A stretch of DNA of 53,902 bases from Deltaproteobacteria bacterium (GTDB lineage: Bacteria; Desulfobacterota; Dissulfuribacteria; Dissulfuribacterales; UBA3076), in NCBI GenBank assembly GCA_018399745.1, contig JAGYNZ010000018.1, positions 1-53,902 of the forward strand, written 5' to 3'. Made by a program: the position numbers and the translations under genes. The notes beneath the pieces were generated by a model. It was not told the origin of the DNA, searched no databases, and saw nothing but the letters and a program-made list of their open reading frames with translations. This document shows positions 1 to 53,902 of this stretch, one piece after another (the stretch's first letter is position 1; each line of letters opens with the position of its first letter).

Positions 1-419
1 TAATGCGGATGGCCGCATGAAATTTTTCCAGGAAACTTCAGTTAACTTATTCAAGGCATAAAATATTTTTTTTTGCCTCTTTTCCGCGATAAACTAAAAT
101 TACTTGACTTTTTTCTTACAATAGTGCTATACAAATCAGTGTGTTGAGCTTGAAAGTGCCTTTTTAGTCCAATTCACAAGAAGCAATTTCTTGAAAGCGG
201 CAGACAGTAAATCGTGGGTTGTACCTTGGATAAGTTGTCTATCCAATAAGGATTTTCGTTATCGGCCTGATGCGGCGGATGCTTATGAAACAGCACCGCA
301 TTATCATGCTGAGGCGAGCCAGCGATGATTTCGCAGCTGCCGATGTCCTTTCCATAAGCAATGCCGTTGTCGACTTTCAACATGTGGCGTCGGGTGCATG
401 AAATCCTGGGCGAAATGTT
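1..419. other. Gene-poor left edge
   Basis: No gene can be supported here. An AT-rich stretch with a run of T lies around positions 60-110. A 69-codon minus-strand frame (174-383) has no recognisable motif and no clear ribosome binding site, so I do not call it. The frame of the gene that starts at 420 has a stop at 399-401, so that gene does not extend into this part. Confidence 0.5.
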
Positions 420-1361
420 ATGGGACAGCCGACCAAAAACCTTGCATCCTCCAGAGAGCTGGATTTCAGAGAATGCAGCATCTTCAAATACCCCCTTGCA
501 TTTGTTGACAAACGCAATGACCCGAAGCTGATCATGCCCCTAAACCGGGAAAAGTGTCAGCAGTTTCGGACAATGCATGTGAAAGAGATACCGAGGAACT
601 CTTTCAACGGCCTTCCGCCCGAAACCGATGCTGCGTGTGAGAAATGGGTCGATGGCATTATGGAAAACGGCATACACCTTATTGCTATTTCATTCGACAA
701 AGGAATTGTCGGCTCTGCAAGCATTTTCCCCATGCCGAACCGCATGTGCGAAATAATGATCGTCGTTATGCCTTCATACCGCAAAAGGGGGATAGGAACA
801 CAGCTGACGCGCAGCATTATCGAAGTTGCATATGAGGCCGGTATAGAAAAGATATGGCTGTCGGTCAACGCTCAAAATTATATCGCTCGCCATATATACC
901 GGAAATGCGGATTCGAATACATTAATCTTGATCCTTCGGGCGAATTCGACATGGCGCTGGACCTTCGCCGTTTCAGCGAAGCAAAAAACGTGAATGTCGC
1001 CTCAATAATGAACAAAAACGTAGTTGCGGTACAGATGGATGCCTATTGCACAACAGCCATCGAGTTGTTGCTTGCCAACCAGGTGTCGGCGCTGCCCGTT
1101 ATTGACAATCGCAATAAAGTTATCGGCATTCTCTCGGGCACTGATCTCATCTTAGAAGCCAATTTCCGCCAGCGGGTAAGCGATATTATGACTAGAGGCG
1201 TTATTACGGCCGATGGAAATTGGAGTGTTGCCAAAGTGGTGCGCATGTTCAGAACACAAAGACACCGATGTTTTCCGGTAGTCGACAGTCGTAAAAAATT
1301 GGTGGGAATAATCGGCAGAATGGATATTATAGCCTACTATTGGAGCAAAATGCAAGCCTAA
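420..1361 (+). CDS. GNAT acetyltransferase fused to two CBS domains
   Basis: This 313-residue protein joins a GNAT N-acetyltransferase domain (about residues 40-180) to a tandem pair of CBS domains (about 192-248 and 251-308). The acetyl-CoA pyrophosphate loop is visible as RKRGIGT at 121-127, followed by the usual helix and the NYIARHIYRKCGFE segment near 153-166. Both CBS units carry the typical ALPVID/CFPVVD strand and the closing VIGILSGTDLI/LVGIIGRMDII pattern. CBS pairs usually bind adenine nucleotides, so acetylation may be controlled by energy state; that is inference. The substrate is unknown. The start is the first ATG after an in-frame stop at 399; the ribosome binding site is weak. 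The gene stands alone, upstream of a tRNA-Gln. Confidence 0.75.
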   Translation: MGQPTKNLASSRELDFRECSIFKYPLAFVDKRNDPKLIMPLNREKCQQFRTMHVKEIPRNSFNGLPPETDAACEKWVDGIMENGIHLIAISFDKGIVGSASIFPMPNRMCEIMIVVMPSYRKRGIGTQLTRSIIEVAYEAGIEKIWLSVNAQNYIARHIYRKCGFEYINLDPSGEFDMALDLRRFSEAKNVNVASIMNKNVVAVQMDAYCTTAIELLLANQVSALPVIDNRNKVIGILSGTDLILEANFRQRVSDIMTRGVITADGNWSVAKVVRMFRTQRHRCFPVVDSRKKLVGIIGRMDIIAYYWSKMQA

Positions 1362-1547
1362 CAGACTACGGCTTTCTTACTGCGGCTGCATTACTTTTGA
1401 TCTGATCTGACCCGATACGCTACGTCCTACGACGTGAAAGGAGACTATGCATGGGTAGTTGGATATACGAGTTCTATAATTGAATAATGATTATGTGTAT
1501 TGACTTATAATCTTAAAATTTTTATATATCTGGCTTAACTGTTCTAC

Positions 1548-1621
1548 TGGGGGATCGTCCAACGGCAGGACTGCAGGCTCTGAATCTGCCTATCTAGGTT
1601 CGAATCCTAGTCCCCCAGCCA
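1548..1621 (+). tRNA. tRNA-Gln (anticodon CTG)
   Basis: Cloverleaf read directly: acceptor strands TGGGGGA (1548-1554) and TCCCCCA (1611-1617), discriminator G, encoded CCA (1619-1621), anticodon stem GCAGG/TCTGC with loop CTCTGAA giving anticodon CTG, and T-loop TTCGAAT. It decodes CAG. The stop codon of the convergent gene on the other strand lies only 5 bases beyond the CCA. Confidence 0.95.
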
Positions 1622-1625
1622 TTCT

Positions 1626-2576
1626 TCACATTTCGTTTTTTTTAAATCCTTCCGGCTGATCAGGATTCCTTGATATCTTATCTGTTTTATCAACAGATGA
1701 ATTGATTACCTTGTTTATAATAGCGAATGTAGCCCTGTCCGGAAGATTATGGCTTTGGACTTGATTAGAATTCGCCAAGCTATACTCCCTCTCTAATATA
1801 TGGGCTAATTCCTTCAGACGTTTTTCCAGAATTTGCAGTCCGGATTTTGCCTCTTTGCAGTCCGGATTTATCCTAAGCGCCTCAATAAAGGCGAGTCGTG
1901 CATCTTCATACCAGCTGCCTTCCAAATAATTTTCTCCAGCCATGCAGTACGCATATTCAGGGCCTGAGGGGAACATGGTCTCAAGGATCTTATTCAGTCC
2001 ACCACTTTTCTGCCAGAGTTTATTGGTTATTGACTTATGTTCAAGCATAAATCGTATAAGTAAAGAGTTGTCTCGCTCAGCTAATAGCAATGACTTCAGA
2101 TGTTCAGCCGCACAAAGGAAAAGTTTTTGGATCCTGTTTATCCCTCGGTGTATGTCTTGCGTTGTCTCTCCAAAGAAATGCCGACAGTTTTCCTGCCAAT
2201 CGTAAGCGCTGGATTTGGTCGAGGCCGCCTGATAAACAGGATGATAACGATCTACCATATACACATTTTCCTTTAGCTTCATGGCCTCATGGAATATGGC
2301 CCCTACCATCCAGTCAAAGAAAAATGATTCTGGTTGACTTTCCGGGTTGATATCTTTCCAAAGTCTGTGACAGTTATCCTTTAATATCCATAATCTACCT
2401 CTCTCTGTTTGTGTCCCGACCCAATTATCCAGACCTTCATAGGTTATTCCTGTATCCCTGTATTTTTTTTCTATTTCCATAAAAAAAGAGTATGAACGAA
2501 TGAAGTCTCTCAATACATTTTTTACAAAGAGATCTTTCCGTTCTTCCAGCCAAGAATATTTATCTTTCTTTTTCAT
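1626..2576 (-). CDS. Hypothetical protein with a TPR-like segment
   Basis: The protein has about 316 residues. I place the start at the ATG at 2574-2576, 2 bases after the stop of the upstream EamA gene; a longer frame that begins inside that gene is very probably spurious. Residues near 205-255 (AGENYLEGSWYEDARLAFIEALRINPD) match one tetratricopeptide-type helical hairpin. The rest is charged and aromatic, with no catalytic motif that I recognise and no signal peptide or membrane segment. The tight spacing suggests co-transcription with the transporter gene. The function is unknown. Confidence 0.6.
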   Translation of the reverse strand: MKKKDKYSWLEERKDLFVKNVLRDFIRSYSFFMEIEKKYRDTGITYEGLDNWVGTQTERGRLWILKDNCHRLWKDINPESQPESFFFDWMVGAIFHEAMKLKENVYMVDRYHPVYQAASTKSSAYDWQENCRHFFGETTQDIHRGINRIQKLFLCAAEHLKSLLLAERDNSLLIRFMLEHKSITNKLWQKSGGLNKILETMFPSGPEYAYCMAGENYLEGSWYEDARLAFIEALRINPDCKEAKSGLQILEKRLKELAHILEREYSLANSNQVQSHNLPDRATFAIINKVINSSVDKTDKISRNPDQPEGFKKNEM

Positions 2577-2578
2577 TA

Positions 2579-3490
2579 TTAACCTGCCAAAACTATGAGG
2601 CCCACACCCAGCAACATCAGACTTGTTCCAGTTAAGCGTTGAACGATCTTTTTTTCTTTGAATATAAATTTTCCATAAATGACGTTGAAGATCAGGCTGG
2701 TCCTTTTTACTGCGATCATATATGCCGCTGTGATCAGATGAATTGCCCACATGTGACTGAGTACCATTACAGTTTGGGCAATACCAACTGCAAACCATGC
2801 ATCCCATGAAACCAGTCCTGTTTTTTTAAATGACCACAGGCTTGATCGCTTATTATATGGACCAAATCCGTTAGTCAACCAATGCAGTGCTCCGAGGCCC
2901 AACGGGGTGATTATTCCCATTAATACAAAATAAAAACAGGCAAAGAATATTGGATCGGAATGTTGAATCGCCTTTTTCCCCAATACGGAGGTAATGCTGT
3001 ATATCACGGAAACTCCCAGCATGAGCCTTGATCCCTGTTCTTTCGTAATGGCCTTGAATGGTTCTAGAGGCCTATTTTTTCCACTTTTGATATGGAGGAC
3101 ATAGGCCCCTGTTACAATGCACAATATGCCCAGGAGCCCTGCTAGCGTTACTTTTTCATCAAGAACCAGCCAACCAGTCAGTAAAATGAATGCCGGGGTG
3201 AAAGCAAGGAAAGGTATGCTGAGTGACATAGGAGATACCTTGAGTGCCTGCATATATAATAGCAGGGCAAGGATCTCAAAAGGGACCAGAATGCCTACTG
3301 TTTGCCAAAAAACCAAGTCGGTTTCCGGCCAGGATATAGCAAGCAGCAAGGGCAGCAAGAAGGGCATTGGGGCAGTGGATTTCACTATAGCCATACTCTG
3401 CGGAGACAGATGGCTGAACCTGGCCTTCAGGATAGTGTCGCCTGTGGCATTAGCCAAAGCAGTCAATAGGGCTGCGGGAAACCAATTCAC
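2579..3490 (-). CDS. EamA/DMT-family transporter
   Basis: A 303-residue integral membrane protein with about ten hydrophobic helices arranged as two EamA repeats, the usual size for drug/metabolite-type exporters. The second half carries the conserved helix pattern ending in the YMIAVKRTSLIFNVIYGKFIF segment and a final glycine-rich helix, as in RhaT/EamA proteins. The substrate cannot be told from sequence. It lies 18 bases downstream of htpX and 2 bases upstream of a TPR-like gene, all on the minus strand, so the three may share a transcript. Confidence 0.8.
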   Translation of the reverse strand: MNWFPAALLTALANATGDTILKARFSHLSPQSMAIVKSTAPMPFLLPLLLAISWPETDLVFWQTVGILVPFEILALLLYMQALKVSPMSLSIPFLAFTPAFILLTGWLVLDEKVTLAGLLGILCIVTGAYVLHIKSGKNRPLEPFKAITKEQGSRLMLGVSVIYSITSVLGKKAIQHSDPIFFACFYFVLMGIITPLGLGALHWLTNGFGPYNKRSSLWSFKKTGLVSWDAWFAVGIAQTVMVLSHMWAIHLITAAYMIAVKRTSLIFNVIYGKFIFKEKKIVQRLTGTSLMLLGVGLIVLAG

Positions 3491-3508
3491 CCGCGATTTC
3501 CCCTTTTT

Positions 3509-4378
3509 TTATAACCCTTCCGGGTATACGGCCATGGAGCGAAGCCTGCGAATACGTTCATGTGTAGAAGGATGGGTGCTGAACAACTTCGCTAATGACG
3601 CACCTGTTAAGGGATTCACTATATACATTTGCGCAGTTGCAGGGTTGACTTTCATGGGCACACGGTGATTCCATTCATCCAGTTTTTTTAGGGCGTTGGC
3701 CAGGGACATCGAATTTTTACATATTTCGGCCCCTACGGCATCAGCCTGGTACTCTCTGCTCCTTGATATGGCCATTTGAATAAGGGCCGCAGCTATTGGC
3801 GCTATTATCATCATGACCAGTCCACCTAATAGACCGCCTGCGTTGCCGCTATCGTCATCGGAACTGCCAAATCCCCCGAACAGCATAGCCCACTGGGCCA
3901 TGGTGGCAATATAGCTTATGGCGCCTGCTATAACAGCAGCTATGGAGCTTATCAGTATGTCCCTGTTGCGGATATGTGCGAATTCATGTGCAAGCACTCC
4001 TTCCAATTCCTCTCGATTAAGTAGGTGCATGATACCCTCTGTGACCGCGACCGCGGCGTGGTCTGGATTTCGCCCTGTGGCAAAGGCATTAGGTGTCTGC
4101 TGGGCTATGATGTAAACCCTAGGCTTAGGCAATCCGGCTTTATGCGCAAGCCCTTCAACTATAGAGTGGAGTTGTGGAGTTTCTGCTTTGGAGACCTCTC
4201 TGGCACCACTCATTTTAAGGGCGAGCTTATCACTATACCAATAGGCAAAAAAATTCATTGCACCGGCCATCAAAAGGGCCACTGTCATACCCGTGCGTCC
4301 ACCCAGTGCCCCACCAACGAGCAGAAAGAGAGCTGTAAGGGCGGCCAAAAAGATAAATGTCTTAAACGTATTATACAT
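3509..4378 (-). CDS. htpX: Protease HtpX (M48 zinc metalloprotease)
   Basis: A 289-residue membrane-bound zinc protease that degrades misfolded membrane proteins. There are two hydrophobic helices in the first 50 residues, the zinc motif HEFAH at 131-135, and further membrane segments at about 140-200. The downstream [15 protein letters not shown] motif supplies the third zinc ligand (Glu). Length and order match the HtpX family. It starts a minus-strand cluster with the EamA and TPR-like genes. HtpX is commonly envelope- or heat-stress-induced, but no such promoter is evident in the 134 bases between it and fbp. Confidence 0.93.
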
Positions 4379-4512
4379 ATTGTAGAATAATCCTCCGGGT
4401 CTTCTTATATAAATTGATTTTTGATCAGTTATTCTTCAGTGAAGATGTTTATCCTCCAATATGATCATTTTCTCATCTTAAGGCAAGGGTCCGGCATTCA
4501 GCAGGTGGGCAT

Positions 4513-5526
4513 TTAATTTTTGCCCTGCATGATATCTGTAGCCTTCTTCACGTCAAATTTGCTGCCCAAAAAGACCGGAATTCTTTGATGGAGTTCTGAA
4601 GGCTTTATATCCAAAATATTTTGTTCACCATCTGTGGCTGCTCCGCCCGCCTGCTCGATAATATAGGCCATGGGCGCAACTTCGCACAAAAGTCGCAGTT
4701 TGCCCCTTGGCTTTGCAGGGTCTTTCTTGTCGGCCGGATACATGAATATGCCTCCATACAGGAGATTTCTGTGAAAGTCAGCCACAAAGGAACCGATATA
4801 CCTGGCAGCGTAAGGTTTCCCCCCTTTTATTTTCTGACTTTTGAAGTAGTCCACTGTCTTTTTTGTCCGCTCGTCCCAGTAACAGGTATATGCCTCGTTG
4901 ACAGAGTAAATTTTTCCAATTTCAGGTGTCATTATATTTCGGTGAGAGAGGAGAAATTCACCTACTGACGGATCGAGAGTAAAGCCGTTCACCCCTTTGC
5001 CTGTGGTATAAACCAGCATTGTGCTGGGACCGTAAATGAAATAGCCTGCCGCCACCTGTTTCGAACCACGGTGAAGGAAGTCATCAAGGGTAATATAGGG
5101 CCTTTCGCTCACCTTTCGATGGATTGAAAAAATTGTGCCGATATTGACATTCGCGTCGATGTTGGATGAGCCGTCCAAGGGATCAAATATCAAGATGTAA
5201 TCTTCCCGGGACATGTGTTCAGGGACTGTTATGATATCGGCATTTTCTTCAGAGGCCATAGCACAGATAACACCTGAACGCTCCATTCTATAGATTAATA
5301 CGTGGTTTGCGAAATCATCCAGTTTGCGCACCCGCTCTCCCTGCACATTGACCTCACCGGTAAGCCCCATGATATCAACGAGTCCCGCCTTGTTGACTTC
5401 ACGGGATATAATTTTTGCTCCGAAAATGAGCTCTTGCAAAAGCCTTGTCAGTCTCCCTGTAGCTGCGGGAGATTCTTTTTGGTGAATCAACAAATGTTCA
5501 GTGACAGTAATGCCTAGACCCTCCAT
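4513..5526 (-). CDS. fbp: Fructose-1,6-bisphosphatase class I
   Basis: A 337-residue enzyme that hydrolyses fructose 1,6-bisphosphate to fructose 6-phosphate in gluconeogenesis. The metal-binding signature [10 protein letters not shown] lies at 115-124, with the preceding SEEN motif near 92-95 supplying a metal-liganding Glu. The substrate-binding [22 protein letters not shown] region and the C-terminal AGGAATDG motif are present. The length equals the usual class I enzyme. A good ribosome binding site (AAGGAGTAAAG on the coding strand) precedes the ATG. It is divergent from thi4. Confidence 0.95.
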
Positions 5527-5876
5527 TTCTTTACTCCTTTTATGAATAAATGTGTTTCAGCTCAGATCATGCTGAAAATTCTCGGTCAGCTGCGTTGCTT
5601 AATTTTGCCAGTAACTGCGACTTACAATAAGTGCGCACACTCCTGAAAAATTCTGAATATTGCATCCAGAACATTTTCAGGGGAAACATATTTCATTTTT
5701 GCAATGTAGTTGAAGTCATAATATCATATGACCCATTACTTTGGCAAAACTCAACCCAAGCAGGTTTTTTCATCGATGATCTATATTCCATTAAGGTGAG
5801 TTGTTATACTAAAGTTGCATATTTGTCGAATCACAGTAATGTGCCTTGGTCAATAATTTTATGGGGGTTAAAGTAT
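5527..5876. other. Divergent intergenic region fbp/thi4
   Basis: About 350 bases with no supported gene. An in-frame extension of thi4 reaches back to 5631 but has noncoding character. I looked for a TPP riboswitch in front of thi4 and found no conserved P2/P4 elements. The probable thi4 ribosome binding site is the ATGGGGGTTAAAG segment just before 5877. Confidence 0.5.
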
Positions 5877-6653
5877 ATGGCTTTAGATGAAATCAAGATC
5901 AGCAGAGCTATTTTAAGTCGTTTTGTGGCCAAGTTCTCCGACTATCTGGAACTGGATGTTGCAATCGTCGGTGCAGGTCCATCGGGTCTTATGGCGGCCC
6001 TGCGTCTTGCCCAGAAAGGCCACAAAGTAGCTGTTTTTGAGAGAAAACTCAGTATCGGCGGAGGAATGTGGGGCGGTGGCATGATGTTCAATGAGATAGT
6101 AGTTCAGGATCAAGGTGCAGCTATCCTTAAAGACCTTGACATCTCTATAAGGGATGCAGGAGACGGATATTATACAGCCGACTCTGTTGAGTGCACCTCA
6201 ACATTAACCAGCCTTGCATGTAAAGCCGGTGCCATGATTTTCAATCTTATGAGCGTAGAGGATGTGATGGTCAGGGATAACAGGGTCATTGGTCTGGTAA
6301 TCAATTGGAGTGCCGTGGATATTGCGGGATTCCATGTGGATCCTTTGGCTGTCAGGGCCGAATATGTTGTAGATAGCACCGGTCATGACACAGAGGTTCT
6401 CAAGGTCGTGCAGAATAAAACCGGCGGAAGGCTTCTTACAGATACAGGAAAAATAATGGGAGAGAAGTCCATGTGGGCAGATGTTGCCGAAAATACCACA
6501 TTGGAGAATACCAAGGAGGCCTTTCCCGGCGTTTTTGCCGCCGGGATGGCAGCAAACGCCACCTTTGGATCGTTTCGCATGGGGCCCATTTTCGGGGGCA
6601 TGTTATTGTCCGGTGAAAGAGTGGCTGAATTGATAGATGAGAGGCTTAACTAA
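5877..6653 (+). CDS. thi4: Sulfide-dependent thiazole synthase (Thi4 family)
   Basis: A 258-residue flavin/NAD-fold protein that makes the thiazole half of thiamine from NAD and glycine. The Rossmann motif GAGPSG lies at 32-37, followed by the [11 protein letters not shown] glycine-rich stretch (61-71) and a C-terminal [13 protein letters not shown] region. At the position where yeast and plant Thi4 have the sulfur-donating Cys (their CMDP motif), this protein has His153 in FHVDP, as in methanogen Thi4. Those enzymes use free sulfide and turn over many times. The start is the ATG at 5877, which gives the normal family length; a longer frame adds 82 unrelated residues. Its presence suggests growth in sulfidic, anoxic conditions. 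Confidence 0.9.
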
Positions 6654-6850
6654 TTGAGCTTGAAGTGCTCAGAGTTAGCTGAAAATGTCGGAAGTTATGT
6701 ATGGACTTTCAGCGTGGTCAATTTTAAATAATTATAATTCAGATATAGCTAAGCGAGGCCTTTTGATACGCCGATAACTTCAGTTTACTTAGGCACTATG
6801 CCAGTTTATCTGTTAAGTACTGTAAATTTTGGGAAAGTCTTACGTCATTT

Positions 6851-8221
6851 ATGTCAAAATCCTTATCGAAAGCAAAGAAATACAGCCGCAGAAATAGATC
6901 CTTTTCAACTGCACAGCCAGCCCAGTTTTTACCGGCCGAGCAACCAAGTCTATTTGGAGATCCGGGAAACCATCCCAGGATAATTCCCAGACCGGAACAC
7001 TGCATTAGCCGAAGGGATATAGACAGGGAGGCATTGAAAGTCCTCTATCGTCTGAAGGACAATGGTTATATAGCCTATCTTGTTGGCGGTAGTGTGAGAG
7101 ACCTGCTTCTTGGCAGGCGCCCAAAGGATTTTGATGTCGGAACTAATGCCAAACCCGAAGATTTGAAAAGACTCTTTCGTCACAGCCGGATCATAGGCCG
7201 GCGTTTCAGGCTGGTTCACGTTTATTCCCGAAGTGGTAAAACAATCGAAGTGTCGACCTTCAGGTGCCGGAGTGATCACGATAATAGTGAATACGCGAGT
7301 GAGCGGGTCAGGCATATCCATGGTTTCGGTTCTCCTCAGGAAGATGCCTTTCGCAGAGATCTCACGATAAATGGACTTTTCTATAATATTGCGGACTTCA
7401 GTATCATTGATTACGTGGGAGGCATGGCAGACCTTAAACAGGGTATTGTCAGGTTCATAGGTAATGATCCAGAACACAGATGTCTAAAAGACCCGGTGAG
7501 AATGATGCGCGCAATAAGACACGCGGCCAGGACAGGTTTTACAATAGAAACTAATACCTGGCAGAGCATGCTCAGACACAGCGACAGGATTCGGTTGTGT
7601 GCAATTTCGAGAGTAAGAGACGAGTGGCTCAAGGATTTACGTTCCGGATATAGCAGGCCATGGGCCGAGCTTATGCTTAAGTGCGGGTTGTTTACCTCGG
7701 TCTTTTCCGGTTATATTTCAGCTTTTGAGAGTAAGGATGACTGGTTGGTCCAAAAGCTGCTTTTTGGGCTTTTGGGGCATCTTGATCTTATGGTAAATGA
7801 TGGTATTGAAGTCAGTGAAGCCTTTATGCTGGCCCTCTTCGCATATCCCGGGCTATGTGTAACACCAGATTGGAAAGCCCTTAAGGTTGACCGCCTGAAG
7901 TGGCCTACTCAGGAAGTGAAGTCCTTGTTGGGAAAGGTTTTTACTCCGCATGACTTCAGAAGATGTGCAAGAGATGCGGCTGCTCAGATCTTGGCCAGCC
8001 AGTGGAATATCTCCATATGTCTTGCAAAGAGTAATTGGCCCAAGCGCGTTTGGAACAAGGCCACATTCCGGGAGTCCATCATGTTTTATGATTTAGTCCA
8101 TGAGGTTTTGGGCCAGCCGGTAGTTGGCCCTGACCCACACCTACGCTTAGGATCAAAGCCCTTAAGGAAATCCAGTAGGAGAAAGCGGCGTTCTCATATA
8201 CCCAACCATTCAATATCATAA
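6851..8221 (+). CDS. pcnB: Poly(A) polymerase / tRNA nucleotidyltransferase family
   Basis: A 456-residue class II nucleotidyltransferase. The head domain shows LVGGSVRDLLLG (77-88) and the catalytic DFDVG (93-97), then FRRDLTINGLFYNI, the conserved motif just after the palm. The RNA-binding neck region contains the expected DPVRMMRAIRHAARTGF motif. The basic C-terminal tail (RKSSRRKRRSH) and N-terminal basic extension favour PcnB-type poly(A) polymerase over a CCA-adding enzyme, but sequence alone does not settle this. It starts a plus-strand run with the hypothetical gene at 8239 and lgt. Confidence 0.85.
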   Translation: MSKSLSKAKKYSRRNRSFSTAQPAQFLPAEQPSLFGDPGNHPRIIPRPEHCISRRDIDREALKVLYRLKDNGYIAYLVGGSVRDLLLGRRPKDFDVGTNAKPEDLKRLFRHSRIIGRRFRLVHVYSRSGKTIEVSTFRCRSDHDNSEYASERVRHIHGFGSPQEDAFRRDLTINGLFYNIADFSIIDYVGGMADLKQGIVRFIGNDPEHRCLKDPVRMMRAIRHAARTGFTIETNTWQSMLRHSDRIRLCAISRVRDEWLKDLRSGYSRPWAELMLKCGLFTSVFSGYISAFESKDDWLVQKLLFGLLGHLDLMVNDGIEVSEAFMLALFAYPGLCVTPDWKALKVDRLKWPTQEVKSLLGKVFTPHDFRRCARDAAAQILASQWNISICLAKSNWPKRVWNKATFRESIMFYDLVHEVLGQPVVGPDPHLRLGSKPLRKSSRRKRRSHIPNHSIS

Positions 8222-8238
8222 TTTTAGGAGGTCCAAGT

Positions 8239-8688
8239 ATGAAGTTGCGTCAAAATGCCAAAGAGATGGTCTTGATAGAACTGGATGGGCTTGGACTGAT
8301 TTTGGGAGAGATCAAATACAATCGCCAGACCGAGACAGTCCTTTTTGCCCTGGAAAAAACGGCTTTTTTCGATCTTTACTTCCCGTGTACTGTATTATAC
8401 GATCAGAATCGTGGTCCTGTTGTCCATCCGCATGTTCTTACAGCCATAACCATCTCCTCCATACGAATACAGCGGAGCCGGATATCCTTTTTCGTCCTGG
8501 AACCGGATATCAATCCTAAGCTCATTCAGCAGTATCATAATCTGCAGGAAGCTGTTTTACGCAAACAAGGTGTTACCTTATCGGGGAAAGCTTCCAGTGA
8601 TGAGGATAAGGATGATGGTCCTTATCCAACTGAGCCGACCGGCAGATCAAAAGTCATTACCCTTAGTGATCGCAAGGAGAAACAATAG
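8239..8688 (+). CDS. Hypothetical protein between pcnB and lgt
   Basis: A 149-residue soluble protein that I do not recognise. Residues 1-100 look like a compact beta-rich domain; residues 115-149 are acidic, then polar and probably disordered. It has no signal peptide or membrane helix. A clear AGGAGG ribosome binding site (TTTTAGGAGGTCC) precedes the ATG. It sits 17 bases after pcnB and 5 bases before lgt, so translation is probably coupled. Confidence 0.65.
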   Translation: MKLRQNAKEMVLIELDGLGLILGEIKYNRQTETVLFALEKTAFFDLYFPCTVLYDQNRGPVVHPHVLTAITISSIRIQRSRISFFVLEPDINPKLIQQYHNLQEAVLRKQGVTLSGKASSDEDKDDGPYPTEPTGRSKVITLSDRKEKQ

Positions 8689-8693
8689 GGTCG

Positions 8694-9518
8694 ATGCTTA
8701 CTTTTCCGGATATTGATCCGGTAATAATCCGTATTGGTCCAATAGGTATTCATTGGTATGGTTTTATGTACCTGCTCGGTTTCGGAGCAACGTACCTGTT
8801 AGTGCGAAAGCAGATTCTTGAAGAGGGTCAAAACGCCTTTTCCGACCCCCAATATCATGGGTCTTCCATTGTATCTCAATTGAGTCAACTAGACGGGATT
8901 TTATTTTCTCTGATTTTAGGGATCATTCTGGGAGGCAGATTGGGTTATGTCATATTTTATAACCTTTCCTATTTTCTTGCACATCCTCTGGAGATATTTG
9001 CTGTTTGGCACGGAGGCATGTCGTTTCATGGAGGAGTGGCCGGAGTGATTTTTTCCGGTTGGATATATTGTAAGAGTCATAATCTTGATTTCTGGAAGTG
9101 GTCTGATCGCTTTGTGGTCACAGCACCAGTAGGTCTCGGTCTGGGACGTATAGGAAATTTTATTAACGGGGAGCTGTTTGGCCGTCCTGCGGATGTACCA
9201 TGGGCTATGATCTTTCCTCATGGTGGGCAGGTACCCCGGCATCCGTCTCAACTTTATGAGGCCTTACTTGAAGGGCTTCTGCTCTTTATGGTCCTGTGGT
9301 CTTTGCGTTCCAAGCCCTGGCCGTACGGGAGGAAGCTGGCACTTTTTCTCGTCCTTTATGCCATATGTCGTATAGGAGTTGAATTCTTTCGAGAACCGGA
9401 TCCACAATTGGGCTATGTCCTTTGGGACTGTGTAACCATGGGTCAGCTACTGAGCCTGGTGTTGCTTTTACTTGGGGTAATTATCTGGTGTGTCAGAGGC
9501 AGGAGCGTTAGGGTATAG
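8694..9518 (+). CDS. lgt: Prolipoprotein diacylglyceryl transferase
   Basis: A 274-residue inner-membrane enzyme that transfers diacylglyceryl from phosphatidylglycerol to the lipobox Cys of prolipoproteins, the first step of lipoprotein maturation. The Lgt signature [15 protein letters not shown] is at 151-165, preceded by the HGGMSFHGG motif (106-114) with the essential His. Seven or so hydrophobic segments match the family. A loop at 44-65 is longer than in E. coli Lgt. The 3' end overlaps the convergent gatA by 11 bases. Confidence 0.95.
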
Positions 9519-10971
9519 GCCAGTTCTCACAGAGGCCTAGGGCCAATTCCATGTTATACGCCACAGTGAGAAGCTTTGCTTCCTCAAAGTGTCCTGCCAT
9601 TAATTGCAGTCCTATGGGGAGTCCGTTGCTGGTTAAGCCACATGGTACAGAAATCCCTGGAATACCTGCTAAATTTACAGGAATTGTAAAAATATCAGAT
9701 AGATACATCTGAAGTGGATCATCTATTTTTTCTCCAAGCCTAAATGCTGCAGTTGGAGCGACAGGTGCAGCAAGCACATCACATTTTTCAAATGCCCTTT
9801 TAAAGTCACGAGTGATAAGAGTCCGAACCTGAGAGGCCTTTTTATAATATGCACTGTAGTATCCGGCTGAAAGGGAATAAGTCCCTATCATTATCCTCCT
9901 TTTGACCTCCGGGCCGAAACCTTGCGACCGGGTCTTTATATACATATCCATGAGGTTTTTATAGTCTGCGACACGCAATCCGTACTTAACGCCGTCATAA
10001 CGGAAGAGATTAGAAGAAGCCTCGGCAGGAGCGATAATATAGTATGTAGCGACAGCATAATCCGTATGAGGAAGACTTACCTCAACTACGTTAGCTCCCT
10101 GGGATTCTAAAGCGGAGATAGCATGCTTAACTGATTTTTCCACATCTGAGTCAAGACCTGAAATAAAATATTCCTTAGGAATTCCTAAAGTATAATTCTT
10201 AAGACCTTGAGTCAGGAAACCGGTATAGTCAGATATATTTCTGGATGCAGAGGTGGAGTCCCTATCATCATGGCCGGATATGGCATTCAACAGCAGTGCG
10301 CAATCAGTAACGTCCCTTGAAATCGGTCCTATCTGGTCAAGTGAGGATGCAAAGGCCACAAGACCGAACCTTGATACCGTGCCATATGTGGGTTTCAGAC
10401 CCACAACACCGCAGTATGAGGCCGGCTGGCGTATCGATCCGCCTGTATCCGAGCCCAGTGAACCAGCACAGGTTCTGGAAGCAACGGATGCTGCTGAACC
10501 GCCGCTTGACCCACCGGGGGTTCGTTCAAGATCCCAAGGATTGTGAGTTGGATGATAAGCAGAGTTCTCCGTAGACGATCCCATGGCAAACTCGTCCATA
10601 TTTAATTTGCCCAGCATTATCGCCCCATGGGCCTCGAGTTTTTCCATTATTGTAGCATTGTAGGGTGGTACAAAATTTTCAAGGATTTTAGATCCACAGG
10701 TCGTCCGAATTCCTCTCGTACATATAACATCCTTAATACCCATAGGAATTCCAGTAAGGGGAGTAACGGCGTCTGCCTTTTTAAGGCGTCTGTCCGCATC
10801 TTCTGCCTGAGCTAGCGCCTTATCGGCAGTTACTGTCAGATATGCCCTGATTTTTGGATCAACATTATCTATCCTGTTCAGATATGCCCTTGTGACCTCA
10901 ATTGCTGAAACCTCTCTTTTTTTAAGGATATTGTGAAGCTCATATATGCTTAAATCGATTAAATTTGACAT
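9508..10971 (-). CDS. gatA: Aspartyl/glutamyl-tRNA amidotransferase subunit A
   Basis: A 487-residue amidase subunit of GatCAB. It releases ammonia from glutamine to convert misacylated Glu-tRNA(Gln) or Asp-tRNA(Asn) to the correct amide. The amidase triad is visible: Lys80 in GIPMGIKDV, Ser155 in the [11 protein letters not shown] motif and Ser179 in GSDTGGSIR. Length is standard. It lies 15 bases after gatC on the minus strand; gatB is not in the window. It overlaps the end of lgt by 11 bases. Confidence 0.96.
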
Positions 10972-10986
10972 CTTCTACTTCCTCAA

Positions 10987-11271
10987 TTAGATGACTTTGG
11001 GTACCACAAATCCTCCATTTTCCCGTTCAGGTGCGTTGGAGAGAATTTTTTCAATCGGCAAAGAAGGCCTTACTTCGTCTTTTCTGAGGGCATTTGTAAG
11101 TTGCAGGGCATGGGTAGTGGGCTTAACCCGTCTTGTATCCAGCTCTTCTAATTTGCTTACATATACTAGGATATCATTTAGTTGTCTGGTGAAATTTTCA
11201 ATTTCAGACGGATCAAAGCTGAGACGAGCCAATTGCGCCACATGTTCAATTTCGGAGGTAGTTATCTTCAC
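10987..11271 (-). CDS. gatC: Aspartyl/glutamyl-tRNA amidotransferase subunit C
   Basis: A 94-residue small subunit that stabilises GatA and threads around the GatA-GatB interface. The N-terminal helix (EIEHVAQLARLSFDPSEIE) and the LPIEKILSNAPERENGGFVVPKVI C-terminus are the family hallmarks. It is the first gene of a gatCA pair. A GAAGGAGAT-type ribosome binding site precedes the start on the minus strand. Confidence 0.95.
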   Translation of the reverse strand: MKITTSEIEHVAQLARLSFDPSEIENFTRQLNDILVYVSKLEELDTRRVKPTTHALQLTNALRKDEVRPSLPIEKILSNAPERENGGFVVPKVI

Positions 11272-11509
11272 GGACGTATAATCTCCTTCTCGTTATATTG
11301 CAAAAAATCTGTAATTATGATTACGCTCGATGTCTTGTGTTATGATATTTTTCTATGACTTACCACGAGGCAGAATAAATCCCAATAGCAAATAGCTTAT
11401 TTCCCCTCTTTTCCTTCTTCCGGCTCAGGTTTGATGATGTTTTACTATAAGGCGAGAAAAAATAAAAAAAAGTTAAAGTTGATTGGATGTTTTTCCGATA
11501 AATTAAATA
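11272..11509. other. Intergenic region upstream of gatC
   Basis: No gene is seen. This stretch carries the gatC leader on the minus strand. On the plus strand it holds a purine/A-rich tract (about 11451-11475) and a weak promoter-like TTGATT...TAAATA arrangement at 11479-11509, in front of the candidate small RNA described separately. Confidence 0.4.
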
Positions 11510-11590
11510 CCTCCGTAAGATGGCTTTCCAAAGCCCTTATTCTCCTCTTATGAGGCCTCGGTTTAAAACTGCCGGGGCCTTTCTTTTTGA
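11510..11590 (+). ncRNA. Candidate structured small RNA with terminator
   Basis: The plus strand can fold into three nested or adjacent stems. An outer stem pairs CCTC (11510-11513) and TAAGA (11516-11520) with TCTTA (11546-11550) and GAGG (11552-11555). Inside is a GGCTT-TCCA-AAGCC hairpin (11522-11535). Then comes a 9-bp hairpin, AGGCCTCGG/CCGGGGCCT (11553-11561 with 11572-11580), followed by TTTCTTTTT. The last is a textbook intrinsic terminator, yet no plus-strand gene precedes it and the next gene downstream points the other way. A short independent RNA is the simplest reading. I match it to no known family. Confidence 0.45.
11553..11590 (+). terminator. Intrinsic terminator (plus strand)
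   Basis: A GC-rich 9-bp stem (one G-T pair) with an 10-base loop followed directly by TTTCTTTTT. Its 5' strand shares AGG (11553-11555) with the outer stem of the candidate small RNA, so the two folds compete partially. Confidence 0.75.
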
Positions 11591-11612
11591 TTGTAAACAT
11601 GGAAACAAGTTA

Positions 11613-13397
11613 TTAAAAGAGTCTTTGCTGTCTAGGCCTTTGGGGGACCCTGGTTTTTTTTGCCTTTTCTTTGATCAGGAGATTTTGGGGAATATCAGCA
11701 ATAAGGGTACTTGGGCCGCCATGCATCATTTGCCCAAAAAGCCTTCGGTGTTTAACATGGCTCAGGCATATTTCTTCAGATGCCCTGGTAAGACCTACAT
11801 AAAAAAGTCGTCTCTCTTCTTCAGGGTCTGCTTCTTTCCATGGAATTATCCCTGACTCACAGCCAATCAGGAAGACTATCGGGAACTCAAGGCCTTTGGC
11901 CGCATGGATCGAAAGCAGGGACACCGCTTCTATATTGATATCCAGCATATCGGCCTCGTTACGTAGCAGGACCGCAAGGGAGTTCACATGCGGATTTCCT
12001 TTTATGGCGCGCGCAAGTGCCTTGAGAAGAGGCCTGTTTGGGTCAAGATCAAGAATATCGATTATGTAGCTCAGGAGTTGAGGACCATCTTTGTCCTGAA
12101 ATCCGGGTTTTAAGTCAAAGAGCTTTCTATTCCACAGGTCCTTACCACCTGGTAATTTTAAAAGATGATACTGGATATTTCGTCCCTTCAAGATTTCCCA
12201 GACACGCCATATAGAGCGAAGTTCTTTTTGGGCAAGCGGATCAGGGGTATCTGCCCGCTGAAAGGGTATCCCTTGTTTTGATAGTGCTTGGGCAACCGGG
12301 TTTCCCAACACTTTGGCCCGGAAGATCACCGCTACGTCTGAAAGGCTTCTCAGGGTGTTGCCCCCGGCTGTGCCACTGTCAAGTGAAACAAAGCTGAGTC
12401 CACCCACTATCTGTTCAATAGTCCTTGCCACCCAGTTTGCTTCATCAACTGGATCTTCAAAAGGTTTAATCCTGATTTTCGGCGTTTTGTCTTTGACGGA
12501 TTTCAGACGCACGGCAGATCTATCTTTGATGAGACTAGTTGCAGCGTCTAGAAATATTTGAGGACACCTGTAAACAGTGTCCAGAACTACAGTTTCAACA
12601 TCTTCGAAATCCGTTTTGAAATAGTGCATGAATTCAGGACTTGCGCCCCTGAATCCGTAAATGGCCTGGTTGGGATCACCAATTACTGTAATGTTTCCAT
12701 TTTTCTTTGCCATGGACTTGATCAGGCTATACTGGACAGGACTTACGTCCTGGAATTCATCTACAAGGACAAAAGGGAAATCTCTAAGGAATTTCTCCCT
12801 GATTTCATCGTGTTCAAAGAGTCGCAGGGCCTCCAGGAGAAGGTCGTCATAGTCCCATAGCCCGTATTTTTTAAGGAGTTCATGATATACATGAATCAGC
12901 GCCGTAAGATCTTCATCTTCAGTTAACCTTGGCGGGTAATACTGCTTGGCCCTTGAGACACGTTCCTGAAGTACTTTAGGCTTTGTGTTTGATAATCTCA
13001 ATTTTTTTGCTGCCTCTTGGCAGATATCTTTGGCATCTTTCTCGTCTATGGGAAGACGTGCCGCTTCCTGCAGAGTCTGTTTTAAAAATTCAAGTGCCCA
13101 TCCATGAAACGTGCTTATTTTTGGGACTTTTTGCCCATTATTTACGCATCCAGAGGAAAGTTCAGTATTCAGAAGCCGGAATACGCGCTCAGAGATCTCT
13201 TTTGCCGCCTGGTTGGTAAAGGTCATGGCAAGCATCTGGTCGGGTTTAGCATCACCTGTTTTTATAAGGTGTCCGATTCGATAGCTGAGAACCCTGGTCT
13301 TGCCTGTGCCTGGTCCTGCAGCAACAAGAAGAGGGCCGGTCCTATGCGTTACGGCTTTAAACTGAGTTGGATTGAGATTTGAAGACCATTCAGTCAT
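11613..13397 (-). CDS. UvrD/PcrA-like superfamily 1 DNA helicase
   Basis: A 594-residue SF1A helicase. Visible motifs are Walker A AAGPGTGKT (26-34), the Q-motif residues NPTQFKAV (9-16), DYDDLL (motif Ic region), the DEFQD Walker B, GDPNQAIYGFRGA (motif III), TVYRCP (motif IV), HAAKGLEFPIVFLIG (motif V) and FYVGLTRA (motif VI). It is about 130 residues shorter than PcrA/UvrD, mainly in the C-terminal half, so the exact subfamily is uncertain. A role in DNA repair or recombination is likely. It sits downstream of plsC on the same strand. Confidence 0.88.
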   Translation of the reverse strand: MTEWSSNLNPTQFKAVTHRTGPLLVAAGPGTGKTRVLSYRIGHLIKTGDAKPDQMLAMTFTNQAAKEISERVFRLLNTELSSGCVNNGQKVPKISTFHGWALEFLKQTLQEAARLPIDEKDAKDICQEAAKKLRLSNTKPKVLQERVSRAKQYYPPRLTEDEDLTALIHVYHELLKKYGLWDYDDLLLEALRLFEHDEIREKFLRDFPFVLVDEFQDVSPVQYSLIKSMAKKNGNITVIGDPNQAIYGFRGASPEFMHYFKTDFEDVETVVLDTVYRCPQIFLDAATSLIKDRSAVRLKSVKDKTPKIRIKPFEDPVDEANWVARTIEQIVGGLSFVSLDSGTAGGNTLRSLSDVAVIFRAKVLGNPVAQALSKQGIPFQRADTPDPLAQKELRSIWRVWEILKGRNIQYHLLKLPGGKDLWNRKLFDLKPGFQDKDGPQLLSYIIDILDLDPNRPLLKALARAIKGNPHVNSLAVLLRNEADMLDINIEAVSLLSIHAAKGLEFPIVFLIGCESGIIPWKEADPEEERRLFYVGLTRASEEICLSHVKHRRLFGQMMHGGPSTLIADIPQNLLIKEKAKKTRVPQRPRQQRLF

Positions 13398-13480
13398 TAT
13401 AAAACATCAGAAAATAATCAGTCCCAGGATGAATGATATGGTGAGTAGTATCCAGGATGACATAAATAATCAGGAATAAG

Positions 13481-14188
13481 CTATTGTTCCTTATTCAGGC
13501 ATGCAGAAATGCTATCCCACACTTTTTTTGTCACAATCTCTTTAGAGATAGGGCCTTCCGGGCCCACGGTCTGAACAGGAAGGCCGATGGTTATCCTTAT
13601 CCGGCCGGGGCGGACTCTGATGCTCCCCTTGGGAAGCACTTTGTGGCTGCCAGTTATGGCCACAGGCACTATAGGGCAACTAGCTTTAATTGCAATCAGT
13701 ATTCCTCCCATCTTAAAGGGCATCAATCGGCCGTCAGCGCTGCGGGTACCCTCAGGGAAGATGACTATGGGGGTACCCTCTGTTACTTTCTTGGCAGCTT
13801 TTTGCAGGCTGCGCATGGCGGCTTTACCACCGGACCTGTCGACAGGGATATAACCTGCATGACGCAGACCAAAGCCTAACAGGGGTAACCTGAAGAGCTC
13901 TTGTTTGACTACGAAGCGGAACTGTATAGGCAAGGCCTCAAGCACTACAGGTATATCATATTGGCTTGCATGGTTGCAGGCAAATACCACAGGTTGTCCT
14001 ACAGGTATATGCCTGTGGCCTTGTACATCTATCTTGACACCGGATGTCTTAATGATAATTTTTGCCCAGAGTCTTCCAAGTCTGTGGATCCAGTTCCCTG
14101 AAGCATTGACAAGGCTTGCTATCAGGACTGCAGGAAAGAGGAGCATAAAGGTCAATAAAACTATGATGGGAGTTAAAATAGCTCTCAT
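13481..14188 (-). CDS. plsC: 1-acyl-sn-glycerol-3-phosphate acyltransferase
   Basis: A 235-residue membrane acyltransferase making phosphatidic acid for phospholipid synthesis. The catalytic NHASQYD (HX4D) is at 72-78 and the substrate-binding FPEGTRS at 144-150. An N-terminal hydrophobic helix (about 5-27) anchors it. The PKGSIRVRPGRIRITIG region matches the C-terminal beta segment of the family. It follows the DUF434 gene by 31 bases and precedes the helicase by 83, on the same strand. Confidence 0.92.
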   Translation of the reverse strand: MRAILTPIIVLLTFMLLFPAVLIASLVNASGNWIHRLGRLWAKIIIKTSGVKIDVQGHRHIPVGQPVVFACNHASQYDIPVVLEALPIQFRFVVKQELFRLPLLGFGLRHAGYIPVDRSGGKAAMRSLQKAAKKVTEGTPIVIFPEGTRSADGRLMPFKMGGILIAIKASCPIVPVAITGSHKVLPKGSIRVRPGRIRITIGLPVQTVGPEGPISKEIVTKKVWDSISACLNKEQ

Positions 14189-14219
14189 AATCTCTTGAAT
14201 TAACAGTTAGGTGCGGACC

Positions 14220-14888
14220 TTATGGAATTGACATCGGTTTAATATGTAATCTCCGTCTTATGATATGGCCTGCAAGGTCAAAAACCCTGGTGGAGCGATC
14301 TATGATTACTGAGTCTGCACTTGCCTTAATACCGTCAAGCGCCAGAAGAGATGATTCAGGTTTTGTTGCTGTAGTGACATCCCCTTTGATTTTTGCGCAT
14401 TTCATCCACTGTCTGATTCTTACTCCAAGCTCCCCGCTCTTGGGAAGAGGGGCATCAAGAAGAACTGTAACATGGTAAGGCGGATAGTCTGAAAGGAGTC
14501 CTTCAATAAGTGCCCATGCGGCCTTTGTATGATATGTGGGCCTGAAGCGTCGAAATATGCGGCTGATGTCCCTGACGAAATTATCATCTGCCAGCAGCAC
14601 GGGCCTTCGCTTTATAGCGCTCTCAAGAGTTATAAATACGTTATGTCCGTCTATGATCAGTTTTTCCCCTTTGATTGTCTTTACCTGCACTATCTTAGCA
14701 CATCGTGACGTACTCTGCTTTCTTGTGAAGACCCCGCGATAAAGCAGATCCCGCTCTCCTTGATGGAGCTGGAAATGATTTCCTACAAACAAAAGGGCTG
14801 ACTTCCTCGGATATCCACGACTCAGAAGGAAGCGGAAATCCTGGGCCGCTGGTTTCAGAAGTTCTTTTCTAAATGCATGAACTCTCAT
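14220..14888 (-). CDS. DUF434/DUF5616-type protein, possible nuclease fold
   Basis: A 222-residue protein. Residues 10-60 (FLLSRGYPRKSALLFVGNHF) resemble the DUF434 domain. Residues 72-215 begin with LIIDGHNVFITLES, followed by DAPLPKSGE and a DSVIIDRS segment, an acidic-residue arrangement seen in NYN/PIN-like nuclease folds (DUF5616). No experimental function is known to me. An RNA-processing role is inference from the fold. It is divergent from def, with 55 bases between the start codons. Confidence 0.65.
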   Translation of the reverse strand: MRVHAFRKELLKPAAQDFRFLLSRGYPRKSALLFVGNHFQLHQGERDLLYRGVFTRKQSTSRCAKIVQVKTIKGEKLIIDGHNVFITLESAIKRRPVLLADDNFVRDISRIFRRFRPTYHTKAAWALIEGLLSDYPPYHVTVLLDAPLPKSGELGVRIRQWMKCAKIKGDVTTATKPESSLLALDGIKASADSVIIDRSTRVFDLAGHIIRRRLHIKPMSIP

Positions 14889-14943
14889 AATTTTTGAGGC
14901 AGTACTTGCTTAGCTATCATCTAAATATTACTATTTAGTTCTT

Positions 14944-15447
14944 ATGAAGATACTAATTTATCCACATGAGATATTAAGGCAAGAGGCCCGACCTGTTGAT
15001 AAATTGGATGGGGAATTCCAGGTCCTGATCGACCAGATGCTGGAAATGATGTACAAGGCCAGAGGGGTAGGCCTTGCAGCAAACCAGATAGGCGAACTCA
15101 GACAACTGGTGGTCATCGATGTAACTCCTTCTGAAGAGGGCCCCAATCCTATAGTATTAATCAACCCTCGTATCACAGAATGGGAAGGAGAGGAAGCGGG
15201 AGAAGAAGGCTGTCTGAGTGTTCCAAATTATGTTGCACCTGTAAAACGGGCCTTCAGACTGCACGTGACTGGATATGACCGGAATGAAAGGGAGATTGGA
15301 TTTGACGCCGAAGGACTCCTTGCCCGTTGTATACAGCATGAGTTGGACCACTTGAAGGGTATATGTTTTGTGGACCGTTTGAATCCTGTAAGAAAGGCTC
15401 TTTTCAGGAAGAAATGGCCCAAGATCCGTCCCAAAGAGGAGGGTTAA
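14944..15447 (+). CDS. def: Peptide deformylase
   Basis: A 167-residue iron/zinc hydrolase that removes the formyl group from nascent N-terminal Met. All three family motifs are present: GVGLAANQIG (41-50), EEGCLSVP (87-94, Cys90 binds metal) and QHELDHLKG (131-139, His132 and His136 bind metal, Glu133 is catalytic). It is followed 160 bases later by fmt, the enzyme that adds the formyl group, an arrangement common in bacteria. Confidence 0.97.
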   Translation: MKILIYPHEILRQEARPVDKLDGEFQVLIDQMLEMMYKARGVGLAANQIGELRQLVVIDVTPSEEGPNPIVLINPRITEWEGEEAGEEGCLSVPNYVAPVKRAFRLHVTGYDRNEREIGFDAEGLLARCIQHELDHLKGICFVDRLNPVRKALFRKKWPKIRPKEEG

Positions 15448-15607
15448 CCAGATTTAGAAAACAAGAAAGATTGAAAACACGAAATAAAACCGTGATAATG
15501 CGGTTGTATTTTCGCAGTTCTGCAATCAAATTTTTGTCTTTAAACCTGTTTGGTCCCGGAATCCCAAAATTTTGAAATGACATCTTTCCCGAGGTCATTA
15601 AACAATC

Positions 15608-16561
15608 ATGAATCCGTATAAAATTGTATTTATGGGTACTCCTGAATTTGCAGTTCCATCGCTGAAGGCCTTAATGAAAGGCGCTGATCAGGTGGTGGCT
15701 GTCGTGACCCAGCCTGATAGGCCCAAGGGGCGGGGCAGGAAGTTGAGCCCTTCTCCAATAAAGGTTTTAGCAGAAAAGGCGGGTATTTATATGCTCCAGC
15801 CAGAGAAGGCCCGCTCTGCGGAGTTCCTGAGTCAGGTACGGGATCTTGCTCCGGACCTGTTGGTTGTTGCTGCCTATGGCCAGATACTTTCTCAGGGACT
15901 GCTTAATATTCCAAGAATAATGCCTATCAATGTCCATGGGTCCCTGTTACCTGCCTATCGGGGAGCAGCGCCGATACAGTGGGCAATTATCCAGGGGGAC
16001 ACTGAGACCGGCATAACCATTATGGAGATGGATGCCGGGATGGACACGGGTCCCGTGCTGCTTCAGAAAGCCCTGACCATAGAGTCGGAAGAGACCTTTG
16101 GCCAGCTATATGAGCGTATGGCACGATTGGGGGCCGGGCTTCTTGTACAGGCGGTGGATGAAATACGTGAAGGTACTTTAAGACCAAGGCCCCAACCTGA
16201 TGAAGGCGTAAGTTATGCCCCTCCCATCAAGCCGGAGGTGGCAAGGCTCGACTGGTCACAAAATGCAAGTCGTATTTCATGTATAGTCAGGGCACTTGAT
16301 CCCAGGCCGGGGGCGTATACCTTTTGGAATAGTCATCGTCTGCGACTCTATATGCCTTTTGTGATAGATTTGCATAACGCGAATATGGAACCGGGTACGG
16401 TCCGTCGTGTGGGTGATGATGGCCTGGTAATTGCTACCGGAAAAGGCTGTCTGGGTATAAGGGAACTTCAGTGGCCAGGGAAGAGGCGTATGTCTTGCGC
16501 AGAGTTCCTGAGGGGCAGGCCGATTCCCGTTGGTGCAAGGTTTGAATTCCGGGAAGACTAA
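15608..16561 (+). CDS. fmt: Methionyl-tRNA formyltransferase
   Basis: A 317-residue enzyme that formylates initiator Met-tRNA using 10-formyl-tetrahydrofolate. Visible are the N-terminal FMGTPEFAVPSL (8-19), the catalytic Asn108/His110 within INVHGSLLPAYRGAAPIQ, and Asp146 in MDAGMDTGPVL. The C-terminal OB-fold domain is complete. The end overlaps the start of rsmB, indicating coupled translation in a def-fmt-rsmB cluster. Confidence 0.97.
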   Translation: MNPYKIVFMGTPEFAVPSLKALMKGADQVVAVVTQPDRPKGRGRKLSPSPIKVLAEKAGIYMLQPEKARSAEFLSQVRDLAPDLLVVAAYGQILSQGLLNIPRIMPINVHGSLLPAYRGAAPIQWAIIQGDTETGITIMEMDAGMDTGPVLLQKALTIESEETFGQLYERMARLGAGLLVQAVDEIREGTLRPRPQPDEGVSYAPPIKPEVARLDWSQNASRISCIVRALDPRPGAYTFWNSHRLRLYMPFVIDLHNANMEPGTVRRVGDDGLVIATGKGCLGIRELQWPGKRRMSCAEFLRGRPIPVGARFEFRED

Positions 16562-17963
16562 GCGCAGAATTAACACCCGACAGCTTGCTGCTTCAATCTT
16601 GCTGAAGTGGGAGAGTATCACGCAGATCAAGCGTCCGCCTCTGGCGCAATTAACAGAGGATTTCCTTGAGGACACAGGTCCCTGGTCTGTCAGAGACAGA
16701 GCCCTTGTTCGTGAGTTGGTCTTTGGGGTCGTCAGATGGCTGGCACTTCTGGACTGGCACATAGACTCCCAGCTTATTTCCAGAAAGAAGAGGCTTTCAA
16801 ACATAGTACGCTCACATTTGAGAATTGGGGTCTTTCAGATCCTGTTTCTTGACCGCATTCCATTTTCAGCCGCAGTTAACGAGGCTGTTAAAGGTGTAAA
16901 GTCATCCAATCATGCATGGGCCTCTGGTCTGGTGAATGCAGTTCTTCGCCGGTTGGCTGAAAGGCGGGAGTCCCTCGGGCCTGAAATGGCCAGAAGATGT
17001 GATGAGACGATGGGCCTTGATACGGTTGAAAGGCTTGCCATTGAGCAATCTCATCCGTTTTGGATGGTCAGTAGATGGGTGGATAGATATGGGCTTGAAG
17101 GGACAGGCTCCCTATGCATGGCCAATAACATCCAGCCCCCCCTGACTCTCAGGGTAAATACACTCACTGTCACAAGGGATAAGGCCCTCAAGGTCTTGGC
17201 GGATCATGGTATAGATGCCGTTCCGGGTCGGTATGCCCCCGAAGCCATAATAATTAGTGGTTATTCCGGGTCGCCTTTGGCCATCCCCGGTTTTAAAAAG
17301 GGTTGGTTTCAGGTTCAGGATGAGGCAGCGCAATTGGTCTCATACTGTCTGGCCCCACGGTCTCATGAAATTATACTTGATGCCTGTGCAGGACCCGGAG
17401 GAAAGACAACTCATATAGCACAGTTGATCGAAGATCATGGGATAATCGAGGCCACGGACAGGAATGATGCTCGCCTGGAACTTCTAAAGGAAAACAAGGA
17501 AAGACTGGGAATAAAGTGCATTTCCTGTATTCCTTTTAAATTGTTTAATACAAGACGTCCGGAGCTGGAGGGCAGATATCACCGCATCCTGGTAGATGCG
17601 CCCTGCTCAGGCATTGGTGTCATAAGACGTCACCCGGACATTAAGTGGAATCGCACCAGGGCTTCGCTGTCAGAACTGGTTTGTCAGCAAAGCTCTTTGC
17701 TTAATGGCCTTACTCCGTTAATCAGATCCGGAGGCATCATGGTCTATGCAGTCTGTACCCTGGAACCAGAAGAGACCAGGGAAGTAGTGGAGGACTTCCT
17801 CTCTGGTCATCCCCAATGGGGCCTTGTGGCGGCAGGAAATATGCTTCCAGCAGAAGCGAGCAGCCTTCTAGATAAAAATGGGTTTCTTGTAACAGTCCCG
17901 GAGCTTCAGGGACCTGATGGGTTTTTTGCGGCAATTTTGAGATACCAGATCATTAGGAATTAG
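16530..17963 (+). CDS. rsmB: 16S rRNA (cytosine-967-C5)-methyltransferase
   Basis: A 477-residue protein with an N-terminal NusB-like RNA-binding domain (about 12-150) and a C-terminal SAM-dependent methyltransferase. The SAM motif DACAGPGGKTTHIAQ, the DAPCSGIGVIRRHPDIKW motif (motif IV Cys) and the YAVCTLEPEE motif (nucleophile Cys, motif VI) are present. The start is TTG or GTG within the end of fmt (16530, 16533 or 16542 in frame); which is used is not certain. Confidence 0.93.
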   Translation: MVQGLNSGKTKRRINTRQLAASILLKWESITQIKRPPLAQLTEDFLEDTGPWSVRDRALVRELVFGVVRWLALLDWHIDSQLISRKKRLSNIVRSHLRIGVFQILFLDRIPFSAAVNEAVKGVKSSNHAWASGLVNAVLRRLAERRESLGPEMARRCDETMGLDTVERLAIEQSHPFWMVSRWVDRYGLEGTGSLCMANNIQPPLTLRVNTLTVTRDKALKVLADHGIDAVPGRYAPEAIIISGYSGSPLAIPGFKKGWFQVQDEAAQLVSYCLAPRSHEIILDACAGPGGKTTHIAQLIEDHGIIEATDRNDARLELLKENKERLGIKCISCIPFKLFNTRRPELEGRYHRILVDAPCSGIGVIRRHPDIKWNRTRASLSELVCQQSSLLNGLTPLIRSGGIMVYAVCTLEPEETREVVEDFLSGHPQWGLVAAGNMLPAEASSLLDKNGFLVTVPELQGPDGFFAAILRYQIIRN

Positions 17964-18015
17964 GCGTGAAGAGTTAAGGATTAAAAGATGGTTGTCTTGT
18001 CTTTTTTGATTTTTA

Positions 18016-19236
18016 TTATTTTTTCACCATCTCCATGGCCCTTATGAATCCTTCCTTCGATCGTTCAATGACTTCGTCGTCTACGCAGAAGGCTATGCGA
18101 AAGTGTCCGGGTGCGCCGAAACCTGAGCCCGGCACTGTCAGTATGCGTTCCTTCTGCAGCATTCGGACAAATTTTGTGTCGTCGGGGATAGGGGTGCGCG
18201 GGAAAAAATAAAAGGCACCTTGGGGCAAGGTGAATGTGTAGCCGGCCTCTTTTAAGATCTTTGCCAGGCAGTCTCTGCGCCTTTGATATACTCCGATGTC
18301 AACTTTGGCATCGAATAATTCTCCAACTATTCTCTGCATCATGGCCGGTGCGTTAACAAAGCCCAGAATACGGTTTGCCAGGGTAAGTGCCCCTAACAGG
18401 GGCTTTTTATGAGATATCTCCGGATGTACTGCAACATAGCCTATACGTTCACCTGGAATGGAGAGGTCCTTGGAAAAAGACGTGGTTAGTATAGTATTGG
18501 GGTAAAATTTGAGGATTGGAGGCACAATGGAGCCGGTGAATACCAGCCTGCGATAGGGTTCATCTGAGATTAAAAATATAGGGTGGCCGAAATAATCACT
18601 CATTTTTGCGAGCAGCTTTGCCAGGATTCCAAGCTCTTGCTTACTATAAATTATTCCGGATGGATTGTTTGGCGAATTTAAGAGAATCGCCTTTGTCTTA
18701 TTATTTACGGCGTTTTCAATGGCCTTGATGTCCAGGGAAAAATCAGGATTTGATTTAACCGGCACCAGTTTGCCATTGTGATTGTCAGCATAAAAACCGT
18801 ATTCTACAAAGTATGGCGTTGGTACGATTATTTCTTCATTTGGGTTCAAAAGGGACTTGAAAATGATGTTTAGTCCGCCTGCTGCGCCACAGGTCATGAT
18901 AATTTCTTCTGCACTTAAATCCACCTGCTGGTCTATGCTTACCTGGGCGGCAATCCTTGATCTGACATTGAGCAGACCCGCATTTGGCATATATGAATGG
19001 ACGCCTGGGGATCGGTCAGCCACGATAGTCCCAAGTATTTTTTGAAAGGCTGCGGGCGGAGGAAGGTCAGGATTGCCAAGACTGAAGTCAAATACCCTGT
19101 CTGCGCCAAACCTGGTCTTAAGTACGGCACCTTCCTCGAACATCTTCCGAATCCAGGAGGCGCTTTCCATAAAGTCCAGCATCTTTTTGGCCACTGTATT
19201 GGTGTATGGCAGGTTCATTTTTTTTGTCTTTTCCAT
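18016..19236 (-). CDS. PLP-dependent aminotransferase (class I, fold type I)
   Basis: A 406-residue aminotransferase related to aspartate aminotransferases. It has NSPNNPSG (187-194), SDEPYRRL (224-231) and the PLP lysine Lys256 in TTSFSKDLSIPGERIG, with the phosphate-binding Arg264-type context. The physiological amino donor is not evident. A family common in anaerobes uses the same layout (a 'pyridoxal phosphate-dependent aminotransferase' without assigned substrate). It is divergent from rpe and convergent with rsmB. Confidence 0.85.
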   Translation of the reverse strand: MEKTKKMNLPYTNTVAKKMLDFMESASWIRKMFEEGAVLKTRFGADRVFDFSLGNPDLPPPAAFQKILGTIVADRSPGVHSYMPNAGLLNVRSRIAAQVSIDQQVDLSAEEIIMTCGAAGGLNIIFKSLLNPNEEIIVPTPYFVEYGFYADNHNGKLVPVKSNPDFSLDIKAIENAVNNKTKAILLNSPNNPSGIIYSKQELGILAKLLAKMSDYFGHPIFLISDEPYRRLVFTGSIVPPILKFYPNTILTTSFSKDLSIPGERIGYVAVHPEISHKKPLLGALTLANRILGFVNAPAMMQRIVGELFDAKVDIGVYQRRRDCLAKILKEAGYTFTLPQGAFYFFPRTPIPDDTKFVRMLQKERILTVPGSGFGAPGHFRIAFCVDDEVIERSKEGFIRAMEMVKK

Positions 19237-19388
19237 TTTACTCCGTATTTACAAACAATTACTCAGGATACTTTCCCTGGTCTCAGATAGAATATAGTTT
19301 CCATTTCGAAAATGAGCAATTAATAACAAGATCAAGTAAGGTCATGGATTGTCCACAGTCCCTTGGCATATACAGGAGGTTTTTTATT

Positions 19389-20084
19389 ATGAATGATATG
19401 AAGATACAGATTGCGCCATCGATATTATCAGCGGATTTCGGCAGATTGGCTGAAGAAGTCAGGTCGGTAGAAATGGCGGGGGCCGACGTGATTCATGTAG
19501 ACGTCATGGACGGTCATTTTGTCCCTAATATTACTATAGGTCCTATGGTTGTGAAAGCCCTACGTTCAGTAACGAATTTGCCGCTGGACGTACATCTTAT
19601 GATTGAATTTCCGGATCGTTACATAGATGCCTTTGCCCAAGCCGGTGCTTCCTGGATAACTGTTCATGTTGAGGCCTGTACACACATACACAGGACCATC
19701 AATGCAATAAAGGCCCTTGGGGTCAAGGCAGGGGCCGTATTGAACCCTGCGACATCTCCATCGACTCTTGAGTACTTGCTGGCCGACTTGGACCTGGTAC
19801 TTATCATGAGTGTGAATCCAGGCTTTGGCGGTCAGCATTTTATCCCATCCTCTCTTGGTAAGATCGGGCATCTGCGGAAACTTCTTGCTATTTTGGATCA
19901 CTATGTGCCTATTGAAGTGGATGGCGGCGTGAATTTTCAGACAATAGAGGCCGTTACGTCAGCAGGCGCTGATATCTGTGTAGCCGGATCGGCTGTTTTT
20001 GGCTCTCACGACTATGAGGCAACCATAAAAAAATTAAAGGAGCTTGGCCAGAAAGGGATTGATGAACGCGGCGTTTCTGTTTAA
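19389..20084 (+). CDS. rpe: Ribulose-phosphate 3-epimerase
   Basis: A 231-residue TIM-barrel enzyme that interconverts ribulose 5-phosphate and xylulose 5-phosphate in the pentose phosphate pathway. Signatures are SILSADF (11-17), HVDVMDGHFVPNIT (36-49, metal His and Asp), VHLMIE, MSVNPGFGGQ and EVDGGVN. The start is the ATG at 19389, with an excellent AGGAGG ribosome binding site at 19374-19379; a longer frame starting inside the neighbouring aminotransferase gene is not credible. A strong terminator follows. Confidence 0.96.
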   Translation: MNDMKIQIAPSILSADFGRLAEEVRSVEMAGADVIHVDVMDGHFVPNITIGPMVVKALRSVTNLPLDVHLMIEFPDRYIDAFAQAGASWITVHVEACTHIHRTINAIKALGVKAGAVLNPATSPSTLEYLLADLDLVLIMSVNPGFGGQHFIPSSLGKIGHLRKLLAILDHYVPIEVDGGVNFQTIEAVTSAGADICVAGSAVFGSHDYEATIKKLKELGQKGIDERGVSV

Positions 20085-20104
20085 TAAATTTTTATGGAGA
20101 GTTA

Positions 20105-20137
20105 AAAAAATAGGGGGCTCATGCCCCCTATTTTTAC
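20105..20137. terminator. Bidirectional terminator between rpe and a small exported protein gene
   Basis: An 8-bp GC-rich stem TAGGGGGC/GCCCCCTA (20111-20118 with 20123-20130) with loop TCAT, flanked by A-run (left) and T-run (right). It can terminate rpe on the plus strand and the convergent 67-codon gene on the minus strand. Confidence 0.88.
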
Positions 20138-20157
20138 TTTTTTGAGTTTTTAGTATG

Positions 20158-20361
20158 TTAGCAACCCTCGATCATCCTTCTCTTTGTCTTAATTTCTACG
20201 TCTTGACCACACTTAAGATCGCATTTGTCGTCGACCGTGATGACTACCTTTCCACTCTCGACCGATTCGACTTTGCCCTTGCATTTTGCTGCCAGGCTGA
20301 CACCTGCCATGCTCAGTGAGAAAATAACAGCCAAAGCCACTGATGTAATTTTTTTGCGCAT
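20158..20361 (-). CDS. Small exported four-cysteine protein
   Basis: A 67-residue precursor. Residues 1-24 form a typical Sec signal peptide (basic MRKK, hydrophobic core, SLA-type cleavage site). The mature part of about 43 residues has four Cys (27, 47, 51, 67) and a GKVESVESGKVVITVDD stretch suggesting a small beta fold; the Cys spacing could bind metal or form disulfides. The ribosome binding site is strong (GGGGGG run before the start) and a well-formed sigma-70 promoter lies upstream. Function is unknown. It is a single-gene transcription unit. Confidence 0.8.
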   Translation of the reverse strand: MRKKITSVALAVIFSLSMAGVSLAAKCKGKVESVESGKVVITVDDKCDLKCGQDVEIKTKRRMIEGC

Positions 20362-20454
20362 AATTCCCCCCTTGTTTAATTAAGTTGTTTAAAGTAAGAA
20401 TTTATTACTTCGAATAACTATTAGGATAATCGCTACCTCTTATGAGTTTATATT

Positions 20455-20482
20455 AATATACGAAAATGTGGACTTGTGTCAA
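20455..20482 (-). promoter_or_regulatory. Sigma-70-type promoter for the small exported protein
   Basis: On the minus strand TTGACA (20482-20477) is followed after 16 bases by TATATT (20460-20455). The gene start is about 90 bases downstream, leaving an untranslated leader that could itself be regulatory. Confidence 0.65.
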
Positions 20483-20769
20483 GCTGTTTCCCCGACGGAC
20501 AACTACAAAAATGCTTGCAAAGTCCTTTGTTGCAAGATTCTGTTTGCGATTATGACCTATTCAAGAAGTGCAATTTGTGACCGTGTAGAATATAATTTTA
20601 TGAGAAGTATTCTGGAGTTTATGCGAGAAATTTTCGATAAGTAGAGTATATTCGTTTGCGAAATTCAGAATTTTATCTTAGTGCGTAGTTAGTTGAAAAA
20701 TGAAATAATGGTCTAGATATTTTCTAGAGCCTAATTATCAAAAAAGAATAAAAGTCTTCCAAATAGCTG
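20483..20769. other. Intergenic region upstream of the histidine kinase
   Basis: AT-rich and without a supported gene. I see no riboswitch or terminator. The kinase promoter should lie here but no convincing consensus pair stands out. Confidence 0.4.
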
Positions 20770-22227
20770 TTGGATCAAGTGATGAGCGAGTTATTAATGA
20801 CAACGACTTACGAAAGAGACCCTGATTATACCTCTTGCAGCATGAATTTATCCCAGGGCCGTGGCCGATTTAGACCTTTGTTGGATCTGGCGGTAAAACT
20901 TAATTGTGCCTTTTTGATGGCACATGACCTCAATGAAATTCTCCAAGCCGTTTTGGTAGGAGTTACTGTAGGAGAGGGTCTGGGTTTTAACAGGGCGTTT
21001 CTGTTTCAACTGGATGCTAAAAAGGAATACATGGAAGGCAAGCTGGCAATTGGCCCGGCAAGTCCAGAAGATGCCGGGCGGATATGGTCTGAGATAACTA
21101 AAAAGCGGCTTTCCCTTTTTGAAATCCTGGATGATGTTAAAAGTGTATTTTATGATAAGACCAATTCAATAAATCAACTTGTAAGACAGATAAATGTCCC
21201 TTTTTCAAAACAAGATCACATATTGATAAGGGCATTAAATGAGAGGCGTGCTTTTTGGGTCGGAGGGAAGGGCGAAAACAGTGCTGTTGCTCCGGAGGAT
21301 CTTTTGCAGATTTTGGGTGCAAATGAATTTGCCATTGCCCCGCTTTATGCTCAAGAAGAGGCATACGGAGTAATACTTGCTGACAATTTTGTTACCGGAC
21401 GACCCATAGACCAGGCAGATGTTGATGCCCTGCAGCTCTTTGCGGGTCTTGCTTCAATAGCAGTAGGCAAAACGCGTATGTGTGAAATGCTGGAGGAAAG
21501 GGTCCAGGCGCTAAGGAAACTGAATGAAGAAGTGGAGCGGAATAAAGATCAGCTCGTTGAGGCGGAAAGGTATGCTAGCCTGGGAAGAATGGCTGACCAG
21601 CTACTTCATGAAATACGAAATCCCCTTTCAACAATAGGAGGCATGGCCAAAATTCTAAAGAGAAAACTCAAGGACTCTGAATTAATAAATTATGCAGAGA
21701 TCATGGTCAAAGAAAATGAGCGTGTAGAAAAGACCCTGACTGTGATTTTTGATTTTGCTAATGTACCTGAGTTGAATCCGGAACTGGTAAGGATTTGCGA
21801 TCTGATAAAGGCCTCTCTGGCCCTTTTACAGTCAGAATTGGATAGACACAACATAACATTAAATGTTGTTAGTTGTCCTGATCCTGAGCCAGTGCTCTTT
21901 CTTGACCGCATATATATCCAGCGGTCTTTTTTAAGCATATTTAAGAATGCTGTAGAGGCCATGCCGGAGGGCGGAATACTGACAGTTTCAGTATCCACAT
22001 CTGCGGGACACGTTGAAATTCAGATAACAGATACAGGGCTTGGAATGGCCAACGGGTATCTAAACAAGGCAGATGAGCCTTTCTTTACCACCAAGACTCA
22101 CGGATTGGGTTTGGGTCTGAGTTTAGCAAAACGGGTGATCGAGTTGCATGATGGATTTATGTGTCTGACCAAAAACAAGCTGGGGGGTACGAATGTAAGT
22201 ATTACCCTCCCCGGTGTACGTGATTAA
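20770..22227 (+). CDS. Sensor histidine kinase with GAF domain
   Basis: A 485-residue soluble kinase. A GAF domain spans about 35-235 and a coiled coil about 237-267. The dimerisation/phosphoacceptor box is HEIRNPL with His280. The ATPase domain shows the N box (FKNAVEAMPEGG), G1 (DTGLGM) and G2 (FFTTKTHGLGLGLSLAKRVIE) motifs. It has no membrane helix, so it senses a cytoplasmic or diffusible signal. No response regulator gene is adjacent, so it is an orphan. The start may be TTG at 20770 or ATG at 20782; neither has a strong ribosome binding site. Confidence 0.88.
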   Translation: MDQVMSELLMTTTYERDPDYTSCSMNLSQGRGRFRPLLDLAVKLNCAFLMAHDLNEILQAVLVGVTVGEGLGFNRAFLFQLDAKKEYMEGKLAIGPASPEDAGRIWSEITKKRLSLFEILDDVKSVFYDKTNSINQLVRQINVPFSKQDHILIRALNERRAFWVGGKGENSAVAPEDLLQILGANEFAIAPLYAQEEAYGVILADNFVTGRPIDQADVDALQLFAGLASIAVGKTRMCEMLEERVQALRKLNEEVERNKDQLVEAERYASLGRMADQLLHEIRNPLSTIGGMAKILKRKLKDSELINYAEIMVKENERVEKTLTVIFDFANVPELNPELVRICDLIKASLALLQSELDRHNITLNVVSCPDPEPVLFLDRIYIQRSFLSIFKNAVEAMPEGGILTVSVSTSAGHVEIQITDTGLGMANGYLNKADEPFFTTKTHGLGLGLSLAKRVIELHDGFMCLTKNKLGGTNVSITLPGVRD

Positions 22228-22512
22228 GAAATAACCGTCAATTGGCTCACTGTTTCAGGGTTCAGAGTTCAAGACCGTTGAGTTGTGATCAATATATGGA
22301 GAAGGCGTGAGAGCAGAATTGAGGAGCACATATCATACCCTCTAATTTTAGGATATTTATGCATGGCAATTGATTCGGGATATAGCTTACAAGATCGATT
22401 ATCAATCTAAAATATATACTAATGAGGCTAGGTGGTCGGCCCGACATGTGTCTTGCAGGGTCTATTTTATAAAAGCCTACTGAGCCAGGGCTTCATCAAT
22501 ATTTTTCCTGTA

Positions 22513-23289
22513 ATGGACTTCATAGATACACATGCACACCTTGATATCCTGCCTCTAACTGAGGACAAATCCGGAGTAATCAGCAGGGCTGAAAAGGCCG
22601 GAGTTCATCAAGTCATTACTATAGGTATAGATTTGGCGAGTTCGAGAAAAAATCTTGAGCTGGCAGAGCAATTTCCTCAGGTTTATGCGGCAGTAGGCAT
22701 TCATCCCCACGATACAAAAGGGGCTTCAAGCGATGAATATAAAGAGCTTCTGAAGCTTGCCGCTACTCCGAAGGTGGTTGCCTGGGGTGAAATAGGGCTT
22801 GATTTTGTCAAGGAATATTCACCCAGAGACATACAGCGCAAGGCCTTTCGGCAGCAGATCCAAATGGCCAAGCAGGTTGATCTGCCTGTTATAATTCATA
22901 ACAGGGGTGCACATGCCGAGACGGTTCATATATTGAGAGAAGAGGCCTTCGGGGCCTTGAGGGGCGTGATGCACTGCTTTTCTGGTGATGTAAAAGTGGC
23001 AAAGCAGGTTCTGGATTTAGGTTTTTTCATATCCGTGACCGGTATTATCACTTTCTCCAATGCAAAAGTTGTTAAAGAGGTCGTGCGTTATGTACCATTG
23101 GAGCGTCTGCTTATAGAGACCGACTCTCCATTTTTGAGTCCGGTCCCATACCGAGGCAAACCGAATGAGCCGGCCCGGGTTATCCATGTCGCAGAAGAGA
23201 TTGCCAGGATAAAAAAAACGCCTTTGGAGGAGATCGCTCAATGTACAAGCGACAATGCCAGGGGCCTTTTCAGGCTACCTGTGCCCTAG
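22513..23289 (+). CDS. TatD-family metal-dependent hydrolase
   Basis: A 258-residue TIM-barrel hydrolase of the TatD DNase family. Metal ligands are visible as DTHAHLD (5-11), the GEIGLD motif, HNRGAHAE, HCFSG and the TDSPFLSP motif near the C-terminus. Family members act as 3'-5' exonucleases or D-aminoacyl-tRNA/DNA repair enzymes. I chose the ATG at 22513 because the family begins directly with this motif; the frame runs open to 22432. It starts the tatD-maf-yggS-queD-queE cluster and overlaps maf by 49 bases. Confidence 0.92.
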   Translation: MDFIDTHAHLDILPLTEDKSGVISRAEKAGVHQVITIGIDLASSRKNLELAEQFPQVYAAVGIHPHDTKGASSDEYKELLKLAATPKVVAWGEIGLDFVKEYSPRDIQRKAFRQQIQMAKQVDLPVIIHNRGAHAETVHILREEAFGALRGVMHCFSGDVKVAKQVLDLGFFISVTGIITFSNAKVVKEVVRYVPLERLLIETDSPFLSPVPYRGKPNEPARVIHVAEEIARIKKTPLEEIAQCTSDNARGLFRLPVP

Positions 23290-23864
23290 TCCTTGCCTCC
23301 AGTTCACCCAGAAGGCAGAGACTTTTGTCCGGACTTGGTCTGGATTTCCTGGTACGGCCAAGTGAGTCTCAAGAAACAGTCCCAAGACCTGGAGAGTCTC
23401 CTCTGGAATATGCGGAACTTAATTCCACGCTAAAGGCACGGGATGTTGCACTAAGATATCCTCATGCCGTGATCCTTGGTGCAGATACCATTGTAGTCTT
23501 AGATGGGGAAATACTTGGAAAGCCCAGAGATAAAGATCATGCATTACATATGTTGGGCCGGCTGGTTGGAAGGTCACATGAAGTTATAACCTCATGTTGT
23601 ATTGTGTTGCCGGATAAGCAGATTATAGTAAAGTTTTCAGCCAGCAGTTTGGTATGGTTAGCTGAACAGGATCCCGATATCATAAGGGCCTATGTGTTAA
23701 CTGGAGAACCGCTGGACAAAGCTGGCAGCTATGCAGTTCAGGGTATTGGGTCATTTATGGTGGAGAGGATCGAAGGTTCGTATTCCAATATAGTCGGACT
23801 TCCCTTGGATAAGGTGGTCAAGTATTTTCTGGAGCTGGAAATTCTAAAATATCAGGTATTTTGA
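23241..23864 (+). CDS. maf: Maf-like nucleotide pyrophosphatase
   Basis: A 207-residue protein of the Maf/YhdE house-cleaning pyrophosphatase family. The substrate loop LASSSPRRQRLLSGLG lies at 18-33, then GADTIVVLDGEILGKP and the DKAGSYAVQGIGSFMVERIEGSYSNIVGLP C-terminal motif. These hydrolyse modified or canonical nucleoside triphosphates. It overlaps tatD by 49 bases, so the first 15 or so residues may not be translated; a later start is possible. Confidence 0.92.
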   Translation: MYKRQCQGPFQATCALVLASSSPRRQRLLSGLGLDFLVRPSESQETVPRPGESPLEYAELNSTLKARDVALRYPHAVILGADTIVVLDGEILGKPRDKDHALHMLGRLVGRSHEVITSCCIVLPDKQIIVKFSASSLVWLAEQDPDIIRAYVLTGEPLDKAGSYAVQGIGSFMVERIEGSYSNIVGLPLDKVVKYFLELEILKYQVF

Positions 23865-23873
23865 ACGCAGATT

Positions 23874-24590
23874 ATGATTTCACAAAACTTGCAAGAGCTT
23901 AAGTCCAGGATAGGCAGGGCCGCACAGAGAGGCGGGAGGCGTCCGGAAGATGTACGTCTTCTCGCGGTCACCAAGACAGTGTCTATAGACAGCATTCATG
24001 AGGCCATATCCTCAGGGCAAAGGCTTTTCGGAGAGAACTATGTGCAGGAGGCGGCAAAGAAGCTTGAGTCAATGGGAGAACTTTATTATGAGGCTACTTG
24101 GCACTTTATAGGACACTTGCAGAGGAATAAGGCCAAGCTGGCAGTTCAGTTGTTTGATTGTGTTGAAACTGTAGATAATCTGAAGCTGGCCCGTGCTCTT
24201 GATCGTCATGCAAGGACAGCAGGAAAGAGATTGTCTGTGTACATTCAGGTGAACGTGGCACAAGATCCCAGAAAATCAGGCCTTTCCCCGGCAGAACTTC
24301 CAATTTTTCTCACAGAAGCCACAGAACTATCCAGTATTGATATTTGTGGTCTAATGACCATCCCCCCCTGGGAGCCGGAACCGGAATCATTAAGGCCTTG
24401 GTTTAAGGCCCTTCGTGAATTGAGAGATAAGACGATTACAGGTTTAGATCATGGTCCGGAGCTAAGGGAGCTTTCCATGGGAATGTCTCAGGATTTTGAA
24501 ACGGCGATAGAAGAGGGGGCCACTGTGGTACGTATCGGGACTGCACTGTTCGGCCAAAGAGAGTGCTCGACAGGTAAAAGAAATGTTTGA
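23874..24590 (+). CDS. yggS: YggS/PLPBP-family PLP-binding protein
   Basis: A 238-residue type III-fold barrel protein that binds pyridoxal phosphate and controls PLP homeostasis without known catalysis. The PLP lysine is Lys34 in LLAVTKTVS, followed by FGENYVQE, WHFIGHLQRNK and the C-terminal LSMGMSQDFETAIEEGATVVRIGTALFG motif. It sits 9 bases after maf and overlaps queD by 8 bases. Confidence 0.94.
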   Translation: MISQNLQELKSRIGRAAQRGGRRPEDVRLLAVTKTVSIDSIHEAISSGQRLFGENYVQEAAKKLESMGELYYEATWHFIGHLQRNKAKLAVQLFDCVETVDNLKLARALDRHARTAGKRLSVYIQVNVAQDPRKSGLSPAELPIFLTEATELSSIDICGLMTIPPWEPEPESLRPWFKALRELRDKTITGLDHGPELRELSMGMSQDFETAIEEGATVVRIGTALFGQRECSTGKRNV

Positions 24591-25008
24591 TATATTTATC
24601 AGGGCGCATTTTTCAGCCGCTCATTACCTTCGAGACTATCCCGGAAACTGTGAACATCTTCACGGCCATAACTGGGATGTGGAGGCCGTTGTCAGAGCGG
24701 AAAAGCTGGATAAAATAGATGTAGGCATTGATTTTCGGGACCTTAAAAAGGCGTTGGCTGGAGTGTTGTCTGAACTAGACCATACTAATTTAAACGATCA
24801 CCCGGAATTCAAGGACAAAAATCCATCGTCAGAGAGATTGGCACAGTATATCTATAAACGTCTAAAGAAAGATCTCAAGCTTTTTCGTGATATAGAGATG
24901 GTAAGAGTCACGGTCTGCGAGACATCCAAAACCGGAGTGACCTATTGGGAGGACCTGGATCCTGAACGGCAAAGCTGTTCAGAAACAATTTTGAATTCTA
25001 AATTCTAA
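24583..25008 (+). CDS. queD: 6-carboxytetrahydropterin synthase QueD
   Basis: A 141-residue enzyme converting dihydroneopterin triphosphate to 6-carboxy-tetrahydropterin, the first committed step to queuosine. The zinc ligands are His14 (FSAAHYL) and His27/His29 (HLHGHNW); the catalytic Cys is Cys23. VGIDFRDLK and LDHTNLND are the other conserved blocks. It is followed by queE, the next enzyme in the pathway, which supports the QueD call over a PTPS-VI folate paralogue. Confidence 0.94.
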   Translation: MFDIFIRAHFSAAHYLRDYPGNCEHLHGHNWDVEAVVRAEKLDKIDVGIDFRDLKKALAGVLSELDHTNLNDHPEFKDKNPSSERLAQYIYKRLKKDLKLFRDIEMVRVTVCETSKTGVTYWEDLDPERQSCSETILNSKF

Positions 25009-25062
25009 ATTTTTAATAAAAAAAGGAAATAATCTTAAAGTGGTAATTGTTCCCGAACTAAA

Positions 25063-25749
25063 TTGAGAAGAATAAATCAACAATCAACAATCAATAATCA
25101 ACGATCCTCCAAATCACTCTCGGTTTCTGAGACCTTTGTGAGCCTTCAGGGAGAGGGCGCATGGGCCGGATGGCCCTGTTTTTTTATTCGTCTGTCCGGG
25201 TGTAATCTCAGATGCACCTATTGTGATACACAATATGCCTATAATAAGGGAGAAAAGTGGGATATAGCGGGTCTTATCAATGAATGGAGACAGGCTGGGG
25301 TTGGTCTTGTACAGGTTACCGGAGGAGAACCCCTTCTGCAGTCAGAAACTCATAAATTGCTGGAGGCTTTGCTGAATGAAGGCGCCAGGGTACTTCTGGA
25401 GACCAACGGGAGTCTGGACCTTAGTAATGTGCCTGGAGAAGTTATCAAAATAGTTGACCGAAAGACCCCTGGGAGCGCCATGGAAGAATTTTTCCTTGAA
25501 GAGAATCTTGGTTGGCTGAAACAGGGGGATCAGCTCAAATTTGTCATAACAGCCAGAGACGATTATGAGTGGGCACGGAAAGAAGTGGTAAGATTGCGAC
25601 TTTCGTGTTACACAGAGGTCCTGTTTTCTCCTGCATGGGGAGGACTGGTACCCGTCCAATTGGCTGAATGGATTATAGCAGACAGGCTTTCCGTGAGGTT
25701 CCAGATCCAGTTGCATAAAATCCTTTGGGGAGAGAAAAGGGGTATTTGA
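25063..25749 (+). CDS. queE: 7-carboxy-7-deazaguanine synthase QueE
   Basis: A 228-residue radical SAM enzyme that contracts the ring of carboxytetrahydropterin to carboxy-deazaguanine. The [4Fe-4S] motif CNLRCTYC (Cys47, 51, 54) is of the canonical CxxxCxxC form; ETFVSLQGEGAWAG and VQVTGGEPLLQ (GGE motif) are present. The frame starts at a TTG and the first 17 codons are a low-complexity CAA/ATC repeat, so the true start may differ. Confidence 0.9.
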   Translation: MRRINQQSTINNQRSSKSLSVSETFVSLQGEGAWAGWPCFFIRLSGCNLRCTYCDTQYAYNKGEKWDIAGLINEWRQAGVGLVQVTGGEPLLQSETHKLLEALLNEGARVLLETNGSLDLSNVPGEVIKIVDRKTPGSAMEEFFLEENLGWLKQGDQLKFVITARDDYEWARKEVVRLRLSCYTEVLFSPAWGGLVPVQLAEWIIADRLSVRFQIQLHKILWGEKRGI

Positions 25750-25762
25750 TTTGTAAAAGGCG

Positions 25763-25791
25763 TTGACAGGATTATTTAAATAATGTAAAAG
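25763..25791 (+). promoter_or_regulatory. Possible promoter of the ATP synthase operon
   Basis: TTGACA (25763-25768) with a 17-base spacer to TAAAAG (25786-25791). The -35 box is perfect and the -10 box is weak. It lies after queE and before the terminator-like hairpin at 25811. Confidence 0.45.
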
Positions 25792-25810
25792 CATTTTGAA
25801 GAAAATTATG

Positions 25811-25846
25811 AATGGGGGTTCATTCGGTCTAACCTCCCATTTTTCT
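25811..25846 (+). terminator. Terminator or attenuator ahead of atpF'
   Basis: A 10-bp stem, AATGGG+GGTT with AACC+CCCATT (one bulge on each side), loop of about 10 bases, followed by TTTTTCTT. It would end the queE transcript. Because a promoter-like pair lies upstream of it, it could instead regulate entry into the atp operon. Confidence 0.65.
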
Positions 25847-25882
25847 TAGATGTTAGGCCTTCGGGGGGGAAGGAAACAAAAA

Positions 25883-26308
25883 ATGATTGATCTTGATTAT
25901 TCATTATTTGCAGAACTAATCGGTTATTTGATCCTGTTGGTTATCCTTAACGGCATGCTTTATAAGCCTATTCGCAAATTGCTTGCAGAGCGGGCGTCTC
26001 GGATGGCGTCCATTCAGAGCGATGTAGATAAATACGAGCGCAATGCCGAACAGCTTGTTAAAGATTTTGATGCGAAGCTGGCCGAAGCTCGCGGATCAGG
26101 ACAAGGGGCACTGGAGAAGTTGAAGCAGGAGGCCAGGGAGGAAGAGAAAAAATTATCCGATGCAAGCAGTAAGGAGGCTGATGCAAAAAAGCAGGAGTTG
26201 ATGGCGGAACTTACATCAGAGATTGACGCGGCAAGAAAGGACCTCAAGGCAAAAGTCGAGGCCTTTGCTATGGATATTTCGCAGAAGATTCTTGGGAGGG
26301 CTATATAA
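25883..26308 (+). CDS. atpF': ATP synthase F0 subunit b'
   Basis: A 141-residue peripheral-stalk protein: one N-terminal membrane helix (about 8-26, LIGYLILLVILNGMLYKPI) and a long, highly charged coiled coil. It pairs with the b subunit encoded next. The ATG at 25883 is chosen for its GGGGGGAAGG ribosome binding site and family length; the frame extends 11 codons further upstream. It is the first gene of b'-b-delta-alpha-gamma-beta-epsilon. Confidence 0.9.
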   Translation: MIDLDYSLFAELIGYLILLVILNGMLYKPIRKLLAERASRMASIQSDVDKYERNAEQLVKDFDAKLAEARGSGQGALEKLKQEAREEEKKLSDASSKEADAKKQELMAELTSEIDAARKDLKAKVEAFAMDISQKILGRAI

Positions 26309-27049
26309 ATGAAATTTACGAGGAAGGATTGGGCTGGCACCTGGCTTCTGGCCGTGGCTTTTTCCTTTGTGGTCCTCTTTATATCCACGGGAGGTTTTGC
26401 AGGGGCAGTTGATGAGGTGCCACAGTACGACACGTCGGGTGTGGAATCGGTCTATGATACTGCCACCGGCGGGGCCGACGAAACGATATCCCATGGCGAA
26501 GAAGTCGCCGCAGTTCATGCAGAGGGCCACGATGCTGCTGCCCACGGAGAACATCACGGGCTGACTCATAATCAGGTAATGAACTTTATCTGGCATTGCC
26601 TTAACTTTGCCATTCTTGCCTTTATTCTTGTTAAATTTCTGCGCAAGCCAATTGCAGGTGCCCTTAAAGGTAGAACCGAATCGATAAGGGCCGCTTTTGA
26701 AGATCTGGAGGCCAAAAGGGCTGACGCGGAGCGCAAGTATGCAGAACATGAGGCCAAGCTTTCCAATATGGATGAACAGGCGGAGCGCATACTGAAAACC
26801 TTCATTGAGCAAGGGGAGGCAGAGAAAGAAAAGATTATAACCCAGGCCCACGAAGCTGCAGAGCGCATCAAGGCCCAGGCAGAATTTTATGTGCAGCAGG
26901 AGCTTGCCAAGGCAAAGACAGAGCTGCAGTCCGAAGTGGCTGATACGGCCGTCAAGATGGCGGAGGACATAATTCGCAAGAATCTGAATGAGCAGGACCA
27001 TCATCGTCTCATCAGTGAATATCTTGAAAGGGTGGTGCAGAAAAATTGA
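26309..27049 (+). CDS. atpF: ATP synthase F0 subunit b with N-terminal extension
   Basis: A 246-residue b subunit, longer than the usual 155-170. Residues 1-32 look like a signal peptide or extra membrane helix (WLLAVAFSFVVLFISTGGFAGA). Then comes a His/Ala/Glu-rich linker of about 60 residues (HAEGHDAAAHGEHHG), then the canonical membrane helix (about 92-112, FILVKFLRKPI) and the dimerisation coiled coil. It begins the base after the b' stop codon. The extension suggests export of the N-terminus or an added periplasmic segment. Confidence 0.9.
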   Translation: MKFTRKDWAGTWLLAVAFSFVVLFISTGGFAGAVDEVPQYDTSGVESVYDTATGGADETISHGEEVAAVHAEGHDAAAHGEHHGLTHNQVMNFIWHCLNFAILAFILVKFLRKPIAGALKGRTESIRAAFEDLEAKRADAERKYAEHEAKLSNMDEQAERILKTFIEQGEAEKEKIITQAHEAAERIKAQAEFYVQQELAKAKTELQSEVADTAVKMAEDIIRKNLNEQDHHRLISEYLERVVQKN

Positions 27050-27597
27050 CCAATACAGTTATAGCTAGAAGATATGCTAAGGCCCTCTTTGCCGTTGCCA
27101 AAGAGGAGGGGAAGCTAGAGGTCTATAGTGAGGCGCTGAAGGACATAGATGCCTTCTTGGAAGGAAGTCCTGATGTGGAGGCCGCTCTTGTCAGTCCGGT
27201 GTTTCCGGCTAATATTAAACAGACAGTCCTGGAGGAGATTATCAAGGCATCGAAAGTGGAAGATGCCCTTGCAATTTTCCTGCGGCTTTTAGTTGAGCGT
27301 GGCAGAATACAGTACTTGAGGATGATTGTGAGCTGTTTTCAGCAGTTCATGGATGAAGAGACCGGTGTGGTGAGGGCGGTAGTCCGCTCCGCAGTTCCTT
27401 TGCCTGAAGATCTTCGGGACCAATTTTCAGAAGTTCTGGCAAAGGTTACCGGCAAACAGGTTACTTTACAAATAGAGGAAGATCCCGCCATACTTGGCGG
27501 TGTAGTAGCCCATATAGGCGATATGGTTCTGGACGGCAGTATCAGGAGCCAGCTACAAAGTATCAGAGAATCCATAGGAAGGGGTGAGCTGGGATAA
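27046..27597 (+). CDS. atpH: ATP synthase F1 subunit delta
   Basis: A 183-residue subunit linking the peripheral stalk to the top of F1. N-terminal [12 protein letters not shown] and the C-terminal [26 protein letters not shown] are the family signatures. Translation starts at TTG within a TTGA overlap with the atpF stop, so it is translationally coupled. Confidence 0.95.
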
Positions 27598-29120
27598 TGG
27601 CACAGATAAAAGCGCAAGAAATCAGTGACATCATAAAGAAGCAGATTCAGGATTATGAAAAGACAATCGATTTGGCCGAGACAGGTACAGTTCTGTCGGT
27701 TGGTGACAATGTTGCCCGTGTCTATGGCGTGCGCAACTGCATGGCCATGGAGCTTCTGGAGTTTCCAGGCGGCGTTATGGGAATCGCCCTGAACCTTGAA
27801 GAAGACAATGTCGGTGTCGCCGTTATGGGTGAGGTCAAGGAGATCAAGGAGGGAGACTTGGTCAAGAGGACGGCCAGAATCGCAGAGGTGCCTGTGGGAG
27901 AGCCGATGCTTGGTCGCGTTGTCGATGCCCTTGGTGCTCCGATAGATGGTAAGGGTCCAATCGACGCAAAAGAGTTTAGCCGTATTGAGGTGAAGGCCCC
28001 GGGCGTGATCGACAGGAAGGGCGTTCACGAGCCATGTTACACAGGATTGAAGGCGGTTGACGCCATGACGCCGGTGGGCAGGGGGCAGCGCGAGCTTATT
28101 ATTGGCGACCGCCAGATTGGAAAGACAGCCATCTGCGTGGACGCGATTATTGCCCAGAAAGAAACAGATGTTTACTGCATTTATGTTGCCTGCGGGCAGA
28201 AGCAGGCAACAGTGGCCCTGGTCGCAGAGGCCTTGCGCCGTCATGGGGCAATGGAATATACTACCATCGTCGCAGCGAGTGCCAGTGAGCCGGCATCCCT
28301 GCAGTACCTGGCTGCCTTTTCCGGTTGCGCAATGGGCGAATATTTCCGTGACCGAGGTAAACATGCACTTATTCTTTATGATGACTTGTCAAAGCAGGCA
28401 GTATCTTATCGTGAGCTTTCATTGCTGTTGAGGCGTCCACCGGGACGTGAGGCATACCCCGGTGACATTTTCTACAATCACTCAAGGCTTCTGGAAAGGG
28501 CGTCAAAGCAGAACGAGGAGTTGGGCTCAGGCAGTCTTACTGCCCTGCCTATCATTGAGACGCAGCAGGGTGATGTCTCCGCATATATTCCAACAAACGT
28601 TATTTCCATTACGGACGGGCAGGTTTATCTGGAGCCGGCACTCTTTTTCGCTGGTGTTCGCCCGGCTATCAACGTCGGCCTCTCCGTGTCCCGGGTCGGG
28701 GGTGCGGCCCAGGTAAAGGCCATGAAACAGGTTGCAGGTACGTTAAGGCTCGATCTGGCCCAGTACCGTGAGCTTGCCGCCTTTGCCCAGTTCGGTAGTG
28801 ATCTGGACAAGGCTACGCAGGCCCAATTGACACGCGGTGAGCGTCTTGTTGAGATCCTGAAGCAGCCACAGTATGAACCGCTTCCAATGGAGAAACAGGT
28901 GACCATTCTCTATGCAGGCACAAAAGGGCATCTGGATACTTTGCCTGTTGGTGTGCTTGGGGATTTTGAGAAGGAGCTTTATGAATTTATCAGTAACAAA
29001 CATCCTGATATCTTCAGCGAACTCAAGGAAAAGCAGGCCATAGATGATAGTCTTGACAAGAAAATGAGTTCGGCAATCAGTGGTTTCGTCACGGAGTTCA
29101 AGGCTAACCGTAATCTTTAG
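27597..29120 (+). CDS. atpA: ATP synthase F1 subunit alpha
   Basis: A 507-residue noncatalytic nucleotide-binding subunit of F1. Walker A GDRQIGKT lies at 170-177. The catalytic arginine-finger region [39 protein letters not shown] and the signature [10 protein letters not shown] are intact. The start ATG shares one base with the atpH stop. Confidence 0.97.
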
Positions 29121-29143
29121 GAGCTAAGGGGGGCTGTTGGTTA

Positions 29144-30028
29144 ATGGCGGCACTGAAAGATATCAAGCTTAAGATAGTAGGTATAAAAAAGACCGCACAG
29201 ATTACGCAGGCCATGAATATGGTGGCGGCTGCCAAGCTGCGCGGGGCACAGCAACGCATGGAGGATTTCCGCCCCTATGCCGAGAAATTTTCCGGGGTCA
29301 TGGCGGAGCTGGCAGGTGCGGGTATAAATCCGGATGCCTTTCCACTCATGGCTGCCAGGCCTGTGAAGAAGGTCATGCTGATACTGGTGACGTCTGACAG
29401 AGGGTTGTGCGGAGCGTTTAATTCAAATCTTATTAGGGATACCGAAAAGTTCCTTAAAGCCCAACAGGCAGAGGGTCGTGAAGGCTGCTTGGCCTGTGTG
29501 GGAAAAAAAGGCAATGCCTTTTTTACGAAGAGCCCGTTTGAGACACTGCACAGCAGCGTGGGTATCATGGACAATATACAGATGTTCAACGCAAGGCAGG
29601 TGGGCCAGGAGGTCATCAACCTCTTTCTGGAGGGAAAGGTGGATGAGGTCCAGTTGCTTTATGGACGGTTTATAAACGTTGCCGTCCAGCGTCCCACCAT
29701 GAACCGCATCCTGCCTATCAGCACTGAAGGCCTTGAAGAGGGTGAAGGAGAAAAGTCGGAAGGCCCGAAGGCCACATATACTTATGAGCCTGATCCTGAA
29801 GAAATACTTAATAATTTGTTGCCCATGTTCGTGAATGTGCAGATTATGCATGCCATGCTGGAGACTGGGGCAAGCGAGCAGGCAGCGCGCATGACTGCTA
29901 TGGATAATGCGACACGTGCATGCAAGGACATGATCGCAGATCTCACCATGGTGTATAACAAGGCTAGGCAGAGTGCAATAACGGCAGAGCTTATGGATAT
30001 AGTTGGCGGAGCCGAGGCCCTCAAGTGA
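29144..30028 (+). CDS. atpG: ATP synthase F1 subunit gamma
   Basis: A 294-residue central rotor shaft. The N-terminal helix KDIKLKIVGIKKTAQITQAMNMVAAAKL and the C-terminal helix ending in ARQSAITAELMDIVGGAEAL are complete, which are the parts that insert into the alpha-beta ring. It is 23 bases after atpA. Confidence 0.97.
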   Translation: MAALKDIKLKIVGIKKTAQITQAMNMVAAAKLRGAQQRMEDFRPYAEKFSGVMAELAGAGINPDAFPLMAARPVKKVMLILVTSDRGLCGAFNSNLIRDTEKFLKAQQAEGREGCLACVGKKGNAFFTKSPFETLHSSVGIMDNIQMFNARQVGQEVINLFLEGKVDEVQLLYGRFINVAVQRPTMNRILPISTEGLEEGEGEKSEGPKATYTYEPDPEEILNNLLPMFVNVQIMHAMLETGASEQAARMTAMDNATRACKDMIADLTMVYNKARQSAITAELMDIVGGAEALK

Positions 30029-30094
30029 GGGTGATGGGCTGTTAGAGAAAAATTTTTGGCGCCTATTTAGGTGTCTGGGGAGGTAGTAAGATAA

Positions 30095-31516
<1,422 letters not shown>

Positions 31517-31609
31517 TGATCAATCTGTTGCCCATGAGGCTGAAGAGTAATAGCAACAACGTGGCTTCGGGTTGTATAAACTGACAGGTACAGGTGTAGG
31601 AAAAAATAA

Positions 31610-32020
31610 ATGGCAAACAAGATACTTTTAGAAGTAGTGACGCCTTCGAGGTTGCTGGTGAGTGAAGAAGTTGAGCTGGCTACGGCCCCCGGTACGGATG
31701 GCGTCTTTGGTGCGATGGCCAATCACTCTCCCCTTCTGGCTACGCTTAAGATAGGTGAGATGCATTATCTGAATGAAGGGAATGCGGTCCGCATTGCGTT
31801 AAGCGGTGGTTTCTGCGACGTGTCCAACAATCGGATGACCGTGTTGGCTGAGAGCGCGGAGCTAAGTACGGAAATCGATGTGGATAGAGCCCTTAAGGCC
31901 AAAGAGAGGGCGGAGCGCAGGTTGCAGGAGGCTGAGGCGCGAAAGGGAGACATTGATCTTGCTCGCGCTCAGGCAGCATTTGCCAGGGCACTTACAAGAA
32001 TACATATAGCGGGTCACTAG
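31610..32020 (+). CDS. atpC: ATP synthase F1 subunit epsilon
   Basis: A 136-residue subunit: N-terminal beta sandwich (LEVVTPSRLLVSEEVELATAPGTDGVFGAMANHSPLL) and a C-terminal helical hairpin (85-130) that can inhibit ATP hydrolysis. It is the last gene of the operon and is followed by a strong terminator. Confidence 0.95.
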   Translation: MANKILLEVVTPSRLLVSEEVELATAPGTDGVFGAMANHSPLLATLKIGEMHYLNEGNAVRIALSGGFCDVSNNRMTVLAESAELSTEIDVDRALKAKERAERRLQEAEARKGDIDLARAQAAFARALTRIHIAGH

Positions 32021-32057
32021 CTTTATAACCCGCGATTCAGATATATATGTTTTACTC

Positions 32058-32090
32058 AGGGCAAGCCGCGTGCTTGCCCTTTTTGTTTGC
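32058..32090 (+). terminator. Terminator of the ATP synthase operon
   Basis: A perfect 9-bp stem AGGGCAAGC/GCTTGCCCT (32058-32066 with 32072-32080), loop CGCGT, followed by TTTTTGTTT. It lies 38 bases after atpC and just before glmU. Confidence 0.92.
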
Positions 32091-32105
32091 CTGGGTCTTT
32101 TCATT

Positions 32106-33101
32106 ATGATAGAAAATTCCGTTTTAAAGGGCAGTCGTCCCTGGGCGTGTATTATACTCGCAGCAGGCAAGGGAACCAGAATGAAATCTGAGATCCCGAA
32201 GGTAATGCATCACCTGCTTGGAAAGCCTCTAATAGAACATGTTCTTTGCCTGTTAGGTAATCTGGATATTGCTTTCAGATTAGTGGTAACAGGCCATGGC
32301 GGCGACTATGTTAGAGATTGTGTGACCAGATATAACGTTGTTTTGATAGAGCAGGAGCAGCAACTTGGGACGGGCCATGCGGTATTGTGTGCAAAAGCTG
32401 CCTTGAGAGAGTTCTGCGGTAATGTTTTAATCATTTGTGGTGATACGCCTTTACTGAAAGAGACTACTCTTGCCTCCTTTATGGAAGATCATGCAGGTTC
32501 CAAAAGGATTCTCTCGCTATTGTCTGCCCACTTCAAAGATCCGTCAGGATACGGGCGTATACTCAGGTCTTTGTCCGGAAGGCCTCAAATCCAGGGGATA
32601 ATCGAAGAGAAGGATGCCACGGAATCTCAGAGACTGCTCACTGAGATAAATACAGGAATATATGCAGTTGATTCGGTTTTTTTATTTGATGCCCTTGGTT
32701 CCGTTGGTTGTGATAATGTTCAGGGGGAATACTATTTGACTGATATAGTCGGTCTTGCAGTATCTCGGGGCGTTTCAACCGGGGCCGTCATAACTGCTGC
32801 TGAGGACGAGGCCTTTGGAGTCAATTCAAGGATGGATCTTGTCAGGGCGGAGACTATTTTATTAGATAGGATAAGAAGAAGTTGGCTGGAATTCGGGGTG
32901 AGTTTCGAGCTCTGTGAATCTGTTTATATAGAGCCTGACGTTGTGCTGTCCCGTGACGTGACAGTCGGTCCCCATGTTGTTCTTAAGGGAAACACAATAG
33001 TGGGTAAGGGAGCAAAATTGGGTGCCTTTAGTTATCTTGATGGGGCGCAAGTGCCACCCGGTACCACAATACCTCCTTTCAGCAGGTTAATTAGTACCTG
33101 A
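32106..33101 (+). CDS. glmU: UDP-GlcNAc pyrophosphorylase (short GlmU)
   Basis: A 331-residue protein with a complete N-terminal uridyltransferase domain: LAAGKGTRMKSEIPKVMH (the GXGTXM...K signature), QLGTGHAV, CGDTPLL and ITEEKDAT-like IIEEKDAT, GVNSRMDL. It forms UDP-GlcNAc from GlcNAc 1-phosphate. Bifunctional GlmU has about 450 residues; here the left-handed beta helix stops after about three turns at PPFSRLIST, so the acetyltransferase active site is absent. Start: ATG at 32106; the open frame runs 12 codons upstream through the terminator T-run. Confidence 0.85.
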   Translation: MIENSVLKGSRPWACIILAAGKGTRMKSEIPKVMHHLLGKPLIEHVLCLLGNLDIAFRLVVTGHGGDYVRDCVTRYNVVLIEQEQQLGTGHAVLCAKAALREFCGNVLIICGDTPLLKETTLASFMEDHAGSKRILSLLSAHFKDPSGYGRILRSLSGRPQIQGIIEEKDATESQRLLTEINTGIYAVDSVFLFDALGSVGCDNVQGEYYLTDIVGLAVSRGVSTGAVITAAEDEAFGVNSRMDLVRAETILLDRIRRSWLEFGVSFELCESVYIEPDVVLSRDVTVGPHVVLKGNTIVGKGAKLGAFSYLDGAQVPPGTTIPPFSRLIST

Positions 33102-33239
33102 ACGGAAATTCGCTTAAATGTTTGATTGTGTTACGCCCGGCCTTCATTTGTGTCAATGTGCTGGCTACACTATAAGGCGTATAGGGTTGACGTAATCATA
33201 ACCAGTGGGTTTAATGTTTTTAAATTCAGGAGATGGCAT

Positions 33240-33524
33240 ATGAGCGATCAGGAACTACATTTATTAGAAGATAGAGTCGATAGTTTATTAAGATATTGCG
33301 AACAATTGGTGTCTGAGCGGGATGATTTTCGGAGGCAGACAGAGGAAAAGGCTTCCCAGATAAAGGAACTCGAAGAAAAATTGGCCCGGTTTGAAAAAGA
33401 AAGAGAAAATGTTCGTCTTAGGGTAACAGACCTGTTGGGTAAAATCGATCAGGTTGGTACGTTTTCAAGAGGCGATGAGGATATGGCCACAGCACGTCAA
33501 ACTGATATGCCTTTGGATGTCTAG
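33240..33524 (+). CDS. ZapB-like coiled-coil protein
   Basis: A 94-residue protein whose residues 1-70 form one long heptad coiled coil (LHLLEDRVDSLLRYCEQLVSERDDF...LEEKLARFEKERENVRLRVTDLLGKI). This resembles ZapB-like/DUF904 proteins that bridge ZapA and the FtsZ ring. The gene is directly followed by zapA, which supports the call. The start is the ATG at 33240 preceded by AGGAGATGGC. The frame is open further upstream but has no coiled-coil character there. Confidence 0.75.
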   Translation: MSDQELHLLEDRVDSLLRYCEQLVSERDDFRRQTEEKASQIKELEEKLARFEKERENVRLRVTDLLGKIDQVGTFSRGDEDMATARQTDMPLDV

Positions 33525-33529
33525 ACAAA

Positions 33530-33814
33530 TTGGAAATGACGCAAATAAAATTTAATTTTTTTGGGCAGGTGTATGAGCTCAAGGCCGACGACCCTGAAGT
33601 TGATGTTAAGGAAGTTGTAGAATACGTCGAATCGAAAGTCAGAGAACAGGAGACCTCAAACAAGGGCTTGGCTTCCCATAAGATGGTAGTTTTAGCTATG
33701 CTCAATATCGGTAAAGATTATATTCTAGTCAGGCATCAATTGAGGGAATTAAAAGAGACGGTTGTTAGCAAAACCAGTCGATTGGTTGCTAAAATCGATT
33801 CAGCAATAGATTAA
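33530..33814 (+). CDS. zapA: Cell division protein ZapA
   Basis: A 94-residue FtsZ-ring stabiliser. The N-terminal beta-strand KFNFFGQVYELKADDPE, then KEVVEYVESKVRE and the C-terminal coiled coil LNIGKDYILVRHQLRELKETV are the family pattern. It starts with TTG at 33530 or ATG at 33536, a few bases after the ZapB-like gene. The 6S RNA gene follows, as in many proteobacteria. Confidence 0.9.
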   Translation: MEMTQIKFNFFGQVYELKADDPEVDVKEVVEYVESKVREQETSNKGLASHKMVVLAMLNIGKDYILVRHQLRELKETVVSKTSRLVAKIDSAID

Positions 33815-33838
33815 CTTTGCAGATTATGGTATTATAAT
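33811..33838 (+). promoter_or_regulatory. Promoter of 6S RNA gene
   Basis: A perfect -10 TATAAT (33833-33838) lies 16 bases after TTAACT (33811-33816), the latter overlapping the zapA stop codon. The implied start is near 33845, at the 5' edge of the 6S fold. Confidence 0.6.
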
Positions 33839-33844
33839 TAAACG

Positions 33845-34040
33845 GCAGAATTAACGTGGCTTGTTTCCCCTGCTGTGTTGGTGATTGACAGAGTTTGTTG
33901 AGCCAACTCTCTTTACAAGGGGGTCTCCTCTTCGCATAGGGATGGAAGGAGAAAAATCTCTTTCCCGAATAGCGTATGAGACACCCACCTGGTTTTCCAG
34001 GTTCAATAGATTTTGTCGACACGGCATAAGCGGGGGATTA
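33845..34040 (+). ncRNA. ssrS: 6S RNA
   Basis: The sequence folds as 6S RNA. A terminal helix pairs CCCC and TGCTGTG (33867-33877) with CACGGCA and GGGG (about 34020-34035). An apical helix uses GGGTCTC (33918 region) with GAGACACCC. A small hairpin ACCTGG-TTTT-CCAGGT lies on the 3' side of the central bubble, as in the E. coli molecule. 6S RNA mimics an open promoter and binds sigma-70 RNA polymerase in stationary phase. Its position right after zapA is also conserved in proteobacteria. The ends are approximate. Confidence 0.8.
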
Positions 34041-34492
34041 TGTGGGCTATAACCCCGTTCGGGTTCATATATATAAAAGGATATGGAATAGGTTGCACAT
34101 CAATAATATGTGCTTAAGGAAAATTGAGCAACGGCCACAGTCGACTTCATGGTTAAAGATGCCATAAAATGTCGCTGGAAAACTGGCTGGTTTGCAATAG
34201 TAGCTTGACTATTTTAAAGAGGCTTTTCAGCGAACTTAATCCTATTAAACAAAAAACTCGAAAAGAAAACGAAGTTGCTCGTTTTTGTTCGGGACTTGGG
34301 AAAAGGCTTTGTAATGATTTATAAAAGTGGTTTTTTTACCTAAAAGGCCTTTAATAGTCAAAGCATATTTTTCGGGTCGATCCCGACCTGGATTTCAACC
34401 GCCTACCAAAATCCTTATGTAACCGTCACCAGACGCTCCTTTGGGGAGTCGGGATGGGGTGTGGCCATCCTATATGGAAGGGAGCACCCATC
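34041..34492. other. Long leader region before rny
   Basis: About 450 bases without a gene. Visible are an ACCCCGTTCGGGTT hairpin (34055-34068) just after 6S RNA and a weak AAAACGA/TCGTTTT hairpin followed by T bases (34266-34287) that may terminate it. Just upstream of rny are two hairpins: GACGCTCC-TTT-GGGGAGTC (34431-34450) and GATGG-GGTGTGG-CCATC (34453-34470). The rest is unexplained. A long 5' leader or an additional RNA is possible. Confidence 0.4.
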
Positions 34493-36052
34493 ATGGAAGT
34501 TTTTTATCTTTTGATTTCGACCATCGTGGGCTTGTGCGTCGGTTTAGCTGCAGGCATATGGCTTACCAAGCGCAGGACTGTTGATATGGTTGATTCAATA
34601 AAGGAAGTTGATCGTTTAAAGAAAGATGCTCAGGTAGAGGCAGAGAGACTGATCAAGGAAGCCAGAATTCAAGGGCAGGAGCAAACATTTCAATTAAAGA
34701 AAGAGGCCGAGAAAGAGATAAAAGAGTGGAAGCTCGAACTGCACAATCAAGAAGTGCGTCTACAACAAAAAGAACAACAGGTAAATCGTAAATATGAACT
34801 TGTTGATCATAAGGAAATTGAGGTCCTTGAGAAAGGGAAGACATTGCAGCAGTTAGAGCATAGCCTCAAAGAAAAGGGAGAAGAGATAAAGGAACTCGTT
34901 TATGAACAGAGGAACCAGCTTGAAAAGATATCAGGAATGTCGGTCCAAGAGGCCAAGAATTGTCTGCTCGAGACATTAGAGGCAGAAGTTAGACAGGACG
35001 CATCCAAACTGATTAAAAAGATAGAGACAGAGACCAGCGATACCGCCGAAAAGAGATCCAAAGAGATAATATCATTAGCCATAGCCAGGTATGCAGGTGA
35101 ATATATAGCTGAACGGACTGTTTCAGTTGTACATTTGCCCAGTGACGAGATGAAAGGACGTATCATAGGCAGGGAGGGTAGAAATATTCGGGCTATAGAA
35201 GCAGTTACAGGAATAGATCTCATCATTGACGATACTCCTGAAGCGGTTCTTCTATCAGGTTTTAATCCAGTGCGTAGAGAAGTGGCCAGAATTGCTCTTG
35301 AGAGGTTGGTTGCTGATGGAAGGATTCATCCAGCGCGGGTTGAAGAGGTGGTAAAAAAGGTAGAAAAAGAAATAGATAATACCATCCGCGAGACAGGAGA
35401 ACAGGCTGCCTTTGATATCGGAGCCTATGGGATTCATCCTGAACTGATAAAACTTTTGGGCAAACTTCGTTTTCGTACCAGCTATGCCCAGAATGTATTG
35501 CAGCATTCTATCGAAGTCGCTTTTCTTTGCGGAATAATGGCTTCTGAGCTTGGGGTTAACGTAAAGAAGGCAAAACGGGCCGGATTGCTTCACGATATTG
35601 GAAAGGCTGTAGACCATGAAGTAGAAGGACCTCATGCAATTATAGGTGCTGATCTGGCCAAGAAGTACGGTGAGTCTCAGGAGATCGTGCATTCCATTGC
35701 CGCACATCACGAGGATGTGAAGCCGAATACAGTAATGGCGGTCCTTGTACAGGCAGCGGATGCCCTTTCAGGAGCAAGACCCGGGGCCAGGCGGGAAATG
35801 CTTGAGAGCTATGTGAGGCGCCTGGAAGATTTAGAGAATATTGCCAAGTCATTTACAGGGGTACAGAAGTCCTATGCCATCCAGGCAGGGCGGGAGATAC
35901 GAATAGTTGTTCTCAGTGATAAGGTGTCTGATACAGAGACCCCGCTTCTATGCCGGGAGGTGGCAAAAAAGATAGAGAGTGAATTGAGTTATCCCGGTCA
36001 AATCAAGGTGACGGTTATACGGGAGACAAGGGCCGTAGAATATGCGAAATAG
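34493..36052 (+). CDS. rny: Ribonuclease Y
   Basis: A 519-residue membrane-anchored endoribonuclease that initiates mRNA decay. An N-terminal membrane helix (about 3-24) is followed by a long coiled coil (about 30-190), a KH domain ([24 protein letters not shown]) and an HD domain ([12 protein letters not shown]... [13 protein letters not shown]) with the metal-binding HD. The ATG at 34493 matches the family start; the frame is open for 13 codons upstream. Confidence 0.95.
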
Positions 36053-36063
36053 GTCTGTATAAC

Positions 36064-37290
36064 GTGGAACAGGATCTGAAAAAGGCCATGGAACTCATTC
36101 ATCGGGGGGCTGTGGAGGTTATCAATGAGAACGAGCTGGAAAGTAAGCTAAAGAGAGCCATTAAGACCGGTATATCCCTGAAGATCAAGGCCGGTTTTGA
36201 TCCAACTGCCCCTGATCTGCACCTGGGACATACAGTACTTATACAGAAGATGAAGCACTTTCAGGATCTTGGCCACCGTGTAATGTTTCTAATAGGGGAT
36301 TTTACAGGTTTGATTGGAGATCCATCCGGAAAGTCAGAGACAAGGCCAGCCCTAACTCCTGAGCAGGTACAGGAGAATGCCAGGACATATAAAGAGCAGA
36401 TCTTTAAAATCTTGGATTCGGAAAAGACCGAGGTTTTATTTAATAGTGCGTGGATGCAGCAGGTAAAGTCAATAGACATGATCCGTTTGTGTGCCAAGCA
36501 TACTGTGGCCCGAATGTTGGAGAGGGATGATTTTAAAAAACGCTTTCATGCCCAAAAATCTATAGGAATACATGAATTTATTTATCCCCTGATACAGGGC
36601 TATGACTCCGTAGCTGTAAAGGCGGACATCGAGCTTGGGGGTACCGACCAGACTTTTAACCTGTTAATAGGAAGACATATACAGAAAGAGTACGGTCAGG
36701 AGCCCCAGGTAGTGATAACCATGCCGCTTCTTGAAGGGCTGGACGGGGTCCAGAAGATGAGTAAGTCGTTGGGTAATTATATAGGAATTACCGAACCGCC
36801 TCAGGATATGTTCGGAAAGCTTATGTCCGTTTCAGATGATTTGATGTTCAGGTACCTTGAATTGCTGAGCAGCCTTGATCTGGATGAGATAAAAGGGCTT
36901 AAAGAAGGGGTTAATGAGGGTCGTTTTCATCCCAAGGATATTAAAGTACAGTTTGCACAGGAGCTTGTGCAAAGGTTTCATGGCGCCTCTGCCGCAGAGG
37001 TTGCAAGAGCCGATTTTGAGGCCCAGTTCAGCAGGGGAGAGATTCCTGATGACATTCCGGATTTCAGGCTGTCTCTAGATGAAAAGACAATTTATCTTCC
37101 CAGAATTTTAAAGGAGGCCGGTCTTGTGGAGAGTGCCTCCGAGGCCAGACGACTTATCAAACAAGGTGCGGTAAGCGTTGACGGAAACAAGGTGCATTCT
37201 GAGGAAATCGAGTTTCATACATCCCCGGCGGTCCTGAAAGTAGGTAAGAGGAGATTCTTGCGAGTCCTATATTATGATCAGTTACGTTAA
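36064..37290 (+). CDS. tyrS: Tyrosyl-tRNA synthetase
   Basis: A 408-residue class I synthetase. The HIGH-type motif is HLGH (53-56), the KMSKS motif is intact in [13 protein letters not shown], and an S4 RNA-binding domain forms the C-terminal 65 residues ([20 protein letters not shown]). The start is GTG at 36064, 11 bases after rny. No T-box leader is visible. Confidence 0.95.
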
Positions 37291-37363
37291 AGATCATATT
37301 GGATTGGCACGAGGGGCATAAGGTATAATATATCAAATATTTTTCCTTACAGAAGGAGGCTAC

Positions 37364-38650
37364 GTGCAACATCATCTTTCAAATAGTTATTTTCAAAAGG
37401 CCCAGGAGCTGATTCCTGGCGGAGTAAACAGCCCGGTACGTGCATGCAGGTCAGTGGGTTGTGATCCCATATTCGTAGAGAAGGGAGATGGTTGCCGTTT
37501 ATACGATGTAGATGGAAATCGATACATCGACTATGTCTGCTCATGGGGTCCTATGATTATAGGACATGCGCACCCTGAGGTAAAGGCGGCGGTCGCAGAG
37601 GCACTGGCATCCGGGACCAGTTTTGGCATACCCACTTGGCGGGAAGTCGCCCTGGCACAGAAAATAGTCGAACTTGTGCCATCTATTGAACAGGTGAGGC
37701 TGGTAAACTCGGGTACAGAGGCCGCCATGAGCGCTATCCGTTTGGCCAGAGGATATACAGGCAGAAAAAAGATCCTGAAATTTGATGGCTGTTATCACGG
37801 GCATGCAGATTCCTTTCTGGTAAAAGCCGGTTCCGGTTTGGCGACCCTTGGTATACCGGGAAGTCCGGGGGTGCTGGAAGAGGTTGTATCCAATACACTG
37901 GCTGTGCCTTTTAATGATTTGGAGGCTCTTAAGACCGTCATGGACAGAGAGGGAGATGAAATAGCAGCAATTGTTGTGGAACCAGTCCCTGCTAATATGG
38001 GCGTGGTTCCCCCAAGAGAGGATTTTCTTCCTAAACTTCGGGAGTGGACCGAACAGAAGGGCATAGTACTCATATTTGATGAGGTTATAACTGGTTTCAG
38101 GCTGGCTCCGGGTGGTGCTCAAGAATATTTTCAGGTAATGCCGGATCTCACTTGTCTTGGGAAGATAATTGGTGGAGGATTGCCAGTAGGTGCTTATGGC
38201 GGCAGGCGGGAAATTATGGAAAAGATGGCACCTTTAGGTCCTATATACCAGGCTGGGACTTTGTCCGGGAACCCGCTTGCCACTGCTGCCGGTCTGGCAA
38301 CCCTTGAGGTGTTGAGCCGTCCCGGGTTCCATGAGGTCCTGGAGGAAAGGGCGGAGGCCCTGGGAGACGGTCTTGTTGAGATTGCCGGTAGACACGGAGT
38401 AATCTGCTGTCTGCAGCGTATAGGGTCCATGATGACGACCTTCTTTGGTCAAAGAGGTCCTGTTGTTGATTTTGAGACTGCGCTTAAGTCCGATACCGAT
38501 CTTTATGCTCGATTCTTCAGGAATATGCTTGAGGAGGGGGTTTACCTGGCTCCATCACAATTTGAGACCGGCTTTGTCTCTCTGGCCCATGGCTGGGATG
38601 TGATTGAAGAGACCCTGATGGATGCTGAATCCGCATTCAAGAATCTGTAA
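37364..38650 (+). CDS. hemL: Glutamate-1-semialdehyde 2,1-aminomutase
   Basis: A 428-residue PLP enzyme that makes 5-aminolevulinate in the C5 haem/cobamide pathway. It has GGVNSPVRAC, the VNSGTEAAMSAIRLARGYTGR motif, DEVITGFRL, the active-site Lys in LGKIIGGGLPVGAYGG and QAGTLSGNPLA. The start is GTG at 37364 after an AAGGAGG ribosome binding site. The stop codon lies inside the left end of dispersed repeat copy 1 (38645-38766), so the last codon and stop come from the repeat. Confidence 0.96.
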   Translation: MQHHLSNSYFQKAQELIPGGVNSPVRACRSVGCDPIFVEKGDGCRLYDVDGNRYIDYVCSWGPMIIGHAHPEVKAAVAEALASGTSFGIPTWREVALAQKIVELVPSIEQVRLVNSGTEAAMSAIRLARGYTGRKKILKFDGCYHGHADSFLVKAGSGLATLGIPGSPGVLEEVVSNTLAVPFNDLEALKTVMDREGDEIAAIVVEPVPANMGVVPPREDFLPKLREWTEQKGIVLIFDEVITGFRLAPGGAQEYFQVMPDLTCLGKIIGGGLPVGAYGGRREIMEKMAPLGPIYQAGTLSGNPLATAAGLATLEVLSRPGFHEVLEERAEALGDGLVEIAGRHGVICCLQRIGSMMTTFFGQRGPVVDFETALKSDTDLYARFFRNMLEEGVYLAPSQFETGFVSLAHGWDVIEETLMDAESAFKNL

Positions 38651-38766
38651 GCGTTCACAGGGCACTTCACCTGCTTTGTTGTCGGGCACTTGAAGTACAG
38701 GGAGTACGTCTGCGTACCCTCCGCCTCACATTTGCAGCACCTTATAAACGCTTACAGCTCGGTGGT
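38645..38766 (+). repeat. Dispersed repeat with inverted ends, copy 1
   Basis: About 120 bases bounded by CTGTAAGCGTT (38645-38655) and its inverse AACGCTTACAG (38747-38757), with about 9 further matching bases. It is roughly 80 percent identical by eye to copy 2 at 40990-41115, in the same orientation. The interior has a GTACG-TCTG-CGTAC hairpin (about 38704-38718). No ORF is present. It resembles a MITE or similar non-autonomous element; its left end overlaps the last hemL codons. Confidence 0.8.
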
Positions 38767-39069
38767 AATTATTTACTCCCCGCGTTTCCAACCGCGGGCA
38801 GATTGCACCAAAATGTATATTCCCAACGGATTATGTTTTGAAATCTGCAAAATGCTGTCGACCGTCAGGGAATGAGAATGGTTACCTTAAAAGAAAAATG
38901 AGGGGCTGGTTTGATACAAATGGATTGACAGTCTTGTTTTCCTATGCTAATTGATATGTCAATCCTACAGGAAAGTCCTTGGGAGAATTTTTTAATGATA
39001 TAAAATGAATGAGGCCCCGTTCAGTTTGATTAACGGAGTGGCCTGTCGGCAAATAAGTTATGGTGATAT
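38767..39069. other. Intergenic region before the second atp cluster
   Basis: No gene. It holds a CCCGCG/CGCGGG hairpin (38779-38798), a promoter-like TTGACA near 38925 with a TAATTG-like -10 after 17 bases (a TGC precedes it), and an AGGCC...GGCCT hairpin near 39012-39045 that could lie in the atpZ leader. Confidence 0.4.
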
Positions 39070-39369
39070 ATGGGTACTATAAGAGAGGAACTTGCGTCGC
39101 AGTTTCGCAGTTTCAGCGTTGCCAGTGCCATCGCCATGTCCGTGGTTTTTTCCATCTTTGCCGGGGCTATTACGGGTTATTATCTGGATGCCTGGCTTTT
39201 TGATGGTCAAAGTCATTGGCTCACCCTTATTTGCCTTTTTTTTGGGATTGCCGGGGCTGTTAAAAATTTTTTTATCCTGACCAAGCGTTTTAACAAGGAA
39301 TCTGAGGAGGGAACGGGAAAAGATCAGCCGGAGGCACATGCTTCGGGTCGCCAGGACGAAGATGTTTAA
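39070..39369 (+). CDS. AtpZ-like F0F1-associated membrane protein
   Basis: A 99-residue protein with two membrane helices (about 18-40 and 46-68; FAGAITGYYLDAWLF and LFFGIAGAVKNFFIL) and an acidic tail, matching the AtpZ/ATPase_gene1 family that lies ahead of F0 genes and helps assembly or ion supply. The next gene overlaps by 8 bases. Confidence 0.85.
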   Translation: MGTIREELASQFRSFSVASAIAMSVVFSIFAGAITGYYLDAWLFDGQSHWLTLICLFFGIAGAVKNFFILTKRFNKESEEGTGKDQPEAHASGRQDEDV

Positions 39370-39769
39370 GGCATTAATCAACGGAAATATAGACGAACAT
39401 TTCATTAAGTACTATAAATTTGCAAACTGGATACTCTTGCTTCTGATGGCGGTTGTGGCCAATGTGCTGTCGTCTCTTGATATTGTCACTGGCATCCTGG
39501 CCGGCGGATTTATAGCCAATCTAAATTGTATAGGGCTTGAGCGCGATTGTAAGCGCATGGTCCGTTGGCATACTGTGATTGTTTATTACGGAGGGCTGGC
39601 TGTCAGACTGGGGCTAATTACCTTGGCAGTGACAGCGGCCTTTTTAATATTTCCCAAATTAATTTCACCCATAGGGTTTTTTATTGGTCTTTCGGTTATG
39701 GTGATTAATTTTTATATTTTATTGTTGGCTATGGTGATTCATAGATTTTGTTTTAAGGAGGCTGTCTAG
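39362..39769 (+). CDS. atpI: ATP synthase subunit I-like protein
   Basis: A 135-residue membrane protein with four hydrophobic helices, matching the ATP synthase I chain family (AtpI/AtpR), which helps c-ring assembly. The ATG at 39362 overlaps the upstream gene by 8 bases; the longer frame starting at 39338 adds eight residues inside that gene. It ends 2 bases before atpB. Confidence 0.8.
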   Translation: MFKALINGNIDEHFIKYYKFANWILLLLMAVVANVLSSLDIVTGILAGGFIANLNCIGLERDCKRMVRWHTVIVYYGGLAVRLGLITLAVTAAFLIFPKLISPIGFFIGLSVMVINFYILLLAMVIHRFCFKEAV

Positions 39770-39771
39770 CC

Positions 39772-40488
39772 ATGGAACACCCTTTACTTTTTTTAAGTAT
39801 TTTATTGGATGCGGTCGGGCTTCCCGCCCATGGGGGAGAGGGGTTACTTGCCAAACTTCTTGCTCCACACATGCAGTATAGCTATTTAGCCATGATTATT
39901 TGTATTGTCTTGGCCAAGGTAGCTACCAGCAGAAGGGATATGATACCCACGGGTATGCAGAATGTGATGGAGATGTTTGTGGGAGGTCTTGACGATTTTC
40001 TCTACGATCAGACTCATGACAGAAAGAAGGCCATGATCATCTTTCCGATGATTGCTACTTTCGCCTATCTGATACTTATTTCCAACTACATGGGATTGGT
40101 CCCTGGTTTTATGTCCCCAACGGCGAATCTCAACGTTACTCTGGGTCTCACTGCCGTTTCAATATTTACATACCACGCCTTAGGGTTCAGATTTCATGGA
40201 ATAAAATACCTTAAACATTTCATGGGTCCCATTCCGGCTATGGCCCCTGTCATGTTACCGATAGAAATTTTCAGTCACATCGGTCGTATCCTTTCTTTAT
40301 CCATACGACTTTTCGGGAATATGGTATCAAAGGAGATCCTCCTTGGTCTGCTTTTCATGCTTGCCGGGCCTTATCTGGCACCCCTGCCGATCATGATCCT
40401 GGGTTGTCTGGTGTGTCTGATTCAGACTTTTATTTTTATGATGCTTTCCATTGTTTACTCGGTGGAGGCCATGTCGGAAGGACATTAA
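39772..40488 (+). CDS. atpB: ATP synthase F0 subunit a
   Basis: A 238-residue membrane subunit forming the ion half-channels. The essential Arg is in the signature LSIRLFGNMVSKE; the last helix (IQTFIFMMLSIVYSVEAMS) is typical. Five to six membrane helices are seen. It forms the stator face against the c ring. Confidence 0.96.
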   Translation: MEHPLLFLSILLDAVGLPAHGGEGLLAKLLAPHMQYSYLAMIICIVLAKVATSRRDMIPTGMQNVMEMFVGGLDDFLYDQTHDRKKAMIIFPMIATFAYLILISNYMGLVPGFMSPTANLNVTLGLTAVSIFTYHALGFRFHGIKYLKHFMGPIPAMAPVMLPIEIFSHIGRILSLSIRLFGNMVSKEILLGLLFMLAGPYLAPLPIMILGCLVCLIQTFIFMMLSIVYSVEAMSEGH

Positions 40489-40544
40489 TAACGTAGCGAA
40501 GAAGGCCAAATTAATATATTTTATTTCACACAGGAGGGAATAAC

Positions 40545-40916
40545 GTGAAAAAAGTTTCTATGGTTTCTGTTTTGTCGGTGTTAATGGTTTTGGGTTTTGT
40601 CGGTCTGGCATTGGCGGCTGATGGTGATGTCCAAAAAGGAGGCCATATGGGGTTCCTTATGGCTGCATCTGTTTTGGCCGCAGGTCTTGCCGTTGGTATC
40701 GCTGCATCCGGATGCGGTGTCGGTATGGGTCATTGCGCCAAGGGTTGTCTTGATGCAACAGCGCGCAATCCTGAGCTTGCCGGTAAGTTCACTGTTACCA
40801 TGTTCATCGGTCTGGCCCTGATTGAGTCACTGACAATTTATGCGTTGGTCATAGCCTTGATCGCTCTTTATGCCAATCCGATGCTTCCTGCTCTCAAAGG
40901 TATCTTTGGACTGTAA
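40545..40916 (+). CDS. atpE: ATP synthase F0 subunit c with signal peptide
   Basis: A 123-residue c subunit, about 40 residues longer than usual. Residues 1-24 form a signal-peptide-like stretch ending in LALA, leaving a mature hairpin of about 99 residues. Ion-binding Glu94 lies in LIESLTIY, with Ser95 and Tyr99 present. At the position of Gln32 of the sodium-binding Ilyobacter c ring stands Met61, so a full Na+ site is lacking and proton coupling is more likely. A GGAGGG ribosome binding site precedes the start. Confidence 0.93.
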   Translation: MKKVSMVSVLSVLMVLGFVGLALAADGDVQKGGHMGFLMAASVLAAGLAVGIAASGCGVGMGHCAKGCLDATARNPELAGKFTVTMFIGLALIESLTIYALVIALIALYANPMLPALKGIFGL

Positions 40917-40953
40917 TAGGTCGATAAAGTACAGCTGAGAAAGAGGTTCATCA

Positions 40954-40990
40954 GGGCTGCGGGGCAAACATCCCGCAGCCCTGTTTTTTT
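40954..40990 (+). terminator. Terminator after atpE
   Basis: A perfect 10-bp stem GGGCTGCGGG/CCCGCAGCCC (40954-40963 with 40972-40981), loop of 8 bases, followed by TGTTTTTTT. The right end of the T-run is the first base of repeat copy 2. Confidence 0.93.
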
Positions 40991-41115
40991 GTAAGCGTTT
41001 ACAGGGCACCACAATATGGCTTTGTTGTCGGTCAATTGAAATACAGCAAGTACGTGTGTGCACCCTCCCCGCCTCGCATCTGCAGCACCATGTAAAACGC
41101 TTACAGTTCGATGGG
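40990..41115 (+). repeat. Dispersed repeat with inverted ends, copy 2
   Basis: Starts with TGTAAGCGTTTACAG and ends with AAAACGCTTACAG (to 41106), inverted relative to each other, plus a short matching tail. It aligns along its full length with copy 1 (about 80 percent, by eye). It has no coding capacity. It inserted exactly at the T-run of the atpE terminator, leaving that intact. Confidence 0.8.
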
Positions 41116-41163
41116 TTGCGGTAAAACTGGGGCGCTGTAATCCCGTGAACAGTTACATTTTTG

Positions 41164-43617
41164 TTACGGCTGGCGACCTTCAGCCATGACGTTCCCTCCA
41201 TCCGGGCCTCCACCCGGTCCCAGTTCTATTATCCAGTCTGCGATATTCAGTATTTCAGGCTGGTTCTCGATGAGTATGACCGAATGTCCCTGCTCAAGAA
41301 GTTCGTCAAGCACTGAAATAAATTTTTCCAGGTCCCTTTGGTGAAGGCCACGGGACGGCTCATCCATGATATAGATGGTGGAATCATAGACCTGTTTCGC
41401 AAGTTCTCTGGCGAGCTTGAGTCGCTGGGCCTCTCCGCCTGAGAGTGTACAGACAGGTTGACCAAGCTTTAGATATCCAAGCCCGATCCTTTCGATTACC
41501 TCCAGGGGGCGTCTTATCCTGGGTATCCTGGCGAAGAAATCAGCCGAATCCTTTACGGTCATATCCAGGACTTCCGCCATGTTCAGCCCCTTATATCTTA
41601 TTCCCATGATCTCCCGGTTATAGCGCTTCCCTTCGCATATATCACATTTTATCTTGACTGAAGGGAGATATTGCAGGTCCAGTTCAATAAAACCTTGGCC
41701 TTTGCACCTTTCACATCTGCCGCCCTTACGGGTAAGACTGAAATAGCCGGCCTTGTACGCCCGGCTTCTGGCTTCGGGAATTCTGGAAAACAGGCCTCTC
41801 ATATAGGTAAAGATACCCATATACGTTGCAGGCATTGAGAATCTGGTCTTTGCAAGTGGTGCCTGGTCTACCAGAACGGCCTTTGGTATTCTGGGCAATC
41901 TATCTTTTAGGACAAGTTTTGTCTTTTCAGAAGGTCCGTTTTTGGATTCCTCTTGGAGCGCATGATATAATTCGTCGGTTACCAGCGTGCTTTTACCGGA
42001 TCCTGAGACACCTGTCACACAGACCAGACGACCAAGAGGAAAGGCCACTGTAATGTCTCTGAGATTATTTTTGCGTGCATTGCATATGATTATCTGTCCA
42101 TGGTTTTTCCTTTTCTGACTATGCCTTTTGAGACACTTTTCGCCATTTAGATAGGGTCCTGTAACGCTGTTTTGGTCTTTTGCCATATTCTCGGCTGTGC
42201 CTGAGAATATTAAGCGTCCTCCTTCATTCGCTGCTCCTGGACCCAGCTCAATTACGTGGTCTGACTTTCGAACGATGTCAAGGTCATGTTCGACTATTAT
42301 TATTGTGTTGCCCTGATCTTTGAGGCGGACGAGATTTTGCCACAGGGCCTGGTGTTCGAGAGGGTGCAGACCTGTTGTAGGCTCATCCAGTATATATAAT
42401 ATCCCTGTCAGGTCCCGGGCAAGCTGGGTTGCCAGGCGCAGTCTCTGTATTTCTCCGCCTGAGAGGGTTGTCCCAGGTCGATCGAGTTTGAGATAACCAA
42501 GACCCATTTCTTCTAAGGGTTTAAGCCTGAATAAAATGGCTTCGATAATGCGTATTCCAGCCTGTTCGTTTTTAATTCCATGGGTTTTTTCTGAAAGTTC
42601 CGAAGACAAGGAAGATAGCCACAAATAAGTCTTTTTTACAGACCACGACATGACATCGGGAAAGGTCATATCATCTATTCGAATATTTCGTGCAAAAGGA
42701 TTTAAGCCGGTCCCGTGGCATTTTGGGCAGGGCTGATCTGAGATGTTTCTGCCCTTGCCTTTACACGAGAGGCACATTCCATCCGGATGGCTGCTGGAAA
42801 ATATCTGAGGCCTGAGAGTCGGAAAAGACTCCTGGCATTTAGGGCAGGTCATCTTTTCACTGAATATGAGTGTCTCTGACCTTTTTCCCCCTTTCTCAGG
42901 AAGAATCTCTATAGCCACAGAACCGTTTCCATATTTCAGGGCCAAGGTAAGCGAATCTGTGAGGCGTGAAAGAATCCCCTGTTTCACTATTAGACGATCA
43001 ACTACCAGTTCCAGGGACTTTGGTCTCCTGTCCAATGTTAATTTGGAATCCAGAGTAAAGGGTCTTCCCTCTATTCTTATTCTGAGAAATCCATCTTTTT
43101 TCAAATGGTTGATTATTTTATCCAGGGGCATCAGATCCATCTTTCGAGTCATGGGCGCCATTAGTGTCAATTTTGTACCCGCCGGAAGATCCAGAATCCT
43201 GTCAGCCATCTGATCTACACTAAGGGCACTGATCTCTATTAGACACTTTGGGCAGTAGGACAGGCCACATGTGGAGAAGAACAGACGCATGAAGTCCATT
43301 ATACCAGTGAGTGTAACCACGCTGGATCTGGGATTGCTCACAAAGGGCTTTTGTTCAAGAGCAATGGGGGGAGGTAGATCTTTTATTGCATCCACCAGAG
43401 GTCTGTCCCATAGGTCAACAATACGTTTTACCGCCATGCCGAGAGATTCAAGGTAGCGATATTGACCTTCGGCAAAAAGAACATCCAGGGCCAGAGTCGA
43501 TTTGCCGGAGCCAGAGGGACCGGTCAAAACCGTAATTTTCCCCAACGGTATAGACAGGTCAAGGCCTTTTAGATTATGTTGGCGGACATTGATGATGTCT
43601 ATAGTTTGATTTGTCAT
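41164..43617 (-). CDS. UvrA-like ABC excinuclease subunit
   Basis: An 817-residue UvrA-family ATPase with two ABC units: Walker A GPSGSGKST near 33-41 and VSGSGKST near 545, each with an LSGGE/LSGGEAQR signature, and Walker B LDEPTTGLH and MDEPSRGLH. Three Cys-rich zinc sites are present (CPKC, CLSC/CPKC, CERC...CDIC). Canonical UvrA is about 940 residues; the missing ~120 residues point to a UvrA paralogue (UvrA2-like) rather than the housekeeping protein, though this is a judgement from length only. UvrA scans DNA for bulky lesions. Confidence 0.82.
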   Translation of the reverse strand: MTNQTIDIINVRQHNLKGLDLSIPLGKITVLTGPSGSGKSTLALDVLFAEGQYRYLESLGMAVKRIVDLWDRPLVDAIKDLPPPIALEQKPFVSNPRSSVVTLTGIMDFMRLFFSTCGLSYCPKCLIEISALSVDQMADRILDLPAGTKLTLMAPMTRKMDLMPLDKIINHLKKDGFLRIRIEGRPFTLDSKLTLDRRPKSLELVVDRLIVKQGILSRLTDSLTLALKYGNGSVAIEILPEKGGKRSETLIFSEKMTCPKCQESFPTLRPQIFSSSHPDGMCLSCKGKGRNISDQPCPKCHGTGLNPFARNIRIDDMTFPDVMSWSVKKTYLWLSSLSSELSEKTHGIKNEQAGIRIIEAILFRLKPLEEMGLGYLKLDRPGTTLSGGEIQRLRLATQLARDLTGILYILDEPTTGLHPLEHQALWQNLVRLKDQGNTIIIVEHDLDIVRKSDHVIELGPGAANEGGRLIFSGTAENMAKDQNSVTGPYLNGEKCLKRHSQKRKNHGQIIICNARKNNLRDITVAFPLGRLVCVTGVSGSGKSTLVTDELYHALQEESKNGPSEKTKLVLKDRLPRIPKAVLVDQAPLAKTRFSMPATYMGIFTYMRGLFSRIPEARSRAYKAGYFSLTRKGGRCERCKGQGFIELDLQYLPSVKIKCDICEGKRYNREIMGIRYKGLNMAEVLDMTVKDSADFFARIPRIRRPLEVIERIGLGYLKLGQPVCTLSGGEAQRLKLARELAKQVYDSTIYIMDEPSRGLHQRDLEKFISVLDELLEQGHSVILIENQPEILNIADWIIELGPGGGPDGGNVMAEGRQP

Positions 43618-43694
43618 TAGATATGAGTTATGTATAAAAACCTTTATAATACTTCATTTTAACGAAAAAAGAGAAAGACTTATATAGATTATTT

Positions 43695-43792
43695 GGAAGC
43701 GGAAAGGGCACTGGTGGCCCTCCCGGACTTCAAATCCGGTGCATCGGGTGAAGAGCTCGATGGGTGGGTTCGATTCCCATGCGCTTCCGCCA
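43695..43792 (+). tRNA. selC: tRNA-Sec (anticodon TCA)
   Basis: A long tRNA of about 98 bases: acceptor GGAAGCG/CGCTTCC, discriminator G and encoded CCA (43790-43792), a D arm with an AGGGC/GCCCT stem, anticodon stem CCGGA/TCCGG with loop CTTCAAA (anticodon TCA), a long variable arm (CATCG...CGATG) and a T arm with GTTCGATTC. It reads UGA as selenocysteine. The eighth acceptor pair of bacterial tRNA-Sec would be G-G here. It is the attachment site for the adjacent integrase. Confidence 0.93.
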
Positions 43793-43807
43793 TTTTATTT
43801 CAGTAGG

Positions 43808-44968
43808 TTACGGCTTATCGCTTGTAATCTCTTTGTGCTTGGTGTCCATATAGGTGTCTATCGTTCCCTCAGTATTCATCTGGTCTGCCCACTTCACCTG
43901 CACCAATTCTTCCTCAGTGACCAGATTATAACGTTTGAAAACGCTCATTGTCTTGTGGCCTGAGATTGCCATAATCTTAAAATAATCATTCCCTGCCTGG
44001 CGCAGGTTGTTAATTGCACAATGGCGGAGGTCATGAAAGGTGAAGTCCTCCAGACCAGCCCGGCGGCAGGCGGCTTCATAGGCAGAGCGGATGTCCTTCA
44101 AAGGTTGCCCTTTTAACAGAAAGACTTTGTCAGTATGAAGAGCCTTGGGAATACGTTCTAACATGGTACGGACCCTTGGGTGAAGAGGGATAGTTCTGCC
44201 AATTTTTGTCTTGGTCCGGTCCGCTGTCAACCGGATGATACCCTTGGCGATATCTACCTCGTTCCATGAGAGCTCCAGGATCTCCCGTTTTCTCATGCCT
44301 GAATAGTAGGCAAGGGCCACTACAGGCCGTAAATGTGCGGCACATTCTGAAAATAAAAGCTCGAATTCAGACTGAGTTAGAACTCTTTCTCTGACGTTAT
44401 TTACAGCCACAATCTTTACCCGCTGAATGGGGTTGTGGTCAAGTTTTCCATGTCTCACAGCTCTGTTGAGGAGTGCCTTTAGCATAGTTACTTCCAGGCG
44501 CACGGTAGCTGGCGCGGTCGTTTTTCCCTTTCGTCTCGTCGATGGTTCAGTTAGACGTTGGGCCTGATATGCTTCAATACTGCCTGGTGTCAGGGCGCTG
44601 ATTTTGACAGTCTCACTCAGTAAACGGAGCACATGGGAAAGGCATTCCCGGTCCCTGTTGACTGATTTCTTGGCCTTTACTTCCGACAGATCCAGATACC
44701 ACTTGTAAAGTTCTCCCAGAGTAGTCCTGGCGGCCTTATCCTTGTCAATGTATCTTTCCTCCGTCCTTGCCTTCAATACCTCCCTGAGTCGTTGCTCAGC
44801 GGCGGCCTTGGATGGTCCAATCCTCTCCCTCCTGCGCTTTCCGTTCAGGTAGTATTCGATCCAGTAAATCTTGTGTGCGGACTTTCTGATATTGAGACCA
44901 CACTTACACTCGGCGTTCTTTATGCTCATGCGTTTCTTGCACCTGGGACACTCGATTAACAGGCCCAT
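43808..44968 (-). CDS. Tyrosine recombinase / phage-type integrase
   Basis: A 386-residue integrase. A zinc ribbon (CPRCKKRM...CKCGL, residues 7-25) precedes an SAM-like core-binding domain and the catalytic domain, whose residues are visible as GMRKRE (Arg), FHDLRHCAI (His and Arg), ISGHKT (His) and FKRYNLV (Tyr nucleophile). The start at 44968 follows a good AGGAGA ribosome binding site; the frame extends 14 codons upstream into the neighbouring gene. It lies 16 bases from the CCA of tRNA-Sec, which is thus its attachment site, and recombines element ends with that tRNA. Confidence 0.93.
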   Translation of the reverse strand: MGLLIECPRCKKRMSIKNAECKCGLNIRKSAHKIYWIEYYLNGKRRRERIGPSKAAAEQRLREVLKARTEERYIDKDKAARTTLGELYKWYLDLSEVKAKKSVNRDRECLSHVLRLLSETVKISALTPGSIEAYQAQRLTEPSTRRKGKTTAPATVRLEVTMLKALLNRAVRHGKLDHNPIQRVKIVAVNNVRERVLTQSEFELLFSECAAHLRPVVALAYYSGMRKREILELSWNEVDIAKGIIRLTADRTKTKIGRTIPLHPRVRTMLERIPKALHTDKVFLLKGQPLKDIRSAYEAACRRAGLEDFTFHDLRHCAINNLRQAGNDYFKIMAISGHKTMSVFKRYNLVTEEELVQVKWADQMNTEGTIDTYMDTKHKEITSDKP

Positions 44969-44970
44969 TT

Positions 44971-45735
44971 CTAATTCTCCTTTTTTTGTTTGGCTCTTTT
45001 TTGCTTCCACCAGTCAAACCATTGATCTATTTCATTCTGGGGAAGGTCCAAATTTTCCATGTATTTTGTCATGGTTTTGCGTATACCTCCCTCGGATTTC
45101 CCTGAGCTGGCAACGTAAGTGAATTTCATGCGTATCCGTTGGCGTATCTTGTAATCATCTTTCTGACGGTTGATTTGGGACTTGTGGCGCCATAAGCAGG
45201 CTTTGGAACAATAAAGCTTATCTTTTTTTGTGGGATTAAAGAACCACTTCCGGCATACCGGATCTTCACATTTACGAAAGCTATCTGCCGGGCATCCATC
45301 TAATAATTTCATGATCCAAAAAAGATATATTTTTGATGAGTCCTTCTTCACCCTCCAGTCTTCACTGCACCATAGTTGCCCTGCATTAGTAACAATGCGT
45401 GACGATACTTCAATTTGGTCGAGTTCATAGTTGACTATATATTTGTTATGTTCGTGAGGTATCGATGGGATGATTTTAGCAACAAAGAAATCCCATAGCA
45501 TTTCGGATAATTTATGCGGGGTTATAGGTGGTTTGCCGGATTTCATTTGCACAGAAGCTTCTCTGCTTATATTTGGAAATGTCAATTCAATAAGCAATTG
45601 TTCGACCTCATCATTGAGTTCCTCCAGTTCCTTTTTGTCTATTATCTTTTCAAGATTTTCCCTCTGAGCAAAATCCAAGAACTTGTTAATCAATGCGGTC
45701 TTTTCCCTTAACTTCACGTGATGGTCCTCCCTCAA
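44971..45735 (-). CDS. CGNR-type zinc-finger protein, integrase partner
   Basis: A 254-residue protein. Residues about 158-190 carry CEDPVCRKWFFNP followed by YCSKACLWRHKSQ, the paired CxxxxC...CxxxC pattern of the CGNR zinc finger seen in putative transcription factors. The N-terminal 150 residues are helical and unassigned. Its stop codon lies 2 bases before the integrase start codon, so the two genes are translationally linked and probably co-regulated. A regulatory role in integration or element control is inference. Confidence 0.65.
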   Translation of the reverse strand: MREDHHVKLREKTALINKFLDFAQRENLEKIIDKKELEELNDEVEQLLIELTFPNISREASVQMKSGKPPITPHKLSEMLWDFFVAKIIPSIPHEHNKYIVNYELDQIEVSSRIVTNAGQLWCSEDWRVKKDSSKIYLFWIMKLLDGCPADSFRKCEDPVCRKWFFNPTKKDKLYCSKACLWRHKSQINRQKDDYKIRQRIRMKFTYVASSGKSEGGIRKTMTKYMENLDLPQNEIDQWFDWWKQKRAKQKKEN

Positions 45736-45885
45736 ATTAAGTCTAAACTAATATTAGTCACCTATTATATTATTTGTCAATAATTATGATACTTTTATTT
45801 TTAAAAAGATGGGTGTTGATTTTTTTTAAAAAATAGAGTAGAGATAATATTAGTCCAACAAATATTATTAAATAGGAGTTTAAGA
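45736..45885. promoter_or_regulatory. Divergent control region of the element
   Basis: AT-rich region between the minus-strand zinc-finger/integrase pair and the plus-strand AlpA-like gene. TAATATTAGTC occurs twice as a direct repeat (45749-45759 and 45845-45855); the first copy lies in a perfect 12-base palindrome ACTAATATTAGT (45747-45758), and AATATTATTA follows the second. These are operator-like boxes for a regulator of both directions. A TAGGAG ribosome binding site serves the gene at 45886. Confidence 0.5.
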
Positions 45886-46074
45886 ATGCCGTTTCCAGAA
45901 CTTAATGATGTATCTATGGCAGCCACAATTTTAGGAATCAAAGAATCGACGATTAGGGCGTGGATACACACTAGGCGAATCGAGTTTGTCAGAATCGGAC
46001 GTCGAGTAAAAATACCAGGCGCCGAGATTCAAAGGATTATTGATGAAGGCAGGCAACCGAGGCGACTTATTTAG
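45886..46074 (+). CDS. AlpA/excisionase-like helix-turn-helix protein
   Basis: A 62-residue DNA-binding protein with an excisionase/AlpA-type winged-helix motif: VSMAATILGIKESTIRAWI followed by the RIGRRVKIPGAEIQRII wing. Such proteins act as recombination directionality factors or as activators (AlpA) of satellite genes. It lies divergent from the integrase and next to the operator-like boxes. It is the first gene of the plus-strand element operon. Confidence 0.8.
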   Translation: MPFPELNDVSMAATILGIKESTIRAWIHTRRIEFVRIGRRVKIPGAEIQRIIDEGRQPRRLI

Positions 46075-46102
46075 TCAGAGTTCATTTGTCTAGGAGGTTT
46101 TT

Positions 46103-46219
46103 ATGGAAATTTTACATTCTCCTATTTCCTGGTTCATCCACACAAATTTAATAAAAATCTTATTTTTCCAGCGATATGCGGATGTTCTGCTTATTTGTGT
46201 GGGATTTGTCGGGGGATGA
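46103..46219 (+). CDS. Small hydrophobic protein, 38 residues
   Basis: A short open frame with an exceptional ribosome binding site (TAGGAGG, 5 bases before the ATG). It encodes 38 residues starting MEILHSPIS and ending in a hydrophobic LLICVGFVGG stretch, consistent with a membrane-associated peptide. Its stop codon is 3 bases before the ATG of the primase-polymerase gene, so it may couple translation. I know of no homologue. The strong ribosome binding site is the main evidence that it is real. Confidence 0.55.
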   Translation: MEILHSPISWFIHTNLIKILFFQRYADVLLICVGFVGG

Positions 46220-46222
46220 GCT

Positions 46223-48373
46223 ATGCCTGAAATTGATATCTCAAAAATCCCTAGTGAACTTAGAAATCTTCCTCAGTGGGTAGTGTGGAAAGCTAAGCCT
46301 CAAGAAAACGGCAAAATAGATAAACCTTTGTATGACCCTAAGTCTGGTAATTCTGCGTCTCATTCAAATCCTGAAAATTGGGCCAGTTTTGAAGCCGCAT
46401 TGAGCGCCTATGAAACCGGCGGTTATTCGGGGATCGGTTTCGTCTTCAGTAAAGATGATCCCTACTGCGGAATAGACCTTGATAGCAAGCCAGAGAAAAA
46501 TATCGAATGCAGAAATCCTAGGACCGGCAAAATTGAACCTTGGGCCTTGGAAATAATAAAATCCTTTAAAAGCTACGCTGAGGTAAGTCCATCCGGTTCA
46601 GGCATCCATATAATAGTTAAGGGCCAGCTACCCGAGGGCGGTCGGAAAAAACCAAACATAGAAATTTACAACAAGCACCGATACTTCACTGTTACTGGGA
46701 ATCACCTTGAAGGCACACCACAAGACATAACATTCTCTCAAGATGCCATAAACTCACTTTTAGCAAGCCATTTCCCAAAACAGGTACCAAAGCCCTCAAT
46801 TAAGCGCAACGCTTCCCCACGGGCCAGCCTGGACGACGAAGCGTTAATTCAGAAGGCCATTGAGTCCGCGAACGGGAATAAATTCAACCTGCTTTATCAG
46901 GGACAGTGGGAAGAAGCCGGATACCCCTCCCAGTCAGAAGCAGACCAAGCTCTGTGTAATCAACTTGCCTTTTGGACTGGAGCCGATGCCGGGAGAATGG
47001 ATTGCATCTTTCGTCAATCTGGCCTTATTAGAGCTAAATGGGACGAGAATCATTATAACGATGGGCGAACCTACGGCGAGGTGACTATCTCAAAGGCCAT
47101 AGCAAGCTGTAGTGCAACTTATTCCGGGCAGATCCCGCTTGATGAATCTGAAGGCTGTAGTGACATTGATGAAGCAGTTGAGGACTTATCTCCCAAAAAA
47201 CAAACTTCACCCGTGAGAGAAAGTTCAGCCCCTTCAATGGCGGACCTCAGAGAATACGTTGACGTGTGTGTTGTACCTGGACAGAAGATAAAAGTCGATG
47301 AAATTTGTCGAGGACTGGACTGCTTCAAAAGGGAGGAACGCAAAATCGTTTACAAGAACATCAACCGGTTATGCAGTGAAGGAATATTGAAAAAAGATGA
47401 CTACCAGCATGGCGGGTATAGGAGAGTGATTGAGGTTGAGTCCTACGACCTGGGCGGTGCTATTTCAGAGGATGAACTAAATTTCAATATTGTCCTACCC
47501 CTTGAGTTACATAACCTTATCGACCTCAAAGCAGACCAGTTGTTGCAGGTATCCGGCAGATATGACGCTGGGAAATCCTCTTTCCTGTTTCAGATTATGG
47601 CTGACAATTATCTGAATAACAAAATCACTCTCATTGTGTCTGATGAATGGAGCAAGAACGCTATAAAAGAACGTATGGACGTTCTGGGGATACCGAGACC
47701 GCACCCAAACATAACAGTGATACCCATGAAGCCAGGATACGAGGACATGATACCAACAGGCCGCTGTATTTGCCTTATTGATTATATCCGAGCAGACCAA
47801 AATCCTTTTGAAACAGATGCTCAAATTCAGCGAATCCTTAAAAATCTTAGTGGTGGGGTTGCCATATTTGCTACACAGAAACACCCCGGATTAGACCGAC
47901 CAGTGGGCGGACAATTTGCTATCCATGCCAGTCATCATGTTGTCTTGCTGGATAAATGGAAAGAATTGTTCACCTGCAAAATCTATCGGACGAAAAAAGA
48001 AAAAAACCTTGAGGGTATGTATAAAACATTCAAGATAAGTGACCAAAAAAGACTATATCCTGTTATGGAAAACTGGAAGCAGGGGGGAATCAAGTGGGAC
48101 AATGAACCTAAAATCAATGACGGCAATGACGGCGTAATAAATGCCGTCAATCGGGGGGGTCCCCTTATAAATAAAGAAAGAAAAAAAGAAAGAAGCAAAG
48201 AAAAAAAGAAAGAAAGGGAAATAACTCCTGTGAATAGTGGAGATGATAATACCGACGCTCTCTTCGCTGTGGACACTTTGTTAAATATACAAGAAAAGCA
48301 AAAAGACTTTAAATCACAGGGGGTGTGTAGAAACGACAAACATCAAGACCAGAAGACAATTACATTATGGTAA
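46223..48373 (+). CDS. Primase-polymerase with NrS-1-like domain and RecA-like ATPase
   Basis: A 716-residue replication protein. Residues 1-170 form an archaeo-eukaryotic primase domain: the DxD metal motif YCGIDLDS (Asp85, Asp87), the SGIHI motif (His129) and the RYFTVTGN strand. Residues about 203-297 (ALIQKAIESANGNKFNLLYQGQ...WDENHYNDGRTYGEVTIS) match the helix-bundle domain of the deep-sea phage NrS-1 self-priming polymerase. A winged helix (about 340-402) and a RecA-like ATPase (Walker A GRYDAGKS, 445-452; LIDYIRADQ) follow. The C-terminus is a Lys/Glu-rich tract. It should initiate replication of the element. Confidence 0.82.
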   Translation: MPEIDISKIPSELRNLPQWVVWKAKPQENGKIDKPLYDPKSGNSASHSNPENWASFEAALSAYETGGYSGIGFVFSKDDPYCGIDLDSKPEKNIECRNPRTGKIEPWALEIIKSFKSYAEVSPSGSGIHIIVKGQLPEGGRKKPNIEIYNKHRYFTVTGNHLEGTPQDITFSQDAINSLLASHFPKQVPKPSIKRNASPRASLDDEALIQKAIESANGNKFNLLYQGQWEEAGYPSQSEADQALCNQLAFWTGADAGRMDCIFRQSGLIRAKWDENHYNDGRTYGEVTISKAIASCSATYSGQIPLDESEGCSDIDEAVEDLSPKKQTSPVRESSAPSMADLREYVDVCVVPGQKIKVDEICRGLDCFKREERKIVYKNINRLCSEGILKKDDYQHGGYRRVIEVESYDLGGAISEDELNFNIVLPLELHNLIDLKADQLLQVSGRYDAGKSSFLFQIMADNYLNNKITLIVSDEWSKNAIKERMDVLGIPRPHPNITVIPMKPGYEDMIPTGRCICLIDYIRADQNPFETDAQIQRILKNLSGGVAIFATQKHPGLDRPVGGQFAIHASHHVVLLDKWKELFTCKIYRTKKEKNLEGMYKTFKISDQKRLYPVMENWKQGGIKWDNEPKINDGNDGVINAVNRGGPLINKERKKERSKEKKKEREITPVNSGDDNTDALFAVDTLLNIQEKQKDFKSQGVCRNDKHQDQKTITLW
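48115..48225 (+). other. Possible replication origin signal inside the primase gene
   Basis: TGACGGC occurs twice (48118-48124 and 48127-48133) and again inverted as GCCGTCA (48143-48149). A run of seven G followed by TCCCC (48153-48164) comes next, and then a purine-only tract of A and G (about 48174-48222). Repeats, palindrome and unwinding-prone tract are typical of origins, but the region is also coding. Confidence 0.25.
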
Positions 48374-48696
48374 CAGTTCAAGCCGCTCTACAAACAATAG
48401 AACAATACGGCGGCAACTTGGATATGACCACAGGTGAGTTGAATATTCTGTCAAAGGCCCTTGAGAAAGAAGAGTTAAAAAGGGCGGTCAATATTCTGAA
48501 AGAAGCCGGTCCCGATAAGGTCAAGGCTGCCAAAAAGTTGCCATATATTAATCAGAAAGGTGTCCTGGTAATACCATTTGATAGTGAACCGAGATACCAC
48601 TGGTGGGCTGGGGGGCAAACCATACTCGAAACATTGCGGGGACTTAAAGCCTCACTGGAAATAATTGCTATGTATGTGCCTGGTGGGGCGGCATGA
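48367..48696 (+). CDS. Hypothetical 109-residue protein
   Basis: A soluble protein with no motif I recognise. The first 60 residues are helical (MTTGELNILSKALEKEELKRAVNIL), the rest contains an IPFDSEPRYHWWAGGQ strand and an amphipathic C-terminus. It overlaps the primase gene by 7 bases, indicating coupled expression, and ends 13 bases before the Spo11-like gene, so it is probably part of the replication module. Confidence 0.65.
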   Translation: MVTVQAALQTIEQYGGNLDMTTGELNILSKALEKEELKRAVNILKEAGPDKVKAAKKLPYINQKGVLVIPFDSEPRYHWWAGGQTILETLRGLKASLEIIAMYVPGGAA

Positions 48697-48709
48697 CGAG
48701 TGAAAACAA

Positions 48710-49690
48710 ATGATTCCTTTACAATTAGACGAAGAAACGAGATCGGATCGAAAGGCATGGGCCTGGACGGAACTTACTAAGGGCAGAGGCGATGATTTGG
48801 TCGCTATTTTTAATGACATGAAAAGATGGTGGCCGTTGACTGCAAGACAGGCTTATTATCGACTCATTTCTTCGGATCGTATCAACAAGGCTCACTGGTA
48901 TAAAAATGGGAATTTGAGCAAAGGGATAGTGGATGTTTATTCGGCGGTCATTCGTACACTTAAATGGTTACGGATTGAGGAAAAGTTACCATGGGACGCA
49001 ATTATAGATGAGCACAGAATTACGACAGCAAAGGTAGGTTTTTCAGATAGAGAACATTTCATACTTAAGGAAGTAGATAATTTTTTGGAGGGTTACAGAA
49101 AATGCAGAGCTCAAAAGCAGGAATATTATATTGAAGTGTGGATTGAAAAGGCCGCTTTGCTTCATATTGTTAAACCCATATCTGATTACTTCTGTAGGCG
49201 GACTATTGCTTGTAGGGGATACAACAGCATAACGTTTCAAGCAGAGTGTTACAATAGGGTACAGGAGGCACTTGGATATGACCAAAAGCCTATTGTTCTA
49301 TACTTCGGTGACTGGGACCCGTCAGGCGTAAACATGTGTTATGCCGCAATGCAGACTCTTTATGAAGAACTTGGCCTATTCGGGTTGGACTTTTATAGGT
49401 GCGGTATAAATCCTGAGCACTTTGACCAGATAACAGCTAACCCTGTACCAATAAAAAAAACAGACAGTAGGAGCAAACGCTTTATTGAGCAGTACGGAAC
49501 CACTGCTTATGAATTAGATGCTTTCCATCCTGACCAATTACAAGCCTTGGTAAAAAAATCAATCGAGAGATTTACAGACCTGGACGCTTTAGAAGATGAT
49601 TTAGAGCAAGAGCAATGGGATCAAGAATGTCTTGGAACGCTGAAAGACGATGTACTCCAGCTGGTGGAAGAGAGAGGCTACAAAGTTTAA
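48710..49690 (+). CDS. Compact Spo11/TopoVI-A-like protein with TOPRIM domain
   Basis: A 326-residue protein. An N-terminal winged-helix-like region has LTARQAYYRLIS (43-54, Tyr49/Tyr50), which matches the place of the catalytic Tyr in the 5Y-CAP domain of TopoVI-A/Spo11 (RDIYY-type motif). A TOPRIM domain follows: Glu146 in IEVWIEKAAL and Asp201/Asp203 in YFGDWDPSGVNM, equivalent to the GDPDPxG motif. There is no partner B subunit in the window. Small A-only relatives (Mini-A) are known from mobile elements. It may cut or join DNA during element replication; a nuclease role without strand passage is also possible. Confidence 0.65.
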   Translation: MIPLQLDEETRSDRKAWAWTELTKGRGDDLVAIFNDMKRWWPLTARQAYYRLISSDRINKAHWYKNGNLSKGIVDVYSAVIRTLKWLRIEEKLPWDAIIDEHRITTAKVGFSDREHFILKEVDNFLEGYRKCRAQKQEYYIEVWIEKAALLHIVKPISDYFCRRTIACRGYNSITFQAECYNRVQEALGYDQKPIVLYFGDWDPSGVNMCYAAMQTLYEELGLFGLDFYRCGINPEHFDQITANPVPIKKTDSRSKRFIEQYGTTAYELDAFHPDQLQALVKKSIERFTDLDALEDDLEQEQWDQECLGTLKDDVLQLVEERGYKV

Positions 49691-49715
49691 CCATGGCTAA
49701 ACTTTTTAGGAACTG

Positions 49716-49916
49716 ATGAAACTTACAGTCACCAACAGAATAATAACCCAGGGAATACCCGAGAAATTTAAAGTCGCTGTGAAAGAGCGTCTTACTTTTC
49801 CTCATATTGTAGTATTGAGAACAATAGCTAATTTTGGGAAAAGGAATTCTTTTTTATCAGAGCAAAAAGGGGACCCCTATCACCGAAAAAGGATGGGAGT
49901 TACCTCAGATATGTAA
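49716..49916 (+). pseudogene. Decayed start of a phage-type DEAD/DEAH helicase gene
   Basis: The first 24 residues, MKLTVTNRIITQGIPEKFKVAVKE, strongly resemble the start of phage DEAD/DEAH helicases (usually MxxTVTNRIIIEG-type). After about 30 codons the likeness is lost in this frame, but another frame shows SYCSIENNS, a stop, then FWEKEF, resembling the next helicase block. So the gene appears frameshifted and truncated. The remainder up to 50073 is gene-free and AT-rich. Confidence 0.45.
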
Positions 49917-50073
49917 ATACTTTGTTCACTTGTCAGCCTCAAATTTTCAAAATATTTTTCTAAACTATTCCTTCGCTCTTTTTTGCGCTTGAATTCTTAA
50001 ATGTCCCTTTATATCCATACATATGTTGAGAAGTTGATAAATATGAGCGTAAGATATTAAATAGAAAAAAGAC

Positions 50074-50637
50074 ATGAAAAAACAGGAACTTAAAAAACAA
50101 AAGATAGATTGCGAGAAAGAAACACTTCCTCCTATAAAAGCTAATAAGCTTGCCCTGTGGCTTAAATATTACACTGATGATTCCAATCCAGAAACTTTTT
50201 TAAATCAGACAAAATCAGCTATTTATGCGGGATATAAGGCAAAATCTGAGAATAGTTTTGCTAATATTGGATTGCAGAACTTTAGAAAGCTTGAGAGGCA
50301 TATAAACAGATGGTTGGACGAAGTAGGATTGAGTGAAACAAAGCTGAAAGAAAAGACCTTGCGTTTATTATCTGCAAAAGACACCAAGCTATTTATTCAA
50401 GAAAAAAACGGGGAACTGGATATAATTGAACATAAGATTCCGGCCCTTGAAACACAACGCCGAACCCTAGACATGGCTTTCAAAGTCAAGGGGTTGTATA
50501 AAACAAGTGATGTTCTGGGTAAAGCTACTCAAGTAAATATTCAATTAAATATCCAACGTCTTGGTAAACAACTGGCCAGTGAGCTAGAAAACAAAAGCCA
50601 AGCCATCGACTACCTTGAATCCGACCCTCTGGATTGA
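50074..50637 (+). CDS. Terminase small subunit-like protein
   Basis: A 187-residue protein resembling phage TerS. Residues about 40-80 hold an N-terminal DNA-binding helix-turn-helix (TKSAIYAGYKAKSENSFANIGLQNFRKL). The central part has the typical TLDMAFKVKGLYK oligomerisation segment, and the C-terminal QVNIQLNIQRLGKQL tail fits a terminase/portal-docking end. It would recognise element DNA for packaging. No large terminase is next to it, which fits a satellite that redirects helper packaging. The match is by pattern and not certain. Codon use looks AT-rich compared with the chromosome. Confidence 0.55.
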   Translation: MKKQELKKQKIDCEKETLPPIKANKLALWLKYYTDDSNPETFLNQTKSAIYAGYKAKSENSFANIGLQNFRKLERHINRWLDEVGLSETKLKEKTLRLLSAKDTKLFIQEKNGELDIIEHKIPALETQRRTLDMAFKVKGLYKTSDVLGKATQVNIQLNIQRLGKQLASELENKSQAIDYLESDPLD

Positions 50638-50791
50638 GAATTAGTGCGGGTCAACGGTTCGGACTAGGGACAATTTAAAAAAAGATAAAATTGATCTTAA
50701 TATCTAGCTGTTTGATGAATCTTTTTGCGGATTTTATGTTACAAAAACCGTATTAAGACCAATATAAGTTTTGGAAGAAGGTAACGTAATA

Positions 50792-51079
50792 GTGAAAAGA
50801 TTTATGATTATTTTCGTCATGCTTATGGCATCGTTTCCCTTAAATGTTTTCTCATCGTGCCATTCAGAATTTTTATGCGACAATCATGGAAATTGTAGAT
50901 GGGTAGAGGTGTGTGATAATCCTTTGGATATACCAGCGCCTAAAGTATATACGCCTCGTATTTCTCCGGTCGTTCCGCCTGAACCACCTTCCATAGAACC
51001 TATTGGCCCTCCAGGTTCAAGGGATGGACAACATTTATACAATCCTGATAAGGGTGAATGGGATTGGTATTTTGAATAG
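50792..51079 (+). CDS. Small secreted protein, Cys- and Pro-rich
   Basis: A 95-residue precursor. The start is GTG at 50792 with a GAAGAAGG ribosome binding site; an upstream TTG would be less likely. Residues 1-22 are a signal peptide (KRFMIIFVMLMASFPLNVFSS). The mature part has four Cys in its first 25 residues (CHSEFLCDNHGNCRWVEVC) and then a Pro-rich linker (PRISPVVPPEPPSIEPIGPPG). It has no known relative; surface or periplasmic location is likely. Confidence 0.6.
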   Translation: MKRFMIIFVMLMASFPLNVFSSCHSEFLCDNHGNCRWVEVCDNPLDIPAPKVYTPRISPVVPPEPPSIEPIGPPGSRDGQHLYNPDKGEWDWYFE

Positions 51080-51426
51080 AATTTTTATCCTTACTTGACA
51101 TGACTTTTAAAATTAGATAGTCCATCCTATCAGGTCCATACTAAAAAGCTGGAGAATAACAAAAACAGTGTGGAGATAGGCTGAATTTGGATATAAAGGC
51201 AACTGAAGTTGTAATGGAACTCCCGGATACTGATTTAAAAATTGGTGCTTCTGGGAAATAGTAACAATTTCAAAAAGACTTTTTCTGCAGACTCGGCGGA
51301 GTACATTGCCCGAGACGGTTGAATATTAAGAAGTGAATCAATGTACTAAATTTCATTATATATAGTATTTTAGGCCTAATAAATCCAGCATGTTACATGA
51401 AGTTACTTAGAAAACAATAAGAAATA
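51080..51426. other. Intergenic region before the HNH gene
   Basis: AT-rich, without a supported gene. It has a TTGACA near 51095 without a good -10, and a small GATAG/CTATC hairpin near 51117-51132. A 24-codon frame ending at about 51262 has no supporting ribosome binding site and is not called. Confidence 0.4.
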
Positions 51427-52338
51427 ATGAAAGCGTTCGTCGGAATAACTGACCGAGATTGGTTCGACCTGTTGAGCAATCAAGAACTAATCGAAGAGGT
51501 GAATTTCTGGCAACCCTCCGGAAATCGGCAGTTCCGTGCCCTCAGCCCAGGTGAACTATTCCTGTTCAAACTCCACAGCCCCGAAAACTTTATTGTGGGG
51601 GGCGGCATCTATGCCCATTCGAGCCTTTTACCCATTAGTCTCGCATGGGAATCCTTTGGCATCTTTAATGGTGCTCGAAATCTTTCGGAGATGCGTGTCC
51701 GCATTGCAAAATATAGAAGACAAGCTGAAAATCGGGCTGCGGATTACAGGATCGGATGCATCGTGCTTGAACAGCCCTTCTTCCTTCCTCATCACTTATG
51801 GATTCCAGTTCCGTCTGACTGGAAGTCCAATATTGTTCAAGGTCGAGTATATGACTTGATCACGAAACCCGGTTCCACTCTCTGGGAACGTCTCCAATTA
51901 ATGCTTCCTTCCTTGTCAGCAGAGCTTGGCAGTCGTCCGCAGTATGGTGCTCCCTTACTAACCTTCCCGCGCCTCGGCCAGGGGGCATTTAGAATACTTG
52001 TGACCGACGCGTATGAACGGCGATGTGCCGTGACCGATGAGCGCACACTCCCAGCACTCGATGCGGCCCATATTAAACCTTACTCCGAAAACGGACTGCA
52101 TTTAGTCAGTAACGGGATTCTGTTCCGCAGAGATCTGCACGCTCTATTCGACAAAGGCTACATTACCATTACGCCGACGATGCATATTGAGGTCAGTCGA
52201 CGAATTAAGGAGGAATTTGAAAACGGAAGGGATTATTACAGGCATCATGGCGATTCGATTCGACTTCCCATAAATCCGCCGGATAGACCCTCACCAGAAT
52301 TTCTCGAATGGCATAACACCAACATATACAGAGGATAA
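51427..52338 (+). CDS. HNH endonuclease with N-terminal PUA-like region
   Basis: A 303-residue protein. The C-terminal HNH nuclease (about 198-255) shows YERRCAVTDERTLPALDAAHIKPYSENG...NGILFRRDLHALFDKGYI, with catalytic His and metal-binding residues. The N-terminal 180 residues (FVGITDRDWFDLL, GELFLFKLHSPENFIVGGGIYA) look like a PUA/EVE-type reader fold; such domains can bind modified bases. The family is widespread in bacteria and usually considered a restriction-like nuclease. Together with the next gene it may be a defence cargo. Confidence 0.8.
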   Translation: MKAFVGITDRDWFDLLSNQELIEEVNFWQPSGNRQFRALSPGELFLFKLHSPENFIVGGGIYAHSSLLPISLAWESFGIFNGARNLSEMRVRIAKYRRQAENRAADYRIGCIVLEQPFFLPHHLWIPVPSDWKSNIVQGRVYDLITKPGSTLWERLQLMLPSLSAELGSRPQYGAPLLTFPRLGQGAFRILVTDAYERRCAVTDERTLPALDAAHIKPYSENGLHLVSNGILFRRDLHALFDKGYITITPTMHIEVSRRIKEEFENGRDYYRHHGDSIRLPINPPDRPSPEFLEWHNTNIYRG

Positions 52339-52455
52339 AAAGCTACAAAAAGCAGTAAACCTGATGCCGTAATGGGTACCGGTAATATCTTGATACACGG
52401 CGAGGGCATCTTTCTGCTATGCTCGCGGTTCAACACACCGCGATTAGAGACAAAA

Positions 52456-53250
52456 ATGAAGAACATTGAAGTGGGATCTTGGGAAGCGTATTGTTCAAAA
52501 GTTAAAGAATTGGAGCATAAGTACAAAAATGTTCCCGTTCTTTTTCGCGGTCAATCTAATGCAAGCTGGCATCTAAAAACAACACTTGAAAGATTTTCAA
52601 AATCACGTTGGACAATTAAGAAGTATTGTAAACTTGTAATCGATTGCGTGCGCGGCTTGGGACCTATCGATGACTATAAAGGCAACATCCCGAGTTTAGT
52701 AGATATAGACCGCGAACTGAGTGACAACATGAATCATGTTCTGGTGCATATTCCTGCTTCCATATCTTTTTATTGGACCTATCTGCGTCATCATGGATTT
52801 CCTTCACCTCTTTTGGACTGGACTAAGTCTCCATACATTGCTGCTTTTTTCGCATTTTGTGATTGTGCGGGTAGGGCTAAAAAAGTGGCAATTTTTGCAT
52901 TTATTGATTCGATGAACGGCAGCAAATTTATATGGACAGGGAAGCCTCAAATTACTTCACAATGGCTCAACATTCATAAGCACTTAAGACATACTTGTCA
53001 GCAATCGTGCTACACTATTGCGACAAAAGCGATAGAGAACGATCATCAGTTTGCGGGGCATGAGAAAGTTATTCAAGAAAACGAGATTAATCAGGATATT
53101 CTTATCAAATTACTTATTCCATCTACAGAATCTATGAAGGCCATGAAATGGCTTGACGAAAAGGGAATCAATTATTACAGCCTCATACATGATAGGGAGG
53201 CTCAACTAAAGAGTCTTGCATTCAAGAAAATTAGGCTTATGGGTCTCTAA
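52456..53250 (+). CDS. FRG-domain protein
   Basis: A 264-residue protein with an FRG domain: VLFRGQSNASWHLKTTLER (28-46) and LRHHGFPSPLLDWTKSPYIAAFFAF (the RHxGxxTxLLDxT motif with Ser-Pro in place of Thr). FRG proteins are often carried by defence islands and prophages; their biochemistry is not established. I chose the ATG at 52456 because the domain starts there; the frame is open back to 52372. The gene lies 117 bases after the HNH gene. Confidence 0.82.
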   Translation: MKNIEVGSWEAYCSKVKELEHKYKNVPVLFRGQSNASWHLKTTLERFSKSRWTIKKYCKLVIDCVRGLGPIDDYKGNIPSLVDIDRELSDNMNHVLVHIPASISFYWTYLRHHGFPSPLLDWTKSPYIAAFFAFCDCAGRAKKVAIFAFIDSMNGSKFIWTGKPQITSQWLNIHKHLRHTCQQSCYTIATKAIENDHQFAGHEKVIQENEINQDILIKLLIPSTESMKAMKWLDEKGINYYSLIHDREAQLKSLAFKKIRLMGL

Positions 53251-53364
53251 TCGGTTAGTCGGCGGTCTTTCTCCCATGGTCCCCACGCCATTAGGCAAGC
53301 GGGGTTTGCACTAGGCGGTTCTCATAGGCTACCGCGCTGTGTCTGGGTGTTAAACTGAACTACC
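53251..53364. other. Short GC-rich segment with a hairpin
   Basis: Contains CCCCACGC...GCGGGG followed by TTT (about 53280-53310), a possible terminator of the FRG gene, and a GC-rich remainder unlike the AT-rich element genes. I looked for a tRNA or attachment repeat here and found none. Confidence 0.35.
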
Positions 53365-53902
53365 TCACTTAGGCCATAATATTATCGCATCAGCACAGTC
53401 TCTTCCGGTCATTTTAGCTCCGTGCTTAACAGGGGCTATAACCTTCATGGCCAAAGCAATACCTTGAGGGGTAGTAGTGCTAATCAACCTTGGCTGTTCA
53501 GTTTCTTCGCCCCAATACTGCATTACTGTGAATACCTTTACCCCTTCCTGGATTAATCTTCCAGCCAGATACTGGGGATTATCAGATACTCCGGGAGCCC
53601 ATACAATGTGCTTAATGCCATGAATATTCCCGACCAGTATCACTAAACAATCGTATTGCCCACTGTTAATAGCTGAAAGAATATTTCGGTACATGGTCCC
53701 GTCACGATCTTTAACACCTTCTGGGGCATCAATAGCCCTGATGTCAAGAAGCGCTCGTTTTGCCTTTAATTTCCCCAGCTCTATCAACATTTCTCGATAA
53801 GCAGGATAGTCAACTACCGGTGAAATAAATTCCTCATAAACAGGCTTCTGCCCCGCAAGAACTCTTTCTAAGTCATCCTGAGAACTGGAGGGAATTTCCA
53901 GC
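53365..53902 (-). CDS. C-terminal part of an unidentified protein (partial), possibly EreA/ChaN-like
   Basis: An open frame enters from the right edge and ends at 53365 (TGA). At least 178 residues are visible. The stretch RDGTMYRNILSAINSGQYDCLVILVGNIHGIKH resembles the helix-strand-Gly-Asn-x-His pattern of the EreA/ChaN/Tiki superfamily of haem-binding or esterase-like proteins, but this is weak. The 5' end lies outside the window, so no start is given. It is convergent with the FRG gene, so it may be host DNA or another cargo. Confidence 0.45.
   Translation of the reverse strand, partial: LEIPSSSQDDLERVLAGQKPVYEEFISPVVDYPAYREMLIELGKLKAKRALLDIRAIDAPEGVKDRDGTMYRNILSAINSGQYDCLVILVGNIHGIKHIVWAPGVSDNPQYLAGRLIQEGVKVFTVMQYWGEETEQPRLISTTTPQGIALAMKVIAPVKHGAKMTGRDCADAIILWPK

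Follow-up and report, generated by a model that had tools for sequence, protein, structure and literature searches.

A probable PICI-like phage satellite with an orphan terminase small subunit at selC in a Desulfobacterota genome

Phage-inducible chromosomal islands (PICIs) are about 15 kb in size, and a terminase small subunit (TerS) is not essential for PICI membership. The described phage satellites are found mainly in Pseudomonadota and Bacillota, with few other groups represented (PMC10690885, PMC11389934). The Gram-negative PICIs (EcCICFT073) and the SaPIs are site-specific islands with an integrase and an AlpA-type regulator at one end, an AEP primase and defence-type cargo, and some PICIs encode TerS alone (PMC6092414, PMC7581432). 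The island described here, found at the tRNA-Sec gene selC, shares these properties. It differs from the PICIs in the selC site, in a Spo11/TopoVI-A-like gene, in a primase fused to a RecA-like and not a D5-type ATPase (weakly supported), and in its SPP1-like TerS, whose family is found in uncultivated phages. Capsid-forming PICIs (cfPICIs) likewise have an integrase, AlpA, a primase, terminase and HNH, but the assembled parts of the selC island are without a large terminase (TerL) or head genes. The PICMI of Vibrionaceae have in common with it the integrase, a gene directly upstream of it, AlpA and a primase. The PICMI model calls for integration at fis and for a primase of the DUF3987/DUF5906 type (PMC10803314), whereas the present island is at selC and has an NrS-1-type primase and TerS, which places it outside that model. 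A literature search of partial coverage gave no report of satellites in hosts of this kind.

Site and extent of the insertion

The window, that is the whole stretch of DNA analysed, is the entire contig C10 (53,902 bases) of a 2.65 Mb genome in 88 contigs that is 97.5% complete. Its right edge at 53902 is a contig end inside the element and not an attachment site. The left end has the following features.

43695..43792, +, tRNA-Sec (selC), into which the element has integrated and whose sequence its left end completes again (ARAGORN; Rfam RF01852, 74.5 bits)
43749..43802, +, attL core of 54 bp, 52/54 identical to attR, the first 45 bp identical
43841..43860, +, inner repeat of 20 bp containing GGTGTC twice, at a spacing of 12 nt; second copy at C11:3736-3755

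When the same genome was searched with the selC region, one further match came up: the tRNA-Sec 3' end is present again at G000:C11:3877-3930. This repeated end is attR, and it is the direct repeat of the selC 3' end that the first-pass annotation had proposed to look for past 53902. The chromosomal right-hand flank is kept at attR, with cstA (PF02554, 8e-134) beyond it on C11. A genome of the same genus, G005, has the empty site, where uvrA, tRNA-Sec and cstA are found together. In the alignment to G005, C10 up to the core gave 94.6% and C11 from the core 94.7%, and the overlap is exactly the 54-bp core. The empty site in G005 and attR on C11 therefore show a precise, site-specific insertion at selC, between selC and cstA.

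The element extends over C10:43749-53902, an assembly gap and C11:1-3930, with at least 14.1 kb assembled. The 20-bp inner repeat is located just inside both element ends (the maximum in 100 Markov resamples was 16) and may be an integrase arm site.

Gene content and the terminase small subunit

The genes and other features inside the left end, and the part past the gap, are as follows.

43808..45010, -, tyrosine integrase (phrog_1, 3.5e-58; annotated start GTG 45010, ATG 44968 possible)
44971..45735, -, protein of 254 aa, CGNR-like zinc finger; immediately upstream of the integrase gene
45886..46074, +, AlpA/excisionase-like HTH regulator, divergent from the integrase gene (HTH_17 5.9e-11; TIGR01764 excisionase)
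46144..46234, +, leader ahead of the primase, about 92 bp, sharing 78% identity with that of the primase of element B (contig C51)
46223..48373, +, NrS-1-type AEP primase (phrog_1829 2.4e-96; NrS-1 HBD 3.5e-29)
48367..48696, +, 109-aa ORF with no function assigned
48710..49690, +, Spo11/TopoVI-A-like protein (phrog_6247 1.1e-42)
50074..50637, +, orphan TerS, SPP1-like fold
50771..51079, +, probable small secreted protein
51191..51295, +, repeat ahead of the HNH gene; C11:2788-2891, in front of a second HNH gene, is 79% identical to it
51427..52338, +, HNH nuclease (HNH_2; resembles restriction enzymes that act on phosphorothioate DNA)
52372..53250, +, FRG-domain protein, defence candidate (PADLOC PDC-S15, 3e-32)
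53365..53901, -, ORF without assigned function that runs off the contig end
C11:1-3930, element past the gap: ArdC-N-like ORF, WD40-like ORF, SNase (staphylococcal-nuclease protein), second HNH, attR

The integrase gene begins 16 bp past tRNA-Sec. This agrees with the first-pass annotation, whose divergent AlpA-like regulator, primase-polymerase and HNH and FRG cargo genes downstream of TerS are all recovered. The genes for HNH, FRG, nuclease and ArdC-like proteins can be read as cargo, probably with a role in defence or counter-defence.

The N-terminal 300 residues of the primase match NrS-1 primases and PDB 7ola, which we take to be the SaPI5 primase-helicase. They align end to end with the NrS-1 phage primase-polymerase (PDB 6a9w, 7rr3; E about 7e-41), from which the C-terminal half differs; by a weak match this half is probably a RecA/DnaB-like ATPase. 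The leaders of the selC island (element A) and of element B have aligned start codons, yet the primases that follow are unrelated. A repeat search found no iteron array near the alpA, primase or spo11-like genes. The primases of SaPIs belong to the AEP enzymes as well (PMC7581432), so the primase type is no argument against kinship with PICIs.

Among PDB entries the Spo11-like protein profile matches 1d3y best, the A subunit of DNA topoisomerase VI, with an E value of only 0.0056. Residues R46, Y50, E146, D201 and D203 are invariant in nine aligned relatives. The pattern is consistent with a tyrosine of the TopoVI-A type and a TOPRIM site, so that the candidate catalytic Tyr and the E/DxD of the Topoisomerase VI-A / Spo11 / JetD superfamily would be kept. 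In contrast to that superfamily no VI-B partner was found, and Foldseek on the predicted model did not recover TopoVI-A; the Spo11/TopoVI-A assignment is plausible but unproven. A sialyltransferase (CST-I) match of the same protein was weak and local and was rejected. Single-sequence searches gave no close relatives on viral contigs for either the primase or the Spo11-like protein. The Spo11-like family is nevertheless common in phages, with 71 named phage records and at least 574 IMG/VR contigs. The first-pass annotation had taken both the primase type and the Spo11-like gene as signs of a possible new satellite family. Neither gene can carry this alone, the one since AEP primases are present in SaPIs and solved PDB primases are similar, the other since its family is so widespread.

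TerS gives only a weak match as a single protein (Terminase_2, E 0.083). An alignment search identified 30 relatives in IMG/VR and one in the genome collection, the latter from a Desulfobacterales MAG; none was found in named phages. By tblastn or HMMs, 24 of the 31 loci have a TerL a short way downstream, of several types. A further five loci have a similar downstream ORF, judged by eye or by near-identity only, and loci L113 and L131 fall outside both groups; some of the 31 are redundant. The AlphaFold2 model of TerS has the helical N-domain, the beta-hairpin and the helix of Terminase_2. With Foldseek 3zqq, an SPP1-like small terminase, is the only PDB entry matched below 0.001, and most of the named viral proteins matched below this value are terminase small subunits; the TM-scores are low, about 0.2-0.4, and support the family, not the exact structure. 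Within the family, Terminase_2 is matched by 5 of 14 aligned members (best E 0.001). The TerL neighbours of the relatives, the predicted fold and these family matches together settle the identity of the gene, and the TerS call, already made in the first-pass annotation, is solid by synteny, predicted fold and family profile.

In the selC island TerS has no adjoining TerL and is followed by other genes. The order of TerS and the small ORF is also present in a remnant on contig C29 with 82% DNA identity. Because the pair survives there as well, the orphan arrangement is no chance feature of the selC copy. The small ORF was not found in plasmids.

The element has att-bounded site-specific integration, an integrase and an AlpA-type regulator at one end, its own primase and TerS, as in PICIs. 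The empty site, attR, the integrase, AlpA and primase genes and a genuine TerS without adjoining TerL together argue for a PICI-like phage satellite, with a probability of roughly 0.64. The first-pass proposal of a PICI-like satellite at selC with an integrase-AlpA-primase-TerS plan is thus supported by attR, the empty site and the gene content. Modelled on described PICIs (PMC6092414), the life cycle would involve a helper phage that raises AlpA, after which the integrase with AlpA would excise the island and the island primase would replicate its DNA. The island TerS would then dock the TerL of the helper onto island DNA, which would be packed into helper capsids.

Structural genes and the assembly gap

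The first-pass annotation had seen no capsid, tail, portal or large terminase gene. This is true of the 14.1 kb assembled (the window part and C11:1-3930), where none of these genes was found, but it does not extend beyond them, as the assembly gap of the element is unread. In the whole-genome search C74 was the sole contig with a capsid (PF05065, HK97) or a portal (PF04860); it is 3 kb long, encodes a ClpP-like protease as well, and has no assigned place in the genome. No tape measure (PF10145) was matched in the whole genome. TerL was found on C51 by phrog_2 and on C46 by GpA, with a weaker match on C18, and none was found in the genome by PF03354. C74 has neither common sequence nor end overlap with C10 or C11. 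Most of the contigs C29-C87 were fetched and screened for element sequence, and the main candidates were tested for end overlap; no gap filler was found among them. Contigs C76, C77 and C79-C87 are masked (N). Since C74 has no assigned place and these contigs are masked, structural genes inside the gap are possible.

The unread gap and the unplaced genes of C74 would also fit a prophage or decayed prophage at selC, with its structural genes in the gap or lost, and the primase and Spo11-like genes are phage genes too. Against this, TerS is not followed by TerL, an order repeated in the remnant on C29, and every strong TerL match in the genome has an assigned place, while tape-measure matches are absent. 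Cargo-like genes flank the gap on both sides, and several viral relatives of TerS are linked to capsid and portal types other than those on C74. A prophage is therefore considered unlikely. If C74 were part of the gap, the element could instead be a cfPICI, the type of satellite that encodes head proteins itself. The genes of cfPICIs include TerS, TerL, portal, protease, capsid and HNH (PMC10690885), and C74 is exactly portal-protease-capsid; the TerS without adjoining TerL and the lack of any sequence shared between C74 and C10 or C11 make this origin highly improbable.

Sibling islands and relatives in the phylum

The PICI-like reading of the selC island can be compared with two further islands in the same genome. 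Element B on C51 contains an integrase, AlpA, a TOPRIM-type primase, TerS, TerL and a 231-aa ORF. Element D on C46 has tRNA-Phe, an integrase, an IrrE/SprT-like metallopeptidase-like ORF, an HD hydrolase and a CAP12/Pycsar TIR effector, together with a 243-aa ORF, a GpA-type TerL, TerS, AlpA and a RecA-like ATPase, and is contiguous from TerL to the tRNA. The TerS label in B and D is given by position before TerL and by mutual similarity, without a family match; the two TerS are 32% identical and the ORFs after TerL 23%, while the TerLs have no mutual match. No portal or capsid follows TerL in B or D, both of which run off contig ends, and head genes are possibly located beyond these. B and D thus differ from cfPICIs in that TerS and TerL are carried with no head genes seen.

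In a sample of 395 genomes the Spo11-like gene was found in ten besides the window's own. Complete islands on long contigs are present in G308 (10.0 kb, exact 53-bp tRNA-Arg repeat, Spo11-like protein 57% identical) and G181 (9.4 kb, exact 51-bp tRNA-Arg repeat, Spo11-like gene), and no structural genes were found among the ORFs scanned in either. Contig C30 of G171 carries a primase, a Spo11-like gene, TerS (phrog_57, 6.5e-28) and TerL (phrog_15, 9e-246), with no capsid visible before tRNA-Arg. G378, judged by eye, has the appearance of an ordinary prophage.

These islands also bear on whether the selC element depends on phages at all. Primases of a similar kind are present on plasmids, and AlpA, the integrase and defence cargo are not specific to phages, as would be expected of an integrative plasmid-like or mobilizable island with an acquired terS. 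However, no relaxase or conjugation genes were found in the assembled parts of the element (the gap is unread), and terminase genes recur in B and D and in G171. Such a phage-independent island appears very unlikely.

The selC island, B, D and the islands in G171, G181 and G308 may tentatively be placed in one undescribed satellite lineage of the phylum, although the odds are somewhat against it. Its plan, equally conjectural, would be integrase, AlpA/HTH, replication gene, in some a Spo11/TopoVI-A-like gene, and terminase genes, with no capsid genes; some members would have TerS and TerL and no head. A broader lineage of terminase-bearing, capsid-less satellites in the phylum is to be taken as a lead that could well fail. 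A TerS-bearing island with a proven site, together with capsid-less TerS-TerL siblings, would extend phage satellites to a little-studied lineage, and would allow one to ask if there are satellites that supply the complete packaging motor themselves and borrow the head.

Complete islands and a tRNA-Sec end copy in other genomes

Two other genomes of the same phylum contain complete islands with exact tRNA-Arg repeats, one of 10.0 kb in G308 (L148 and L149) and one of 9.4 kb in G181 (L158). The Spo11-like gene is present in both, and the ORFs scanned in these islands include no structural genes. At G003:C133:2772-2825 (L041) the 3' end of tRNA-Sec occurs by itself, as an 87% copy with no tRNA attached. 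This copy is flanked by unrelated chromosomal genes and is possibly a scar.

Sibling islands and fragments in G000

The genome of the window, G000, has a second and a third island:

L047:1714-9374 (contig C51): integrase, AlpA, TOPRIM primase, TerS-like gene, TerL, 231-aa ORF
L088:191-10449 (contig C46, at tRNA-Phe): integrase, CAP12/Pycsar TIR effector, HD hydrolase, GpA-type TerL, TerS-like gene, AlpA, RecA-like ATPase

No capsid gene was seen on C51, and none in the C46 stretch from TerL to tRNA-Phe. In the IMG/VR phage contig L116, a TerS of the window type is paired with a TerL that is 54% identical to that of the C51 island. Portal, ClpP-like protease and HK97 capsid genes are found on C74 (L014), a G000 contig of 3 kb that is probably a fragment of an unplaced prophage or helper. 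A remnant on C29 (L040:8357-9134), adjoining scraps of transposase and intron RT, comprises the end of a TerS gene and the same small, probably secreted ORF as in the window, with 82% DNA identity to window 50614-51161.

Repeated intergenic blocks and the primase leader

Intergenic blocks holding a promoter-like core, TTGACA-N17-CATACT, are repeated ahead of cargo genes, also on C51, C65 and C29:

window 51101-51295
L003:360-421 (C11, the attR contig)
L003:2578-2891 (C11)

A further repeat (87%) is common to C11 and C51. The leader preceding each primase is 78% conserved between window 46144-46234 and L047:7226-7317 (C51), with the start codons aligned; the two primases themselves are unrelated. 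The conserved leader may reflect shared regulation or module exchange.
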